Origin: Ignavibacterium sp.
GTDB lineage: Bacteria; Bacteroidota; Ignavibacteria; Ignavibacteriales; Ignavibacteriaceae
NCBI GenBank assembly: GCA_032027145.1
Contig: JAVSMP010000001.1
Coordinates: 1,268,903 to 1,332,902, forward strand
Length of the DNA: 64,000 bases
Direction of reading: 5' to 3'
The position numbers were made by a program, and so were the translations under genes. Every line of letters starts with the position of its first letter. The first letter of the stretch is position 1. This document shows, piece by piece, positions 1 to 64,000 of this stretch. A model generated the notes under the pieces. That model searched no databases and was not told the DNA's origin. It saw only the letters and a list, made by a program, of their open reading frames with translations.

Positions 1-433
1 GTTTGGAAGTTTCATCTAACTGAACAAGAGGGCGTTCAGCAGTTACAATAATATCTCCTTCAAGTTGAACAGAAGCAGATTCCAGATTAAAATCAATTTG
101 TGTTGTTAGGTCTGCAATAATTTGAACGTTGTCCACAGTAATACTTCTGTACCCAACCATTGACGCTTTAACTGAATATCTTCCCGGTGTAATATTAATT
201 ATAAAATATTGACCATTAATATCACTTGCAGCACCTATAGTAGATCCAATGATTACAATGTTACAACCCGGGATTGGTTCACCAGTAACAGCATCTCTTA
301 CAATACCGGCTATCTTTCCCGTTGTACCGGCTTGTAAATTAGATACCGGTAAAAATACAGTAGTAAAGAAAACTAAAACGAATATTCTATATACTCGTTT
401 GAATGATATATATCTTCTCACGTTTAATGTCAT
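1..433 (-). CDS. TonB-dependent receptor, N-terminal part (partial at window edge)
   Basis: The gene starts with ATG at 431-433 on the minus strand and runs off the left edge, so only about 144 residues are visible. Residues 1-36 form a signal peptide: a basic start, the hydrophobic stretch FVLVFFTTVFLP, then LQAG. Next comes a carboxypeptidase-regulatory-like beta-sandwich domain (GKIAGIVRDAVTGEPIPG, then a D-x-N-G-x-Y turn, then GRYSVKASMVGYR). The visible part ends just after ITVTAERPLV-like text (IIVTAERPLV), which is the usual lead-in to the TonB box and plug domain. This order is typical of SusC-like and other TonB-dependent outer-membrane receptors of the Bacteroidota/Ignavibacteriota. 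The substrate cannot be told because plug and barrel are missing. Confidence 0.85.
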   Translation of the reverse strand, partial: MTLNVRRYISFKRVYRIFVLVFFTTVFLPVSNLQAGTTGKIAGIVRDAVTGEPIPGCNIVIIGSTIGAASDINGQYFIINITPGRYSVKASMVGYRSITVDNVQIIADLTTQIDFNLESASVQLEGDIIVTAERPLVQLDETSK

Positions 434-493
434 TTTAACTGTTAAGGTTTTAAAATTTTTTAAAGAACGCCCTATAAACTTTTAATAAAATTA

Positions 494-530
494 AGGTGCT
501 GACCTGATCAGGCAGCACCTGTTTTTTATA
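494..530 (-). terminator. Rho-independent terminator behind the T9SS protein gene
   Basis: AGGTGCTG at 494-501 pairs with CAGCACCT at 513-520, and the loop itself holds the palindrome CCTGATCAGG. T-rich runs flank it on both sides (GTTTTTT on plus; TTAATTTTATT on minus). It lies between the stop of the minus-strand gene ending at 581 and the receptor gene starting at 433, so it should end the upstream transcript. Confidence 0.7.
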
Positions 531-580
531 GTAATAAATTATTTCACTTTCATAATTCCTTTACATCAAATGAACAGGAA

Positions 581-2320
581 TTATTTAAGCATTAACATCT
601 TTTTGTTTATGACTACATTATTTGTTTGCAGTGAATAAATATATACTCCTGATCTAACCTGATTTCCTGCATTATTTAAACCATTCCAGCTTACACTATA
701 CTGTCCTGCTGATTGAAATTGAGAAACAAGAGTTTTAACTCTTTCACCTAAAATATCATAGATTATCAGTGAAACATTTCCTGCTTCTTTAATATTATAA
801 ATGATACTGGTTGAAGGGTTAAATGGATTAGGATAGTTTTGTGCTAAATAAAATTCTTCAGGTAGAGCAAAATCATATTTATCATCAATGGATGTAGTTG
901 ACTGAAGTTGTTTTATAACAATATTATCAAAATATCCCGGGATACCGCTGCTGCTTTGCTGAAAAGCATACAAGCCGAAACTTCCGGATGTGTTTCTTGT
1001 TGATGTTGTATCAACTATCGGACAGCCTGCTAAAAGTTGTCCGTCAAAATAACACCAGAAACTTGTTTCATTTGCACTTGTGTTTCTTACTTCTATCTTC
1101 ATTTTATGCCAGCCCGAAACTGTAGGGAATAATCCCGGATTATCAACTCCTTTGAAATCTTTATTGAATAAAGGAAGAAAAGTATTCGGATCAGATTTAC
1201 GTCCTGAAAAGTTGATTCTGTCATTGGTATCAAAATCTGCTCTTAGTTTATAAAAATCTTTACGTGTAGTATCAGCATAAACAACCAGTCCGGTATAAGC
1301 AGATAATGGCTCGTTAACATAACAATAAACATCAGCCTCAATAGAATAATTAGCTAAAGTAAAATCTCCGTTAAGAGCAGTAGCAGAACCGGTAAAAGAG
1401 CCGTCTAAATCCTGCAGATGACCTAAGAAATTTCCACCGCCAGTTAAAGCAGAAGGTGCATTTGCCATTGGTGCAGCAACAACAGTTTCTTCAGGCAAAC
1501 CTGTGCTCGGATTTGGATAATAAAACCATCCTGCATTTGCTGTACCTGATTCGAAATCCTCCGAATAAAGTATGGTTGGAAGTTCTTCAACAACAATATT
1601 ATCAAAATATCCCGGGATACCGCTGCTGCTTTGCTGAAAAGCATACAAGCCGAAACTTCCGGATGTGTTTCTTGTTGATGTTGTATCAACTATCGGACAG
1701 CCTGCTAAAAGTTGTCCGTCAAAATAACACCAGAAACTTGTTTCATTTGCACTTGTGTTTCTTACTTCTATCTTCATTTTATGCCAGCCCGAAACTGTAG
1801 GGAATAATCCCGGATTATCAACTCCTTTGAAATCTTTATTGAATAAAGGAAGAAAAGTATTCGGATCAGATTTACGTCCTGAAAAGTTGATTCTGTCATT
1901 GGTATCAAAATCTGCTCTTAGTTTATAAAAATCTTTACGTGTAGTATCAGCATAAACAACCAGTCCGGTATAAGCAGATAATGGCTCGTTAACATAACAA
2001 TAAACATCAGCCTCAATAGAATAATTAGCTAAAGTAAAATCTCCGTTAAGAGCAGTAGCAGAACCGGTAAAAGAGCCGTCTAAATCCTGCAGATGACCTA
2101 AGAAATTTCCACCGCCAGTTAAAGCAGAAGGTGCATTTGCCATTGGTGCAGCAACAACAGTTTCTTCAGGCAAACCTGTGCTCGGATTTGGATAATAAAA
2201 CCATCCTGCATTTGCTGTACCTGATTCGAAATCCTCGCTATAAATTATCTGAGCATAGAAATCAGTCGAAAGAAATAGTATAAATAGTACGTAGAAAAGT
2301 AAAACATTACCTCTCCTCAT
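581..2320 (-). CDS. Secreted protein with two identical beta-sandwich modules and a type IX secretion sorting domain
   Basis: This 579-residue protein has an N-terminal signal peptide (about residues 1-24) and then two copies of a roughly 215-residue module. Each runs from YSEDFESG to GIPGYFDNIV and looks like a concanavalin/LamG-type beta sandwich (GWHKMKIEVRN, FWCYFDGQLL, GSFGLYAFQ). The two copies are identical in protein and DNA and are separated by only 30 bp. The last 80 or so residues are a Por/T9SS sorting domain (AQNYPNPFNPSTSIIYNI, IYDILGERVKTL, GVYIYSLQTNN), so the protein should cross the outer membrane by the type IX system and be anchored or released. A consensus-like promoter and a strong GGAGG site precede the gene, which suggests high expression. 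The ligand is unknown. Confidence 0.85.
   Translation of the reverse strand: MRRGNVLLFYVLFILFLSTDFYAQIIYSEDFESGTANAGWFYYPNPSTGLPEETVVAAPMANAPSALTGGGNFLGHLQDLDGSFTGSATALNGDFTLANYSIEADVYCYVNEPLSAYTGLVVYADTTRKDFYKLRADFDTNDRINFSGRKSDPNTFLPLFNKDFKGVDNPGLFPTVSGWHKMKIEVRNTSANETSFWCYFDGQLLAGCPIVDTTSTRNTSGSFGLYAFQQSSSGIPGYFDNIVVEELPTILYSEDFESGTANAGWFYYPNPSTGLPEETVVAAPMANAPSALTGGGNFLGHLQDLDGSFTGSATALNGDFTLANYSIEADVYCYVNEPLSAYTGLVVYADTTRKDFYKLRADFDTNDRINFSGRKSDPNTFLPLFNKDFKGVDNPGLFPTVSGWHKMKIEVRNTSANETSFWCYFDGQLLAGCPIVDTTSTRNTSGSFGLYAFQQSSSGIPGYFDNIVIKQLQSTTSIDDKYDFALPEEFYLAQNYPNPFNPSTSIIYNIKEAGNVSLIIYDILGERVKTLVSQFQSAGQYSVSWNGLNNAGNQVRSGVYIYSLQTNNVVINKKMLMLK
917..1561. repeat. Tandem 645-bp direct repeat, copy 1
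   Basis: This stretch is identical by eye to 1592-2236, with an offset of exactly 675 bp, which is 225 codons, so the reading frame is kept. It encodes one beta-sandwich module of the T9SS protein. The 30 bp between copies differ from the flanking DNA and encode a short linker. Confidence 0.95.
1592..2236. repeat. Tandem 645-bp direct repeat, copy 2
   Basis: Second copy of the repeat at 917-1561. Identity ends at 2236, where the copies differ (C versus G at 1562/2237). No silent difference was found, which points to a very recent duplication, ongoing homogenisation, or an assembly effect. Confidence 0.95.
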
Positions 2321-2352
2321 AGTAACCTCCGATTAGTTAAATAGTTTAAGCA

Positions 2353-2381
2353 ATAATATCAAAATTTAATCTTCGTGTCAA
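2353..2381 (-). promoter_or_regulatory. Sigma-70-like promoter of the T9SS protein gene
   Basis: On the minus strand TTGACA (2376-2381) and TATTAT (2353-2358) are separated by 17 bp, the ideal spacing. The expected start lies near 2346, about 25 nt before the start codon, with a CGGAGG Shine-Dalgarno site near 2326-2331. This is far closer to the classical consensus than other upstream regions here. The assignment rests on sequence only. Confidence 0.6.
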
Positions 2382-2596
2382 TAAAAATTATGTGATATCT
2401 CAATGATGCAAAATGAGTTAGTAATAGTTCAACTCCAGCAAAGTTGAGTTAAGTATAGTTGATCAATAATATAAGTAACTGAGAGATAACCATCTCTTTA
2501 TCAACAGCAAAATATTAAATCAAATACAATTCAATATAAAGGTTTTCTGAATAACAGATGATGTTATAAATAACAAATAGCTTTTGATTTATTACA

Positions 2597-3370
2597 CTAT
2601 CGTGTTACAAGAATCCATGAGAAAGAAGAGTCTTTTCCAAAAAAATAATTGGTAAGTCTATTCTTTATAGTATTTGGGTTAAAGAGTAATTCATATCTGA
2701 AGTATCTGAATTCATCCATCGAATGGTGAAAGTAATATGAAGCCATTTCCGGTACCCCGATAGAAGTAAAATGCTTTAATGATTTGTTTTTATTTATCAT
2801 TAATTCATTGCTGCTGAAAAATGGTGTGTCAATGATGTGCACTTCTCCATAGGTTTTAGAGATCAAAAAAAGCTCTTTCAGTAGCCTATCCAGCTTCTTA
2901 AAGTAGGGCAAAGAAGAGTTGAGTATTATTAAATTAAAAGTATCTGTCGGAAGTGATGATGTTAAGATATCTCCGTGAATAAAGTGGACATTCTCACGGT
3001 TAAAAAGCCGGGCAGCTTTTTCAAGCTCTGTAATAACTATATCTATTCCAAAATATTCATGATCAAATTCTTTAGCAAGCTGACCTATCAGCCAGCCGTT
3101 GCCGCAGCCAACATCAAGAATATTAAGTCTTTTACTTTTTTTTGAAAGATAATCTCTTAATCTCAAAAATGAAGTGGTACGGATTTCCCATTCTGATTTA
3201 TGAGGATTTCTTTGCGAAGCATAAGGCAGCAGCTTTACTTCGTCATCATTATAAATTCTCTTATCCTTTTTTAGATATACAGAAAACACTTTTTCTAAAG
3301 AAGGATCTACATCTGGTAACTGAATTATACCATTTGAATTCTTCTTTTTCTTTAAATCATCAAGTATCAT
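2597..3370 (-). CDS. Class I SAM-dependent methyltransferase
   Basis: A 257-residue protein. Motif I is plain at about residues 85-100 (NILDVGCGNGWLIGQLA), followed by a motif II-like acidic strand (YFGIDIV), a motif III-like segment (NVHFIHGDIL) and the post-motif strand FNLIILNSSLPYF. This is the methyltransferase type 11/25 fold, about the usual length for the class. The substrate cannot be read from the sequence. It stands alone, divergent from iorA across 162 bp, so a shared regulatory region is possible. The N terminus (residues 1-60) does not match anything I know. Confidence 0.8.
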   Translation of the reverse strand: MILDDLKKKKNSNGIIQLPDVDPSLEKVFSVYLKKDKRIYNDDEVKLLPYASQRNPHKSEWEIRTTSFLRLRDYLSKKSKRLNILDVGCGNGWLIGQLAKEFDHEYFGIDIVITELEKAARLFNRENVHFIHGDILTSSLPTDTFNLIILNSSLPYFKKLDRLLKELFLISKTYGEVHIIDTPFFSSNELMINKNKSLKHFTSIGVPEMASYYFHHSMDEFRYFRYELLFNPNTIKNRLTNYFFGKDSSFSWILVTR

Positions 3371-3532
3371 TAAATAAAACTATCTTTTTAGCAAAGATAA
3401 GAATGATATTTTACAATAAGTGCATTAAGAAGCACCTAATTAAGTATTTTGCGGGCAGGAAAACAGAAATCATTTCCGTATTTTTGTATATCAGATTTTG
3501 GAAATTTTCTATTCTGAAAAAGAAAGAGAGGA

Positions 3533-5155
3533 ATGATGGAAAAGATATTATTATTGGGCGCTGAGGCTATTGCACAAGGCGCTATTGATGGGGGAATGTC
3601 TGGTATTTACGCATATCCCGGAACCCCATCCACTGAAATAACTGAATATGTTCAAAATAACAAAATTGCAATTGAAAGAAATCTGCACAGACTTTGGTCT
3701 GCAAACGAAAAAACAGCAATGGAAGCCGGACTTGGAATGAGTTATGCCGGTAAACGTGCAATGGTTTGTATGAAGCATGTTGGATTAAATGTTGCTGCTG
3801 ATGCTTTTATTAACTCGGCTATTACAGGAGTTAATGGCGGTCTGATTGTAACAGTTGCTGATGATCCTTCAATGCATTCATCCCAGAACGAACAGGATTC
3901 CCGGTTCTTCGGAAAGTTTGCTATGATACCAATCTTTGAACCTTCAAATCAACAGGAAGCTTACGAAATGGCTTATGAAGGGTTTGAATTGTCTGAGAAA
4001 CTTAAAGTGCCGGTTTTACTGAGAATAACAACCAGGTTATCACACTCCAGAGCTGGTATTGAAAGACGACCTTTGAAACCGGAAAATAAATTAAGCTATC
4101 CACAAGATCCGGTTCAGTTTGTTCTGCTGCCCGCAAATGCAAGAAAAAGATATAAGGGTTTGCTTGGTCTGCAATCTTTAATGGAGCAGAAATCAGAGCA
4201 GTCATCGTTTAATACTTATTATCCTGCCAGAAATAAATCAATAGGAATTATTGCCTGCGGAATTTCATTCAATTATCTGATGGAAAATTTTCCTGACAGA
4301 ATGTTTCCTAATCCTGTTTTACAAATTGGTCAATATCCATTACCGTTCGAAAAAATCGAGAAGATAGTAAATGAGTGTGAGCAAATTATTGTATTAGAAG
4401 ATGGTTATCCTTTTGTAGAAGAAATGTTAAAAGGATTTTTAGATCGAAGTAATAAGATCAGAGGAAGGCTGGATGGCACAATTCCGCGTGACGGAGAATT
4501 GAATCCTGATTTAGTTGCAAAAGCTCTCGGCAAAGAAGTAAAGTCGGGTATGAAAATACCTGCAATTGTAGCCAATCGCCCGCCTGAACTTTGTGCAGGC
4601 TGCAGCCATCGTGATATTTACAATGCACTTAATGAAACAATGAAAGAGTTTGGCAAGCAGAAAGTTTTTTCTGATATTGGATGCTATACCCTTGGCGCTC
4701 TTCCACCCTGGAATTCAATTAATTCCTGTGTTGACATGGGTGCATCAATTACAATGGCTAAAGGTGCAGCAGATGCCGGTGTTCGTCCGTCTATTGCTGT
4801 AATTGGCGACTCTACTTTTACTCATAGCGGAATGACTGCTCTGCTTGATTGTGTTTTTGAAAACGCTCCTGTTACCGTAATAATTTCCGATAACGCAGTT
4901 GCAGGAATGACTGGAGGACAAGATTCACCGGCAACAGGTAAACTTGAAGAAATATGCATTGGACTTGGTGTGAAACCAGAACACGTTAGAATACTTACTC
5001 CATTGCCAAAGTATCACGATGAAATGGTGAAGATACTGCGGGAGGAGATTATGTATGATGGTGTGTCTGTAATAATTTCAAGAAGAGAATGCATTCAAAC
5101 TGCAAGCAGAACCAAACGTGAGCAGAAAGCGAAAACAGAGGAGGTTGTTAAATGA
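3533..5155 (+). CDS. iorA: Indolepyruvate ferredoxin oxidoreductase, alpha subunit (form without the C-terminal ferredoxin domain)
   Basis: IorA, with IorB, oxidatively decarboxylates aryl pyruvates (indolepyruvate, phenylpyruvate) to aryl-acetyl-CoA with ferredoxin as acceptor. Residues 1-190 hold the pyrimidine-binding domain (AYPGTPSTEITEY). The TPP-binding domain follows from about residue 350 (ELCAGCSHRDIYNAL, FSDIGCYTLGALPPWN, then GDSTFTHSGMTALLD and the D/N metal site in IISDNAVAGMTGG). The protein ends at 540 residues after RRECIQTASRTKREQ. The two [4Fe-4S] clusters of the roughly 600-residue long form are absent. Two start codons, 3533 and 3536, sit right behind GAGAGGA; the second is spaced slightly better. 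A TATTTTTG box at 3479-3486 could be a Bacteroidota-type minus-7 element. iorB overlaps by 4 bp. Confidence 0.9.
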   Translation: MMEKILLLGAEAIAQGAIDGGMSGIYAYPGTPSTEITEYVQNNKIAIERNLHRLWSANEKTAMEAGLGMSYAGKRAMVCMKHVGLNVAADAFINSAITGVNGGLIVTVADDPSMHSSQNEQDSRFFGKFAMIPIFEPSNQQEAYEMAYEGFELSEKLKVPVLLRITTRLSHSRAGIERRPLKPENKLSYPQDPVQFVLLPANARKRYKGLLGLQSLMEQKSEQSSFNTYYPARNKSIGIIACGISFNYLMENFPDRMFPNPVLQIGQYPLPFEKIEKIVNECEQIIVLEDGYPFVEEMLKGFLDRSNKIRGRLDGTIPRDGELNPDLVAKALGKEVKSGMKIPAIVANRPPELCAGCSHRDIYNALNETMKEFGKQKVFSDIGCYTLGALPPWNSINSCVDMGASITMAKGAADAGVRPSIAVIGDSTFTHSGMTALLDCVFENAPVTVIISDNAVAGMTGGQDSPATGKLEEICIGLGVKPEHVRILTPLPKYHDEMVKILREEIMYDGVSVIISRRECIQTASRTKREQKAKTEEVVK

Positions 5156-5736
5156 AATCAGATATAATATTATCAGGAGTTGGGGGACAGGGAATCCTCT
5201 CAATTGCAGCAGTGGTTGGGATGGCTGCTTTAGAAAACCAGCTCTACTTAAAACAAGCTGAAGTGCATGGAATGAGTCAGCGAGGCGGAGCTGTTCAATC
5301 TCATTTAAGAATTTCAGAAAGAGAAATTGCTAGTGATCTTATTCCTCAGGGCAGTGCAGATATAATAATTTCTGTTGAGCCGATGGAATCTTTGCGATAT
5401 CTGCCGTGGTTATCTGAAAATGGATGGCTTGTTACTAATTCAACACCGTTTGTTAATATCCCTGATTATCCTGACTTAAATGAATTACTTGCTGAAATTG
5501 AAAAACTGCCGAAAAAAATTGTTCTTAATGCTGATGAAATTGCACGCCAAATAAAATCACCAAGATCATCAAATATGGTTATACTTGGTGCGGCATCTCC
5601 ATTTATTGATATTCCTTATCAATCACTTGAAAATGGAATTAGAAAAATCTTTGAGAGAAAAGGTGAGAAAGTCGTTCAGCTAAATATTGACGCATTAAAT
5701 GCAGGAAGAGATTTTTCGATAGCAAATAAAAAGTAA
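5152..5736 (+). CDS. iorB: Indolepyruvate ferredoxin oxidoreductase, beta subunit
   Basis: A 194-residue gamma-type 2-oxoacid oxidoreductase domain, the normal size for IorB. It opens with DIILSGVGGQGILSIAAVVG, the glycine-rich CoA-domain signature, followed by EVHGMSQRGGAVQSHLRI, a strongly conserved pair with that signature. The ATG overlaps the TGA of iorA (ATGA), so the two subunits are probably translationally coupled. Cytoplasmic enzyme of aromatic amino-acid breakdown or, when run in reverse, synthesis. Confidence 0.92.
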   Translation: MKSDIILSGVGGQGILSIAAVVGMAALENQLYLKQAEVHGMSQRGGAVQSHLRISEREIASDLIPQGSADIIISVEPMESLRYLPWLSENGWLVTNSTPFVNIPDYPDLNELLAEIEKLPKKIVLNADEIARQIKSPRSSNMVILGAASPFIDIPYQSLENGIRKIFERKGEKVVQLNIDALNAGRDFSIANKK

Positions 5737-5753
5737 TTTAGTTTTTAATGCTT

Positions 5754-5779
5754 AGTCGCAGAAAATTTACTCTGCGACT
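5754..5779. terminator. Hairpin between convergent iorB and pepP genes
   Basis: AGTCGCAGA (5754-5762) pairs perfectly with TCTGCGACT (5771-5779) across an 8-nt loop. The following bases (TTGCATTT) are only moderately T-rich, so it may serve as a weak, possibly bidirectional terminator between the two convergent genes. Confidence 0.55.
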
Positions 5780-5805
5780 TTGCATTTCAGTATAGTAAAC
5801 AGCTT

Positions 5806-7194
5806 TTAAGATTTTGCCCATGCTTCTACATCATCAGCTTCCTTAGGAATAGGTCGTCCAAGTACTTTATATCCAGTTTGTGTAACTAAAATGTTATCCT
5901 CTATTCTTATCCCGCCAAAATCTCTATACTCTTCAACTTTATCATAATTAATAAAGTTTTTAAACTTCTTTTGAGATTTCCAAAGGTCTATAAGTTCGGG
6001 AATAAAATAAATCCCTGGTTCACAGGTAAACACATATCCTGGTTTAAGTTCTTTACCTAATCTTAAATAAGCTAATCCAAATTGATTGCTCCTTTTGGTG
6101 ATATTATCATATCCGACATAATCCTCGCCAAGATTTTCCATATCGTGAACATCAAGCCCCATCATATGCCCTAAGCCGTGAGGCATAAATAAAGCATGAG
6201 CACCGGCTTTAACAGCCGAATTAAGATCGCCCTTCATCAAACCTAACTGAGATAAACCGGCAGCAATTATTTTGGCGGCAGTCAAATGGACATCAATATG
6301 TTTTACATCCGGTTTAATCATATTTATTGCATTTTTTTGTGCGGTAAGCACTATCTCATAAATCTCTTTTTGCTTATAAGAGAACTTTCCGCCAATAGGA
6401 GTCGTTCGTGTAATATCACTGGCATAATGCAGCAGCGATTCTGCACCTGCATCACAAACTAACAGATCACCTTCTTTTAATACATTTCCATGATAATGAT
6501 TGTGCAGAGTTTGTCCGTTTTTAGAAACAATAGAATGGAATGAGACTCCATTTCCAATTGAAAGTGCAATACCTTCAATTGCACCTGCGATATCTCTCTC
6601 GATAACTCCGGGTTTTGCCATACGCATAGCAGTTGTATGCATCTGATAAGCAATTTCCATCGCATATTCTATTTCAGCAATTTCTTCTTCAGCTTTTATT
6701 GATCTTTGTGCAACCACTGCTTCAATTAATTTTTTAGAAGACTTATTTTTTAACCGATTTGGATTTTCATCAAGCAGGTCGGATAGTTTAAGAATTTGTT
6801 CAGCTCTGTAAGGCGGCAGAAAATGGATTTTGGATTGTTTTTTCTTTTTTGATTTTAAGAATTTTTTCAACTCATCAACTGGTTTTGAATACTCTATCCC
6901 TGTTAGTCCGGCAAGTTCTGCAAGTTTTGGCTGAGGTCCCATCCAAATAGTATCTTCAACTGTAAACTCATAACCAAATAAATATTCTTTGTTATCATCA
7001 AGATCAATCAGTCCGGTTATCCCCGGGATATCAATTCCAAAGTAATAAAGAAAAGAGCTGTCTTGTCTGAACTTATAGGTATTGCCGGCATAGTTCATTG
7101 TTGCTTCATCATTACCAGGGAAAAACAAAATTCCGTTTTTAAATTTATTCTTTAACTCGTTTCTTCTATCAATATAAACCTGTTTATCAAACAT
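5806..7194 (-). CDS. pepP: Xaa-Pro aminopeptidase (aminopeptidase P family, M24B)
   Basis: A 462-residue cytoplasmic metallopeptidase that removes an N-terminal residue next to proline. The N-terminal AMP_N domain (residues 1-130; FPGNDEATMNYAGNTY, SFLYYFGIDIPG) is followed by the pita-bread catalytic domain. All five metal ligands can be read: two Asp (VCDAGAES and HYASDITRTTP), the His in MPHGLGHMMGLDVHD, and two Glu (FTCEPGIYF and GGIRIEDNILVT). The length is normal for PepP. It stands as a single gene between the iorAB cluster and the chemoreceptors. Confidence 0.92.
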   Translation of the reverse strand: MFDKQVYIDRRNELKNKFKNGILFFPGNDEATMNYAGNTYKFRQDSSFLYYFGIDIPGITGLIDLDDNKEYLFGYEFTVEDTIWMGPQPKLAELAGLTGIEYSKPVDELKKFLKSKKKKQSKIHFLPPYRAEQILKLSDLLDENPNRLKNKSSKKLIEAVVAQRSIKAEEEIAEIEYAMEIAYQMHTTAMRMAKPGVIERDIAGAIEGIALSIGNGVSFHSIVSKNGQTLHNHYHGNVLKEGDLLVCDAGAESLLHYASDITRTTPIGGKFSYKQKEIYEIVLTAQKNAINMIKPDVKHIDVHLTAAKIIAAGLSQLGLMKGDLNSAVKAGAHALFMPHGLGHMMGLDVHDMENLGEDYVGYDNITKRSNQFGLAYLRLGKELKPGYVFTCEPGIYFIPELIDLWKSQKKFKNFINYDKVEEYRDFGGIRIEDNILVTQTGYKVLGRPIPKEADDVEAWAKS

Positions 7195-7308
7195 AAGTCA
7201 CCTTAAAATAATTATTACAAATATGTTAATGTAAAATTATGTAATAATTAGATGGATTTCCAGAATGTGTTTTGTCATTTTAACCTGATCAGAATAAGAG
7301 GCAATTAG

Positions 7309-7921
7309 AAAAAAAGGCAGCCTCCCCTTGGCTGCCTCAATAGATATATTAAGAGTGTATTAACTTTCCGTTTTGTCTCACTGCAAAATGGCTTGTTGAA
7401 CTATCAACCTTAAACTGAGCAATTAACTCCTGCAGATTTAATGTTAATCTGTTCAGGTCTTCCGAAGCGTGTGCAATCTGCTGTAATCCGCTTGCACTTT
7501 GCTGTGTTACACTGCTAATTGATTCGATGTTTTTACTTATCTGCTCAGCAGCGCTGGATTGCTCTTCGCTTGCGGCAGCTACCTGTCCTATAACATCTGC
7601 AACTTTATTATTTTCAATACTTATTTCATTTAATACTATACCAACCTCTTCTGTAAGCTTCATTCCAAGTTCAACAGCAGTTTTAGCTTCAATCATTGAT
7701 TCATCAGCATCTTTAGCTTCTCTTTGAATCATCTTGATCATATCAGCAATTTCCTTTGTTGCTTTAGTAGTACGTTCAGCAAGTTTTCTAACCTCATCAG
7801 CAACAACAGCAAATCCTCTGCCTTGTTCGCCAGCTCTTGCAGCTTCAATTGCAGCATTAAGAGCTAAAAGGTTGGTTTGATCTGCGATGTCATTTATTAC
7901 CTGTGTTATTTCTCCTATCTG
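7309..7921. repeat. Direct repeat of about 613 bp shared by two chemoreceptor genes, copy 1
   Basis: Identical by eye to 10043-10655 at a constant offset of 2734 bp. It covers the terminator, the stop codon and the last 190 or so codons of the receptor. Identity breaks at 7922 (A against G), but a further patch of near identity lies at about 8050-8170. Confidence 0.93.
7311..7338 (-). terminator. Terminator of the first chemoreceptor gene
   Basis: On the minus strand AGGCAGCC and GGCTGCCT form an 8-bp GC-rich stem around a short AAGGGGA loop, directly followed by TTTTTTT. It lies 11-38 nt beyond the stop codon at 7349. The same hairpin is copied at 10043-10072. Confidence 0.85.
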
Positions 7922-9646
7922 ATCTGTTTTTTGCGTAAGCGAAGAGATAATTCTTCCAGTGTTTTGTGCGGAGTTAACAATTCCGTTTATACCTTGTTTT
8001 GTTTCTTCGATTTTAATAGTGCCTTTTTTTGCAGTTTCAGTTGATAGTTTAGAGCTCTCAGACGCAACAGAAGCATTCTTAGAAGTTTCAAGAATTGTTT
8101 TGGTCATTTCTTCAACAGCACCTGCAACTTCGGTAGCCTGCGATGATTGTTCCTGTGCACCAGCAGCCATCTCTTCAGTGGATGAACTTATCTGATTTGC
8201 TGCACTTGCTGTGGCTTGAACTGCTTCGGTTACCTTAATAATAGTATCTCTAAAATGGCTGACAACATTATTAAAACCTGAAAAAAGCTTTGTTACTATT
8301 TCATCTTTGTTCTCACAATTTAATTTGACATTAAGATCTCCTTGCGAGAATCTCTCCATCTGTGCAAGTATTTCTTTTGTGTTGTTCAGTAAATATTCTT
8401 CTTTAGCTTTAGATGCTCTTTTTTCCCTTTCTGCCTCTTGTGCAGCTTTCTCAGCAATTATGCTTTTATCTTCTATTTCTTTCATCGAGTTACGGATGTT
8501 TTCTACCATAACATTAAATGAATCCGCTAAATTTCCAATTTCATCTTTTGACTTGATCTTTAATAGCGGATAATCCATCTCTCCCTTTGCAAAATGATCC
8601 GCAGCGGCAGATAACTTTGTTAGAGGTCTGGTAATAGATTTTGAAACTATAATTATAACTGCTAACAATAAAAATGTTCCTACAATACATAAGACAACTA
8701 ATTTTTTGATTAATGAATCAAGCTCATCTGTTAATTTATCAGGGTAAGTTACTGCTATTGACCAGCCATTAAGTGGAATAGAAGCATAATATATACAATT
8801 GACTTTATCATCTGTTTCATCAGTATAATTATACTTAGTAAAACCACTTTCTCCCTTTATCATCTTAGCAGCCACTTGTTCCAATTGCGGCGATTTTATA
8901 GACTTTGCTAAATCAAATAATGTTGAGCGCATTATCTTTTCACTATTTGGATGCGTAATTAACCGCCCCTCTTTTGAAACTAAAAAGCCATAACTGGATT
9001 CCAGTTCTTTATTTGTTGCTACAACCTGATCAAGCCATTCTAAAGAAATATCTGAAGTAATGATGCCTATAATCTTTCTTGTGCCATTTATTGTTTTAAA
9101 GATTGGAACAGAGAAAGTGGACATTAATGCATTTCCACCACCTTCATCATAATATGGTTCACTCCATATAGCCTTACCAAGTGATTTTGGTATTTTATAC
9201 CAATCAGCACTTGGATAATTATAAGATTCGGTTGCAAGCGAAGATATCTCTAAGCTGCCAGAAGATTTATATACATAAGGAGCTAAATATTTCTTTTCTT
9301 TGTCAAACATGTATGGTTCAAATGCAATGGTAGCGCCATAAATTGCATCGTTTTCACCAACCATTATCTTTAGTATTTCGATAAGCTGGTTTTCAGAATA
9401 AGAAAATTTTTCAATAAGATTTGCAATATTCTGAGGAACCCTTTCAACTGAAACTAATACTGTTTCAACCTGATTTATTTTTTTTTGTGTGAGGTTTTCA
9501 GCTGTGTCTTCAACCTTCTTCTCAATAATTGAGCTTGTAACATTATAGTTATATAAAAATATAATTAAGAAGATAATTGAAATGCTTAAAAATATTGAGG
9601 TTACTATTTTAAATGATAGTCCGGTCTGTGGTCTTCTAATAGTCAT
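7349..9646 (-). CDS. Methyl-accepting chemotaxis protein with a dCache sensor domain
   Basis: A transmembrane chemoreceptor. A first membrane helix at about residues 18-35 ([17 protein letters not shown]) and a second at about 317-340 ([18 protein letters not shown]) bracket a periplasmic double-Cache domain ([34 protein letters not shown]). HAMP follows ([10 protein letters not shown]), then a coiled linker and the MCP signalling domain with its hairpin tip ([19 protein letters not shown]). I chose ATG at 9646 (MTIRRPQTG, 765 residues). An upstream TTG at 9685 would add 13 polar residues. No NWETF-type CheR/CheB tether is present. The last 190 codons are identical in DNA to those of the next receptor gene. 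Confidence 0.9.
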
Positions 9647-10042
9647 GATATCGTTCCGTAGATTAAGGAGTTTATTATAATACAAGTAACTTGATTAACT
9701 GCATGTTTTTGTAGCTGATAATAACTTTGCCGTCCATTTTTGATTTTAACTAAGGATACTAAAAATTCCATTTTAACATTACTCTTATTCTCACTTCTGG
9801 AGTAATTTTGCCAGCAATTCTTAATTATTCTTTCTATTGGTTTCTAAAATTATCTCGTCATCAAAAAAAAACTATTTGTGTAAATTATTTTCTGCAATAC
9901 TAATAGAATGTTTATTGTAACTTATTTGTCCAAGACATTTAATAAGAGCACTATTTCATTATTTTTCGTATTATTTCAAAAGAAGTTAACTCTTAATAAA
10001 CTTAATAATTATTGTAATTTGATCAGGAGAAGTGCAGATCAA
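9647..10042. other. Intergenic region between the two chemoreceptor genes
   Basis: About 400 bp of AT-rich DNA upstream of the first receptor. No ORF with coding character, no RNA gene and no clear sigma-28 box (TAAA-N15-CGATAA) for the receptor was found. A TATAAT-like element lies on the minus strand near 9672-9677 without a good minus-35. Confidence 0.4.
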
Positions 10043-10072
10043 AAAAAAAGGCAGCCTCCCCTTGGCTGCCTC
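10043..10072 (-). terminator. Terminator of the cheW-MCP operon
   Basis: Exact copy of the hairpin behind the first receptor gene: AGGCAGCC/GGCTGCCT stem and a T run on the minus strand, just beyond the stop codon at 10083. Confidence 0.85.
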
Positions 10073-10655
10073 AATAGATATATTAAGAGTGTATTAACTT
10101 TCCGTTTTGTCTCACTGCAAAATGGCTTGTTGAACTATCAACCTTAAACTGAGCAATTAACTCCTGCAGATTTAATGTTAATCTGTTCAGGTCTTCCGAA
10201 GCGTGTGCAATCTGCTGTAATCCGCTTGCACTTTGCTGTGTTACACTGCTAATTGATTCGATGTTTTTACTTATCTGCTCAGCAGCGCTGGATTGCTCTT
10301 CGCTTGCGGCAGCTACCTGTCCTATAACATCTGCAACTTTATTATTTTCAATACTTATTTCATTTAATACTATACCAACCTCTTCTGTAAGCTTCATTCC
10401 AAGTTCAACAGCAGTTTTAGCTTCAATCATTGATTCATCAGCATCTTTAGCTTCTCTTTGAATCATCTTGATCATATCAGCAATTTCCTTTGTTGCTTTA
10501 GTAGTACGTTCAGCAAGTTTTCTAACCTCATCAGCAACAACAGCAAATCCTCTGCCTTGTTCGCCAGCTCTTGCAGCTTCAATTGCAGCATTAAGAGCTA
10601 AAAGGTTGGTTTGATCTGCGATGTCATTTATTACCTGTGTTATTTCTCCTATCTG
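10043..10655. repeat. Direct repeat of about 613 bp shared by two chemoreceptor genes, copy 2
   Basis: Identical by eye to 7309-7921. It includes non-coding DNA (the terminator) as well as codons, so identity is not explained by protein selection. Recombination between the two direct copies would delete 2734 bp and leave one intact receptor gene. Confidence 0.93.
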
Positions 10656-12143
10656 GTCAGTTTTGTTTGTTAATGAAGAAATAATATGAGCTGTATTCTG
10701 TGCAGAGGCAACAATTTTATTCATACCGTAAATTGATTCTTCAACTTTTTTAGTTCCTTTCTGACCAGTTTCATTAGCAAATTTAGAGCTCTCAGCCGCA
10801 ACAGAAGCATTCTTAGAAGTTTCAAGAATTGTTTTGGTCATTTCTTCAACAGCACCTGCAACCTCAGTTGCCTGCGATGATTGTTCCTGTGCGCCTGCAG
10901 CCATCTCTTCAGTTGATGAGGATATTTGATTTGCAGCACTTGCTGTTGCCTGAACTGCTTCTTTAACTTGATTTAATACTCTGCTTACTGAATCTCCCAT
11001 TGTATTAAGGCTGTTTACAATAAGCTGATGATCACCTTTAAATCTGGAAGTTATTCTTGGTGTAAAATCACCTTCAGCATATTTCTCTATAAGTTTTGCA
11101 CTTTCTTGTATTGGTAATATGACAGAGTCAAGTACATTATTAAATCCGTTAATAATCTCTTTATAAGCACCATCAAAAGATTTTGCATCGCCTCGTTTGT
11201 TTAATCTGCCTTCCTGTCCATCAATTATAAGTTCATTTGTTACTCCGCTTAGCTCAGTTATTTTGGATCTAACACCTTCATAAGAATCAATTGCACCTTG
11301 CGATTTAACTATTATATTATCAACAGTTTTTGCAAGATCTCCCATTTCATCTTTGCGGGTTAATTTTAATTGTTCTGTTTCCTTAACAGCTTTTAATGAA
11401 GCATTACCGACGGCTAATGCATCTAAACCACTGCCAAGATTTGTTATGCAGCTTTTTTCTAACTGAGCAACTCTATCCATAACTGATTTAACCGGCTTGG
11501 TTATACTTATTGTAATAAGATATGACATAACAACCACGAATATTATTGCTATTATACCAATGATAAGTGTTAACATAATTACTCTGTCCGCGGTCTTATC
11601 TGCATCAGTACCTAAATCATTAACAAGTTTGTTTTGATAATCAGTCATTTTTTTTACAATATCAAAATATTTAGTTTGTGCAGTTCTGAATTCACCAAAC
11701 AGCATTTCTACAGCAAGGCTGCGGTTACCATTTTTTAAATGATTCAGCATTTTACTTCTTGCCTGAAAGTAATCGTTCTTTCTAACGTCCTGAAGATTAG
11801 CAATTATTCTTTTACCTTCTTCTGAATTAATTGTTCTGGTTAAAGAGTCAACACGAGCATCAACCAAGTCCTTACCCGCATCAAGTCTTTTTAATTCTTT
11901 TGCAATTTCTTCAGGATCGTCGAGAATAAATGCATTTCTGATCGCTCTCGAATTATCATTTATCATATCAATAATATCATTTGCCCAAATTGTTTTAGGA
12001 AATCTATCTTTAATAACAACGCTCATATCATCGTTTAGTGCATTGAGATTTACGATACTTAATACATTTAGAATAAGGATAACCAAAGCCGCAACCCCAA
12101 ATCCCAAAGCCAAGCGAAGTCCAATTTTCATGTTATTTAACAT
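10083..12143 (-). CDS. Methyl-accepting chemotaxis protein with a four-helix-bundle sensor domain
   Basis: A 686-residue receptor. Helix 1 at about residues 11-30 ([19 protein letters not shown]) and helix 2 at about 190-212 ([19 protein letters not shown]) enclose a helical periplasmic domain of the 4HB_MCP type. HAMP follows ([14 protein letters not shown]), then a further HAMP-like stretch ([19 protein letters not shown]) and the signalling domain with the conserved tip ([14 protein letters not shown]). It lies 32 nt downstream of cheW in the same orientation, so the two are probably one operon driven by the sigma-28-like promoter at 12722-12748. A GGA site 8 nt before ATG supports the start. 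Confidence 0.9.
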
Positions 12144-12175
12144 TCTTTTTTTCCATTTTAAATTTTGTTAAAGAA

Positions 12176-12661
12176 CTAAGCAGCAGTTTCAATCTGCTTA
12201 AATTCTTCAGTTGATAAAATTTTATTTAAGTCAAGCAGAATTAAAAGTCTGTCTTCTAATTTGCCGATTGATGTAATGTATTCACTGTTTACTCCTCCAA
12301 CCATTTCAGGCGGTGCTTCAGTAATTTCTTTTGGAATGCGTAGTACTTCACATACCTCATCAACAATAAATCCTATTGTCTGATCTTTAAGTTCAACAAC
12401 TACAATTCTTGTATTTTTACCGTGGTCTTTTCTGATCATACCAAGTTTTACTCTTAGGTCTATAACAGGTATTATTCTGCCTCTAAGGTTAATAACACCT
12501 TCTATAAACACAGGAGTATTGGGTACCTTAGTAATCTGAGACATTTTGTTAATCTCCTGAACACTAAGTATGTTTACCCCAAATTCTTCATCACCGATTT
12601 TAAAGCTAACCAGTTGAAGTAATTCTTTCTGGTCTTTCTTGTTTTCATCTATGTTTGCCAT
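12176..12661 (-). CDS. cheW: Chemotaxis coupling protein CheW
   Basis: A 161-residue protein with one CheW/SH3-like domain: LVSFKIGDEEFGVNI, VPNTPVFIEGVINLRGRIIPVIDLR, then IGFIVDEVCEVLRI. It links chemoreceptor tips to the kinase CheA in the inner-membrane arrays. It is the first gene of an operon with the four-helix-bundle receptor. AAGAGGAAATA before ATG gives a fair ribosome site. CheA itself is encoded far away, at 54799. Confidence 0.95.
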   Translation of the reverse strand: MANIDENKKDQKELLQLVSFKIGDEEFGVNILSVQEINKMSQITKVPNTPVFIEGVINLRGRIIPVIDLRVKLGMIRKDHGKNTRIVVVELKDQTIGFIVDEVCEVLRIPKEITEAPPEMVGGVNSEYITSIGKLEDRLLILLDLNKILSTEEFKQIETAA

Positions 12662-12721
12662 TATTTCCTCTTAAGATTTTATTAATTACAATTAGCTAAA
12701 CCAAAATGTGTTCCATTAACA

Positions 12722-12748
12722 TTATCGAAAGAAACTGGACTTTGTTTA
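12722..12748 (-). promoter_or_regulatory. Sigma-28-like promoter of cheW-MCP
   Basis: On the minus strand TAAA (12745-12748), 15 bp, then TTCGATAA (12722-12729). This matches the flagellar FliA/SigD pattern TAAA-N15-GCCGATAA apart from the first two bases of the minus-10. The expected start is near 12714, about 50 nt before the cheW start codon. Confidence 0.7.
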
Positions 12749-12873
12749 CAGATGAGTATTATTTTGCTCTGTTTTGAATGGGTTATTGGTAAATCACTAC
12801 TAATAATTGTCCGATTGAAATTATAATATTAAACTATTGGTTAATATTAACATCAAAACATTCAGCCAGACAT

Positions 12874-12899
12874 TAAAAAAAAGTGATTTTTTTCGATAA
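12874..12899 (+). promoter_or_regulatory. Sigma-28-like promoter of the HDOD gene
   Basis: TAAA (12874-12877), 14 bp, TTCGATAA (12892-12899); read as TTAA the spacing is 15. The element TTTTTTTCGATAAT recurs before the TonB-C/MCP operon at 48003-48016. The start codon follows about 90 nt after the expected start. Confidence 0.5.
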
Positions 12900-12995
12900 T
12901 GAAATATGATGAGGAGATTTATTTGCTTTTGAATTCACTTATCATACATTTGTAAAGATAAAAGTACAAGTCATCAAAATAATTTTAGTAAGCTT

Positions 12996-13874
12996 ATGAA
13001 GTTTCAGGAGAATATCAGCGCACTTAAATCAGAGGCAATCTTAAAAAAAATTCAAAATGTAACTGTCTTACCGCCAATACCAAGGGTTTTACAAGAGATT
13101 TCTCAATTGTTCAACGATCCAAGTATATCAGCCCGAAAAATTGAAGTACTGATTGAAAAGGATCCGTCATTAACCGTTAGGGTTTTATCAATTGCAAACT
13201 CGCCATTATTCGGATTAAGAAGAAGCGTTACTAACATCGGTTCTGCTGTACTAATTCTTGGTTTCCAGGAAATAAAATCAATTGTAACTTCTATTAAAAT
13301 GGCTTCAACATTAAAAATGAAATCAGATAAATATTTTGATCCCGATCAGTTTTTGAATCATTCTCTGATAACAGGGATATTGACTCAAAGGATGTCGAAA
13401 GATCTTGGATTTAATTTTAATGGTGATGGTTTTACTGCTGGAATCCTGCACGATATTGGAATTGTAATTTTACATGAACATTTTCCGCAAGAATTTTTAC
13501 AAATTATAGAATGTACTTCCCAAAAAAACATTTCATTTCTTCAGGCTGAATATGATGTAATTGGCTTATCTCATCAGGAAATAGGTGAATTTCTTGCTGA
13601 TAAATGGTCTTTACCATCCGTCTTATCAGATGTATTACGATTTCATCATAGACCTGGTTATTCAAAAGAAAACAATTTTTTAACATCAATTTTACATTTG
13701 GCAGATTATGCAGTAAGTATTTATGAACCTGATAGTGTTCTTTGGGATTCAAATTATATTTTTGATGATGCTGCAGCAAGTGTGCTTAACTTTTTATCAA
13801 CAGATGAATTGAATGATTTTATTGAAGCGTATAGAGAAGATTATTTTGAGTTATCTAAAACCAAGTTGATTTAA
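12996..13874 (+). CDS. HDOD domain protein
   Basis: A 292-residue protein that is almost entirely one HDOD domain: LPPIPRVLQEISQLFNDPS, KIEVLIEKDPSLTVRVLSIANSP, then the HD-like core AGILHDIGIVIL and LRFHHRP. HDOD proteins are cytoplasmic signalling adaptors, often linked with chemotaxis or motility and cyclic-di-GMP. The residues AGILHDIGI keep an H-D pair, but the family usually lacks hydrolase activity. The gene is divergent from cheW and has its own sigma-28-like box, which supports a role in motility. Confidence 0.9.
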   Translation: MKFQENISALKSEAILKKIQNVTVLPPIPRVLQEISQLFNDPSISARKIEVLIEKDPSLTVRVLSIANSPLFGLRRSVTNIGSAVLILGFQEIKSIVTSIKMASTLKMKSDKYFDPDQFLNHSLITGILTQRMSKDLGFNFNGDGFTAGILHDIGIVILHEHFPQEFLQIIECTSQKNISFLQAEYDVIGLSHQEIGEFLADKWSLPSVLSDVLRFHHRPGYSKENNFLTSILHLADYAVSIYEPDSVLWDSNYIFDDAAASVLNFLSTDELNDFIEAYREDYFELSKTKLI

Positions 13875-14009
13875 TTGCAGTAAAAAGTTTCTATATGTTT
13901 AATCTTCGTTCTGATTAAGGTAAAATGTTTAAAGAAGTAGAACTCTTTTGATCTGACCTTACTGAGTCTTAAAAATAATTTCCTCTAAAAAATCCGTTAC
14001 AGGTTTAAA

Positions 14010-17000
14010 TCAATTATTGGATTTAGCTGGGTTGTTTAAAATGCTGCTTAACAATTGATGTAGATCTTTTTGAACAAATGGTTTTGAAATATATTTATTA
14101 AAACCTTTTAATAGAAATTCTTTCCTGTCAGACTCAGCAGCAAAAGCAGTTATAGCTATAGCTGGGATATTTTTATAATAATCAATTTTTCTGATTTCCT
14201 GCAAAAGTTGAATGCCATCCATACCAGCACCTAAATTTATATCAAGCATCAAAATATTATATTGTTTAACAGCCACAAGCTTAAGAGCCTCGGTTGCATT
14301 ATATGCAGTTTCAACATCATAGCCGGCTTTTAATATAATACTTACAAATTGCAGTGCAACAACATCATCTTCAACATAAAGTACTTTAGGTTTTTCTGAT
14401 GCTCGCTTTTTAGGCAGAAGCTTTGGTTCAGGTTTTATAGCTGCTTTTGTAGAAACCGGAATTGAAGCATCAGGTTTTAAAGGTAATGTTATAGTAAATG
14501 TTGTCCCATTATTTTCCTCGCTAGATAGAGAAATGTTTCCGGATAACAGTTCTACATATTTTTTTGTAATAGTTAAGCCTAAGCCTGTACCCTCAAATGA
14601 TCTGTTAAATCCTTCACTTGCCTGTCTGAATTCCTGCCAGACTAAATTTTGTTTTTCAACTGGTATTCCGATTCCTGTATCTATTACTTTAATAATTAAA
14701 AAGTTTTCTTTATCAGTCAGCAATTTTTCTGCTTGTAGCGTAATGCTGCCATTTTTAGTAAACTTAACCGCATTACTTATAAGATTGTTCAATATATCTT
14801 CAAGTAATTTTGGGTCAGTAATTGTTTTTAAATCATCTTCTTTTAGTACTGTTATAATTTCTGTGTTGTTTAATTTAGCAGAGCTTGAGTAAAATGCCTC
14901 CAGATTTTTTAATAATATATTTATATCAGTTTCTTTTAATTTTAAATCTATCTTATCAAATTCAATTCTGGTGATATTCAAAATCTTATTAAGTGTATCG
15001 GTTAATCTTTTAGAAGATTTTAAAATCTGGTTTACAAATTCTTCTTCGGGTGTATCCTTCAGATTTTCCTTTAATATTTCTGCAAAACCAAGTATTCCAA
15101 CAAAAGGCGTTCTCAATTCGTGACTCATATTTGCGAAGAAGTAAGATTTAAGCTTATTCATTTCTTCAGCTTTTTCTTTTGCAAGAATAAGTTCTTCAGT
15201 CATCTTCTTCTGTTGAGTAATGTCTTCATTAATAGCAAGGAATCTGAAAATTTCATTGTTTTCATTTAATAGAGGAGATATAGAAGCCGATTCCCAGTAC
15301 AATTCACCGTTTTTCTTTTTATTGTAAAACTCTCCGCGCCATTCTTTACCGCTCAAAATTGTCTGCCACATTTGCTGATACTCAATTTTGGGTTTTGTGC
15401 CACTGGAGAGTATCCTTGGATTTTTTCCTATAACTTCATTAAAAGTATAACCAGATACTTCTTCAAACTTCGGATTTACATATTCTATATTGCCTTCAAG
15501 ATCAGTTATAACAATTGAAACAGGACTTTGTTCAACAGTTCGAGAAAGATTTCTTAATTGGTTTTCTGCAAGTCTTCTTTCAGTTACATTACTTAATGTT
15601 CCTAACATTCTGACTGCAGTATTATTTTCATCTTTAATTATTGCTCCGCTTTCTTCAAGATAAATGAAAACTCCTTTTTTATGCCTGAACCTATACTCTG
15701 CCCTGTATTTTTCACCCATCGAAATAGATGCTTTACGTGTTCTAACTACATAATCTTTATCATCCGAATGCACATAATTATAGAAATCCTTAGAAACATC
15801 TGTAAGAAACTCGTGGTAAGGATAACCTGTAACCAGTTCGATTGCACCAGCCCATTTAATTTCTCCGTTTAATAAATTATAATCATAGATTATTTGTCCG
15901 GTTTGTTCTGCAGTCAGACGATATGTTTCTTCACTGCTTCTGATTATATCTTCAATTTTTTTCCGCCCAGAAACATCATTTGCAAGTACTATACGGGCTT
16001 CTTTACCTTTAAAATTTAAACTATGAGAAAATATTTCTACAAAAAAGATTTTGCCGTCTTTGCTTTTATGTTTCCAATATCCGGATTGTTGAATTTTCTG
16101 ATCAGAAACAAAAATATAAGAGTCAAGTTTATCAAATTCATCTTCAGGTCTTATATCATATAAAGTCATAGAAAGGAATTCTTCTCTCGAATATCCGTAT
16201 TTGAATACTGTAAAATCATTAACTGCCAGAAATTGAAGTGTATGTTTATCATATACAAACATTGGCTGAGGATTGTTTTCAAACAAGTATTTGTAGTTCT
16301 GTTCACTTTCTCTTAAAGATTCTTCAATCTCTTTTCTTTCAGTGATATCTCTTATTGTAACAAGATCAGCAAAGGAACCTTTAAAATTTATTTTAGTACT
16401 CGCTGTTGATATCCACTTTTTCTGCCCTTTGGAAGTTCTTATCTCATATTCACTGATTATTGGTTTATCAGAATTTATTACTTGTTTTATTACTTCTAAC
16501 GCTTTTTTAGCATGTTCTTCAGGCATAAACAGAGTTATGTTTTGTCCGATCAGATTGACAGTTTGATCAACATCAACAAGCTGATGACAAGCTGAATTTG
16601 CAAATAATGTGATACCATCAGGATTTAAGATCAATATCGGATCAGCATTATTAGTAACTAAATCATTAAACAGTTTAGCGCTTTCTTTTTCAAGATTACT
16701 TGCTTTAATTCGTTCAGTAACATCGCGGCTGATTAATACCAATCCATTTACAGCTTTGTTATCAAGCATATTAATACCGATTGTTTCCAGATAACAAAAA
16801 GACTTGTTTTTACAAATTGCTATAAATAATGTCGGTTTACCTAAATTATCACCTTGAGCTACTTTATTAAGTTCATCTTTGGCTAATTCTTTATAATCAT
16901 CGCTTACAAACTCAATTGGTTCACGCCCAATCATTTCGGACTCATCATAGCCAAGAGTCTTTTTAACAGAAGGGTTTATAAATGTAATCAATCCGTTTTT

Positions 17001-18425
17001 ATCAGTTATAATTATTAAATCGGCAAGGCTGTTAATGATAGATCTATAGCGTATCTCGTTAGCTTGCAGAGCATTCTGCATTATGACAAAATCTGTGATA
17101 TCTCTAATTGTTATAAATATAAACGAATTATTAGAAAAACTAATAATTTCGCCCGATAGTAACACAGTAACAATTTCACCATTCTTTCTTCTGAATCTGG
17201 TTTTAATATTACTAATATAACCATCAGTCTTAATGGTATTTAAAATTGTTACTCTATCAGAGTTATCTGCCCATAATTTTATGTCAGATGATATTTTACC
17301 GATAATATCTTCTTTTTGATAACCAAGTAATTTTTCAAAGCCTAAGTTTATATCAACGATCTTTTCTGTTTTTAAGTCGGTTAAGCTTATTGAATCAGAA
17401 GCAGAATTAAAAAGTTTCGAAAACTTAGTGGTAGTCTCAATCAACTGCTTTTCTTTCATCCGGTCAATTGTCTGATCTCTGAAAACAAGTACAACACCAA
17501 TAATATTTCCGGTGTCATCTATAATCGGAGAGGCGCTGTCAGCGATTGGAGTTTTGGTTCCGTTTTTTGAAATTAGCAAAGTATGATTAGCTAAACCAAC
17601 TATAATACCATTTCTGATAACAGAATCAACTGGATTTTCAACAGGAAGATTAGTGTCCTCGTTAACGATATTAAAAACTTCTGTTAAGTGTTTACCTTTT
17701 GCTTCTGTTTCTTTCCAGCCTGTTAATTGCTCTGCAACATTATTCATATTTACCACAATTCCAGAACCATCTGTTGTAATTACTCCATCACCAATACTAT
17801 AGAGTGTTGTTCGGAAAAGTTTCTCTCTCTCTTTCAGAGTATTGGTCATGAAAATATTTTGTTCTTGCTCTGTTAAAATTTTACCAATAAGCAAAGTAAC
17901 CAATGGAAATACAACAATAACTGCAAAAGAAATTTTACTAAAAACTTCAGGCGGAATTTGTATAGGCAATGTAATAGTTAGAATAAGCATTATAATATGC
18001 ACGATAAGACTAAATGCAATAATCAATATCAGATTAAATTTTTCACTAGGTTTACTCTTTTGTCTGTATTTGTAAAAAAACAGTCCAACAATTAAGGCAG
18101 ATAGAATTGTAAGAATTCCCATCTTTATTCCGGCACCTCCAATACTCAATCTATAAACAATTGGTAAAGCAGCTGAAATTATTCCGGAGATAGGACCAAA
18201 GAAGAATGTACATAGTCCCACAACTATTGTTCGCCCATCAAAAAAAAGCCCCTCCTCAAGTCTAAAGGGATATAACATTCCAATTATTGCTGTAATTCCA
18301 AATAATAAACCCTGTGTAATTTTAGCAATAAGACTTTGTTTTCTTAATCTAGCACTAAAAAAGCCTGAAATAGTACTTAATGTTATCAGGATAGTTAGGT
18401 TGTATAACAGTTCAGAAAAAACCAT
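14010..18425 (-). CDS. Hybrid sensor histidine kinase: 5TM membrane region, seven PAS domains, HisKA, HATPase, REC
   Basis: A 1471-residue kinase. Residues 1-190 hold about six membrane helices with the LytS-like 5TMR signature (FDGRTIVVGLCTFFFGPISG, IVYRLSIGGAGIK). Seven PAS domains follow between about 200 and 1090, recognisable by repeated ends such as VFRDQT, TIRDITD, SRDVTER and TIRDITERKE. HisKA has FFANMSHELRTPFVGILGFAE with the phosphoacceptor His. HATPase_c has N (NLISNAVKFTKNGS), G1 (DTGIGIP) and G2 (GTGLGLTI) boxes. A C-terminal REC domain has LYVEDD and MLDINLG. The partner is unknown. Membrane-bound, multi-input. A TCAA-N15-TACGATAA box lies upstream. It is a close paralog of the next gene. 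Confidence 0.9.
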   Translation of the reverse strand: MVFSELLYNLTILITLSTISGFFSARLRKQSLIAKITQGLLFGITAIIGMLYPFRLEEGLFFDGRTIVVGLCTFFFGPISGIISAALPIVYRLSIGGAGIKMGILTILSALIVGLFFYKYRQKSKPSEKFNLILIIAFSLIVHIIMLILTITLPIQIPPEVFSKISFAVIVVFPLVTLLIGKILTEQEQNIFMTNTLKEREKLFRTTLYSIGDGVITTDGSGIVVNMNNVAEQLTGWKETEAKGKHLTEVFNIVNEDTNLPVENPVDSVIRNGIIVGLANHTLLISKNGTKTPIADSASPIIDDTGNIIGVVLVFRDQTIDRMKEKQLIETTTKFSKLFNSASDSISLTDLKTEKIVDINLGFEKLLGYQKEDIIGKISSDIKLWADNSDRVTILNTIKTDGYISNIKTRFRRKNGEIVTVLLSGEIISFSNNSFIFITIRDITDFVIMQNALQANEIRYRSIINSLADLIIITDKNGLITFINPSVKKTLGYDESEMIGREPIEFVSDDYKELAKDELNKVAQGDNLGKPTLFIAICKNKSFCYLETIGINMLDNKAVNGLVLISRDVTERIKASNLEKESAKLFNDLVTNNADPILILNPDGITLFANSACHQLVDVDQTVNLIGQNITLFMPEEHAKKALEVIKQVINSDKPIISEYEIRTSKGQKKWISTASTKINFKGSFADLVTIRDITERKEIEESLRESEQNYKYLFENNPQPMFVYDKHTLQFLAVNDFTVFKYGYSREEFLSMTLYDIRPEDEFDKLDSYIFVSDQKIQQSGYWKHKSKDGKIFFVEIFSHSLNFKGKEARIVLANDVSGRKKIEDIIRSSEETYRLTAEQTGQIIYDYNLLNGEIKWAGAIELVTGYPYHEFLTDVSKDFYNYVHSDDKDYVVRTRKASISMGEKYRAEYRFRHKKGVFIYLEESGAIIKDENNTAVRMLGTLSNVTERRLAENQLRNLSRTVEQSPVSIVITDLEGNIEYVNPKFEEVSGYTFNEVIGKNPRILSSGTKPKIEYQQMWQTILSGKEWRGEFYNKKKNGELYWESASISPLLNENNEIFRFLAINEDITQQKKMTEELILAKEKAEEMNKLKSYFFANMSHELRTPFVGILGFAEILKENLKDTPEEEFVNQILKSSKRLTDTLNKILNITRIEFDKIDLKLKETDINILLKNLEAFYSSSAKLNNTEIITVLKEDDLKTITDPKLLEDILNNLISNAVKFTKNGSITLQAEKLLTDKENFLIIKVIDTGIGIPVEKQNLVWQEFRQASEGFNRSFEGTGLGLTITKKYVELLSGNISLSSEENNGTTFTITLPLKPDASIPVSTKAAIKPEPKLLPKKRASEKPKVLYVEDDVVALQFVSIILKAGYDVETAYNATEALKLVAVKQYNILMLDINLGAGMDGIQLLQEIRKIDYYKNIPAIAITAFAAESDRKEFLLKGFNKYISKPFVQKDLHQLLSSILNNPAKSNN

Positions 18426-18493
18426 AATAATTAGCTGGGAATGAAAAGTTTAATTTTTTTAATAAAACATAAGTAATTACTTTATGTCTTATA

Positions 18494-18520
18494 TTATCGT
18501 AAAATATTAGTCTTAATTGA
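18494..18520 (-). promoter_or_regulatory. Possible sigma-28-like promoter of the 1471-residue kinase gene
   Basis: On the minus strand TCAA (18517-18520), 15 bp, TACGATAA (18494-18501). The minus-10 equals that of fliC exactly; the minus-35 has one change from TAAA. The start codon at 18425 lies about 60 nt beyond the expected start. Confidence 0.4.
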
Positions 18521-18718
18521 GAAGTTCCTTAATAATTGTTTTCTATTTGAGCATCTCAAATAAACTCTTGTTACTAAATAGAGCTTACAAAACCAAACAT
18601 AACAATACATTATAATTTGTCAAATTTAAGTAACTTAAATATAACCTCAATTTTCAACTTAATCCTCAAAGGTAATACAGGGTAAGCTGGTTCAGAAATA
18701 ATCTTTCATAGATATTAT

Positions 18719-21700
18719 CTAACCAACATTAAATATCCCTTTCAGCAGTTTGTGTAATTCTCCTTGTGTAAATGGTTTTGAGATATAGTAATCAAAGCCC
18801 TTTGTTAAAAACTCATTTTTATCTGACTCTGCTGCGTATGCAGTTATAGCTACAATCGGGATAGTTCTATAATAACTGTTTTTTCTTATTTTCTGCATAA
18901 GTTCCAAACCATCCATTCCGCTGCCAAGATTAATATCGAACATCAGTGTGTCATATTCTTTAATAGCAGTTTTTTCCAGGGCTTCTTTTGCACTGAAAGC
19001 GGTTTCTATATCGTAACTGGTTTTTAATACAATCTTAATAAACTCAAGAGCAACAACATCATCTTCTACATAAAGTATCTTTGGTTTTTCCGATGTTCTC
19101 CTTTTGGGCAAAAATTTTGATTCGGGTTCCTTTGGTGCTTTTTTAATAATCAGAGCGGGAGCAGAAAGATTTAGTGGTAATGTTATTGTAAAAGTAGTCC
19201 CTTTATTTTCTGAACTAAATAAAGAAATACTTCCGGATAATAGTTCAACATATTTTTTTGTAATAGTAAGTCCTAAACCAGTACCCTCAAAAGTCCTGTT
19301 AAATCCTTCGCTGACTTGCCTGAACTCCTGCCAGATTAAATTTTGTTTTTCCTCAGGTATGCCAATTCCTGTATCTTCAACCTTTATCTCAACAAATAAA
19401 TTATTATCAGTCATTATTCTGGCAGCATAAAGATTTATTGATCCATTCTTGGTAAACTTAACTGCATTACTAATAAGATTATTGATTATATCTTCTAAGA
19501 TTTTGGCGTCAGACTTTATTTTAATGCTGTCTTCTTTAGTAACGGTAGAAATAATTGTATTGTTGCTTTTTGCAGAGCTTGAATATAAAGCTTCAGCATT
19601 CCTTAAGATTTTAATAATATCGAACTCAGTTATATTAACTTCAACTTTGTCAAACTCCAGTTTTGTTACATTTAATATTTTATTCAATGTATCCGTAAGT
19701 CTTTTAGATGATTTTAATATCTGTTCTGCATATTGTCGTTCAGTTGAGTTGCTCAATAAATCCTTAAGTAACTCTGCAAACCCAAGTATTCCTACAAAAG
19801 GTGTTCTTAATTCGTGACTCATATTTGCAAAGAAGTACGATTTAAGCCTTACCATTTCTTCTGCTTTTGTTTTTGCATCAGTAAGCTGATTAATTAATTG
19901 TTTTCTATCAGTAACATCTCTGATTATACTAAGAAGCATTGCTTCTTTATCCTTTGGTTCAATAAAAGAATTTGTAAACTCTGCCCAGATTTTTTGCCCA
20001 TTTTTTAGATAAAGTTCGGTGTCAAATTCATTTTTAATAGTTCTATTTCTAAAACGGTCTTTGTATGCTAACAGTGCATGATCGTTATCGGATATAATAT
20101 AAGAAACATTTAAGGAGCGCCCGATAAGTTCCTCTTTTTGTAATCCAAATAATTTGCAATAAGACTCATTGACATTTATTATTATCCCATTTTTATCAAC
20201 CAGTCTCATTGCATCAATTGAGTTTTCCCATATAGCTCTGAATTTTTCCTCAGACTCGGTTATTTCTGTTAATAAAATTTTTCTATCGGTTATATCTGAA
20301 ATAAAACCATTCCAGACAATGCTTCCGTCTGATTCTAAAGTAGGAGTGGAGTGTCCTTCTAACCATCTAATTCCTTTTTTGGGATGAATAATTCTGAACT
20401 CAATAAACCAGTCAGTCATCTCTTCAGCTGACTTTTGAATACTTCTGCTGATATTTTCTGCATCGTCTTTATGTATTCTTTTATAGAGAGAAACAGCATC
20501 CTCTTTAACCTCTTCCTGGGTTATATCCCATATCTGCATCCAGGTATCACTTACATAAGGCATAGAGATTTTTTTGTCAGGGGTTAATTTAAACGTACAT
20601 AAGCCGCCGGGTGCTGTTTTTGCTATCCTGCTTATCTGCTGTTCCAGTCTGAATTTTTCAAGTAATTCTTCTTCAACTTTCTTTCGAAAACTAATGTCTC
20701 TTAAGTTTACAACTATTGAATTCAGGTTTGGATCAGAAAGTAAATTGCTGAAGATGCCTTCTACCCAAATGTAATCACCGTCAAAGTTTTTGAAACGGTA
20801 TTCAATAGTTTTGATTTCATCAGGGTCTTTTATCAGTTCAGCGATTACAGTATTAATACCTGTCAGATCATCAGGATGTATTATTTCATCAGGATGCGGG
20901 AAAACATTTTGATTTAACGGATATCCTGTAATTTTCTTGGCTGAAGGGCTGATATATGTTGGTAAACCATCAGCGGTTAAAAGCACAATTCCATCCGGTG
21001 CATTTTCAATTAATTTCTGATAATAAAGTTTTGTATTTATAATTTCTTGCTCTGCTTTTTTCCTGTCCGAAATATCCCGGGTTATACTAAGTATATGCAG
21101 TTCGTTATTTAATTCAATAAGTGTGGCGGACATTAAACCATCTTTAATGGTGCCGTCTTTTAATCTGAACTTTGCTTCAAAATTCTCAACAGAATTTGTT
21201 TTAAGAAGTAATTCAACAAGCTTGTGTCTGCTATTTATATCTGCCCATATATTAATTTCTGCTGAGGTTTTGCCTATAACTTCATTTTCTTTATAACCGG
21301 TTAGCGAAGTGAATCCATTATTTATTAAAATATATTTTCCATCAGAAAGACGATTTATATTGATAGCATCCGGATTGGTAATAAAAGCCTTCCTGAACCG
21401 CTCTTCTGATTCTTTTAATTCTTTTTGGGCTTTCTTTTGTTCAGTAAGATCACTGAAGAAGGATTGATAAGTTCCATCAGGCATTTGTTTAGATATCATT
21501 TCGATAGTAATCTCTGAACCATCTTTTCTGCTTATTGTTCTTTCGGTTCTCCAGGTTTCGCCTCTTCGCAAAGCATCGTAACGCAAAGGATTTGTTTCTA
21601 GCACATCTTTTGAAAAAAGATCCTTCATATTCATATTCAAAAGTTCTTCACGTGTATAACCTGTTAAATCGCTTAGCCTTTTGTTAACCGTAATAAAATT

Positions 21701-23557
21701 GCCTGCTTTATCTCCATGAACAAATCCATCTGGTGCAAATTCTATAAGCATTTTAAACTTTTCTTCGCTGGCTTTCAGGTTTTCTATAATTGTTTTTCTT
21801 TCAGTAATATCTCTGACAAATATCAGGATGCATGTTTGACCATTGATAACAATTATTTCACCTTGTAAAAGCCCTGCAAACTTCTCACCACTTTTTCTTT
21901 GACCTGTTGCCTCCAGGTTTCTGATCTTTCCGTGTGATTTAATTTCTTCAATCAATTTCTGTCGTTCTTCCGGATAAAACCAAAGACCCAATTCTAAAGT
22001 TGTTCTTCCAATAAGCTCTGCTTTTTCATAACCAAACATTTTTTCAAACCCGTCATTACATTCCAGAAGCAAGCCCGAATCTAAATCAGTTAAACTAATT
22101 GAATCGGCAGAGGAGTTAAAAATCTTAGCTAGCTTTTCATTGCTTTCGAATAGGATCCTTTCTTTGGCTCTTTTTTCTGTTTGATCTCTGAAGACTAAAA
22201 CAACTCCTTTTAATAAATTGTTTTCATCTGTAATAGGTGCAGCACTATCAGCAATAGGGATTTCTTTACCAGATTTGTTGATTAATATTGTATGGTTTGA
22301 AAGACCTACCACTTTTCCTTCGGATATAACTTGTTCTACAGGGCTGGGAATGGATTTATTGGTGTCTTCGCTAACAACATTAAATACTCTGTTTAATGGT
22401 TTTCCACTTGCTTCAGTCTCTTTCCAGCCGGTTAGTTTTTCAGCAACGCTGTTCATATTTGTTATTAAACCGTTTTTATCTGTGGTTATCACAGCGTCGC
22501 CTATACTATAAAGAATTGTTTTAAATTCTTTTTGAGAATCAGCTAATTGTTTTTCTTTAATGAAAAGCCCTTTATACAATTCGCTCTGTCTGTTCTTTTT
22601 GATTAATATTAAACCTACCAATATCAAGAGAAATGAAAGCAGAATTATTGAGGAGATTGTGAACACCTCAAAATTCAAATCCTTCATTATAAATTCGTAA
22701 TTAACTTTTGACAAAATAAACGAATTTGTGCCAGGGATTGAGTCAACTTCGGCAATCACTCTTTGGCCTAAATAATCATATCCTTCCACAAGTTTATCTG
22801 CATTTAAAAACCCGCGGGTTAAGATACTAGCTGTATCTTTTAGCGAAATAGAAATTGAGTGTGGAAACTTATTAGATAATAGTAATGGCGAGATTATTTT
22901 TAATGAATCATTGACTTTTTTAAACAAAAAAGTTTCAGTTTCTAAATTGTGCATATCAAAAGTCTCAAGAACCGGAAAAACAAACTTTTCAGGGTTGTTT
23001 CTCTGAACCAAGACAGCAATTACTTTATTATTTTCAATAATAGGTGCGAAGATATCAAGTGTAAGTTGTCTTTTTGAATTATGATAGATGTCTCTTTTAA
23101 CTATTGTGCGGGAATCTACAACTTCTTTGATAATCTTCTTTGATGATGCCCTAAACTCTTTAAATGATGAATCGAAGCTTATTAAAACATTTCCGTTTGT
23201 ATCTGAAAATACAATATCATTATACTCATGATTAACTTTGATTGAAGTTAAAGTGCTTATGATAAAGTTGCTGGCTTGCTTATCAGAAGGATTGGCTAAT
23301 ACTTTTTTAAATTGAGATAAAACCGGTTGGGTGGTTGACATAAAATCAACTTCAATTATTCTTTCTTTATACCAGCGAAGTATTTCAGCAGTTTTAGTTT
23401 TATTTATTGCTGATAGACGTTGATAGTTCTGTAACCTGATTTTTTCAGCTTGATAGTTATAGTATTGAAATATTATAAATACAATCAGGATTGAGGTTAT
23501 AACTATTACAGATATTTTAGTTATTCTGTTTTTGTAAAAATCATTAATAAATGTCAT
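18719..23557 (-). CDS. Hybrid sensor histidine kinase: periplasmic sensor, seven PAS domains, HisKA, HATPase, REC
   Basis: A 1612-residue kinase, among the largest of its class. A first helix at about residues 13-32 and a second at about 295-318 (ISSIILLSFLLILVGLILI) enclose a periplasmic Cache/CHASE-like domain. Seven PAS domains follow, the sixth with a PAC-like GIRWLEGHSTP segment. HisKA (ANMSHELRTPFVGILGFAE), HATPase_c (NLISNAVKFTKNGS, GTGLGLTITKKY) and REC (LYVEDDVVALEFI, MFDINLGSGMDG) finish the protein. The first PAS and the whole catalytic C terminus resemble the neighbouring kinase closely, so one gene arose by duplication, with the membrane sensor swapped. No output domain or dedicated response-regulator gene is adjacent. 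Confidence 0.9.
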   Translation of the reverse strand: MTFINDFYKNRITKISVIVITSILIVFIIFQYYNYQAEKIRLQNYQRLSAINKTKTAEILRWYKERIIEVDFMSTTQPVLSQFKKVLANPSDKQASNFIISTLTSIKVNHEYNDIVFSDTNGNVLISFDSSFKEFRASSKKIIKEVVDSRTIVKRDIYHNSKRQLTLDIFAPIIENNKVIAVLVQRNNPEKFVFPVLETFDMHNLETETFLFKKVNDSLKIISPLLLSNKFPHSISISLKDTASILTRGFLNADKLVEGYDYLGQRVIAEVDSIPGTNSFILSKVNYEFIMKDLNFEVFTISSIILLSFLLILVGLILIKKNRQSELYKGLFIKEKQLADSQKEFKTILYSIGDAVITTDKNGLITNMNSVAEKLTGWKETEASGKPLNRVFNVVSEDTNKSIPSPVEQVISEGKVVGLSNHTILINKSGKEIPIADSAAPITDENNLLKGVVLVFRDQTEKRAKERILFESNEKLAKIFNSSADSISLTDLDSGLLLECNDGFEKMFGYEKAELIGRTTLELGLWFYPEERQKLIEEIKSHGKIRNLEATGQRKSGEKFAGLLQGEIIVINGQTCILIFVRDITERKTIIENLKASEEKFKMLIEFAPDGFVHGDKAGNFITVNKRLSDLTGYTREELLNMNMKDLFSKDVLETNPLRYDALRRGETWRTERTISRKDGSEITIEMISKQMPDGTYQSFFSDLTEQKKAQKELKESEERFRKAFITNPDAININRLSDGKYILINNGFTSLTGYKENEVIGKTSAEINIWADINSRHKLVELLLKTNSVENFEAKFRLKDGTIKDGLMSATLIELNNELHILSITRDISDRKKAEQEIINTKLYYQKLIENAPDGIVLLTADGLPTYISPSAKKITGYPLNQNVFPHPDEIIHPDDLTGINTVIAELIKDPDEIKTIEYRFKNFDGDYIWVEGIFSNLLSDPNLNSIVVNLRDISFRKKVEEELLEKFRLEQQISRIAKTAPGGLCTFKLTPDKKISMPYVSDTWMQIWDITQEEVKEDAVSLYKRIHKDDAENISRSIQKSAEEMTDWFIEFRIIHPKKGIRWLEGHSTPTLESDGSIVWNGFISDITDRKILLTEITESEEKFRAIWENSIDAMRLVDKNGIIINVNESYCKLFGLQKEELIGRSLNVSYIISDNDHALLAYKDRFRNRTIKNEFDTELYLKNGQKIWAEFTNSFIEPKDKEAMLLSIIRDVTDRKQLINQLTDAKTKAEEMVRLKSYFFANMSHELRTPFVGILGFAELLKDLLSNSTERQYAEQILKSSKRLTDTLNKILNVTKLEFDKVEVNITEFDIIKILRNAEALYSSSAKSNNTIISTVTKEDSIKIKSDAKILEDIINNLISNAVKFTKNGSINLYAARIMTDNNLFVEIKVEDTGIGIPEEKQNLIWQEFRQVSEGFNRTFEGTGLGLTITKKYVELLSGSISLFSSENKGTTFTITLPLNLSAPALIIKKAPKEPESKFLPKRRTSEKPKILYVEDDVVALEFIKIVLKTSYDIETAFSAKEALEKTAIKEYDTLMFDINLGSGMDGLELMQKIRKNSYYRTIPIVAITAYAAESDKNEFLTKGFDYYISKPFTQGELHKLLKGIFNVG

Positions 23558-23774
23558 AAACTATAAAGTCTCAGTTCTAAAATTTATTCTTTGACAACGT
23601 ATTAAGTAAAAGGAATCAATAGCTAATCCTATGCCAAAATTTTGAAATGAAAGCAAAAAACAAATCAAGGATTAAACACTAAATTTTTCATTGAATTCAG
23701 GTTTCGGGTTTATAGAAATTATTAGTATCGAAAAATTGGTTTTAAATGTAAGAAAAGATTGCAGTTCAAATAAG

Positions 23775-23803
23775 AAAAGGGATGCCGAAGCAATCCCTTT
23801 TTG
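23775..23803 (-). terminator. Terminator with a C(TTCG)G tetraloop, downstream of the metal transporter operon
   Basis: On the minus strand AAGGGATTGC, TTCG, GCATCCCTT form a stem with one bulged A, closed by the very stable C-UUCG-G loop and followed by TTCTTATTT. It lies about 125 nt beyond the znuB stop codon and before the kinase gene. Confidence 0.75.
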
Positions 23804-23863
23804 TGTGTGTTAATTCTTTTAATAATCGATTTAATAAAATCTATAAAACTACTCTCATTAAGA

Positions 23864-23890
23864 TTATCGTGTATAATCTGGAATAGTTTA
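23864..23890 (-). promoter_or_regulatory. Sigma-28-like promoter facing a terminator, no ORF between
   Basis: On the minus strand TAAA (23887-23890), 15 bp, CACGATAA (23864-23871). A transcript from about 23856 would reach the hairpin at 23803-23775 after some 50-85 nt without an ORF, so the product could be a small RNA. The rest of 23558-23928 holds nothing else I recognise. Confidence 0.35.
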
Positions 23891-23928
23891 GTATCAGAAA
23901 ATTAATTTATCAACTACTGATTATAAGG

Positions 23929-24726
23929 TCAGTTTCTTTTCCTTATCATCATTATAAAAAAGAAAACAAATGCCTGAAGTAAAATAATTGTTGCCCCGCT
24001 TGGCACATCAAGATAATATGAAACCCATAAACCGATCAGTGCTGTAACAGTTCCGGTTATTATGGAAAGTAATGTCATTTTGCTAAAAGATCTGGAAATT
24101 AATCTGGCAGCAGCAGGAGGAATAACCAGGAATGCTGCAATCAAAACAATACCGACAACTTTAATAGAAACAACAACTGTTACAGAAATTAAAATGCTTA
24201 ACAAATAGTCATCAAGGTCAACAGGGATGCGGTCTGCAAGAGCAAGTTCTCTGTCAAAGGATGAGTATGCCCATCGTTTCCAGAATGGAAACAAAAGTAA
24301 GGTGATAATAATTAAAACAGCGGGGACAAGTATATCAGTAATCGTTACTGACAGAATAGAACCAAATAAATAATTAAACGCATCACTTGAATATTGTCTT
24401 TTAAGAAAAATAAAAATTACTCCAAGTGCCATTGATACGGAAAAGAATATGCCAATAGTAGTATCACCCCCAAGATTGGTTTTATCTTTTACCCAGGTGA
24501 TACCGATAGCAACTAAAATAGTAAATGGTACTGCAGTCCAAAGCGGTTCCTGATTAAGCAGAACACCAAGTGCAACCCCGCCGAAAGCCGCATGCGCCAG
24601 ACCGCTGCCAAGAAAGCCTAATCCTCTTTGTACAATAAACACACCGTAATAACCCGAAAGAAATCCTACAAGTACACCTGCTATCAAAGCACGCTGCATA
24701 AACTCTATTGAAAAAACCTCAAACAT
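23929..24726 (-). CDS. znuB: Metal ABC transporter permease (ZnuB/MntB family)
   Basis: A 265-residue integral membrane protein of the ABC-3 family, about eight hydrophobic helices. Conserved patches include GFLGSGLAHAAFGGVALG near residue 40, GDTTIGIFFSVSMALGVIF and AAFLVIPPAAARLIS, which contacts the ATPase. It forms the inner-membrane channel for Zn2+ or Mn2+. It is the last gene of znuA-znuC-znuB, 8 bp after znuC. The metal cannot be decided from the permease alone; the symbol is by family. Confidence 0.9.
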   Translation of the reverse strand: MFEVFSIEFMQRALIAGVLVGFLSGYYGVFIVQRGLGFLGSGLAHAAFGGVALGVLLNQEPLWTAVPFTILVAIGITWVKDKTNLGGDTTIGIFFSVSMALGVIFIFLKRQYSSDAFNYLFGSILSVTITDILVPAVLIIITLLLFPFWKRWAYSSFDRELALADRIPVDLDDYLLSILISVTVVVSIKVVGIVLIAAFLVIPPAAARLISRSFSKMTLLSIITGTVTALIGLWVSYYLDVPSGATIILLQAFVFFFIMMIRKRN

Positions 24727-24734
24727 CTTTTAGT

Positions 24735-25475
24735 TTAATTTAAAATTTTATTTTTATGAATGTGCCCAATATGACCAAATGCAAATCGTAAATTCTGCTC
24801 ACTTAAGGATTCTGCCGGAGGACCAAAGCTTACCTGTTTACGATTTAATAATAAAACAAAATCAGAATGATGGTTAGCAACATGCCAGTCGTGTGTAATC
24901 ATAAGAATTGTAGCACCGGATTTTTGCTGATATGACTCAAGCAGATTATACAGATCAGCTTCACCTATTGCGTCAATGCCTGAAGCTGGTTCATCAAGTA
25001 CGACAAGTTTTGGTTTCCTTACAATGCTGCGTGCAAGACATACTCTTTGTAATTCACCGCCTGAAAGTTCTGAAAGCGTTCTGTTTGCAAGTTTATCTGC
25101 ATTTACAAGTGATAATGCCTCCAGTGCTTTTTTTCTGTGTTCGGCTTTTATCATCCAAGTCCATCTTCTTGTAATACCGGATAAAACAAGTTCAATCGCT
25201 AAGGCAGGAAAAGATCTATCCATTGTTTTGATCTGAGGAACATAACCAATTAATGAAGGATCAACTTTATCCGGGTTGTTTCCGAAAATTTTTACATCAC
25301 CATTTGTATATTTAACCAATCCTAATAGTATTTTCATCAAAGTTGATTTACCGGCACCGTTCGGTCCTACAATCGATACAAAAGAATTTTCAGATACAGT
25401 AAGATTAATATCTTCCAGTACTTTTATTTCGCCATAGTTAAATGATAAATTATTTATTTCAATTACCGGAATCAC
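24735..25475 (-). CDS. znuC: Metal ABC transporter ATP-binding protein (ZnuC/MntA family)
   Basis: A 246-residue ATPase of normal size. Walker A is GPNGAGKST (about residues 37-45), the Q-loop is GYVPQ, the signature is LSGGELQRVCLARS, Walker B is KLVVLDEPASGID and the switch His is in LMITHDWHVANHH. The His and IKTMDRSFPALAIELVL region are typical for the zinc/manganese group. The start overlaps the end of znuA by 4 bp, so translation is probably coupled. Confidence 0.93.
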   Translation of the reverse strand: MIPVIEINNLSFNYGEIKVLEDINLTVSENSFVSIVGPNGAGKSTLMKILLGLVKYTNGDVKIFGNNPDKVDPSLIGYVPQIKTMDRSFPALAIELVLSGITRRWTWMIKAEHRKKALEALSLVNADKLANRTLSELSGGELQRVCLARSIVRKPKLVVLDEPASGIDAIGEADLYNLLESYQQKSGATILMITHDWHVANHHSDFVLLLNRKQVSFGPPAESLSEQNLRFAFGHIGHIHKNKILN

Positions 25476-26362
25476 TTCAATGCATTCTTAATAATTTGAA
25501 GATTATGCAAAATTATTTCCTCATAACTCGTTCTTCCTTCAACTCCGCCGATCGGATCCAGTTCGTACTCTTTGATTCCAGAGGATTCAGCCAAAACTTT
25601 AGCCGGCTTATCGCTGTGCTGCCTGTTTGTAAAGATAGCTTTTACATTTTCCCGTTTAACCAGTTCAATTAAATTTTTAATATCCTTTGGTGTTGGCTGA
25701 CTGCCGGGCGCCACTTCCAGTGAGCCGGCAACTTTGAAATTATATCGTTCAAAGAAGTAACTATAAAAAGGATGAGAAGTAAAAACATTCCTGAAGTTTA
25801 ATGAATCAGTTTCATTTTTAATTTTCTGATCAAGCCTAATTAGTCTTTCAGCAAACTTTTCAGCATTTGAATTGAATGCGGCTTCGTTTGTTGGATCAAG
25901 TTTCAATAATTCTTTTAAAAGTTCAGGAATCATAGCACGAACGACATTCGGGTCTGTCCAGAAATGCGGATCAACTCCCATATTTTCCATCTCATTATCA
26001 TCTTGTGTATGTGAGTGAAAATGTGGAATCCTTATATCAATTATATTTTTGGGGGGGACTAAAGAAAGCAATTCGATTTTATTTACTGCAATAATTTTTG
26101 CTGCCCAGCCGTCCAATGTTTCTGAACCGTAGAAAAAAGCTCTGGAGTTTTGTATTGATTGAAAGTCAGACGGAAGCATTTCGTAAGTATGTGGATCAGC
26201 ACCAGCTGGAAGTATTGCTATTACAGAAAATCTGTCTCCGGTTAACTCTTGAATAATCGCTTTGAATGGATAAATTGTTGTAACTATTTCAGATTTCTGT
26301 TCTTGTTTAGAACATCCCGGAACAATGAAAAAAAGTAACAGAATAAAAAGATATCTTTTCAT
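25472..26362 (-). CDS. znuA: Metal ABC transporter substrate-binding lipoprotein (ZnuA family)
   Basis: A 296-residue cluster 9 solute-binding protein. The signal peptide ends in the lipobox VPGC (Cys at about 17), so it is lipidated. The usual ligands can be read: His in GADPHTYEML, His in GVDPHFWTDP, His in FTSHPFYSYFF and Asp in YELDPIGG. A short acidic His-rich loop (PHFHSHTQDDNEMENM) lies before the second ligand, which favours zinc over manganese. The gene overlaps lgt upstream and znuC downstream by 4 bp each. Confidence 0.92.
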   Translation of the reverse strand: MKRYLFILLLFFIVPGCSKQEQKSEIVTTIYPFKAIIQELTGDRFSVIAILPAGADPHTYEMLPSDFQSIQNSRAFFYGSETLDGWAAKIIAVNKIELLSLVPPKNIIDIRIPHFHSHTQDDNEMENMGVDPHFWTDPNVVRAMIPELLKELLKLDPTNEAAFNSNAEKFAERLIRLDQKIKNETDSLNFRNVFTSHPFYSYFFERYNFKVAGSLEVAPGSQPTPKDIKNLIELVKRENVKAIFTNRQHSDKPAKVLAESSGIKEYELDPIGGVEGRTSYEEIILHNLQIIKNALK

Positions 26363-27159
26363 TTTTTCTTTTTGATCAACTCTTTTTGCCTTCTGAACAT
26401 AAAGAACAAACCTGCTGCAACAAAAGGGATGCTGAGTAATTGACCCATATTTAAAAATAAGTTTTGTTCAAAAGGTGATTGATTCTCCTTAACAAATTCA
26501 ACAAAAAATCTGAATCCAAAGATCAGAACAAAGAATAATCCGAACAGGTATCCTTGTTTTGTTTTTTTATCTGTCTTTGAATAAACAAAATACAAAATGA
26601 AAAATGATATAAAGTAAAAAATTGATTCATAAAGTTGTGCTGGATGGCGCGGGATATCATCAACCCTTATAAAGATAAAAGCCCAGGGTAAGTTTGATGC
26701 TTTACCTATAATTTCAGAATTGAACAGGTTGCCTAAGCGAATCAAAGCACCGCCAAGAGCAACTACAATTACTAATCTGTCTAAAATCCAAAGCATCGAT
26801 TTATCTTTTTGCTTCTTTGTAAGGAGATAGATTGAAGTAATTATTCCAATTGCTGCACCGTGGCTTGCAAGTCCGCCTTCCCATACTTTTATAATTTCAA
26901 TTGGATGAGATAAATAATAGACCGGATCGTAAAACAAACAATGCCCAAGTCTTGCACCTATTACAGTTCCAAGTATTACATAAATCGAAAGTTGTTCAAG
27001 GTCAGACTGAGGTTTTTTTTCATTCTTAAAAATTCTGGAAAGGATGATAAACCCAAATACAAATGTTGACGCAAATAGTAATCCATACCAGCGGAGTGAA
27101 ATGGGACCAAGCTTAATAATTTCAGGACTGACATTCCAGAAAATTGATGCAAAGTTCAT
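26359..27159 (-). CDS. lgt: Prolipoprotein diacylglyceryl transferase
   Basis: Lgt moves a diacylglyceryl group from phosphatidylglycerol to the lipobox cysteine of prolipoproteins in the inner membrane. This 266-residue, seven-helix protein shows the family motifs: GARLGHCLFYDP, a glycine-rich GGLASHGAAIG, the Lgt signature IRLGNLFNSEIIG, and RHPAQLYESI. A 4-bp overlap with znuA places the enzyme and one of its lipoprotein substrates in one transcript. A TTTG-N20-TATATTTA promoter-like element lies 31-62 nt upstream. Confidence 0.95.
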   Translation of the reverse strand: MNFASIFWNVSPEIIKLGPISLRWYGLLFASTFVFGFIILSRIFKNEKKPQSDLEQLSIYVILGTVIGARLGHCLFYDPVYYLSHPIEIIKVWEGGLASHGAAIGIITSIYLLTKKQKDKSMLWILDRLVIVVALGGALIRLGNLFNSEIIGKASNLPWAFIFIRVDDIPRHPAQLYESIFYFISFFILYFVYSKTDKKTKQGYLFGLFFVLIFGFRFFVEFVKENQSPFEQNLFLNMGQLLSIPFVAAGLFFMFRRQKELIKKKK

Positions 27160-27189
27160 TTTTATTTTTAAAATGTTTTAGATTGCTTG

Positions 27190-27221
27190 TAAATATAGTT
27201 TGATGACTTGAGGGATGCAAA
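27190..27221 (-). promoter_or_regulatory. Bacteroidota-type promoter-like element before lgt
   Basis: On the minus strand TTTG (27218-27221) and TATATTTA (27190-27197) are 20 bp apart, resembling the Bacteroidota vegetative pattern TTTG-N19/20-TAnnTTTG. The expected start lies about 25 nt before the lgt start codon. The rest of 27222-27424 shows no ORF or RNA gene. Confidence 0.35.
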
Positions 27222-27424
27222 GTTAATAATTAACTGAAAACATCCTGAGAAATTAATAATGTATCTACTTCTCTAAATGTATGTTCTTATAAAAATCTGA
27301 TCGTTTAAAAAAGCAAGAACCACCGAAGTGACTCTGCAGTCCTGTTCGTAATTTATAGTGCCGGTTAAAATCCTGAATAAAGAAAAGAAAGGGTGTGATA
27401 AAACCGAAAGTAATTTTTTCTCAA

Positions 27425-29770
27425 CTATTCTTCTTTCCTTCTCCTTCCGCCGCCCTTCTTTGTTTTATTTTTATCAGCATCTTTTGCAAGTTCAACACAT
27501 TCTTCAAATGTAAAAGAAGAAGGTTCACGATCTTTAGGGAGTTTCACATTTTTTTTACCTGCTTTAAGATAAGCACCCCATCTGCCATTAAGGATTTGAT
27601 ATTCCGGATCTTCATCAAAAACCTTTATAAACTTTTCTGAGTCAGATACTCGCTTTGCTTCAATTACAGTAATAGCTTCTTCTTCATCTATTGTGTAGGG
27701 ATCGTATTCTTTTTTTAAGGAATAAAATTTTCCATCGTGTCTTAAATAAGGTCCAAATCTGCCAATAGCTGCAACTATCTGTTTATCCTCAAACATTCCG
27801 ACAACTCTGGGCAGTTTAAATAATTCTATTGCTTCCTCAAGTGTAATTTGTTCTAGTTTCTGATCCTTTCTTAAACCGGCATATTCAGGCTTTGCATCGG
27901 GATTATTTGTATCTGTTAATTGAGCAACAGGACCAAATCTTGCGATTCTGACTGAAACTGTTTTATTTGTCTTTGGATCTATTCCAAGTATTCTTTCACC
28001 GTTTACACGTTCAGAAGTCTCAGTAGTATGCTCAACCTTTTTATGGAAAGGATGATAAAAGTTTTTGAGCATTTTGTGATAGCTCATTTTTCCTTCAGCT
28101 ATTTCATCAAGTTCATCTTCAATCTGAGCAGTAAATTGATAATCCATAATTTGAGGAAAATGCTGAATGAGAAAATCAGTTACAAGCATTGCAATGTCTG
28201 AAGGGAAAAGCTTGCCTTTATCAGCTCCAAAGATTTCTGTTTTTGTTTCGCTGCTGATTTCTCTTCTCTTATTTAGAGTTAAGATCTTATAAGACCGATC
28301 AGTGCCCATTCTTTCTTCTTTATTTACATAACCGCGTTTTTGTATCGTGCTTATCGTAGGCGCATAGGTAGATGGTCTGCCGATACCAAGCTCTTCTAAT
28401 TTTTTTACAAGACTTGCTTCAGTGTAGCGCGGTGACGGTCGGGTATATCTTTGTGTGGCGGTTACTTCTTTCATCTCAAGTTTTTGACCAGCTTTTAATG
28501 GAGGAAGAACTGCATCAGAACCATTATCTGAATTTTCATCATCGGTATCTTCAAAATAAACTTTTAAAAATCCATCAAACTTAATTACTTCGCCTTTTGC
28601 AGTAAGAACATCATCGAGCCCGGTAATTTTAATTTTAGCAGTTGTTCTTTCAATATCAGCATCACTCATTTGTGAAGCTATTGCACGTTTCCAGATCAGT
28701 TCATATAAAGCTTGCTCTTCTTTTGGTCCGCTTATTTTTTCGATGTTAAAATCAGTTGGGCGTATTGCTTCGTGTGCTTCCTGGGCTGACTTTGATTTTG
28801 TTTTGAACTGTCTTTTTTGATAATAGTCTTTTCCATAATTCTGTTTGATTGTCTGTTCAGCAGCATTAAGTGCAAGATCAGAAAGAACAACAGAATCTGT
28901 ACGCATATAAGTTATCTTTCCAGCTTCATATAGTCTTTGTGCGAGCAGCATTGTGCGTGATACTGAGTAACGTAATTTTCTTGCAGCTTCCTGCTGTAAG
29001 GTTGAGGTTGTAAATGGTGCAGCAGGTGAACGTTTAAAAGGTTTTTTCTCAACACTCTCAACAATAAAATCTGAAGCAGAACATTTCTTTAAAAATTCTT
29101 CAGCTTCTTTTTCTGTAGGCAAAAATCTTGCAAGCTCAGCTTTAAGATTTGTTTTATTACCCTTTTCATCTTCAACAATAAAATTTGCTACAACTTTATA
29201 ACGGGATTCAGGTACAAATGAATCGATTTCTCTTTCTCTTTCAACAATTAATCTGACAGCAACCGATTGAACACGACCGGCAGAAAGTTTGGATTGTATT
29301 TTCCGCCATAAAATTCCTGATACTTCAAAACCAACTAAGCGGTCTAATATTCTTCTTGCCTGTTGTGCATCAACAAGATTATAATCAATCTTTCGCGGAT
29401 TCTTAATTGCATTTAGGATTGCAGATTTTGTTATCTCACCGAATACAATTCTTTTGATTTTATCTTCTTTAAGATCCAGAGCTTCTTTCAAGTGCCAGGA
29501 GATTGCTTCACCTTCACGGTCTTCGTCAGTTGCAAGCCAAATTGTTTCAGCTTTTTTAACAAGTTTTTTTAAATCAGTTACAACTTTCTTTTTATCTTCG
29601 GGGATTTTATAAAGCGGTTTGAAGTTATTTTCAATATCAACACCCTTGTTCTTTTTCTCAAGATCGCGTATATGTCCGAAGCTTGATGCAACTAAAAATT
29701 CTTTACCTAAATAACCTTCAATTGTCTTTGCTTTGGCTGGAGATTCTACTATTACTAAATTTTTTGCCAT
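27425..29770 (-). CDS. topA: DNA topoisomerase I
   Basis: A type IA topoisomerase of 781 residues that relaxes negative supercoils. The TOPRIM domain has LVIVESPAKAKTIEGYLG at the N terminus and the acidic DEDREGEAI. The active tyrosine lies in GKITYMRTDSV near residue 285. IGRPSTYAPTISTIQKRGYV marks domain III/IV. The C terminus has topoisomerase repeats (GRFGPYLRHDGKFYSL, GRWGAYLKAGKKNVKL) and a Lys/Arg tail. The Cys4 zinc fingers of the E. coli enzyme are absent, as in many relatives of this phylum. Confidence 0.96.
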   Translation of the reverse strand: MAKNLVIVESPAKAKTIEGYLGKEFLVASSFGHIRDLEKKNKGVDIENNFKPLYKIPEDKKKVVTDLKKLVKKAETIWLATDEDREGEAISWHLKEALDLKEDKIKRIVFGEITKSAILNAIKNPRKIDYNLVDAQQARRILDRLVGFEVSGILWRKIQSKLSAGRVQSVAVRLIVEREREIDSFVPESRYKVVANFIVEDEKGNKTNLKAELARFLPTEKEAEEFLKKCSASDFIVESVEKKPFKRSPAAPFTTSTLQQEAARKLRYSVSRTMLLAQRLYEAGKITYMRTDSVVLSDLALNAAEQTIKQNYGKDYYQKRQFKTKSKSAQEAHEAIRPTDFNIEKISGPKEEQALYELIWKRAIASQMSDADIERTTAKIKITGLDDVLTAKGEVIKFDGFLKVYFEDTDDENSDNGSDAVLPPLKAGQKLEMKEVTATQRYTRPSPRYTEASLVKKLEELGIGRPSTYAPTISTIQKRGYVNKEERMGTDRSYKILTLNKRREISSETKTEIFGADKGKLFPSDIAMLVTDFLIQHFPQIMDYQFTAQIEDELDEIAEGKMSYHKMLKNFYHPFHKKVEHTTETSERVNGERILGIDPKTNKTVSVRIARFGPVAQLTDTNNPDAKPEYAGLRKDQKLEQITLEEAIELFKLPRVVGMFEDKQIVAAIGRFGPYLRHDGKFYSLKKEYDPYTIDEEEAITVIEAKRVSDSEKFIKVFDEDPEYQILNGRWGAYLKAGKKNVKLPKDREPSSFTFEECVELAKDADKNKTKKGGGRRRKEE

Positions 29771-29801
29771 TAGTTCTACTTAATAATTGAAAAAACGCTT
29801 G

Positions 29802-29833
29802 CAAATAAACCGATAAATAAAATAAAATTCAAA
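29802..29833 (-). promoter_or_regulatory. Bacteroidota-type promoter-like element before topA
   Basis: On the minus strand TTTG (29830-29833), 20 bp, TTTATTTG (29802-29809), close to TTTG-N20-TAnnTTTG. Its expected start lies about 25 nt before the topA start codon. Confidence 0.35.
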
Positions 29834-29922
29834 GTAAATAGTTGAGCCAGATCATTTTATTAATAGTTTCATCATTTTTGTAAATAGAATTTTCTTAATA
29901 TTTGATATGTAAATCATAATAT

Positions 29923-30180
29923 TTGATTGTTTTGAACATAAAATTTATTCTAAAAAAAATATTACAAATTTTAGCAGTGCCATTTATTCTGCTGATTAAA
30001 ATTTATCAGTTGTTTGTTTCACCGCTTTTCCCATCTTCCTGCAGATATTCTCCTACTTGTTCTCATTACACTGTAGAAGCATTAAAAAAGTATGGATTAT
30101 TTAAAGGCAGCTGGCTTGGAATAAAAAGAATTTTGCGGTGTCATCCGTGGGGTGGAAGCGGCTACGACCCGGTTCCTTAG
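29923..30180 (+). CDS. yidD: Membrane protein insertion efficiency factor YidD
   Basis: An 85-residue protein with the full YidD signature: [28 protein letters not shown] in overlapping parts (the three cysteines are visible), then [15 protein letters not shown]. It helps YidC-dependent insertion at the inner membrane. The start is uncertain: the frame opens with TTG at 29923, a second TTG lies at 29932, and no ATG is available before the first helix. No clear Shine-Dalgarno site. It is divergent from topA. Confidence 0.93.
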
Positions 30181-30323
30181 ATTTGTGATTTGTAATTTTA
30201 TTTAATGTTACACTGAGTTTGGTAAAGTGTAACAATTCAATTAACAGTAGCCGGTTATCGGTAATTCGGATACGGAAAAATTTTGTAACTAAACTAAAAT
30301 TGATATTACTTTAAGTGTAAGTA

Positions 30324-31055
30324 ATGGCGAAAAATAAATCAGTAAAAAAATCATTCGGTACAAGATTGTTAAAATTCTTCAAATGGATTTTAAAATTTGC
30401 AATACTGTTTTTTATTGTTTCAATTCTGCTCGTTTTTTCGATGAGGTGGATAAATCCTATTACCAGTTCAATAATGATTCAAAGACAAATTGCAGGATTT
30501 TTGAAAGGCGATTTTGAGTTGATACACTACAATTGGGTAAACTATAATAGTGTTTCCAGGTATATGCCGATTGCAATTGTAGCCGCAGAAGATCAGAACT
30601 TTCCGGATCATTTTGGCTTTGACTTTAAACAGATTGAAAAAGCACTTAAAGAAAACAAGCGCGGCAGAAGAGTTCGTGGTGCAAGTACTATTACTCAACA
30701 AGTAGCAAAAAATCTTTTTCTTTGGGAAGGGAAAAGTTTTATTCGAAAAGGTATCGAAGCTTACTTTACAATATTAATAGAGCTGTTGTGGGATAAAGAA
30801 CGAATTCTTGAAGTGCATATGAACATTGCTGAAATGGGAGATAAAATTTTTGGTGTCGGAACGGCGAGTGTTTTATATTTTAAAAAATCTCCTTCAAAAT
30901 TAACAATCAATCAGGCTGCATTATTAGCGGCAATACTACCCAACCCAAGAAAGTATTCTGTTTTAAAACCAAGCGGTTATATCAGAGGCAGACAAAACTG
31001 GATAGTTAGGCAAATCTATTCACTTGGCGGACCAAATTACCTGGAAAACATTTAG
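30324..31055 (+). CDS. mtgA: Monofunctional biosynthetic peptidoglycan transglycosylase
   Basis: A 243-residue GT51 enzyme that polymerises lipid II into glycan strands. One N-terminal membrane anchor (about residues 20-42, FAILFFIVSILLVFSMRW) is followed by the catalytic domain with the two key Glu motifs: AAEDQNFPDHFGFD and RVRGASTITQQVAKNLFLW, then EVHMNIAEMGDKIFGVG. There is no transpeptidase domain and the length is normal for MtgA. Confidence 0.94.
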   Translation: MAKNKSVKKSFGTRLLKFFKWILKFAILFFIVSILLVFSMRWINPITSSIMIQRQIAGFLKGDFELIHYNWVNYNSVSRYMPIAIVAAEDQNFPDHFGFDFKQIEKALKENKRGRRVRGASTITQQVAKNLFLWEGKSFIRKGIEAYFTILIELLWDKERILEVHMNIAEMGDKIFGVGTASVLYFKKSPSKLTINQAALLAAILPNPRKYSVLKPSGYIRGRQNWIVRQIYSLGGPNYLENI

Positions 31056-31096
31056 TCAGAAAATTTTTCATCTTAAACTTTCTTCTTCTTTTAAGG

Positions 31097-31123
31097 TAAA
31101 TAAAAACCAATAAAATCCGATAA
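31097..31123 (+). promoter_or_regulatory. Sigma-28-like box overlapping the start of the 621-residue membrane protein gene
   Basis: TAAA (31097-31100), 15 bp, TCCGATAA (31116-31123), 7 of 8 bases in the minus-10 as in GCCGATAA. Its last base is the A of the first ATG at 31123. If used, transcription would begin near 31131 and translation would have to start at the ATG at 31147. Confidence 0.4.
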
Positions 31124-32988
31124 TGAAAGAAAAATGTCTTCATTTTATGGATTTCAGTCAAATAGAATTACAAGAAACTGAGCAAATAGATGAATTAATT
31201 GAATTAAATGCAATTAAATTTAGAAAACTAAAGCATCAGTACCTTAAAGGCTATCTCAAAAAGAACGAAACCTATCTGGACTATTTAAAGACAGGTTCAC
31301 GCCATTTTGTGTTCCAGCTGCCCGATGAAATTAATGAGATTTTTATTCCTAAAGAAAATTCATCATTTTTTTGGCTGTTAGAATCCCCAACACTTTTAGC
31401 TTGTGAAAAATATTTTAATGAGAATTCAAACAGCAGAAATTCAGACAGCCTTGAGTTAAAGAAAAATTTTACAAAGTGGGCAATTAATTCTGATCCAAAT
31501 CAAAAAAGAATTTTTGCCTCGATTACTCTTAAATCTTTTAAAGATTTCTATAACAGCCCAACATTTATTGATCTGATTTATTATGCCTTGGTTTTAAATT
31601 TTGAAGATTCAATCCGGGATCATCAGAAAAGCATTAACTATTTAGTTAAAGCACAGGAGCAGCTTAATGAAACAAGTATAGAACCTGCGGTAAAGAAAGA
31701 AATTGAATATTTGATTTTGTTATATAAAGCCTTTGCACATATTGCTTTGGCAAATTTTGAAGAAGCTGCAGAAGAACTGAACTATGCCATTGATATAAAA
31801 ACTAATGGCATTAACGCAAAATTTTATTTTGCTTACGTATCTGCACTTCAAAAAAGAGATGATTTTACAAAAGGTTTACTTAAGGATATTCTTGATTATG
31901 ATATTAAAAGGATAAACTATGCTATTGAAAGCAGCAGCATAATATTACTCAATTACTTTATGACAAATCCGGTATTTCCGAATATTGGCGAGTATATCGA
32001 GTTTTCAACTCTCAGCGATTATATTCTAAAAGATCTAATTGAGTCATCAATTGATTCCAATAATTTAATCAGGACGATTGTGCCAAGATTAAATAATCTG
32101 AAAAAGCTTGATTATGATGAATACTACAGCGACGAAGCAAGATCTGCAATTAAATTTTTATATGATGTTTGTGAAAACTATTCACAGGATAACTCGTTTT
32201 ATACTAATATGATTTCTGGGAGTATAAATAACAAATTACACGGACTTCTTGATAGTGTAACTGAAAACATAAAAGAAAAACTTTATGAAAATTATTATAG
32301 GATAATGAGTTTATTCGAAAATACAATTGCAGAAAGTGAGAAACTTATTGAACAGTACAGTAAAGAAGTTGGAGAGATAAAATCCGGATTGTTGAAAAGA
32401 TTAGCAACCTCCATCGAGCAAATAGAAGATTATGTGAAAGATGCTTTATGGGAAATTGAAGAACGTAAAAAAAATCTTAATTTTCAACCAAAGTATGATC
32501 CGGCAGTAACTTTTAGAAATTCGATGAGTTATAATGTGCTTGTTTCAATCATTGTGTTTATTATCGGCGGCATAGCGGGATATTTTAACAGTTCAGATTA
32601 TTTTGAAAATGATTTTTATCTGATGCTTGGCAGAATTATCCTGACCGGAGTTAAATGGTCATCATTAACTTTTGTTATTGGATTCTTTATATCAGGATTT
32701 ATATCCGGATTGGTAATTTTTGATAAATCAAATGAAAAACAACGGCTTGAAAAACGGACACTTGAACTGCAGAAACAAAAAGAAATAAGTATTGATATCT
32801 TAAAGAAAGAAGCTGAACAAAAACAAAAAGCACTTTCAGAAGGATATCTTGAAAGAATTGAATCACACAAGAATAAGATAGAAGAGACAAAAAAAGAAAA
32901 GGCAAATCAGGAAGTTGTTTTGAAAACAGAAGCTGATGAAAAACTTCAACCATATATAGAAAAACTCAAACCTCTTTATAATAAGTAA
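31123..32988 (+). CDS. Membrane protein with TPR-like and coiled-coil regions, function unknown
   Basis: I do not recognise this 621-residue protein. Residues about 150-270 are helical and TPR-like (LLYKAFAHIALANFEEAAEELNYAI in overlapping pieces). Residues 370-450 form a coiled coil. Two membrane helices follow (about 470-490, VLVSIIVFIIGGIAGYF, and about 515-535, FVIGFFISGFISGLVIF), then a long charged coiled-coil tail (about 545-621, rich in K, E and Q). The topology suggests large cytoplasmic ends held at the membrane. It lies between mtgA and the flagellin-modification genes, and a sigma-28-like box overlaps its start. A second possible start is ATG at 31147 (MDFSQIELQE). Confidence 0.75.
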   Translation: MKEKCLHFMDFSQIELQETEQIDELIELNAIKFRKLKHQYLKGYLKKNETYLDYLKTGSRHFVFQLPDEINEIFIPKENSSFFWLLESPTLLACEKYFNENSNSRNSDSLELKKNFTKWAINSDPNQKRIFASITLKSFKDFYNSPTFIDLIYYALVLNFEDSIRDHQKSINYLVKAQEQLNETSIEPAVKKEIEYLILLYKAFAHIALANFEEAAEELNYAIDIKTNGINAKFYFAYVSALQKRDDFTKGLLKDILDYDIKRINYAIESSSIILLNYFMTNPVFPNIGEYIEFSTLSDYILKDLIESSIDSNNLIRTIVPRLNNLKKLDYDEYYSDEARSAIKFLYDVCENYSQDNSFYTNMISGSINNKLHGLLDSVTENIKEKLYENYYRIMSLFENTIAESEKLIEQYSKEVGEIKSGLLKRLATSIEQIEDYVKDALWEIEERKKNLNFQPKYDPAVTFRNSMSYNVLVSIIVFIIGGIAGYFNSSDYFENDFYLMLGRIILTGVKWSSLTFVIGFFISGFISGLVIFDKSNEKQRLEKRTLELQKQKEISIDILKKEAEQKQKALSEGYLERIESHKNKIEETKKEKANQEVVLKTEADEKLQPYIEKLKPLYNK

Positions 32989-32991
32989 CGC

Positions 32992-33007
32992 TGGCTATAA
33001 TTAGCCA
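32992..33007. other. Short perfect hairpin after the stop codon
   Basis: TGGCTA, loop TAAT, TAGCCA, four bases after the stop codon of the preceding gene. It has no T run after it, so it is at best a weak terminator or a 3'-end stabiliser. Confidence 0.35.
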
Positions 33008-33115
33008 AGTTCATAAATACATTCAGTAATCCCGCCTAAATAATTCGTTAATCATAAATTATTAAACTGATTAAGTGGTATAGATGTTGGGTTTGCAGGG
33101 CAAAAAACTCTGCAG

Positions 33116-36100
33116 ATGATGGAAGAAATTTTAATACCTGATAATTTACTGAGCTATAAAAGCGAAATTTTTAATAAGATTTATCCGGATTTTTTTGTAA
33201 GAAATATTTACAGAGAACTAAAAAACCGGATTCACGAATTATGCTATGTTCCTGTTTGGAATAATAGTCTTAACTCTGTAGAACAGTGGGATGAACAAAA
33301 AACTTCCGTAAACAGATTTGATTGGTTAAGAAAATATAATCTGATACTTCCTGAATCTAATGAAGCATTAAACCGAATTAAGTTAACTGGTCAATCATTT
33401 CTGAGTGTAAAGGAATCTGCTGGTCTAATCTCCCAGATATTATTTGAGACAAAATCAGTAGTAATTAATGAACAAAATGTTTTGGTAAAAAGTTTTGCTG
33501 ATTCATCTTTAACTTATGCACAATGGAAACAGACAAGTGCGGGAAATGATTCAATTCATATTATTGATCCCTTTGTTAATCATCTGATTGGAACAAAACC
33601 AGCAGGACTAAAATCAGTTTTACTGCATGGTAGTCTTGCTGATGGTTTATTAAAACCCGGCTTTAGTGATTTTGATGTCCATTATGTAATAGATTTTTCT
33701 TTGCCCCCGGATAAACTTGTTGATTTGATGAGATGGATATTTTTATCCAATAATTATTTGCTGAACTATAATCCTTTTATGCATCATGGGCCAATGTTGG
33801 TTCTTGAAGATGAATTAGCTTTTTGTTCAGAAGCTGCTCTACCAAGTACAGTTATAGAAAATGGAGTCTGGTTAATCGGCGGAGTAAAGGAAATCCGGTA
33901 TGCAAAAAACGATTTTGAGCTTGTTGAAACATTTAGACAGTTCCATGATTTTTTTGCGAATAAATTTCGTAAAGCTGAAGATATAAAATCTATTTTTGAT
34001 GTAATCTGGTGGGTGGCAACTGCATTATTCCTTCCATTGTTAAATATACAATTACTTAATAAAAAATCTTTCTGGAAGAGAGATGTTCTTATAAACAAAA
34101 GTAAAATTCCTGCACAGTTTTGCGATATCATCGATCAGCTTACAATGATCAGAAACCGGACAAGTGAATATGTTTTAGCCAGAACAGCCCTGCCGTTAGA
34201 ATCTAAGTATGATGTGTTTCCTCCGGGTTATGTACTGAATAAGTTTAAAAATCAATTTCAGTTAAGATCTGAAGAAGTTAATTCGCTTGGCATTACTGAT
34301 GAACTAATTCAAAAAGTTAGAGAGTATTATCAGTATTGTGCAGTAAATGCAGTTGAACAAAATAAAATTAACTTCCGGGAAAAAGGTTATGATTTTGAAA
34401 AAGTAAATAATAACTGGATAAAGGAAGTTTGTGAAATACCCGAGAAAATTCCAATTGATAAATATCAGGAAGTTAGAACAGAATTTCTTGAAAGATGTAA
34501 ATTAAACAAAAATGTAATTGCAGTTTATGAATTTGGATTGATTGGCTGTCCGGGATTATCAGATTTGGATTTTCTGGTTGTGCTGTCAGATAATTATTAC
34601 GGAATACCATCAGAGTTATTGATAAGCAGTATGAGTTTAGAGTTTGCTGATGTAATGAATCATGATCCTGTTTTTGTTTCAAAGTCGCAAATAAAAAATT
34701 TTGGAGTTATAAGCCCTATATTCTATTACAATCAGATTTTTGGAGATAGTTTACATATTCCTGCTACCACAGATTTTAACACTGATTTACAGGAGATATG
34801 TTTTACTATTCAAAACATAACTAAATATCCTTCAGATCTGATTGCCTTATCTAAACAAAGAAAAATCAGATGGAAAACTCTGCTGGCGTTTTTAAATAGC
34901 TTTAATCATGTAAAAAAAACATTATCACTTTCTACAGATGATATACCGTTATCAGTACAGGAATGTATTGATCTTAATGCGGCAATAAGGAAAAAATTTA
35001 GCAGTGGCAAATGTACCATAGAAGATCTTAACCTGGCATTTGAAAAAATGATCGATGCAAGTATAGATGTGATTTTATTTTATCAGCAATACTGGGAAAA
35101 CAAATTTCCAGGTCTTAGATCGTTCAATGAAAACAATGATTTTTATGATTACAAAACTGAAGTATATAAGGCAGTAAATGATACAGAAGAAATTATTCCG
35201 GCACTGCCCTTATCACTTAGTATATTTTTAGAACTTACACAAAGTATTAATTATGAAGAAACAACATATTTTGAAAGTAAAAATCTAATCAGCTTTAATA
35301 GCTTTCTTTCAGAGTATAATAAATTAAAACAGAACTATCTGTTAAATGAATTAAGCAAAGGAAGAAGAATAAGCAGTTACATTACACCAAACAGAGTAAT
35401 TGAAGAATACTTATCCAGATATTGCAGCGCAGAATTATTATTAAATGAATCAAATGACTTTGAATATAGCACACCAATTCTGTTAATAATTAACTGTGAA
35501 TCACAAAATACCTTTAACTCTTTGGAAGTCCTTAAAAAAATCAAGCCTCAAAAGTTATATGTTTATATCAATCAGGATGGTTTACAAAAACTATCTGAAA
35601 ATAAAAATCTAAGATCGTTATTAAAGATTTTGTTAAATATAGATTGGGAATGCCAGTTAAAAACAAAAATCATAACAAATGAAACTGATTCGATAAATTA
35701 TATCCCGGATTCACTTAACTGGTTTTTTGAAGATGAAGAGTTCGGTGTTATTTGGGAATCAAGAAACCTTACTGAAACAGAATATTTTTATTCAACCGAA
35801 ACTCTATTACAGAAACATCAAACTGATGAAAATATCTTTGGTATTTCAAGCATTGATCACATGGTCTTTGATTCAGTAAAAAGAAACTCGCTGAATCTGT
35901 TCATAAATAACTCAACTAAAATCTTTGGAACATGGAGAAGCAGATGGAAGTTATTTGATGATGAGATGTCAGAATTCCCACATTTTATTTCTGATGAATC
36001 TTTTTACAATAATATGTTTGCAAAAGCTGAATTAGATTCAGTTACAAATAATCTATTTAATGCCTACTGTAATGCGCCAAATTCATTTTTTGTTAAATGG

Positions 36101-36541
36101 AATTTTAGTGCTCTGACAAAAAATAGCTCAATGATTTTAATAACTAAGAAAAATTCTGCAACTGAATTGAGTTATCTAACTTCTGATTATTCTTCATTTA
36201 GAATAAGTAATAAACTAAGTGCTGAAAGAATTGCACAGTATTTTTTTCCTGATAAAATACAAGTACTTATTTATAAATCAGAGATAGCTATATCAATGAA
36301 CAATTTAGTTTTTGCAAAGAATTTGTTACACATAATTTTATCACTTGATAAGAATAATGTTGATGCATTAAACAATCTTGCAGTTATAGAAACAATGGCA
36401 GATAACTATGCAGCAGCAATTGATATTCTTAAAAGAGTTATTTCTACAGACCCTGCCAATGAGGTTGCAATTGATAATCTTATAATTATAAAAGATATCT
36501 TAGCTGAAAAACAATTATCAATCGGACAATTAGACAAATGA
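33116..36541 (+). CDS. Large protein with two nucleotidyltransferase-like domains and C-terminal TPRs; probable flagellin-modification gene
   Basis: A 1141-residue protein. At about residues 170-190 it has the pol-beta nucleotidyltransferase pattern hGS-x11-DhDh (LLHGSLADGL then SDFDVHYV). A second, less complete copy lies at about 470-490 (YEFGLIGCPGLSDLDFLVVL), where Gly-Leu replaces Gly-Ser. The middle (500-1040) is not recognisable. Residues 1060-1140 form TPR repeats (AKNLLHIILSLDKNNVDALN, AAIDILKRVISTDPANEVA). It overlaps the following glycosyltransferase gene by 4 bp (ATGA), so the two act together, most likely in glycan synthesis or transfer onto flagellin. Which group is transferred is not known. 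Confidence 0.7.
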   Translation: MMEEILIPDNLLSYKSEIFNKIYPDFFVRNIYRELKNRIHELCYVPVWNNSLNSVEQWDEQKTSVNRFDWLRKYNLILPESNEALNRIKLTGQSFLSVKESAGLISQILFETKSVVINEQNVLVKSFADSSLTYAQWKQTSAGNDSIHIIDPFVNHLIGTKPAGLKSVLLHGSLADGLLKPGFSDFDVHYVIDFSLPPDKLVDLMRWIFLSNNYLLNYNPFMHHGPMLVLEDELAFCSEAALPSTVIENGVWLIGGVKEIRYAKNDFELVETFRQFHDFFANKFRKAEDIKSIFDVIWWVATALFLPLLNIQLLNKKSFWKRDVLINKSKIPAQFCDIIDQLTMIRNRTSEYVLARTALPLESKYDVFPPGYVLNKFKNQFQLRSEEVNSLGITDELIQKVREYYQYCAVNAVEQNKINFREKGYDFEKVNNNWIKEVCEIPEKIPIDKYQEVRTEFLERCKLNKNVIAVYEFGLIGCPGLSDLDFLVVLSDNYYGIPSELLISSMSLEFADVMNHDPVFVSKSQIKNFGVISPIFYYNQIFGDSLHIPATTDFNTDLQEICFTIQNITKYPSDLIALSKQRKIRWKTLLAFLNSFNHVKKTLSLSTDDIPLSVQECIDLNAAIRKKFSSGKCTIEDLNLAFEKMIDASIDVILFYQQYWENKFPGLRSFNENNDFYDYKTEVYKAVNDTEEIIPALPLSLSIFLELTQSINYEETTYFESKNLISFNSFLSEYNKLKQNYLLNELSKGRRISSYITPNRVIEEYLSRYCSAELLLNESNDFEYSTPILLIINCESQNTFNSLEVLKKIKPQKLYVYINQDGLQKLSENKNLRSLLKILLNIDWECQLKTKIITNETDSINYIPDSLNWFFEDEEFGVIWESRNLTETEYFYSTETLLQKHQTDENIFGISSIDHMVFDSVKRNSLNLFINNSTKIFGTWRSRWKLFDDEMSEFPHFISDESFYNNMFAKAELDSVTNNLFNAYCNAPNSFFVKWNFSALTKNSSMILITKKNSATELSYLTSDYSSFRISNKLSAERIAQYFFPDKIQVLIYKSEIAISMNNLVFAKNLLHIILSLDKNNVDALNNLAVIETMADNYAAAIDILKRVISTDPANEVAIDNLIIIKDILAEKQLSIGQLDK

Positions 36542-39500
36542 TAAATCCAATAGATGTTTCAATGAAGAATCAAATTATTACTTTATTACAAAAGTTAAAT
36601 CCCGTTTTACTCAGTAATCATCCAGAGCCAAAACAAAATGAAAGTCCGGCAGCCCTGACCAGAGAATTAAAGCTGCTGTATAATCAGATTAAAAATGTAG
36701 TTATTGTTCGTCTTGATGCGATTGGTGACAGTCTGCTTTTTGTAAATGCAATGAAACAAATTAAGGAATTATTTCCTCAGGCAGCTATAACATTTGTATG
36801 TTATAAAGAAACAGCAGAAATCATAAGTCGGAGTCCTTATATTGATGTTCCGGTTTATCTTGATCGGAAAAAATTAGAGGTTGATAAAAATTACAGAGAA
36901 TCAATTTATACTGCATTAGGAAATTATTCGTTTGATGTACTTATTAATCCGTTATATTCAAGAGAGTTTTTTTCCGAAGAAATAGTATATTTTATTAATG
37001 CTGAACTTAAGATTGGTTTCAAGGGTGATGTTTCCAATATCTCACCGTTGTTATTGGGTAAGACTAATAACTGGTATGATATTTTGCTGGAAACTGAAAA
37101 CACAATTAATAAATTTGAACTTTATAGAAATGCCGAACTGGTTAATTTATTAGGCGGCAGCAATAACCCCAATAATCTGCCCGAACTATACACTTCTCAG
37201 GAAGATTCCGAATTTATTTTAAAATTTATTTCAAATTACGATCTAAAAAATTATGCTTTGGTTTTTCCCGGCTCAAAAGGTGGTAAGAGCTCGATCAAAT
37301 ATTGGGGTTCAGAAAAGTTTGCTGCAATTATCGATTTTATACAGACTGATTTGAAATTAAAAGTGGTATTACTCGGCGGTACGGATGAGGAGCTGATTTG
37401 CAGTGAAATAATTTCTTTATGCAAAACACAGCCAATACTTCTGCAAGGTCAGTTTTCTTTATGGAAATCTGTTGAGCTATTAAGACACGCAAAATTTTAT
37501 CTCGGCTCAGATACCAGCATCGCTCATTTTTCTGCCGCATTGGAAATTCAAACAATTGTTTTATTAGGCGGCGGGCACTTTAAAAGATTTTTTCCATATC
37601 CGGATCAAAAACATGTTAAAGCAATTTATAAGGAGCTTAGCTGTTTTAATTGTAATTGGAAATGTACTCAGGAAACAAACAGATGTATAGAAGATATTTC
37701 TGTAAATGATGTTAAACGAATATTAAATTCAATAAAAATTGAAAATGTTTCTGATAAAGAATCAAATAATAAAACTAAAAACATAAATCTGGTTTTTAAT
37801 ACAGGAAGTAAACCCAAGATAGATCTATTACTGCCTAACGGCAATATGCATTCTTGGCATTTAAAAGAAGCATGGGTAGTAAACCTCAGAAAGCATAATC
37901 TATTAAATAGAGCTTTTTACACAGATTCAAATAACTACCAGCATTTTTTTGATTATCTGAAAAAAGGCACAAACTCTGATTTTATTTTTGCCCTCGGCGG
38001 TGATCATCATTTGTTTTATTTACACGACTCTCAACAGAAGATCGAACTTTGGCATAGATACAAAAAGAGCAAAGTCTGTTATTCTTATGAAAGTACAATT
38101 GATTCTGAATACAATTTTTATAAGAACAGGGCAGAAAATGCGTCCAGGGTTTTTACACATTTTTTAGTTGCTGATGAAAAAGATATTCAATTTTATAAAG
38201 AAAGAAATAATAAAGCAGCCTGGTTTCCGCAATTTGTTGATGAAAAATTTTTCTTTAATAATAACCCATTTGATAAACGAATTAACAAAGTATTCTTTAA
38301 GGGGAAACTTTGGAGTGAATATAAACAAAGACAAAGGATTATTGATTCACTTATTAATGTTAAGTCCATCGAACTTTTAGATGGATATATTAATAATAGT
38401 GAGTTAGTAAGTAATTACAATAAGTATAAAGCAGTAATAAATCCGCCGGGAGTATTTGGAGGATTTAATGTCAGAACATTTGAAGCATTATCTTCTGGAA
38501 ATCTTTTATTCCAATTTTTACCAGAAAACAGACCACTTAATAATGGTTTGTTCAAACACTTTGAGCATCTGATATATTTTAATCCAAAGGATACTACAGA
38601 AATTGTAAATCATATCTTTGATTTTTTAAGCGATACTGAATCATATAAAACAATTGCTGAAAATGGTTGTAACGAAGTCTTAAACTATCATACTTTAGAA
38701 AAAAGATTACAAACACTTCTTGATTTTGTAAATCTGAATAAAACTCCTGAATATCCTGACTATGGATTAGCAGATGAAAAAGTTAAAGACAATAAAACTT
38801 CAGTTAATCAAAAAGATAGGATTGAAGTAAACTCAGAAATTAAATTATCAGCGATAGTATCGGTTTATAATTCTGAAAGATTTATCGAAGACTGTTTAAT
38901 AGATCTTGTTGAACAAACACTTTATAAAAAAAATCAATTAGAAATTATTTTAGTAAATACAGGCTCTCAACAAAATGAAGATATTATAATTGAAAAGTAT
39001 TTAAACTTATATAAAAATATCAAATACATTAAAGTTTCGGAACGAGAGACAATTTACTCAGCCTGGAACAGAGGTATTAAAGCTGCTTCAGGTAAGTATT
39101 TAACTAACGCAAACACTGATGACAGACATAAAAAGGATGCTCTTGAAATAATGTGCAAGTTTCTTGATTGCAATAGTGATGTTGATGTGGTTTACGCAGA
39201 TCAGTATATAACTACTAATGCTAAAGATTCGTGGGAAAAAAACAGCAGTAAGCATCAGCAGAAATGGTCTTCGTTTGATAAAGACCTAATACTATTTGGA
39301 TGTTTTATTGGGCCCCAGCCAGTATGGAAAAAGAGTTTACACGATAGATTTGGCTTGTTTAACGATCAGTTAAAAGTTGTAGGTGATTATGAGTTTTGGT
39401 TAAGGATAAGCAGAGATGCCAAGTTTTATCATCTGAAGGAAACCCTGGGTATTTATTATTATTCACCTGATAGTGCAGAACATAGAGATGATAGTGTTAC

Positions 39501-40116
39501 TAAAACTGAAAATAAAATGATTCAGGAATATTATTTAGCTCAATATATTTCTTCAGCAGTTGAGATTGAGAAACTTAGAAAGAAAATAAAAACGATTGAT
39601 CTAAATAAAGTTAATGATGAGTATGCAAAGAATAGCGAAGAGCTGCTTTCAAAAAGAGAAAAGGGGATTCTGCTTGAAAAGGAAATGGATTATTATTTAA
39701 ATAGCATAAAAGAATTAAGCGAGGCTGAAATAACTCAATTAGCTAAGCACTATCTGCAGGAAATGGAAAAATCTGAATCAATATTAAAAAAGGAGTATTA
39801 TCAGGAATCGATTAATATAATTCTTGGCTTTTATTATTTAGATAACTATCGCCTGCAAGATTCTAAAAATTGTTTTGAGAATATTCTGGATATAAATAGT
39901 TTTTCCTCGCCTGCCTGTGAAGGTTTAGGTAAAATATTTATGCTCGAATCGGATTTAAACTCAGCCAAGACCATGCTTGAATGGGCAGTTAAAAATAATC
40001 CACAAAATCTTAATGCAATTGAAGCTCTAAAAACAGTTAACCAGAACTTATCATTAGCTGATGATCACAATTCACTTTTTGAAAATAAAACATTTACAGT
40101 TGAGAGCAAAGGTTAG
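36538..40116 (+). CDS. Three-domain glycosyltransferase (GT9-like, CgeB-like GT4, GT2) with TPR tail
   Basis: A 1192-residue protein with three glycosyltransferase modules. Residues 50-400 resemble GT9 heptosyltransferases (VVIVRLDAIGDSLLFVNAM, VFPGSKGGKSSIKYW, YLGSDTSIAHFSAAL). Residues 430-740 resemble the CgeB-type GT4 family (INPPGVFGGFNVRTFEALSS, where the conserved Arg-Thr-Phe-Glu-Ala is plain). Residues 790-1010 are a GT2 domain (LSAIVSVYNSERFIEDCL, SAWNRGIKAASGKYL, NANTDDRHKKDAL). TPR-like helices finish it. It overlaps the gene before and is 3 bp from the GT2-TPR gene after it. An operon just before flagellin points to flagellin O-glycosylation; cell-wall glycan is the alternative. 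Confidence 0.82.
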   Translation: MINPIDVSMKNQIITLLQKLNPVLLSNHPEPKQNESPAALTRELKLLYNQIKNVVIVRLDAIGDSLLFVNAMKQIKELFPQAAITFVCYKETAEIISRSPYIDVPVYLDRKKLEVDKNYRESIYTALGNYSFDVLINPLYSREFFSEEIVYFINAELKIGFKGDVSNISPLLLGKTNNWYDILLETENTINKFELYRNAELVNLLGGSNNPNNLPELYTSQEDSEFILKFISNYDLKNYALVFPGSKGGKSSIKYWGSEKFAAIIDFIQTDLKLKVVLLGGTDEELICSEIISLCKTQPILLQGQFSLWKSVELLRHAKFYLGSDTSIAHFSAALEIQTIVLLGGGHFKRFFPYPDQKHVKAIYKELSCFNCNWKCTQETNRCIEDISVNDVKRILNSIKIENVSDKESNNKTKNINLVFNTGSKPKIDLLLPNGNMHSWHLKEAWVVNLRKHNLLNRAFYTDSNNYQHFFDYLKKGTNSDFIFALGGDHHLFYLHDSQQKIELWHRYKKSKVCYSYESTIDSEYNFYKNRAENASRVFTHFLVADEKDIQFYKERNNKAAWFPQFVDEKFFFNNNPFDKRINKVFFKGKLWSEYKQRQRIIDSLINVKSIELLDGYINNSELVSNYNKYKAVINPPGVFGGFNVRTFEALSSGNLLFQFLPENRPLNNGLFKHFEHLIYFNPKDTTEIVNHIFDFLSDTESYKTIAENGCNEVLNYHTLEKRLQTLLDFVNLNKTPEYPDYGLADEKVKDNKTSVNQKDRIEVNSEIKLSAIVSVYNSERFIEDCLIDLVEQTLYKKNQLEIILVNTGSQQNEDIIIEKYLNLYKNIKYIKVSERETIYSAWNRGIKAASGKYLTNANTDDRHKKDALEIMCKFLDCNSDVDVVYADQYITTNAKDSWEKNSSKHQQKWSSFDKDLILFGCFIGPQPVWKKSLHDRFGLFNDQLKVVGDYEFWLRISRDAKFYHLKETLGIYYYSPDSAEHRDDSVTKTENKMIQEYYLAQYISSAVEIEKLRKKIKTIDLNKVNDEYAKNSEELLSKREKGILLEKEMDYYLNSIKELSEAEITQLAKHYLQEMEKSESILKKEYYQESINIILGFYYLDNYRLQDSKNCFENILDINSFSSPACEGLGKIFMLESDLNSAKTMLEWAVKNNPQNLNAIEALKTVNQNLSLADDHNSLFENKTFTVESKG

Positions 40117-40119
40117 CTA

Positions 40120-41631
40120 ATGTCAACTTTAAGTTTATGTATGATAGTAAAGAACGAAGAGAAACATCTTGAACGGTGTTTAACTTCAGTAAAAGATGTT
40201 GCTGATGAAATAGTTATTGTTGATACCGGTTCTTCAGATAAAACAATTGAAATAGCAGAATCCTTTAACTCAAAAATTTTCCATTTTAACTGGATAAATG
40301 ATTTTTCTGCTGCAAGAAATTTTTCACTAAGTAAATGCAAGAGTGATTGGATACTTTATCTTGATGCCGATGAAGAGTTGAATCCTGATTCGGTTGATGA
40401 AATTAATAGATTAAAAAAATCCCAGCCTGCTGCCGTCTATTGTAAAGTTATTAGTCAGGGCACAAATACTATCAACGGAAGTATATTCAAATATCCAAGG
40501 TTATTTCCAAATCTTCCCGGAGTTCAGTTTACCGGAAAAGTACACGAGCAAATAATTGATTCACTAAAAAAACTAAAACTACCTGTTATTGAATCAAACA
40601 TTGAAATAATTCATTATGGATATACAACTAACGAAGAAGAATTGAAAAAGAAGAAAGAACGAAATCTTTCACTTCTTTTATCGGCAGTCAGTCAAAAATC
40701 TAATGTTTATGAAAGATTAAAACTTGTTCAAACTTTAATTTCATTAAACAAATTAAATGAAGCTGAAAGAGAATTAAATAAGCTGATAAAGTTTAAAGAT
40801 CTGAAAGGTGAAAACCGTGGTCTTGCTTTTTTTTATTTCGCTTCTGTAAAATATGAGCAGAATGATTTAGACTCTGCATTTAGTTATGGCTTAAAGGCAG
40901 TACAAATACTTAATCAAAAACCAGAGTTAAATTATCTTCTTTATTTAATTCAACTGCGTAAAAACAATTTGACCGAAGCATTGCAGTTTTTAAGATCATC
41001 AGCCATTACTAATTTAAAGTTGTTGGATAGCCCAATGTCATTCAATAATGAAAATGTTTTAGATCAGATTGATCTTTATCTAAGGGCTATTAATCTTAGT
41101 TATAAAATGAAAGACTTTAAAAGTGCAGAAGTATATCTTGATTGTCTATCAGAATATTTATCTGCAAGTAAGAATATTGAAAAAGAGATAATGTTATCTG
41201 AATTAAGTGAATTGTTCTTAAAGTTTTCTGATAAAATAAAAACAATTGAATTTGTTTCGGCTTGTTTTAATTCTGTTCACATGCTGCAGATTACAGACAT
41301 AATAAATAATTGTAATAATGATTGTATAGTTAAAAATATATTTGAGCAGCTTTTAATAAAATATCCTGATTCATCTGTGCTATATAAAAACTTAGCGTTG
41401 TTGTACACTGATTCAGAACCATTAAAATCTATTTTTTTGTTTCAAAAAGCGTTGGAGATTGAAAAAGAACCGCAAACATATATTCATCTTATATCGGTTT
41501 ATATTGGTTTGAATGATCATAACAAAGCAGCCGAAACATTTTATTTACTTAAGCAGGAATTTTCCAAAAATGTCCAAATCAGCCCGCAAATAAACATTTT
41601 AGAAAGAAAACTTACCGCAATACTTACATAA
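40120..41631 (+). CDS. GT2 glycosyltransferase with TPR repeats
   Basis: A 503-residue protein. Residues 1-220 are a GT-A glycosyltransferase of family 2: SLCMIVKNEEKHLERCL, EIVIVDTGSSDKTIEIA, the DxD-like LYLDADEEL, and FTGKVHEQI. Residues 230-500 are TPR-like helices. GT2-TPR proteins next to flagellin genes are known in several phyla as flagellin glycosyltransferases, so this is a strong candidate for the transferase that acts on the flagellin encoded 160 bp downstream. It is the third gene of the modification operon; no terminator is obvious behind it. Confidence 0.85.
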   Translation: MSTLSLCMIVKNEEKHLERCLTSVKDVADEIVIVDTGSSDKTIEIAESFNSKIFHFNWINDFSAARNFSLSKCKSDWILYLDADEELNPDSVDEINRLKKSQPAAVYCKVISQGTNTINGSIFKYPRLFPNLPGVQFTGKVHEQIIDSLKKLKLPVIESNIEIIHYGYTTNEEELKKKKERNLSLLLSAVSQKSNVYERLKLVQTLISLNKLNEAERELNKLIKFKDLKGENRGLAFFYFASVKYEQNDLDSAFSYGLKAVQILNQKPELNYLLYLIQLRKNNLTEALQFLRSSAITNLKLLDSPMSFNNENVLDQIDLYLRAINLSYKMKDFKSAEVYLDCLSEYLSASKNIEKEIMLSELSELFLKFSDKIKTIEFVSACFNSVHMLQITDIINNCNNDCIVKNIFEQLLIKYPDSSVLYKNLALLYTDSEPLKSIFLFQKALEIEKEPQTYIHLISVYIGLNDHNKAAETFYLLKQEFSKNVQISPQINILERKLTAILT

Positions 41632-41676
41632 AAAGATACTACAATACTCTTACAAAAAATATTTTTTAGCATCCAC

Positions 41677-41703
41677 TAAACAAATTTAACACTCCTACGA
41701 TAA
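41677..41703 (+). promoter_or_regulatory. Sigma-28 promoter of the flagellin gene
   Basis: TAAA (41677-41680), 15 bp, TACGATAA (41696-41703). This is the FliA/SigD pattern with two changes in the minus-10, placed before the gene most typically under sigma-28. The expected start near 41711 gives a leader of about 80 nt with a hairpin. The flgM gene downstream supports sigma-28 control. Confidence 0.8.
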
Positions 41704-41749
41704 TCTAATTGAACACAAAAAGTTCTTTAAATAAACTAAATTAACAAAC

Positions 41750-41771
41750 AATCAGGCAAGGATGCCTGATT
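41750..41771 (+). promoter_or_regulatory. Hairpin in the flagellin 5' leader, with a strong Shine-Dalgarno site after it
   Basis: AATCAGGCA (41750-41758), loop AGGA, TGCCTGATT (41763-41771): a perfect 9-bp stem ending 21 nt before the start codon. GGAGG follows at 41782-41786. The stem leaves the Shine-Dalgarno site open, so it may protect the mRNA from 5' decay or act as a binding site for a translational regulator. Confidence 0.6.
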
Positions 41772-41792
41772 AAAACAACACGGAGGTTCTAT

Positions 41793-42584
41793 ATGTCATT
41801 TCTAATTAACACCAACATGGATGCACTAAGTGCATACAACGCGTTAGCAAAAGTTAATGCTCAAACAACAAAAGCTCAGTTACGTTTAGCTACAATGAAG
41901 AAAATTAACTCTGTAGCCGATGATACATCTGGTTATAAAGTTGGAAAAGAGCTGGAAGCTGATAACTTAAAGATGAAAGCTCAGTTGAATAACATTTCTT
42001 CTGGTAAGAACTGGTTATCAACTGCTGAATCTGCTTTGTCGCTGGTTAACGACAAATTAAATGCTATTGTAGCAAAACAGGAAGACGCTAAAGATCCTAT
42101 AAAAGATCAGGGAAGTCTTCAAAAAGATATCAAAGCAATTGCCGATGAAATAGATAGCATTCTTAATAATACCAAGATCAATGGTCAGGATGTACTTGCA
42201 TCAGCAGCAGCATCTTTCGGTATTGGTTCTTCAGTTTCTGTAAATGTTGGAGTATCACTTGATTTGACAACACATCAGGCTGCTCTTACAGCATTACAAG
42301 CTGGCGATGCAGGCTCAGTTACTCAAGACATTACTGCATTCCAAACAGCAGTAAAGAGTACCTTGGGTTACATTGGTAACAATTTACAGGTATTTGATTC
42401 AAGAGAAGAATATATAACTTCTTCAATTGCAAACAATACTGCTTTGATCTCCAAATTATTTGATGCTGATATGGCAATGGAGCAATTAAATGCAACTAAA
42501 GGTCAGATTGGATCCCAGATAGGAACAGCAATGTTAGGAACTCTTAACATAGCTCCACAAGGACTCCTTTCATTATTCAGATAA
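41793..42584 (+). CDS. fliC: Flagellin
   Basis: A short 263-residue flagellin. The N-terminal D0/D1 region is typical (INTNMDALSAYNALAKVNAQ, then ATMKKINSVADDTSGYKVG, in place of RLSSGLRINSAADDAAG). The C-terminal helix is MAMEQLNATKGQIGSQIGTA and ends LNIAPQGLLSLFR. The central part (about 135-185) is small, so the D2/D3 surface domains are essentially missing. It contains many Ser/Thr residues (SAAASFGIGSSVSVNVG), which could take glycans from the enzymes encoded upstream. Strong ribosome site CGGAGGTTCTAT. Exported by the flagellar type III apparatus with the help of FliS. Confidence 0.93.
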   Translation: MSFLINTNMDALSAYNALAKVNAQTTKAQLRLATMKKINSVADDTSGYKVGKELEADNLKMKAQLNNISSGKNWLSTAESALSLVNDKLNAIVAKQEDAKDPIKDQGSLQKDIKAIADEIDSILNNTKINGQDVLASAAASFGIGSSVSVNVGVSLDLTTHQAALTALQAGDAGSVTQDITAFQTAVKSTLGYIGNNLQVFDSREEYITSSIANNTALISKLFDADMAMEQLNATKGQIGSQIGTAMLGTLNIAPQGLLSLFR

Positions 42585-42609
42585 ACTTTAAATAAGTAAC
42601 TGGGTGTTA

Positions 42610-42637
42610 CCCCGGGGTTAAACCCCGGGGGATTTTT
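42610..42637 (+). terminator. Terminator or attenuator after flagellin
   Basis: CCCCGGGG (42610-42617), loop TTAAA, CCCCGGGG (42623-42630), then GATTTTTAT. The 8-bp all-GC stem is striking in AT-rich DNA. It probably ends most flagellin transcripts while some read through to fliS, fliD and flgM. Confidence 0.8.
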
Positions 42638-42659
42638 ATAAAAGAACTGGGAAAATAAA

Positions 42660-43001
42660 ATGTATCAAGCTGCTGTGCTAAATAAAAGTAAAATTAATCC
42701 TTATCTTGCAGATCAGATTCTGAATGCTACACCAGAACAGCTATTGTTAAAAGCTTACGATTATGCAGTTGTTCATTCTGAAAAAAAGGATATGATAAAA
42801 ACCAATCGTGCAATTCAGGTTCTTACCGGATTTCTCAGATTTGATGATGAAAGCTATTCCGAGCTTTCGCAGCGTTTGTTGAGATTGTATCAGTTTTGTG
42901 AAGAACAAACCAGAAAAAATAATTTTGAAATAGTTACAAAGATTTTATCAGAACTTAGGGAAAGCTGGCTTAATGCTGTCCAAAACAAACAGGTTGCGTA
43001 A
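42660..43001 (+). CDS. fliS: Flagellar export chaperone FliS
   Basis: A 113-residue helical protein. NPYLADQILNATPEQLLLKAYDYAV in overlapping parts is the FliS signature (usual form: Y....V.TASPEELVLMLYDGAI). It binds flagellin in the cytoplasm and keeps it from early polymerisation. It lies between fliC and fliD, as in many genomes; its stop overlaps the fliD start by one base. Confidence 0.92.
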   Translation: MYQAAVLNKSKINPYLADQILNATPEQLLLKAYDYAVVHSEKKDMIKTNRAIQVLTGFLRFDDESYSELSQRLLRLYQFCEEQTRKNNFEIVTKILSELRESWLNAVQNKQVA

Positions 43002-44764
43002 TGGCTTATGATCTTTTAACAACTTCGGGCATTAATTCGTTAGTAAATTCCTATATCAATAGTGAAAAATCTAATCGTATTTCCCCTTTAGAAGTCAGAA
43101 AGACAAAGTACACAAAAGTTTCTAATATTTATTCCGGACTGCTTACTAAAGTTGATGCTCTCAAAAGTAAAATGAACGCTTTAAAAGCTACCGGAACATC
43201 ATCTGTTTTTGCGGCAAAAAAAGCTGTTTCAAGTAATACTACTGCAGTTACAGTTAGTGCAGGACAGGCAGCACAAAAAGGAAATTTTTCACTTCGGGTA
43301 AATCAACTGGCAAAAAATGATCTTATAGTTTCTTTAGATAAAGAATCAAACGGCTTTTCGTCAATTACAACTCCTGGCACATATTCGTTTACTATAAAAA
43401 GTGGAGATGGCGAAGGCGGACAGTTTTACAGTAATGTATCATTAAATCTTAATGAAAGTGATTTTACAAACGGCAATATTACCTTTGATGCACTTTCTAA
43501 AAAAATATCTAAAGCAATTAATGATGATAAAGCAGAAGTATTATCTGATTCAGTTTCGGGGAGTTCAATTTCTTCAGGAACATTTAAAGTTAACTTAAAC
43601 GGAACCGAAACAACAATAAATTATTCTGCTGGAACTTATGAAGAAGTAATTGATAGCATAATCTCTCAATTGGAAAAAGTTTCAGGTTTAACAGCAGAAA
43701 AAGTATTGGATGGATCAAACGTTAAACTAAAATTTACAGTTACCGATTCATCTAAATACATTTCGATTGGTGATGATACCGGTACATTATTATCCGAGTT
43801 AGGTGTTTCTGTAAATAAAGAAAAAGGTGCTTCGGGTATTGTAAGCGCCACATCTTTTTCTCCGGCAACCGGATTATCGCAAATTTCTTTGACTGCTAAG
43901 AATTCGGGCTCAGGTTTTAAAATTGAAGAAATATCTGATACAGCTGGAAATATTTTATCAGAGTTTGGATTAAATCTTGGAACAAACAGAACCGCATTTG
44001 TTCAGAATGAAAGCGGTGAAGATACTGCTGGTTTTGTTTACAATCTTTCTTCACTTAATTCAAGGATTAATTTTAATGGTTTGAACATTGAGAGAAATTC
44101 AAATACAATTTCAGATCTTGTTTCGGGTGTTACAATAAATCTTAAAGCAGTTATGTCTGAAGATGATACCGACATAAATGTTGATGTTACTAATGATGTA
44201 AATTCAGTTAAAGGTAAAGTTGAAGAGTTTATCTCTGCTTTTAATGATATTTATACTTATATAAAAACAAACTCAACATCAGTAGATGGAGTAAGAGGAG
44301 CGTTGCTTGGTGATGCATCAGCATCATCTCTACTAAGTATATTAAATTCGACTGCTTATTCTCAAATTAGTGGTCTTGGAAGCAATACAATAAATTCTCT
44401 TTCAAAAATGGGGATTACTTTTAACGCTAATACTGGATTATCAATTACTAATTCCTCACAGCTTACAAATGTACTGGAAGATAATATTCTAGAAGTTGAA
44501 CAGCTGTTTGTTTCTGAAAATGGTGTCGCTTCAAATCTATATAACAAGCTTCAGCCATACACAGGTTCAGCAGGATATCTTACCACCAGAAAAAATTCAT
44601 TGGATAATAATATAGAGTCGATTAATGATTCGATTACACAAGCTCAATCAAAAATAGACAAACGAGCAGAAGCCTTAAGAATGCAATACATTCAGCTTCA
44701 AAGCCAATTAAGTGAATTACTTGCATCAGTAGGAAATTTTAGTTCTGATATTTGGGGTATATGA
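43001..44764 (+). CDS. fliD: Flagellar filament cap protein FliD
   Basis: A 587-residue hook-associated protein 2. The N terminus (GINSLVNSYINSEKSNRISPLEVRK in overlapping parts) and KVSNIYSGLLTKVDALKSKM match FliD_N. The C-terminal FliD_C domain runs to a coiled helix (NSLDNNIESINDSITQAQSK and ALRMQYIQLQSQLSELLAS). The central region with repeated GTFKVNLNGTET-type strands is the variable exposed part. It caps the filament and directs flagellin folding. The next start codon overlaps its stop (ATGA). Confidence 0.93.
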   Translation: MAYDLLTTSGINSLVNSYINSEKSNRISPLEVRKTKYTKVSNIYSGLLTKVDALKSKMNALKATGTSSVFAAKKAVSSNTTAVTVSAGQAAQKGNFSLRVNQLAKNDLIVSLDKESNGFSSITTPGTYSFTIKSGDGEGGQFYSNVSLNLNESDFTNGNITFDALSKKISKAINDDKAEVLSDSVSGSSISSGTFKVNLNGTETTINYSAGTYEEVIDSIISQLEKVSGLTAEKVLDGSNVKLKFTVTDSSKYISIGDDTGTLLSELGVSVNKEKGASGIVSATSFSPATGLSQISLTAKNSGSGFKIEEISDTAGNILSEFGLNLGTNRTAFVQNESGEDTAGFVYNLSSLNSRINFNGLNIERNSNTISDLVSGVTINLKAVMSEDDTDINVDVTNDVNSVKGKVEEFISAFNDIYTYIKTNSTSVDGVRGALLGDASASSLLSILNSTAYSQISGLGSNTINSLSKMGITFNANTGLSITNSSQLTNVLEDNILEVEQLFVSENGVASNLYNKLQPYTGSAGYLTTRKNSLDNNIESINDSITQAQSKIDKRAEALRMQYIQLQSQLSELLASVGNFSSDIWGI

Positions 44765-45096
44765 TGAAAAATATTCATTCCACACTTAATGAAGTAAAAA
44801 TTATTGAAGATATTCTTGAAGAAGTACTGTGTGACCTGGAAAGCTTAACAGAAGATAATTTTGATTTAGTCTTAAAATCTGCAAAAGCAAAGATGGCTGA
44901 GGTAGATCAGAAAAGATTAGAAAACAAAGTAAAATTACAGGATTTTAATCAATCAGAAAAAATTGTACAATTGGCTAAACTTATTCCAGAGAAATTCGAT
45001 AATGTCATAAAAGATTGGGCAGATAAGCTCAAAGTGGTTCAGAAGGAAATGGAATTAATCCAGAACCAGAAAAAAATTACTATCTACAACAGGTAA
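44761..45096 (+). CDS. Small helical protein, FlgN-like flagellar chaperone candidate
   Basis: A 111-residue all-helical protein (LNEVKIIEDILEEVLCDLES, VLKSAKAKMAEVDQKRLENK). Size, helical content and position between fliD and flgM match FlgN, the chaperone for hook-filament junction proteins, or FliT, the chaperone of FliD; sequence similarity alone is weak. I chose ATG at 44761, which overlaps the fliD stop and follows a GGGG ribosome site; ATG at 44764 and a TTG at 44752 are alternatives. Confidence 0.65.
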   Translation: MMKNIHSTLNEVKIIEDILEEVLCDLESLTEDNFDLVLKSAKAKMAEVDQKRLENKVKLQDFNQSEKIVQLAKLIPEKFDNVIKDWADKLKVVQKEMELIQNQKKITIYNR

Positions 45097-45100
45097 GATT

Positions 45101-45349
45101 ATGGAAATAAGAAAGATATTATCATCAGTTTATAACAATGATGATAAGTTTAAATCAGCAGCAGGAAAAAATCCTGAAGTATCAAAAAAAGATAAAATAG
45201 AAATATCTGAACAGGCAAAAGCTTTGCATAATACATCAGAAATAAAAAATTTGAGTGAGATTCAGAAAAAAATTGAAAGTGGATTTTACAATTCTGAAGA
45301 GGTTTTAAGTAAAGTAGCCGATGCAATTTTAAAAGAAATCGGTAAGTAA
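45101..45349 (+). CDS. flgM: Anti-sigma-28 factor FlgM
   Basis: An 82-residue protein. KKDKIEISEQAKAL at about residues 28-41 matches the conserved FlgM stretch before the sigma-binding part, and KKIESGFYNSEEVLSKVADAILKEI in overlapping parts is the C-terminal helix that holds sigma-28 (usual form: ..I..G.Y.....IA..ml). FlgM blocks FliA until the hook is finished and it is then exported. It is the last gene of the filament operon. Its stop codon lies within the terminator stem. Confidence 0.88.
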   Translation: MEIRKILSSVYNNDDKFKSAAGKNPEVSKKDKIEISEQAKALHNTSEIKNLSEIQKKIESGFYNSEEVLSKVADAILKEIGK

Positions 45350-45372
45350 AACTATTTACCGATTTTTATTTT
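45336..45372 (+). terminator. Terminator overlapping the flgM stop codon
   Basis: AAATCGGTAA (45336-45345) pairs with TTACCGATTT (45356-45365), followed by TTATTTT. The upstream arm lies in the last codons and stop of flgM, a compact end for the operon. Confidence 0.8.
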
Positions 45373-45456
45373 CCCGCCTCAATACTTCATTTATTTCTTT
45401 TAATATTTTATATTGCCTTTAAACAATTTCTGTTTTAAAAAACTTTTACGTAAAGC

Positions 45457-46164
45457 ATGAGTAATTCTGACATACTCAACAACAAACTTCAATTGCTTGG
45501 TAAACTTTCAGCCAGTCTGGTTCACGAAATCAGAAATCCATTGTTCGCTCTTAAACTTAATCTCGATTATCTCTCACAAATGAGATTACATGTTTCAGAT
45601 GACGCTGCTGAAAGCATTCAATCCTGCTCCGAGGCTACAGACAGATTAATGTTTTTAATACAGAATTTTTCTGATTTTTCTAAAAAACAAAGTCAGGAAT
45701 CAGAATTGTGTTCAATAAATGATATAACTCAGATTGCAGTTAATATTATGCAAAGTAACGCCTGCATAATTAATATGTATATCGAAACTGAACTTCAGCC
45801 AAATCTTCCTTACATATATTTTCAGAAAGACAAATTACTTCAGGTTTTTCTTAACCTTCTTACAAATGCTATAGAGGCAGAGAATACTAAAAATACTATT
45901 TTCGTTAGAACTTACATGGATGATTCTGATAGTGAAAATACTATTTACTGGGAAATTGAAGATAACGGTATTGGGATTAAAGAAGAAAACAGAAATAGAA
46001 TATTTGAGGATTTTTATACCAGTAAAAAGCAAGGGACTGGATTGGGTTTAAGCGTGTGTAAAAAAATATTGAATGAATATAATGCTAAACTGGATTTTAC
46101 AAGTAAATACAGACAAGGTTCTAAGTTTTTTATCAAATTTAAAACAAACAATGAAAATTTATGA
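45457..46164 (+). CDS. Soluble sensor histidine kinase, FlrB/NtrB-like
   Basis: A 235-residue kinase without membrane helix or PAS domain. HisKA is at the N terminus (LSASLVHEIRNPLFALKLNL, phosphoacceptor His23). HATPase_c follows with the N box (LNLLTNAIEAE), G1 (DNGIGIK) and G2 (GTGLGLSVCKK). It overlaps the sigma-54 activator by 4 bp and lies directly after the filament operon, so it is most likely the flagellar kinase of a FlrB-FlrC or FleS-FleR type pair. The missing sensor domain means the signal is cytoplasmic or protein-borne. Confidence 0.85.
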   Translation: MSNSDILNNKLQLLGKLSASLVHEIRNPLFALKLNLDYLSQMRLHVSDDAAESIQSCSEATDRLMFLIQNFSDFSKKQSQESELCSINDITQIAVNIMQSNACIINMYIETELQPNLPYIYFQKDKLLQVFLNLLTNAIEAENTKNTIFVRTYMDDSDSENTIYWEIEDNGIGIKEENRNRIFEDFYTSKKQGTGLGLSVCKKILNEYNAKLDFTSKYRQGSKFFIKFKTNNENL

Positions 46165-47558
46165 GTAACAGAATAATTATAATTGATGATGATGAACTTG
46201 TCTGCAGAACATTGCAGCGGGTATTATTGAAATTTGAATATCAAGTTGAGTATTGCTTGGATGGAGAAAGAGCTGTAGAAAAAGTGAAAGATTTTGAACC
46301 TGATCTGATTTTACTTGATATTTATCTGACGACTGTAAATGGTTTGGATTTGCTTCAGGAATTTCAAAAGCAGTTTTTTAATATTCCTGTTATAATGATT
46401 ACCGGTTACAGCGATGTTAATATAGCCGTTAAAGCAATGAAACTTGGTGCATATGATTTCCTGCTTAAACCTGTTGATATTGATCAATTAAAACTTATTG
46501 TTGAAAAAGCATTTTCCAATATAAATCTTAAAGCTGAGGTTGATAAACTTACTGCAATTGTTAAAGATGATGTACTTACTAAAGAGTTCTTTGGAAAGAG
46601 CAGTAAAATAAAAAGGATTGTTTCATCTGTTGAAAAACTTGCAAAAAGTATGGATACAACTATCCTTATTGATGGAGAAAGCGGCACTGGTAAAGAAATG
46701 ATTGCAAGATTTATTCATCAAAATAGTCCCAGATCTAATGGACCATTTATTCAAATAAATTGCTCAGCCATTCCAAGAGAATTAGCTGAGAGTGAATTGT
46801 TCGGGCATGAAAAAGGTGCTTTTACAGGTGCACAGCAAAAGACCAAACTTGGTAAATTTGAACTTGCCAACAGTGGTACTATTTTACTTGATGAAATCGG
46901 AGAATTATCTCAGGACTTACAGGTAAAACTATTACGCGTTCTGCAGGAAAAGAAATTTTATCGCGTAGGCGGAGAGCGTGAAATTAATATTGATGTACGG
47001 GTACTTGCAGCAACTAATAAAAATCTTGAAGAAGAAGTGAAGAAGGGAAATTTTAGAGAAGATCTTTTTTACAGATTAAATGTTGGTACTGTTACTATTC
47101 CGCCATTGCGCGATAGGAGGGAAGATATTCCAATTCTGGCTTATGCATTTCTAAATGAGTTTTCATTAAAATTTGATAAAAAGATAAAACGGATAGACCC
47201 TGCTGCGCTTGAGATGCTGCAAAACTATTATTGGAAAGGTAATATAAGAGAGCTTAGAAATGTAATGGAAAGAGTTACACTTCTTCTGGAGGAAGATGAA
47301 TTAAAAGACAGGCATTTCCAGTTCTTAATCCCGCAGGGGCAGACTGAAATTAAACATAGCAAAGATGAATTTATACTCAAGATTCCTTCCAAAGGAATTA
47401 AAATAGAGGTTGTTCTCAGAAAGCTTATCGAAAACACATTAAAAATAACGGACGGTAATCAGGTTAAAGCTGCTAAAGTTTTAGGACTATCACGCTCAAA
47501 ACTTAGATATCGGATGGAACAACTTGGTATTGAGGTTACAAGAAAAGTAACAAGTTAA
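46161..47558 (+). CDS. Sigma-54-dependent response regulator, FlrC-like
   Basis: A 465-residue NtrC-family activator. REC is at residues 1-120 (IIIDDDELVCRTL, Asp in LILLDIYLT, Lys in FLLKPVD). The AAA+ domain follows with Walker A (IDGESGTGKEMIARFIH), the GAFTGA loop that touches sigma-54 (HEKGAFTGAQQK), Walker B (ILLDEIGEL) and the arginine finger region. A Fis-type HTH ends it (NQVKAAKVLGLSRSKLRYRM). The two sigma-54-like promoters before the che and flgB operons are its likely targets. Confidence 0.92.
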   Translation: MSNRIIIIDDDELVCRTLQRVLLKFEYQVEYCLDGERAVEKVKDFEPDLILLDIYLTTVNGLDLLQEFQKQFFNIPVIMITGYSDVNIAVKAMKLGAYDFLLKPVDIDQLKLIVEKAFSNINLKAEVDKLTAIVKDDVLTKEFFGKSSKIKRIVSSVEKLAKSMDTTILIDGESGTGKEMIARFIHQNSPRSNGPFIQINCSAIPRELAESELFGHEKGAFTGAQQKTKLGKFELANSGTILLDEIGELSQDLQVKLLRVLQEKKFYRVGGEREINIDVRVLAATNKNLEEEVKKGNFREDLFYRLNVGTVTIPPLRDRREDIPILAYAFLNEFSLKFDKKIKRIDPAALEMLQNYYWKGNIRELRNVMERVTLLLEEDELKDRHFQFLIPQGQTEIKHSKDEFILKIPSKGIKIEVVLRKLIENTLKITDGNQVKAAKVLGLSRSKLRYRMEQLGIEVTRKVTS

Positions 47559-47988
47559 AAACTCTTTTTTAAATAACTGCTTTTATTATAGATAATTGTT
47601 CAGTCTTGTTGTTAACTACTTTATGCAGTGTTGCATCTGAACAATATTAAGCCTTTGCAAAACAATTATTCTGAGTCATTATTTCATACATATAATCCAT
47701 TAGAATAAACAGCAAGCAGACTCCACACCGAAAAAAGCCCATCAAGCAAAAGAGTAAAACAGGCTAGTACTTTACCTTATAGAGATTGCTGTTCAATGTA
47801 AGACAGATGAAGCAGCAAGAGGTTTTATTTTTAGTTAAAATGAATAGTCCCTTGCATTCAGGTCCTGAATTGTTTTGCACAGAAAAGCTAAGACTTATTT
47901 GTTGTTGGGAATTTATGTAAAAAAATCATTCTGATATCTTGGAAATTGCTCTAATCCAGCAAAACTGATTAATTGCTAAAACTTTTGC
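47559..47988. other. Intergenic region after the sigma-54 activator gene
   Basis: About 430 bp of AT-rich DNA. I found no ORF with coding character, no tRNA, no strong hairpin and no GG-N10-GC element. The right end joins the sigma-28-like promoter of the TonB-C/MCP operon. Confidence 0.4.
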
Positions 47989-48015
47989 TTAACAATTATC
48001 ACTTTTTTTCGATAA
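47989..48015 (+). promoter_or_regulatory. Sigma-28-like promoter of the TonB-C/MCP operon
   Basis: TTAA (47989-47992), 15 bp, TTCGATAA (48008-48015), with TTTTTTTCGATAAT identical to the HDOD promoter. The expected start near 48023 fits a translation start at 48048, not the longer frame that opens at 47973. Confidence 0.5.
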
Positions 48016-48047
48016 TAAAAAAAAGATATAAAGTAAAAGGAACTATT

Positions 48048-48446
48048 ATGAAAATTAAACAATTATTGATTTACACTTATACAATTGCACTTTTTTTGCT
48101 ATTAAGTTCACTTGCATTTTCTCAAAACACACCATCTGAAGACGAAGATTATCTTGCCTTTGCCACAACTATGCCTGAACTAAAAGGTGGAATGCCGGAA
48201 TTAGTTAAAAAGATAAATTATCCAAGCATCGCAAAACAAAATAGAATCGAAGGAAAAGTTTTTGCAATGGCTTATGTTGATGAAAAAGGTAATGTAGATA
48301 AAGTAAAAATCATCAAAGGATTAGGTGCCGGGTGTGATGAAGAAGTATCAAGAGTATTAAAATCTTCCAAGTTTAGCCCCGGTCAACACGAAGGTAAAAA
48401 CGTTAAGGTAAAAACAACTATCTCCGTTATGTTTAAACTTAATTAG
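48048..48446 (+). CDS. Secreted protein with a lone TonB C-terminal domain
   Basis: A 132-residue protein. Residues 1-25 form a signal peptide (LLIYTYTIALFLLLSSLAFS). The rest is a TonB_C domain of the kind that binds TonB boxes or works as a periplasmic module: NYPSIAKQNRIEGKVFAMAYVDEKG in overlapping parts, VKIIKGLGAGCDEEVSRVLKS, FSPGQHEGKNVKVKTTISVMF. The membrane anchor and Pro-rich spacer of real TonB are missing. The start at 48048 has an AAAAGG ribosome site and fits the promoter; the frame extends to 47973. It lies 10 bp before a chemoreceptor gene in the same operon. Confidence 0.82.
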   Translation: MKIKQLLIYTYTIALFLLLSSLAFSQNTPSEDEDYLAFATTMPELKGGMPELVKKINYPSIAKQNRIEGKVFAMAYVDEKGNVDKVKIIKGLGAGCDEEVSRVLKSSKFSPGQHEGKNVKVKTTISVMFKLN

Positions 48447-48456
48447 GATAATTAAG

Positions 48457-50541
48457 ATGAAAGTATTTAAAAATATTTCATTTAGGGTAAAAATTCAGTT
48501 TCTGCTATTAATAATTGCAGCAATTTCAACAATTCTGATATTTAGCGATCTATACCATTTTTTTCAGCTTTCAAAGATTAGTGAGAAACTAAATAAAGAA
48601 ATAATAGTAGCCAATGAAAACCTGAATGAGTTTAAATTAGAATTTCAAAATCTACAATCACAGTTATTAAAATTTTCAATTCCTGGTTTTGAAGACCAAT
48701 TTGATGCAAATTTTCAGGAAGTTGATAAAAGCAAAAAACAGATTTTAAAAATTGTTACACAGATTAAGGATTCTTCTCTTACAGAAATTTTTGGTGATCA
48801 CGCAAATAGTTTTGGAAGTATAATTAATGAATTCTTTGGTCTTGTTGTAGATGGAACTCTTAGTGCGGCAGCAATGAAAGATTATGAAATGGCTTCTTTT
48901 ATTGCAACAACTTCAGGTGAAGAAATAAGAAAGAAATTTGAAAAAGAAGTAAATGAAGTTGCCGAAAATCTGAACTCTCAAAAAACTAACCTTGAAGCCG
49001 AAGTAGGCTCTATTATGGCAAGAACTATTGCTTTCATAATAGGTGGAATGATTTTAGGCACATTAACTTTCCTAATAACATTCTTTAAAATAATTCCGCA
49101 GATTATCAAACCTGTAAATCAATTTCGGGAATTACTAAGTCAATACTCACTTGGTAATTTTCAGAACAGGATTGAACTAAAAAGTAACGATGAATTTGGT
49201 CAGATGTCTTTAATGCTTGATAAACTATGCGATTCTCAGTTAGAAAAAATTGAAGCCGCAGAAAAAATTGCCAAAGGTGATCTGGAAGTAAAAATTAATT
49301 CTCTTTCAGAAGATGATATTCTGTCTAAAAGTTTTGAAAAGATGATAAATAACCTGAAGAAACTTGTAATTGAAATTAACTTCTTAACCACCGCATCAGT
49401 AAAAGGCAATAGCAATGCAAGAGGTAATACAAAAGAATTCGAAGGCGGGTATAAAGAAATTGTAAAAGGAATGAACGAAACTCTTGATGCAGTATATGAA
49501 CCGGTTAATGAAGCGATAGTTGCACTTGAGAAAATTGCATCCGGCGATTTTACGGTTAAAATATTAAAAACGTATTCCGGTGATCACGAAAAAATTAAAG
49601 ATTCCATAAATTATGTTACTCAATCATTGGGAAAGACATTAAATGAAGTATCTTTGGCTGTAGTGGCAACAGCAAGTGCTGCAAATCAGATAAGCAGCAG
49701 TACTGAAGAAATGGCTGCCGGAGCTAGTGAACAAAGTACACAAACTACTGAGGTTGCTGGCGCAATTGAAGAAATGGCAAAAACTATTTTTGAAACTACA
49801 AAGAATACTACAAGAGCTGCTGAAGCGAGTAAAAAAGCAGGCGAGGTTGCTTTAGAAGGGGGAAAGGTTGTAGATGAAACTATTAATGGTATGATAAGAA
49901 TTTCTGAAGTTGTTAAACAGAGTTCCGACACTGTTATGGCACTTGGTAAAAGCAGCAGTGAAATCGGCGAGATAATACAGGTGATTAATGATATTGCCGA
50001 CCAGACGAATTTACTTGCATTAAATGCGGCAATTGAAGCTGCCCGTGCTGGTGAACAAGGCAGAGGTTTTGCAGTTGTTGCGGATGAAGTTAGAAAACTT
50101 GCTGAACGTACTACTAAAGCGACACAAGAAATTGCACTAATGATCAAACAAATTCAGAAGGATACTGATGGCGCTGTTAAATCAATGAAACTTGGAACTG
50201 ATGAAGTTGATAATGGTAAATTATTAGCCGAAAAAGCCGGAGGATCGCTTAAAGAAATTATTGCTGGTGCTGAAAATGTTGCTGATATTGTTACTCAGGT
50301 TGCAGTAGCAAGTGAAGAACAATCGCGCACTTCGGAACAAATTAGTCAAAACATTGAGCTTATTAATAACGTAACTAATCAGAATACGATCGGTGTAAAA
50401 CAAATTGCTCACGCTGCTGAAGAACTTAACCAGTTAACAGCTAATCTGCAAAAACTTATATCAGGATTTAAAATTGACAAAGTTTTTGAAACCAGATCAT
50501 CTTTGGTTAATGCTGAAAAAGAATCCTGGATAAGCGTATAA
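48457..50541 (+). CDS. Methyl-accepting chemotaxis protein with a small helical periplasmic domain
   Basis: A 694-residue receptor. Helix 1 at about residues 11-30 (VKIQFLLLIIAAISTILIF) and helix 2 at about 190-213 (IAFIIGGMILGTLTFLITFF) enclose a helical ligand domain. HAMP and further HAMP-like stretches follow (LGNFQNRIELKSNDEFGQM; ASGDFTVKILKTYSGDHEK), then the MCP domain with the conserved tip ([18 protein letters not shown]). The tip protein sequence equals that of the other two receptors, but the DNA differs clearly, so this copy has not been homogenised. The C terminus (ESWISV) is only loosely like a CheR-binding tail. Confidence 0.9.
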   Translation: MKVFKNISFRVKIQFLLLIIAAISTILIFSDLYHFFQLSKISEKLNKEIIVANENLNEFKLEFQNLQSQLLKFSIPGFEDQFDANFQEVDKSKKQILKIVTQIKDSSLTEIFGDHANSFGSIINEFFGLVVDGTLSAAAMKDYEMASFIATTSGEEIRKKFEKEVNEVAENLNSQKTNLEAEVGSIMARTIAFIIGGMILGTLTFLITFFKIIPQIIKPVNQFRELLSQYSLGNFQNRIELKSNDEFGQMSLMLDKLCDSQLEKIEAAEKIAKGDLEVKINSLSEDDILSKSFEKMINNLKKLVIEINFLTTASVKGNSNARGNTKEFEGGYKEIVKGMNETLDAVYEPVNEAIVALEKIASGDFTVKILKTYSGDHEKIKDSINYVTQSLGKTLNEVSLAVVATASAANQISSSTEEMAAGASEQSTQTTEVAGAIEEMAKTIFETTKNTTRAAEASKKAGEVALEGGKVVDETINGMIRISEVVKQSSDTVMALGKSSSEIGEIIQVINDIADQTNLLALNAAIEAARAGEQGRGFAVVADEVRKLAERTTKATQEIALMIKQIQKDTDGAVKSMKLGTDEVDNGKLLAEKAGGSLKEIIAGAENVADIVTQVAVASEEQSRTSEQISQNIELINNVTNQNTIGVKQIAHAAEELNQLTANLQKLISGFKIDKVFETRSSLVNAEKESWISV

Positions 50542-50921
50542 TGACACGATAAAAATTTTTATGAGACCGGTATAAATAAATTCAGCTAAAGCAGCAGTAA
50601 TACCTGATTAAATATAAACAGGGTGCTCAAATTCTTGAGACTCACAGCAGCCATAAATGTTACATACTAAAAAGTAAATCCAAGTAATTATTCTGAATAC
50701 AATAATTATTGCCCAAGAATAATTATTAAAAATTTTAATTGGATGATTATGTGCACAAATAAAGTTATAAAAAATCCATTCACACTAAAGAATGAGATTA
50801 AATTTTATTGATGGGATATTTAACAAAAAGAAACTTTGTGATGATAAGTTTTCATTTGGCTAATATTATTCATTTATTCAAAAAATTATTTATAATTTGA
50901 TTAAAAACGAAGTAAATCTGT
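50542..50921. other. Intergenic region before the chemotaxis operon
   Basis: About 380 bp, very AT-rich. I see no ORF with coding character, RNA gene or clear terminator. A CACGATAA element at 50545-50552 lacks a minus-35 (CTGG at the right place). Confidence 0.4.
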
Positions 50922-50936
50922 CGGCATTATAATTGA
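50922..50936 (+). promoter_or_regulatory. Sigma-54-like promoter of the chemotaxis operon
   Basis: CGGCA at 50922-50926 and TTGA at 50933-50936 keep the spacing of the TGGCAC-N5-TTGC minus-24/minus-12 pattern. The final C of the minus-12 is A. The start codon lies 39 nt further on. It shares GG-Y-ATTAT-NN-TTG with the element before flgB. Confidence 0.5.
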
Positions 50937-50974
50937 AATTTTTATCAAAAAATTATAAACCAAATTAAAATTAA

Positions 50975-52363
50975 ATGGTAAGTGAAACAGAAAATAAGCA
51001 GGGAATTATAAATCTGATATCTTCCGGAGAATCTGAAAAATTAACTGATCTGCTCTACAGTCTTTCTTATAATGATGTTGATGAGGAAATAATCAAAAGT
51101 ATTGTCCCTTTAATACTTCAGGGAAATAAATCCGTTAGAAATGCAGCATCAAACTTTTTAATTCAAAACCGTAATCAGGTAATTCCTGAATTGGTTATAG
51201 AACATATTAGCTCCGACAATATTTCAATCAGAAATCTTGCAGGGGAGATACTCCTTAAAAAAGGTTCAGATTCAATTCCGGCAATAAGTTCTTATATCCC
51301 AAATCTGAATAATGATGACGATATAAAGTTTCTTGTAGATATTCTTGGACTGATTGGGGATAGGAGGACTGAAGATTTAATTACACAAATTCTATGCAGC
51401 AATAAAAATGAAAATGTAATTGTTGCCTGTATAGAAGCATTAGGGAATATTGGAAGCGAAAAAGCTGTAAAACATATAATACCTTTTTATGACCAATTAG
51501 AAGTACTTAAACCAGTTGTAGTAGAGGCAATTGGCAAAATAGAAACATCAGAATCCTTGAAGTTTATTGTTGGAAAATTTAATTGTGAAGACGAACTGCT
51601 TCAATTTACTATGATTGAAAGCCTTGGACAAATAGGTGATCAGGATACCTTTTATTTCCTCCTATCTAAGATTAATGAGCTTAAGGGAGCTTTAATATGG
51701 CCATTATTAGAATCCATTTATAAACTAAAAACAAGATATGATCTTGAAGTTCCCTTTGATGAAAAGATTAAAAAATGTGTGCTTGATACAATAGTTAGTT
51801 CTGAACCGAAATATCAAATAGCTGCGGCTCATCTGGTAAGTGTTTTTGATGATCCTGAAATTCTCTTTGCTTGTTTGTCTATTTATGGAATGGATATGGA
51901 GCTGGATGAATTACTTTATAGAAAATTTATGGAGAATAAAGAAATAATTATTTCGAAACTGTATAATGCAATTGACAATTCCAATGAATATGTCGCATCA
52001 ATTCTTGAACTCCTAAATAATATCGCTCAGGATGATTCTGCTGTAATCCAGGGGTTAACCACACTCGATAAAAGAAGATTAACTGAAGCACTTTCAAATT
52101 GTCTGACAAATCCAGATGAAGTTGTAAGGATTATAGCTGCCGAATTATTATTTGCTGTAGATACAGAGACGGCATTGCTATTTGTTGATACAATGACAGT
52201 AGATGAGAATTTTTGGAATCGAATCAGAATTCTGGATGTTCTTTCTGAAATTGATCATCCTCAGATAACAGAGTCAATTGAAAAACTTGTTAATGATCCC
52301 GAAGAGATGGTAAGAGAAAAAGCAAGAGAAATTTTACTTCGAAAACAATTTTTTATCAATTAA
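50975..52363 (+). CDS. HEAT-repeat protein at the head of the chemotaxis operon
   Basis: A 462-residue protein built of HEAT-like helical repeats (NKSVRNAASNFLIQNRNQVI, SIRNLAGEILLKKGSDSIP, DEVVRIIAAELLFAVD, EEMVREKAREILL). No signal peptide or membrane helix, so cytoplasmic. HEAT proteins are scaffolds; the first place in an operon with cheR, cheY, cheZ, cheA and cheB suggests a role in array assembly, receptor control or methylation. I do not know a named family for it. The start follows the sigma-54-like promoter by 39 nt. Confidence 0.8.
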   Translation: MVSETENKQGIINLISSGESEKLTDLLYSLSYNDVDEEIIKSIVPLILQGNKSVRNAASNFLIQNRNQVIPELVIEHISSDNISIRNLAGEILLKKGSDSIPAISSYIPNLNNDDDIKFLVDILGLIGDRRTEDLITQILCSNKNENVIVACIEALGNIGSEKAVKHIIPFYDQLEVLKPVVVEAIGKIETSESLKFIVGKFNCEDELLQFTMIESLGQIGDQDTFYFLLSKINELKGALIWPLLESIYKLKTRYDLEVPFDEKIKKCVLDTIVSSEPKYQIAAAHLVSVFDDPEILFACLSIYGMDMELDELLYRKFMENKEIIISKLYNAIDNSNEYVASILELLNNIAQDDSAVIQGLTTLDKRRLTEALSNCLTNPDEVVRIIAAELLFAVDTETALLFVDTMTVDENFWNRIRILDVLSEIDHPQITESIEKLVNDPEEMVREKAREILLRKQFFIN

Positions 52364-52375
52364 GTAAGAAAGAGA

Positions 52376-53275
52376 ATGCATCAACTTAGCCCAAAGGATA
52401 ACTTAATTGGTCAGCCGCTAACAGGATTAGCTGGAGTAAAACTAAACCTTTCTTTGAAAAGTTTCGAGACCTGGCGAAAATATATTTATGATAGTACAGG
52501 GATATATTTTCAGGATACTAAAAAGTATTTGCTGGAAAGCCGTCTGCATAAGCGTATTACACATCTGGGTTTAAAATCATTTGAACAATATTTTGATTTT
52601 GTAAAAACAAATCCTTCAGGCACTTCTGAAATAAAATATCTTTATGAAGCCATCACAATCAATGAAACATTCTTTTTCAGAAATCAGCCTCAGCTGGACG
52701 CCCTTGTTTCAACAGTGCTGCCGGAAATTATTGCTTCAAAAGAAAAATCAGGTAGAGAAAAAATCCGTATTTGGAGTGCAGCTTGTTCAAGCGGTGAAGA
52801 GGCATATTCAGTTGCAATGATGATTCAGGATATTATTAAACCAAAATATCCCGCAATAGAATTTGAGATAATCGGCACAGATATAAGTAATTCAGTAATT
52901 GACACTGCAAGAAGAGGCAGCTATAAAGAATATTCTGTAAGGAACACACCTGTTTATTACCTGAAGAAATATTTTAAGACAAACGGAACATCTTTTGAAT
53001 TGGATCCAAAAATAAAAAGTATGGCAAGTTTTAAACTGCTTAATCTTTATGACGATATAAGTATGAGAACGATGATTAATTTTGATATAATATTCTGTGC
53101 TAATGTACTTATCTACTTTGATCAGGCTTCAAAGACAAAAGTAATAAACCATCTATATAATTCATTATATAAAGATGGATATCTTTTTATCGGTTACTCA
53201 GAAACTCTACATGGGATTTCAAGAGCATTTAAGCTAACAAGTTTTCCTAAAACAATAGGATACAAAAAGGAGTAA
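52376..53275 (+). CDS. cheR: Chemotaxis protein methyltransferase CheR
   Basis: A 299-residue enzyme that methylates glutamates of chemoreceptors with SAM. The N-terminal helical part (FETWRKYIYDSTGIYFQDTK, LLESRLHKRITHLG) is followed by the SAM domain with TINETFFFRNQPQLD, IRIWSAACSSGEEAYSVAM and FDIIFCANVLIYFD. The length is usual for the non-TPR form. About 12 bp after the HEAT gene, with a GAAAGAGA ribosome site. Confidence 0.94.
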   Translation: MHQLSPKDNLIGQPLTGLAGVKLNLSLKSFETWRKYIYDSTGIYFQDTKKYLLESRLHKRITHLGLKSFEQYFDFVKTNPSGTSEIKYLYEAITINETFFFRNQPQLDALVSTVLPEIIASKEKSGREKIRIWSAACSSGEEAYSVAMMIQDIIKPKYPAIEFEIIGTDISNSVIDTARRGSYKEYSVRNTPVYYLKKYFKTNGTSFELDPKIKSMASFKLLNLYDDISMRTMINFDIIFCANVLIYFDQASKTKVINHLYNSLYKDGYLFIGYSETLHGISRAFKLTSFPKTIGYKKE

Positions 53276-53282
53276 AATCAAA

Positions 53283-53648
53283 ATGAAGAAAGTAGTTCTT
53301 GTTGCAGATGATTCACCTACAATAAGAAAATTTGTTTCAATCTCTTTAAAAGTTAAAGGTTTTGAAATAATACAGGTAGCTGATGGAATGCAGGCTTTGG
53401 AAATATTACCATCTGAACCGGTTGATCTTATTATAACAGATCTGAATATGCCAAATGTTGATGGATTTGAATTGATTAAAACAATCAGATCAAATAAAGA
53501 GTACAGCGAATTGCCGATAATTATCCTTTCATCACTATCCACTAATGAAGAAATTGAAAGGGGAATGCAATGCGGTGCAAATGCATATTTACTCAAACCT
53601 TTTGATTCCAAAAGGGTTTTATATGAAGTTTCTAAATTTTTAAACTAG
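53283..53648 (+). CDS. Single-domain response regulator
   Basis: A 121-residue receiver domain. VADDSPTIRKFVS carries the acidic pocket, the phosphoacceptor Asp lies in DLIITDLNMPNVDG, Thr/Ser in IIILSSLST and Lys in YLLKPFD. It has no output domain. It lies between cheR and the more typical cheY; it may be a phosphate sink or a second CheY. Confidence 0.9.
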   Translation: MKKVVLVADDSPTIRKFVSISLKVKGFEIIQVADGMQALEILPSEPVDLIITDLNMPNVDGFELIKTIRSNKEYSELPIIILSSLSTNEEIERGMQCGANAYLLKPFDSKRVLYEVSKFLN

Positions 53649-53657
53649 AGGAAAATT

Positions 53658-54047
53658 ATGGCACTAAAATTTTTAATTGTTGATGATTCGCAGACAATGC
53701 GCAGAATCGTGGTAAACTCATTGAAAAATCTCGGCTATGAAGATTTTGTTGAAGCTTCCGATGGTAAGGATGCGTTACTTAAACTTTCTGCTGATGAAAC
53801 GATAAACTTTGTGATAACTGATTGGAATATGCCGGTGCTTTCTGGTCTTGAATTAATTAAAGCAATACGGTCAGATGCCAAAATGGGTAATACACCTGTT
53901 TTGATGGTTACAACACGCGGAGTTAAAGATGATATAATCGAGGCTCTTAAAGCAAAGGTAAATAATTATGTGGTAAAACCGTTTACACCAGCTATTCTTC
54001 GTGATAAAATTGATCAGATATTAGCAGCTACAGGAGGAGGTAATTAA
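53658..54047 (+). CDS. cheY: Chemotaxis response regulator CheY
   Basis: A 129-residue receiver with the wording typical of CheY: FLIVDDSQTMRRIVVNSLK, the Asp in FVITDWNMPVLSGLELI, Thr in LMVTTRG and Lys in YVVKPFTP. TDWNMP is the CheY form and separates it from the REC protein just before. Phospho-CheY binds FliM/FliN at the motor switch. cheZ follows without a gap. Confidence 0.93.
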   Translation: MALKFLIVDDSQTMRRIVVNSLKNLGYEDFVEASDGKDALLKLSADETINFVITDWNMPVLSGLELIKAIRSDAKMGNTPVLMVTTRGVKDDIIEALKAKVNNYVVKPFTPAILRDKIDQILAATGGGN

Positions 54048-54797
54048 ATGATGAGTGAAGAAAATATGACACAGCTTTTTGAAAAACTTAATGATCTTAA
54101 AAAAGTTTTTTCTTATGGAGAAAAACTTATACCTGTTATCCATAGTCTTGGCGAATTTATGAAGGAGACAGTTCCTTTACTTGAGAACATTAATCAATCA
54201 ATAGCAGAAAGCACAGCTAAGATTCCGAAAGCAACTAATCAGATTCAAAGTGTAACAAGCGCTACAGAAATGGCTACCACAGAGATTTTAGATCTTGTTG
54301 ATGTGCTGAATAATGATTTGATTGATATAGAAAAAACAATGCTTGATGTTTTAGTCAAGGAAAAAGATAAAGAAGACTTTTTAACAAGCCTTGTTCCTAT
54401 GCTTAATAAAGAAAATGCTGAATTGTTTATTGATGATTTTCTATCAAAAAACAGCAGTGCTGAAAAACTTGGCGAGTTGCTTTTGCAAGTCGGCAAAATG
54501 AAAAATGATTCCAATAATATTGCAGTCTCTTTACAGGTGCAGGATATTACGGCTCAGCAATTAGCAACAGTAAATCATTTAATCGAATCGGTTCAGGAAA
54601 AATTGTCTGCATTGATAGAAGATTTTGACAATACAAAAATTCTGGATAATCACGAGATAAATTTACCTGATAATGCATCATTCGATCCGAATGCAAGGTA
54701 TTCAAAATCTTCGGTACCACAGCAGGAAGTGGATTCAATTTTTAATAAAAACTCACAAAAAGCGTCTCAAGCAGAAATAGATAAACTTTTTAGTTAG
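54048..54797 (+). CDS. cheZ: CheY phosphatase CheZ with two FliM-like C-terminal peptides
   Basis: A 249-residue long-helix protein. Residues 160-175 contain LQVQDITAQQLATV, matching the CheZ active site (D166 and Q170 in the D-x-x-x-Q spacing that positions Mg2+ and water at CheY-P). The C terminus ends in two similar peptides, QQEVDSIF (225-232) and SQAEIDKLFS (240-249). They resemble the CheY-binding C-terminal peptide of E. coli CheZ and the FliM N-terminal SQAEIDALL motif. Two copies are unusual. ATG at 54048 and 54051 both follow a strong GGAGGAGG site. Confidence 0.85.
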   Translation: MMSEENMTQLFEKLNDLKKVFSYGEKLIPVIHSLGEFMKETVPLLENINQSIAESTAKIPKATNQIQSVTSATEMATTEILDLVDVLNNDLIDIEKTMLDVLVKEKDKEDFLTSLVPMLNKENAELFIDDFLSKNSSAEKLGELLLQVGKMKNDSNNIAVSLQVQDITAQQLATVNHLIESVQEKLSALIEDFDNTKILDNHEINLPDNASFDPNARYSKSSVPQQEVDSIFNKNSQKASQAEIDKLFS

Positions 54798-54798
54798 T

Positions 54799-56646
54799 AT
54801 GGCAAAAATAAATCAAAACCCAATGCTCATCGATCCGGATATGAAGGAAATCGTTGAGAGTTTTATAGTTGAAACAAAAGAAATTCTGGAAAAGCTGGAT
54901 GTTGATCTTGTTGAAATGGAAAGAAGACCTGACGATAATGAATTACTTAACAGCGTCTTCAGACATTTTCATACTATCAAAGGCACTTCTAGTTTTCTGG
55001 GATTAGATAAGCTTACCGGAGTAACTCATAAAGGTGAGGATATCCTTAATAAGCTGAGAAAAGGCGAAGTGATTTTAACTTCAGGCATTATGGACGCTTT
55101 GCTGAATGCTTTTGATAAAATGAAATCATTACTTTATAGTATTGAAGAATTTCAGAATGAAGATGTTGATGTTAAAAACACAATTAAAGAATTAACCAAT
55201 TTAATTTCAGCTCTTGAAAATGGCGAGACAATAACCGAATCAAAAAAGACTGTTAAAAAATCAAAGAAAACGAATAGTAAATCTGAATCAGCTAAAACAA
55301 AAAAGAACAAGAATGAAAGTATTAAGCAGGTAGAATCAGAAGACGAAACAGCATTACTTCAAGTAGCTGAAGAAGAAAAAGAACCAGAACAAGAGCTTAC
55401 CAAAACTGAACTAAAAAGTTCAGATGAAAATAAATTAAAACCAGAAACTGCTAAGAAAGTAGAAAATTCAATTCGTGTTGATGTAGAAAGACTTGATGAG
55501 CTTTTAAATATTGTTTCAGAATTAGTACTTGGCAGAAACAGACTGGCTCAGGTAAACTCCGAATTTGCACTTGAAAATGAAGGTACAAGATTTTCGCGGG
55601 ATCTGTTTGATGTAACCAAACAGATTGATCTGATGACTAATGAATTACAGCTTGTAGTAATGAAAACAAGAATGATCAAAATCGGGAAAGTGTTTAATAA
55701 GTTTCCCCGACTGGTCAGAGATTTGTCAAGAGAAGCAAATAAGCAGATAAACATTGTTATTAAAGGTGAAGAAACTGAATTAGATAAAACTCTCATAGAA
55801 GAAATTAATGATCCTCTGGTTCATCTTGTAAGAAACAGTGTTGACCATGGTATTGAAACTCCTGAAAAAAGAAAAGAATTGGGTAAAGATCCTGCAGGAA
55901 CATTGACACTTTCAGCAGAACACGAAGGAAATAATATCATCATTACAATTGAAGATGATGGAAAAGGAATTGATCCTGAGGTAATTAAAAATAAGGCTGT
56001 TTCCAAAGGTTTAATTTCGGTTGAAAAAGCAAGAGAACTATCTAAACAAGAAATTCTTAATTTGATTTTTTTCCCTGGTTTTTCTACTGCTGAAGTTGTA
56101 ACTAATATTTCCGGACGAGGCGTAGGCATGGATGTAGTAAAAACAAATGTTACAAAATTGCGCGGGATAATTAATATTGATTCTACTACCGGTGCTGGAA
56201 CAAAAATTATTGTCAAACTGCCTTTAACACTCGCTATTATTCCCGGAATGATTGTCAAAGTCAGAAATCAGTCTATAGTAATTCCCTTGAATACAGTGTT
56301 AGAAGTATTGCGCGTTCATCGTGAAAATATTCATTCAATTAATCAGAGACCTGTAATTAAAATGCGGGATAGTGTACTGCCGCTGGTTTCTGTTGAAAAG
56401 ATTTTGTTTGGGAATGAAGAAAAAGACGACAATAAAATCTGGCAGTATGTTGTGGTAGTCGGAATAGCTGAAAAGAGATATGGAATTGAGGTTGACGGTT
56501 TGGTAGGACAGAAGGAAGTTGTTATTAAATCCTTAGGCAACTACTTTGGTAAAATACAGGGTATTGCCGGCTCAACTATTATGGGTGATGGCTCTGTTGT
56601 GATGATTGTTGATATAAACGAATTACTGAATATCGCCGAAGTATAG
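54799..56646 (+). CDS. cheA: Chemotaxis histidine kinase CheA
   Basis: A 615-residue kinase. P1 (HPt) carries FRHFHTIKGTSSFLG with the phosphoacceptor His58. A Lys/Glu/Ser-rich linker (about 150-215) stands where a P2 domain would be, so no CheY-binding P2 is apparent. P3 dimerisation helices follow (VDVERLDELLNIVSELVLGR), then HATPase (HLVRNSVDHGIE, EDDGKGID, GRGVGMDVV) and the CheW-like P5 (VVVVGIAEKRYGIEVDGLVG). It phosphorylates CheY and CheB. It sits one base after the cheZ stop codon. Confidence 0.96.
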   Translation: MAKINQNPMLIDPDMKEIVESFIVETKEILEKLDVDLVEMERRPDDNELLNSVFRHFHTIKGTSSFLGLDKLTGVTHKGEDILNKLRKGEVILTSGIMDALLNAFDKMKSLLYSIEEFQNEDVDVKNTIKELTNLISALENGETITESKKTVKKSKKTNSKSESAKTKKNKNESIKQVESEDETALLQVAEEEKEPEQELTKTELKSSDENKLKPETAKKVENSIRVDVERLDELLNIVSELVLGRNRLAQVNSEFALENEGTRFSRDLFDVTKQIDLMTNELQLVVMKTRMIKIGKVFNKFPRLVRDLSREANKQINIVIKGEETELDKTLIEEINDPLVHLVRNSVDHGIETPEKRKELGKDPAGTLTLSAEHEGNNIIITIEDDGKGIDPEVIKNKAVSKGLISVEKARELSKQEILNLIFFPGFSTAEVVTNISGRGVGMDVVKTNVTKLRGIINIDSTTGAGTKIIVKLPLTLAIIPGMIVKVRNQSIVIPLNTVLEVLRVHRENIHSINQRPVIKMRDSVLPLVSVEKILFGNEEKDDNKIWQYVVVVGIAEKRYGIEVDGLVGQKEVVIKSLGNYFGKIQGIAGSTIMGDGSVVMIVDINELLNIAEV

Positions 56647-56648
56647 AG

Positions 56649-57725
56649 ATGCAAAAAAAGATCAAAGCATTGGTTGTAGATGATTCTGCTTTTATGAGAA
56701 AATCTCTTTCAATGATGCTTGAAAGCACCGGAGAAATTGAAGTAATTGCTACAGCACGCGACGGTCAGGAAGGTGTTGAAATGGTTAAGACTAAATTTCC
56801 TGATATTGTTACGATGGATATTGAAATGCCGAGGATGGATGGATTAACTGCTCTGGAAAAAATTATGAAAGAGTTTCCTACTCCGGTTTTAATGATAAGT
56901 TCTCTTACAACTGAAGGGGCTAAAGATACAATAAAAGCTCTGGAGCTTGGAGCAGTTGATTTTATTCCTAAAGAACTTTCTTATGTTAATGTTAATATAA
57001 TAAAGATTAAAGAAGATCTTATTTCAAAAGTAAAAGCTATTGTAAACCAGAGATCCCTCAGTCTTAGATTACAGCGAATCCAAAATCTAAAAATAAATAA
57101 GAGACCAGTTAACACGAATTCTACTGAATATATTTCAAAAGCAATTCCTAAGATTGGGTATAAAGCAGTTGCACTTGGTGTCTCAACAGGCGGTCCTATG
57201 TCGTTACAAAAAGTCATTCCAAAACTTGCTGAAAACTTTTCTGTACCGATGTTTATTGTACAGCATATGCCCCCAAAATTTACTAAATCACTTGCCGAAA
57301 GATTAAATGGATTAAGCTGTGTTGAGGTTAAGGAAGCTGAAGATAATGAGATTGTAAAAGCAGGGGTAGTATATATAGCTCCCGGCGGTATGCATATGAA
57401 AGTTGAAAAGAATTCTTCAAATACCAAAATTGTAATCAGTGAACATCCTTCAGATACACTTCACCGTCCATCGGTTGATGTGATGTTAAACTCGGTAATA
57501 CAAACCTATGGTAAATATGTATTAGGAGTAATTATGACTGGGATGGGCAGAGATGGAGCTGATGCTATAAAAGAATTGAAAATCAAAGGTGGATACTCGA
57601 TAGCACAAGATGAAGAAACCTGTGTTGTATATGGAATGCCAAAAGCCATAATAGATGCTGGATATGCAGACTCGATTGTACCTTTAGAAAAATTAGGAAC
57701 AGAAATTAATAAGGCTGTAATATGA
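56649..57725 (+). CDS. cheB: Chemotaxis methylesterase CheB
   Basis: A 358-residue enzyme. REC is at residues 1-125 (ALVVDDSAFMRKSLSMML, Asp in DIVTMDIEMPRMDG). The methylesterase domain has the catalytic Ser in ALGVSTGGPMSLQKV, His in FIVQHMPPKFT and Asp in IMTGMGRDGADA. It removes methyl groups from receptors against CheR. Two bases separate it from cheA, and it overlaps the next small gene by 4 bp. Confidence 0.95.
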   Translation: MQKKIKALVVDDSAFMRKSLSMMLESTGEIEVIATARDGQEGVEMVKTKFPDIVTMDIEMPRMDGLTALEKIMKEFPTPVLMISSLTTEGAKDTIKALELGAVDFIPKELSYVNVNIIKIKEDLISKVKAIVNQRSLSLRLQRIQNLKINKRPVNTNSTEYISKAIPKIGYKAVALGVSTGGPMSLQKVIPKLAENFSVPMFIVQHMPPKFTKSLAERLNGLSCVEVKEAEDNEIVKAGVVYIAPGGMHMKVEKNSSNTKIVISEHPSDTLHRPSVDVMLNSVIQTYGKYVLGVIMTGMGRDGADAIKELKIKGGYSIAQDEETCVVYGMPKAIIDAGYADSIVPLEKLGTEINKAVI

Positions 57726-57967
57726 ACAATATGATGGAAGAAGCTATGTTTAATTCTATAACTTCTAAAAACAATAAAAGAAAATCCAAGTTAATAAAAG
57801 CTGAAGATGTTCAATTATCCGGCAGTTCAAAAATACATTTTGAAGAAGATCACGCTGAAGGAATAAAAATTGTTCTTACTAAAGATGCCGATAACAATAT
57901 TAAAGAAATTAAATTTATCTGCGCCTGTGGACAGACAAAATCTATCACATTAGACTACTCTGAGTAA
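57722..57967 (+). CDS. Small protein of unknown function after cheB
   Basis: An 81-residue protein that I do not recognise. The N-terminal third is basic and flexible (NKRKSKLIKAEDV); the rest looks like a small beta domain ending in KFICACGQTKSITLD, with a C-x-C pair that could bind metal. It overlaps cheB (ATGA), so it is translated with the chemotaxis operon. The function is open. Confidence 0.7.
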   Translation: MNNMMEEAMFNSITSKNNKRKSKLIKAEDVQLSGSSKIHFEEDHAEGIKIVLTKDADNNIKEIKFICACGQTKSITLDYSE

Positions 57968-58044
57968 TAACTTACAACTGTTTACTTTTAGCCAACCAAA
58001 TACATCTTTCCTTTAATATTAAGCAAATCTAAAACATTTCTGAC

Positions 58045-58059
58045 TGGTATTATTCTTGT
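58045..58059 (+). promoter_or_regulatory. Sigma-54-like promoter of the flgB basal-body operon
   Basis: TGG (58045-58047) and TTGT (58056-58059) keep the minus-24/minus-12 spacing; the last C of TTGC is T. The expected start near 58071 lies 18 nt before the flgB start codon. It shares GG-Y-ATTAT-NN-TTG with the element before the che operon. Confidence 0.45.
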
Positions 58060-58088
58060 CTTAATGGATATAAAAAAAAGATAAGAAA

Positions 58089-58472
58089 ATGCAGCCATCG
58101 GGTATTAAATCATTAGAAAAATTTATTGATTACTGCTCACTTAAAAACAAAGTGATAAGCAAAAATATAGCAAACATCGGTACTGAGAATTATAAGAGAG
58201 AAGATGTTTCCTTCAAAGAAGTGCTGAACAATCTTGGCAGCATGAAAGCAACAAATCCAAAACACATCAAACTTCAGGAAGACAATCAACTACAGTTTGA
58301 ATTTTCAAAAGATAAATCTCTTGATAATGCTTCAGGTGTTAATAATGTTGATATTGATAAAGAAATGTCTGAGTTAGCTGCTAACTCAATTCAGTTCAGA
58401 TTTGCTTCAAGAAAGATCGGAGATTATTACAGGGGCTTACAAAATGTAATTAAAGGCGGAGGTAAATTATGA
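58089..58472 (+). CDS. flgB: Flagellar basal-body rod protein FlgB
   Basis: A 127-residue proximal rod subunit. The N-terminal flg_bb_rod motif is present (KNKVISKNIANIGTENYKRED) and the C terminus has VDIDKEMSELAANSIQFRFA and SRKIGDYYRGLQNVIKGG, both typical for FlgB. Exported through the flagellar secretion system. First gene of the operon, overlapping flgC by 4 bp. Confidence 0.92.
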   Translation: MQPSGIKSLEKFIDYCSLKNKVISKNIANIGTENYKREDVSFKEVLNNLGSMKATNPKHIKLQEDNQLQFEFSKDKSLDNASGVNNVDIDKEMSELAANSIQFRFASRKIGDYYRGLQNVIKGGGKL

Positions 58473-58966
58473 AAATAGGCGATAACTTTTTGGGATTCGG
58501 TATCAGTTCAAAAGGTTTAAGTATTCAACGTAAAAAGATGAACCTGATTGCAGAAAATCTGGCAAACGGAAACACAGTGAGAACTGAAGACGGAAAACCA
58601 ATCAACAGAAAAGTTTTAAATGTCAAACAAAAAGAAATGCCATTTAATACCGCTTTTAATGATATGAAAAGCACAATAAAACTTTCAACAACCAATTCAA
58701 ATCATATTTCCAATCCCGCAGCATTTGAATTTCAGAATCCTCAGAATAACGGATTGGAATTCAATATTCAGGAAGATAAAACACAAGGCGATATAGTTTA
58801 TATGCCTGAACATCCGGATGCAAACGAAGATGGGTATGTTCAGCTTTCAAACATAAATACTATAAACGAAATGATTGATATGATTGCAGCAACAAGAAGC
58901 TACGAGGCAAATCTTACTGCTTTCAACTCATCAAAACAAATGGCAAAAGATTCATTGGATATTTAG
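58469..58966 (+). CDS. flgC: Flagellar basal-body rod protein FlgC
   Basis: A 165-residue rod protein. KKMNLIAENLANGNTVRTEDGKP is the N-terminal rod motif, and GDIVYMPEHPDANEDGYVQLSNI in overlapping parts plus EMIDMIAATRSYEANLTAF is the characteristic FlgC C-terminal part. Normal length. It forms the proximal rod with FlgB and FliE. Confidence 0.94.
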   Translation: MKIGDNFLGFGISSKGLSIQRKKMNLIAENLANGNTVRTEDGKPINRKVLNVKQKEMPFNTAFNDMKSTIKLSTTNSNHISNPAAFEFQNPQNNGLEFNIQEDKTQGDIVYMPEHPDANEDGYVQLSNINTINEMIDMIAATRSYEANLTAFNSSKQMAKDSLDI

Positions 58967-58976
58967 GAGAATATAA

Positions 58977-59222
58977 ATGGCGGTAACTATGAATTCAATC
59001 GGAAATTATTCAGCATATAATTTTAAGACAACAAATGCTGGTAAATCATTTACTAAACACCCAACTTCAATAAAACCGGAAGAAATCAATAACGAAGAAA
59101 AAAAATTCTTTGCCGGGATGTATCCAGCAAAGCAAAGTGAAATAATGGAATATTACTATTATGAAAAATCCGGACGAATGAACGGGATTGCTGTCGGAAC
59201 AAACATAGACAGGAGAGGATAA
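58977..59222 (+). CDS. Small unknown protein between flgC and fliE
   Basis: An 81-residue protein that I cannot name. It has no signal peptide or membrane helix. Notable parts are EEKKFFAGMYPAKQSEIMEYY in overlapping pieces and a C-terminal GTNIDRRG. It lies 10 bp after flgC and 1 bp before fliE, so it is made with the rod and MS-ring proteins. It may be an assembly factor for the rod. The ribosome site is TTAGGAGA. Confidence 0.75.
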   Translation: MAVTMNSIGNYSAYNFKTTNAGKSFTKHPTSIKPEEINNEEKKFFAGMYPAKQSEIMEYYYYEKSGRMNGIAVGTNIDRRG

Positions 59223-59223
59223 A

Positions 59224-59514
59224 ATGGCTATTGAATCAATTGGTGTAAATCTTCCATCGTTAATTATTAAACAAGAAGCTAAGAAAACCCCGGCAGCAGA
59301 GTTTGGAAATCTGTTAACTGATTTTATCGGAGATGTAAATAAAGCTCAGCTTGATTCTTCCAAAGCAACACAAAGTTTTATTAATGGTGATGAAATTGAA
59401 ATCCACGAAGTGATGATTGCAGGCGAAAAAGCAAAGACAAGTTTAGAACTGTTAATGGAAATCAGAAATAAAACCATTGATATGTACCGCGAATTAACAA
59501 GAATGTCTGTTTAA
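59224..59514 (+). CDS. fliE: Flagellar hook-basal body complex protein FliE
   Basis: A 96-residue protein with the FliE pattern: FGNLLTDFIGDVNKAQLDSS, then IHEVMIAGEKAKTSLELLMEIRNK in overlapping parts and the C-terminal AYRELTRMSV-like end (MYRELTRMSV). FliE joins the MS ring to the rod. Normal length and usual position before fliF. Confidence 0.94.
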   Translation: MAIESIGVNLPSLIIKQEAKKTPAAEFGNLLTDFIGDVNKAQLDSSKATQSFINGDEIEIHEVMIAGEKAKTSLELLMEIRNKTIDMYRELTRMSV

Positions 59515-59528
59515 ATTGATTTAGTATT

Positions 59529-61124
59529 ATGAGTAAAAAACCATCAGATGCAATAGCAGGGCTGTTAAACCAACTTTCATTACAACAGAAAGTGATTATT
59601 GGCGGCTCGGTAATTTTAACTACAATATTATTAATTGTTCTCTTTACATTTCTTAACGAACCATCATACTCGCCATTGTATTCCAATATGACTTCTGATG
59701 ATGCTTCAAAAGTAATAGAATTTTTAAACTCACAAAAAATTCAGTATAAAATTGAAGATAATGGAAAAACAATTCTTGTTCCTAAAGATAAACTTTATGA
59801 AACCAGGCTTAATCTGGCTGGCAAAGGAATACCAACATCAGGGACAATCGGTTATGAACTTTTTGATAAAAGCACCATGGGGATGTCTGAGTTTATGCAA
59901 AAGCTAAACTACAAACGCTCACTTGAAGGCGAGCTATCTAGAACAATCCTTGGAATAAATGGAATTGATGGCGTAAGAGTTCATATTGTGTTTCCTGAAA
60001 GAACAATTTTTCGGGATGAGCAAAAGCAACCTACTGCTTCTGTTGTTCTTAAGTTGAAAGACAATTTTGCTTTGCCCAGAACAAGTTCACTTGCAATAGT
60101 AAATCTTGTAGCAAGCGCAGTTGAAGGGCTATCAACCAATGCTATTACATTAATTGATACAAAAGGAAAACTGCTTTGGAAGGAAGATGATGAAAACTCA
60201 GTCTCGTTTTCAAGCACTAAACAATACGAAATAAAAAATTCTGTTGAAAGTTACCTTGTTCAGAAAGTTCAGACTATGCTGGATAATATTTTAGGATACG
60301 GCAATGCAATGATTCAGGTTAATGCAGATCTTAATTTTGATCAGGTAGAAAAAACAATGGAAACCTATGATCCTGAACAACAGGTAGTTGTAAGCGAACA
60401 AAGTTTGGTTTCTAATAATGCAGGCAAAAGTATAAGTGATACATCTGCACAGAATAGTCAGAGCAGTACAACAAATTATGAGATTGGAAAAACAATCGAG
60501 CGAGTTGTACAAGGAAGCGGAAATATTACCCGTTTAAGTGTTGCTGCAGTTATCAATGACATTCCGAAAGAGGTTCAGAAAGGAGATCAGAAAGAAATTG
60601 TTTTTGAACCCCGCTCTCCCGAGCAATTGAGAAAATTAGAAGACCTTATTAAGAATGCTGTAGGATTGGATCCTGAAAGAAATGATCAGATCTCATTAGT
60701 TAATCTGCCATTTCAGACTACAACAACCTCTGATTTTGTAGAGGAAAATTCAAACTGGTTTGAAGATTCAGATGGAATATCCAATCTGATTTTGGTGATA
60801 ATAGCTATTATTGGTGCTATCTTCCTGCTTAGAGGATTAATGTCTAAACTTAAAAATGAACAAATATTTATTGGCGGAGTTAATTCAGAGCTGGCATTAC
60901 AAGCTCCTATCTCTGAAATAGCTTTGAAAAGTAAAAAAGCACCTCAAATACTTACAGAGATGAAAAAGAAAAAAGAACTTTTGCCAATTGGAGATATTGA
61001 AGACGAAATATCTGATGAAGCGATCAACAAGAAAAATCGTCAGGAAAAAATAAGCAACTATGTCTCAAAAAATCCTACCGAGGCGGCTAAACTTATAAAT
61101 GCATGGTTACACGAGGATGAATAG
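59529..61124 (+). CDS. fliF: Flagellar MS-ring protein FliF
   Basis: A 531-residue inner-membrane ring protein. Helix 1 lies at about residues 20-42 (VIIGGSVILTTILLIVLF), the ring-building motifs follow (SPLYSNMTSDDASKVIEFL, GTIGYELFDKSTMGMSEFMQ, YKRSLEGELSRTI), and helix 2 lies at about 420-440 (NLILVIIAIIGAIFLLRG). The cytoplasmic C terminus carries the FliG-binding tail (ISNYVSKNPTEAAKLINAWL). The usual length is 530-570. Confidence 0.95.
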   Translation: MSKKPSDAIAGLLNQLSLQQKVIIGGSVILTTILLIVLFTFLNEPSYSPLYSNMTSDDASKVIEFLNSQKIQYKIEDNGKTILVPKDKLYETRLNLAGKGIPTSGTIGYELFDKSTMGMSEFMQKLNYKRSLEGELSRTILGINGIDGVRVHIVFPERTIFRDEQKQPTASVVLKLKDNFALPRTSSLAIVNLVASAVEGLSTNAITLIDTKGKLLWKEDDENSVSFSSTKQYEIKNSVESYLVQKVQTMLDNILGYGNAMIQVNADLNFDQVEKTMETYDPEQQVVVSEQSLVSNNAGKSISDTSAQNSQSSTTNYEIGKTIERVVQGSGNITRLSVAAVINDIPKEVQKGDQKEIVFEPRSPEQLRKLEDLIKNAVGLDPERNDQISLVNLPFQTTTTSDFVEENSNWFEDSDGISNLILVIIAIIGAIFLLRGLMSKLKNEQIFIGGVNSELALQAPISEIALKSKKAPQILTEMKKKKELLPIGDIEDEISDEAINKKNRQEKISNYVSKNPTEAAKLINAWLHEDE

Positions 61125-61125
61125 T

Positions 61126-62157
61126 ATGGTTAAAACAGAAGAAAAAGACAGAGAAAGAGAAATTTCGGGTGTTCAAAAAGCTGCTCTGCTTTTAATTGCA
61201 CTGAATATAGAAACAGCATCTGCTGTGTTTAAATATCTTGACCCCGAACAGGTTGAAAAAATTTCTGCTGAAATAACCCGGGTTAAAAATATCCCTTCTA
61301 CAACAGTAGATAAAATTATGCAGGATTTTTATGATATGGTTACTGCCCGCGAGTATGTGCTCGAAGGAGGGCTTGAATATGCACAGGCAGTTCTGGAAAA
61401 ATCTTTTGGTCCGCAGAAAGCAATGGAGATTATTGATAAAGTTAAAACTCTGACAACACTTAAAGGTTTTGATGTACTTAAGAAGGCTGAATCAACACAG
61501 CTAGTTAATTTTTTAAGCAAAGAACATCCGCAAACAATTGCATTAATACTTTGTCATCTAAGTCCTGATCAAACGGCAGAAGCACTTAAAGAATTACCCG
61601 AGCCTTTCAGATCGGATGTAGCCTACAGAATTGCAACACTCGGAAAAGTTTCTCCGCAGACTTTAAAACAGATAGAACGAGTTGTTGATGAAATGGCAGG
61701 ATCATCAATGAGTCAATCAGTTAGCAAGATTGGCGGCACCAAAACTCTTGCAACAATTTTAAACCGGTTAAATGTTTCGATGAGCAAAGACATACTGGAT
61801 AAAATGGATGGACACGATAGTGAAGTTGCTCTGGAGATAAAAAGGTTAATGTTCTTGTTTGAGGATATAATAAATATTCAGGATAAAGACATTCAGAAAA
61901 TACTTAAAGAAGTTGATAGAAAAGATCTTGCACTATCTTTAAAAGTTGCAGATGAAAAATTGAAGAATAAAATATTCTCCAATATGTCTGAACGAGCTGC
62001 AGATTTGTTAAAAGAAGAACTTCAGTTTATGGGTATGGTTAAACTTAAAGAAGTTGAAGTTGCACAAGCTAAAATTATTGATATTGTTAAAAGTCTTGAA
62101 GAAACAGGAGAGATCTCAATAAACCTTCAGGGCAGCAAAGAGGATGTGTATGTCTGA
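61126..62157 (+). CDS. fliG: Flagellar motor switch protein FliG
   Basis: A 343-residue switch protein with all three domains. EHPQTIALILCHLSPDQTAEAL in overlapping parts and the armadillo-like middle (EPFRSDVAYRIATLGKVSP) are clear; the C-terminal torque helix shows charged residues (MSERAADLLKEELQFMG). I chose ATG at 61126, about 9 nt behind GAGGA; longer starts at 61099 and 61117 would overlap fliF. It binds FliF and the stator. Confidence 0.95.
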   Translation: MVKTEEKDREREISGVQKAALLLIALNIETASAVFKYLDPEQVEKISAEITRVKNIPSTTVDKIMQDFYDMVTAREYVLEGGLEYAQAVLEKSFGPQKAMEIIDKVKTLTTLKGFDVLKKAESTQLVNFLSKEHPQTIALILCHLSPDQTAEALKELPEPFRSDVAYRIATLGKVSPQTLKQIERVVDEMAGSSMSQSVSKIGGTKTLATILNRLNVSMSKDILDKMDGHDSEVALEIKRLMFLFEDIINIQDKDIQKILKEVDRKDLALSLKVADEKLKNKIFSNMSERAADLLKEELQFMGMVKLKEVEVAQAKIIDIVKSLEETGEISINLQGSKEDVYV

Positions 62158-62770
62158 TGTTATTAAGATAAACAGAAGACCTACAAATATTGTTGCATTT
62201 TCAGAATCAGCGTCTGTTTTTCATACTTCAGCAGAACAGGAAAAAGAAAACCATCAGATAGCTCTGCATAATCAATACACAAAAGGGTTTAGTGACGGTC
62301 AAAAAGCAATAAAAGAAAAAATTGAAGCTGAGTATAATCAAAAACTACTGCTTAAATATTCTGATCTGACTAATCTGATTTCGGAGCTTAACGAAAAAGC
62401 TCAGCATCTTGATAGTCAGTTTGAAGAAGTTGTAATTGCGGTTTCTTTTCTGCTTGCTGAAGCAATTATTAAAAAGGAAATATCCAAAGAGTCTATTATT
62501 AAACAGGTTCTTGAAGAAGCATTAAGAAAGGTTATCGGTGCAAACGAAATTCTTGTTCGGCTAAATCCTGCTGATTATCAATCAATAATTGAAGATGAGA
62601 AATCATTTCAGTTAAAAGATTCTTTCTCTCATATAAAATTCGAAAAAGATGAAAGGATAGAACAAGGCGGATGCTTTATCGAAAGTGAAATTGGAAATGC
62701 TGATGGACGTATTTCTTCTCAGTTAAATGAATTAAAAAGAAAATTTGAAGCAGCAATAAACTCTGATTGA
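62150..62770 (+). CDS. fliH: Flagellar assembly protein FliH
   Basis: A 206-residue protein, overlapping fliG by 8 bp. GFSDGQKAIKEKIEAEYNQK is the typical glycine-containing helix, and the C-terminal domain resembles V-ATPase subunit E (VLEEALRKVIGANEILVRLN, then IEQGGCFIESEIGNADGRI, the FliH end). FliH holds and controls the ATPase FliI. ATG at 62150, six nt behind AGAGG, is preferred over 62144. Confidence 0.88.
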   Translation: MSDVIKINRRPTNIVAFSESASVFHTSAEQEKENHQIALHNQYTKGFSDGQKAIKEKIEAEYNQKLLLKYSDLTNLISELNEKAQHLDSQFEEVVIAVSFLLAEAIIKKEISKESIIKQVLEEALRKVIGANEILVRLNPADYQSIIEDEKSFQLKDSFSHIKFEKDERIEQGGCFIESEIGNADGRISSQLNELKRKFEAAINSD

Positions 62771-62775
62771 AATAA

Positions 62776-64000
62776 ATGAACCTATCCGAGCAATACATAG
62801 AAAAATACTTAAGTAAAACTGCTAATTCAGACCTGATAAAACTAAATGGCAAGGTTACCGATGTTATTGGGCTGGTGATTGTTTCAGTTGGACCAAATGT
62901 TTCGCTGGGCGAAGTTTGCACTATTGTAAATAAAAATGGGCAGGAAGTCTGTAAATGCGAAGTAGTTGGTTTTAAAGATGGTAAAGTTCTTTCTATTGCA
63001 TTAGGCGAAGTACACGAAATTTCACCCAAGTGTGAAATCATTGCAAGCGGAAGAAATTTTTCTTTCGGAGTGGGAAAAGAATTGCTCGGAAGAGTAATTG
63101 ACGGACTTGGCAATCCGATTGATGGAAAGGGTGAAATAAAACTTACATCTCTGCGCTCATTGCATAGAGAACCGCCTAATCCGCTTGAAAGAAAAAGAAT
63201 TGATACTGTATTGCAAACAGGAGTTAGGGCAATTGATGGATTGTTAACAGTAGGAAGAGGACAAAGAATCGGCATTTTTGCCGGCAGCGGCGTTGGTAAA
63301 AGTGTAACACTCGGAATGATTGCCAGAAATACTGATGCTGATGTAAATGTAATTACTTTAATTGGTGAAAGAGGAAGAGAAGTAAGAGAATTTATTGAAA
63401 AAGATCTTGGCGAGGAAGGATTAAAAAAATCTGTTGTTATTGCAGCAACAAGTGATAAGTCTGCTCTAGTAAGAATTAAAGGTGCATATCTCGGAACAAC
63501 AATCGCAGAATACTTTCGTGACCTTGGAATGGATGTAGTGCTGATGATGGATTCTGTAACAAGATTTGCAATGGCACAAAGAGAAATTGGATTGACGATT
63601 GGTGAACCGCCGACAACTAAAGGTTATACTCCATCAGTTTTTGCAGCACTTCCTAAATTATTAGAACGGGCTGGCACAACCGATTCAGGATCAATTACCG
63701 GTTTATATGCTGTGCTGGTTGATGGCGATGATATGACTGAGCCGATTGCAGATGCTGTAAGATCAATTTTGGATGGACACATAGTACTGTCCCGCAAACT
63801 TGCAAACAGCGGACAGTTTCCTGCAGTTGATCCGCTCCAAAGTGTAAGCAGGGTTATGCCTGATATAATTACCAAACAACACCGCTACAGAACCATTGTG
63901 TTTAATGAAATTCTTGCTAGTTACAGAGAAGCTGAAGACCTTATTAACATTGGTGCTTATGTAAAAGGAAGTAATCCGCAGATTGATCATGCATTGAATA
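62776..64000 (+). CDS. fliI: Flagellar export ATPase FliI (partial at window edge)
   Basis: The frame opens with ATG at 62776, five bases after the fliH stop, and runs off the right edge with 408 codons visible of about 435-440. MNLSEQYIEKYLSK starts it. Walker A is IGIFAGSGVGKSVTLG (about residues 163-178), followed by LIGERGREVREFIE and the Walker B strand DVVLMMDSVTRFAMAQRE. GEPPTTKGYTPSVFAALPKL, typical for the FliI/YscN family, confirms the call. It energises the type III flagellar export apparatus. Confidence 0.95.
   Translation, partial: MNLSEQYIEKYLSKTANSDLIKLNGKVTDVIGLVIVSVGPNVSLGEVCTIVNKNGQEVCKCEVVGFKDGKVLSIALGEVHEISPKCEIIASGRNFSFGVGKELLGRVIDGLGNPIDGKGEIKLTSLRSLHREPPNPLERKRIDTVLQTGVRAIDGLLTVGRGQRIGIFAGSGVGKSVTLGMIARNTDADVNVITLIGERGREVREFIEKDLGEEGLKKSVVIAATSDKSALVRIKGAYLGTTIAEYFRDLGMDVVLMMDSVTRFAMAQREIGLTIGEPPTTKGYTPSVFAALPKLLERAGTTDSGSITGLYAVLVDGDDMTEPIADAVRSILDGHIVLSRKLANSGQFPAVDPLQSVSRVMPDIITKQHRYRTIVFNEILASYREAEDLINIGAYVKGSNPQIDHALN

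Follow-up and report, generated by a model that had tools for sequence, protein, structure and literature searches.

What would a chemotaxis phosphatase do with two CheY-binding-like peptides in its tail? The usual picture of E. coli CheZ has one active site and one tail peptide that grips CheY. A FliM-like peptide in the CheZ tail is already known and, as an earlier note on this DNA had stated, E. coli K-12 CheZ does end in a related peptide (C-terminus ASQDQVDDLLDSLGF). Our question was raised by a 64,000-nucleotide stretch of an Ignavibacterium sp. genome (hereafter the window; the genome is a single 3.67-Mb contig), in which the same note had placed two such peptides within 54695–54797. 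Both are present, QQEVDSIF (block 1) and SQAEIDKLF (block 2), at the end of an open reading frame whose C-terminus reads ...SVPQQEVDSIFNKNSQKASQAEIDKLFS.

Gene context

The cheZ-like gene lies in a chemotaxis operon ordered HEAT-repeat protein, CheR, REC, CheY, CheZ-like, CheA and CheB (Table 1), of which HEAT, REC, CheY, CheZ and CheA were named through Pfam and CheR and CheB by eye from the sequence. The cheY stop codon abuts the cheZ ATG with no gap. The AGGAGG found within the final CheY codons (54030–54050), immediately 5' of the TAA ATG junction, suggests translational coupling. REC, CheY and CheZ are encoded in one common reading frame. Upstream of cheR, a HEAT-repeat protein occupies 50975–52363, and a HEAT-like protein stands at the equivalent place in locus L151. 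The window CheA has a Lys/Glu-rich linker between its Hpt and dimerisation domains.

Table 1 Features of the chemotaxis locus in the window.
Feature	Position	Strand	Description
second single-domain REC protein	53283..53648	+	Pfam Response_reg 101 bits; Glu at K119 position
cheY	53658..54047	+	presumed ligand of blocks 1 and 2; Y106, K109, K119 equivalents present
cheZ-like gene	54048..54797	+	ORF, 249 aa: predicted long helical hairpin and flexible C-terminal tail
CheZ phosphatase active-site motif D166-I-T-A-Q170 (DxxxQ)	54543..54557	+	D166, Q170 invariant (92 A2 rows)
CheZ element F212-D-P-N-A-R-Y218	54681..54701	+	directly ahead of block 1
block 1, QQEVDSIF	54720..54743	+	CheZ residues 225–232; CheZ-type, presumed CheY-binding
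block 2, SQAEIDKLF	54765..54791	+	CheZ residues 240–248; FliM-type, presumed CheY-binding
cheA	54799..56646	+	Hpt, H-kinase_dim, HATPase_c, CheW domains over Pfam cut-off

Assignment to CheZ

We take the window protein as a divergent CheZ. The Pfam CheZ profile (PF04344) matches it at 24.3 bits (E 3.3e-5), below the curated cut-off of 30.7 bits, and annotation pipelines may therefore miss it. We read that cut-off as a naming threshold and base the assignment on other grounds. The same profile matches 92/92 members of a family alignment (A2, below) at E ≤ 0.001, the best at 6.6e-15. In a profile–profile comparison, 71 sequences from the class matched 14 proteobacterial CheZ with a probability of 92.5% (E 5e-7) at 16% identity, a divergence that accounts for the missed Pfam cut-off; window QDITAQ stands opposite E. 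coli QDLTGQ, and the DxxxQ motif is present. The NCBIfam equivalog NF008368 gave 13.2 bits (E 0.056) against a cut-off of 257, far too low to support the protein as an equivalog of that CheZ.

The AlphaFold model of CheZ consists of long helices (mean pLDDT 78.7). Solved CheZ structures were absent among the listed Foldseek/VIA matches to this model, and a sequence search of solved structures with CheZ returned two weak matches, neither of them CheZ. The structural matches that were listed (chemoreceptors, SMC arms, PI3K coiled coils) scored at levels common for helical bundles, and we set them aside.

For comparison with relatives, 391 genomes of the class were sampled, 156 of which have a CheZ homologue; 126 CheZ proteins were read, two each from G199 and G336. 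The MAFFT alignment A2 (92 rows, long-tailed CheZ left out) comprises the first 110 CheZ minus 17 of more than 290 aa (L096 included) and minus L102, with the window row in place of L008, and is also without the 16 CheZ read later.

Two peptides of different classes

The tail is laid out as QQEVDSIF-NKNSQKA-SQAEIDKLF-S, block 2 beginning seven residues past block 1. When the last 50 residues of CheZ were shuffled 200,000 times, a match to Q.[DE][IV]D.[LI]F appeared once in five of the shuffles and twice in none, whereas the real tail holds two. In both blocks the Q, hydrophobic, D and hydrophobic positions (225/228/229/231 in block 1, 241/244/245/247 in block 2) are spaced like Q8, I11, D12 and L14 of FliM, and AlphaFold predicts one helix spanning block 1 (223–235) and another within block 2 (241–247). 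The earlier note had described a double copy. Two motif matches do stand in the tail, but block 1 and block 2 are peptides of different classes.

Block 1 was located in 126/126 class CheZ, 50–83 residues past the active site, though this count is partly by construction, since the search pattern required Q...[DN] and five were placed by hand; its Asp position holds Glu in two of the 126 and Asn in two. A2 is the fairer measure of conservation because the patterns had already required most of the letters being counted, and in A2 both Q225 and A216 are invariant (92/92 rows) and D229 is kept in at least 90%. At the level of the order, the block 1 Q and D are each found in 58/58 CheZ, and the F[DN]xxAxY element keeps its F in 49/58, A in 54/58 and Y in 50/58. 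In the profile alignment, block 1 stands opposite SQDQVDDLL, the C-terminal peptide of E. coli CheZ, in a part of the alignment that is among the least reliable because it lies at the end of the chain. The Pfam CheZ match of the window protein extends as far as residue 231, which is position 197 in a profile of 203. Alignment and match end together are suggestive of a CheZ-type peptide. PMC9659070 cites a structure of the complex between CheY and the C-terminal peptide of CheZ.

None of the 126 class CheZ has a block 1 that fits the strict pattern [ST]Q.[DE][IV]D.[LIM][FL], and 16, the window protein among them, fit the looser Q.[DE][IV]D.[LIM][FLI]; the window protein thus has a block 1 closer to FliM than is usual in the class. 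At the position of the FliM Ile, Ala or Val is the commonest residue in block 1, which may therefore bind weakly.

Block 2 fits the FliM-type core SQx[DE]IDx[LM][FL]. It was found in 57 of 58 order-level CheZ, with Q, D and L in 57/57, I and F each in 56/57 and E in 53/57, and the linker sites ahead of it mostly have entropies of 2.4–3.4 bits. The tails past block 1 in the 126 class CheZ contain 138 matches to [DEN][IV][DN].[LIM][FLI]; 1000 shuffles of the same tails gave a mean of 0.39 matches and a maximum of 3. Poor conservation in relatives had been named in the earlier note as a result that would refute its reading, and that is not what we see: both peptides are conserved in A2 and in the order-level CheZ.

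The likeness of block 2 to FliM, also claimed from the letters alone, is borne out within this genome, whose sole FliM match begins MSEVLSQSEIDALLK and contains LSQSEIDALL. The FliM N-terminal motif (SQAEIDALL) shares with block 2 the SQxEIDxL core at identical spacing. Block 2 differs in being C-terminal rather than N-terminal, in its place on a phosphatase, in its tandem occurrence and in its final residue, which is Phe in 135/138 copies and Leu in the 30 FliM N-termini examined (mostly best-scoring loci, an uneven sample). A comparable arrangement is described in PMC12826062 for Bacillus subtilis FliY, which likewise hydrolyses CheY-P and carries an EIDAL element of the FliM type. FliY, however, is a C-ring protein of the CheC type, whereas the window phosphatase is a CheZ with a second peptide class in variable copy number.

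A pattern search for the FliM-type motif in the DNA of 20 chosen genomes gave 34 matches, 29 of them at cheZ loci, and the reversed pattern used as a control gave 3; in these genomes the motif thus appears nearly confined to CheZ. The 29 include a second CheZ (G098:C74) and one match in G198 that follows a run of N. Of the remaining five, three are in the window genome, where two were inspected and neither was placed in a gene. G339 has another in a subtilase-like protein, and the last is in G282, within a short ORF.

Copy number of the FliM-type peptide among relatives

E. coli and Salmonella CheZ resemble the window protein in their DxxxQ active site and in a C-terminal Q-x-x-V-D-D-L-L peptide that aligns with block 1. 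E. coli CheZ stops after that single peptide, whereas the window CheZ adds a FliM-type peptide and its relatives carry up to five. Past block 1, the 126 class CheZ contain no FliM-type motif in 20 cases, one in 87, two in 8, three in 9 and four in 2, so that the motif is repeated in 19/126. Absence from 20 CheZ indicates that block 2 is dispensable; these 20 include L047, where a match runs past the stop codon, and L060, which has a degenerate SQNNTDRLL. In L096 a run of N in the CheZ tail makes the copy count a lower bound. The four repeats of the L168 CheZ share 43–55 identical bases of 51–57 in pairwise comparison, and L090 has three FDIDAMF units and SQDDIDALF.

Matches were also found in 48 of 296 genomes sampled across the phylum, 13 of them outside the class. 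Among the five CheZ of family f34, L303 and L304 have five units, L305 three and one off-pattern, and L307 two; the array of L306 is interrupted by a run of N joining the next gene, and its count is a lower bound. L309 has four motifs and L310, L316, L317 and L318 two each. Families f40 and f63 (three genomes) have a CheZ-like protein with a single terminal motif, in which block 1 was not seen. The CheZ-like proteins L319, L320 and L321 have an active-site stretch QFHDIVTQ or QFHDIVSQ and one terminal SQADIDALF-type motif, with no block 1 seen. A second CheZ-like gene occurs in G336, G098, G013 and G033 (L168, L323, L308, L327), the one in G336 with four tandem repeats.

A quick tree built from the cores of 136 CheZ gave, as parsimony minima, at least eight changes between one or fewer and two or more copies and at least four between none and some. 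The CheZ of other classes and of G104 (L273) stand outside the 126, and L322 and L323, from the class, were counted only in the 136-core tree. The number of CheY grips on CheZ thus looks like a setting of the chemotaxis circuit that is itself evolving.

The CheY surface and the second REC protein

The window CheY is 54% identical to E. coli CheY over 125 columns. A table in PMC3774744 gives the E. coli FliM–CheY contacts as Q8–V108, D12–K119 and I11/L14–I95/A99/Y106, and the same source has CheZ and FliM occupying one CheY face. The contacting FliM positions are those conserved in both blocks, and the CheY surface matches at the main contacts: Y106, K109 and K119 are kept in 126/126 CheY records of the class, drawn from 124 distinct loci, and the K92 position has Lys in 124/126. 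Other FliM-contact positions are changed, A99 being Leu or Met in 125/126 and A90 Gly in 122/126, while K91 varies; the K122 position holds Gln in 75/126 and Ala in 33/126. In the second REC, Glu occupies the K119 position in 119/119 records (117 distinct loci). CheY of other classes has Lys there in 16/16, and single-domain second REC proteins have Glu in 9/9 (one locus repeated in each). Two loci are duplicates, L151 of L115 and L161 of L090; they are counted in the 126 CheY and 119 REC records and outside the 126 CheZ; in L056 and L168, CheY is absent from the fetched stretch. On balance, both peptides would fit CheY better than the second REC, and both probably serve CheY.

CheA P2 can bind the same CheY face in other bacteria. 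Conservation of the face could also be due to CheY ligands of this sort; no P2 (CheY-binding) domain is among the Pfam matches to E 1 of the window CheA, the one CheA that the P2 search covered. The overlap of the CheZ-, CheA- and FliM-binding surfaces of CheY is stated in a title cited in PMC3774744.

At the position of E. coli E89, class CheY records have Arg in 126/126; the title of PDB entry 1mih assigns E. coli CheY E89 a role in CheZ-mediated dephosphorylation. Orthologues of the second REC have Leu at the E89 site in 116/119 and Lys at the 122 site in 117/119.

We also considered an AlphaFold prediction as evidence of binding and rejected it. The model of a CheY–CheZ read-through chain, run with alignment A1 (32 rows), is helical yet has no sign of docking; its mean pLDDT is 67.9, and the tail blocks score 52–57, against 58–67 for CheZ alone.

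FliM-type motifs in nine genomes with no FliM or FliG matches

The nine genomes of family f25 that have a CheZ carry three FliM-type motifs in 9/9 CheZ, while matches to FliM (0/9), FliG_C (0/9) and FlhF over cut-off (0/9) were absent from these genomes. Their CheY retain K92, Y106, K109 and K119 in 9/9. At L151, which is without FliM and FliG matches, the gene order read by eye is CheW-HEAT-CheR-REC-CheY-CheZ-CheA-CheB, which from HEAT onward is the order of the window. Since the motif is kept where no FliM or FliG match was found, something besides the flagellar switch maintains it, and CheY is the likeliest partner.

Alternative explanations

The earlier note had proposed that the two peptides might bind the two different REC proteins encoded upstream. 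Block 1 would then take CheY and block 2 the second REC, and CheZ would act on two response regulators. Both genes do lie directly upstream of cheZ, and of the 128 fetched records 126 have a same-strand CheY and 119 the second REC. The split between Lys in CheY and Glu in the second REC at the K119 position nonetheless disfavours this division of labour, as the conserved Asp in each peptide would be repelled by this Glu. The second REC also still adjoins 18/20 CheZ without block 2, and it is absent from the fetched stretch at L059, L077, L089, L100 and L169, which have FliM-type motifs; we regard one peptide per REC protein as very unlikely. It is less far-fetched, if still unlikely, that only block 2 and its copies bind CheY and that block 1 is a structural element for capping or dimer contact. 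Block 1 is conserved as part of a longer unit that includes F[DN]xxAxY, lies 50–83 residues past the active site, and is looser in its letters than block 2. It nevertheless shares the FliM spacing, aligns with the E. coli peptide for which PMC9659070 cites a CheY complex, and is the sole such peptide seen in 20/126 CheZ.

Two further possibilities concern the FliM-type motif itself. As a FliM mimic, block 2 might mainly sequester CheY-P from the motor and have no catalytic role, and in its Ser-Gln-x-acid-Ile-Asp part it is indeed closer to FliM than the E. coli CheZ tail is. The arrays persist, however, in f25 genomes that have no FliM or FliG match, and the copies end in Phe where the sampled FliM N-termini have Leu, and we consider a sequestering role improbable. 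FlhG also reads EIDAL motifs, and the FliM-type motif might recruit CheZ to such a partner, for example at the flagellar pole, in place of CheY; the window genome has FlhF over cut-off, and an FlhF/FlhG system is likely. Yet the nine f25 genomes combine three motifs with no FlhF over cut-off, and G013, G301 and G053 have FlhF over cut-off with no FliM-type motif in the CheZ read, which leaves little probability for recruitment by FlhG.

A proposed tethering phosphatase of variable valence

Our best explanation, which we consider probable, is that the window protein dephosphorylates CheY-P as a CheZ-type enzyme and binds CheY through two helices, unlike in kind, in its flexible tail. Block 1 would be the ancestral CheZ C-terminal peptide and block 2 a FliM-type addition, docking on the same CheY face (alpha4-beta5-alpha5). 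In the hairpin core, D166/Q170 would remove the phosphate, and the tail would tether CheY-P near this active site, with two CheY per chain and four per dimer possible. Such a tether may raise the local concentration of CheY-P and let CheZ compete with FliM, and lineages may set its strength through gain and loss of FliM-type copies. The raised affinity for CheY-P that the earlier note had expected of two peptides is plausible. What the sequences show is the tail elements, their conservation and changing copy number, a CheY surface that matches at the main contacts, and persistence of the motif where no FliM match was found; binding to CheY, simultaneous occupancy of the two peptides, their stoichiometry and their effect on dephosphorylation we infer.

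Among the top open-licence literature matches listed, none described a CheZ whose tail has CheY-binding peptides in tandem or in several copies, and relative to these the two-class CheZ tail and the arrays of 0 to 5 copies are new here. We raise more tentatively the possibility that CheZ in this Bacteroidota branch is a variable-valence trap for CheY-P, in which duplications of the 9-residue FliM-type peptide tune chemotaxis gain, cooperativity or CheY-P buffering independently of the flagellum. If true, 0 to 5 copies would stand beside one CheZ-type peptide, giving about 12 sites per dimer at most. If the number of grips does evolve, these proteins would form a natural series of CheZ with 0, 1, 2, 3, 4 and 5 FliM-type peptides, suited to testing how the gain and speed of a two-component switch depend on valence. 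The proteins of f25 further suggest that FliM-type peptides need not be flagellar, which calls for caution in annotating motor-binding motifs.
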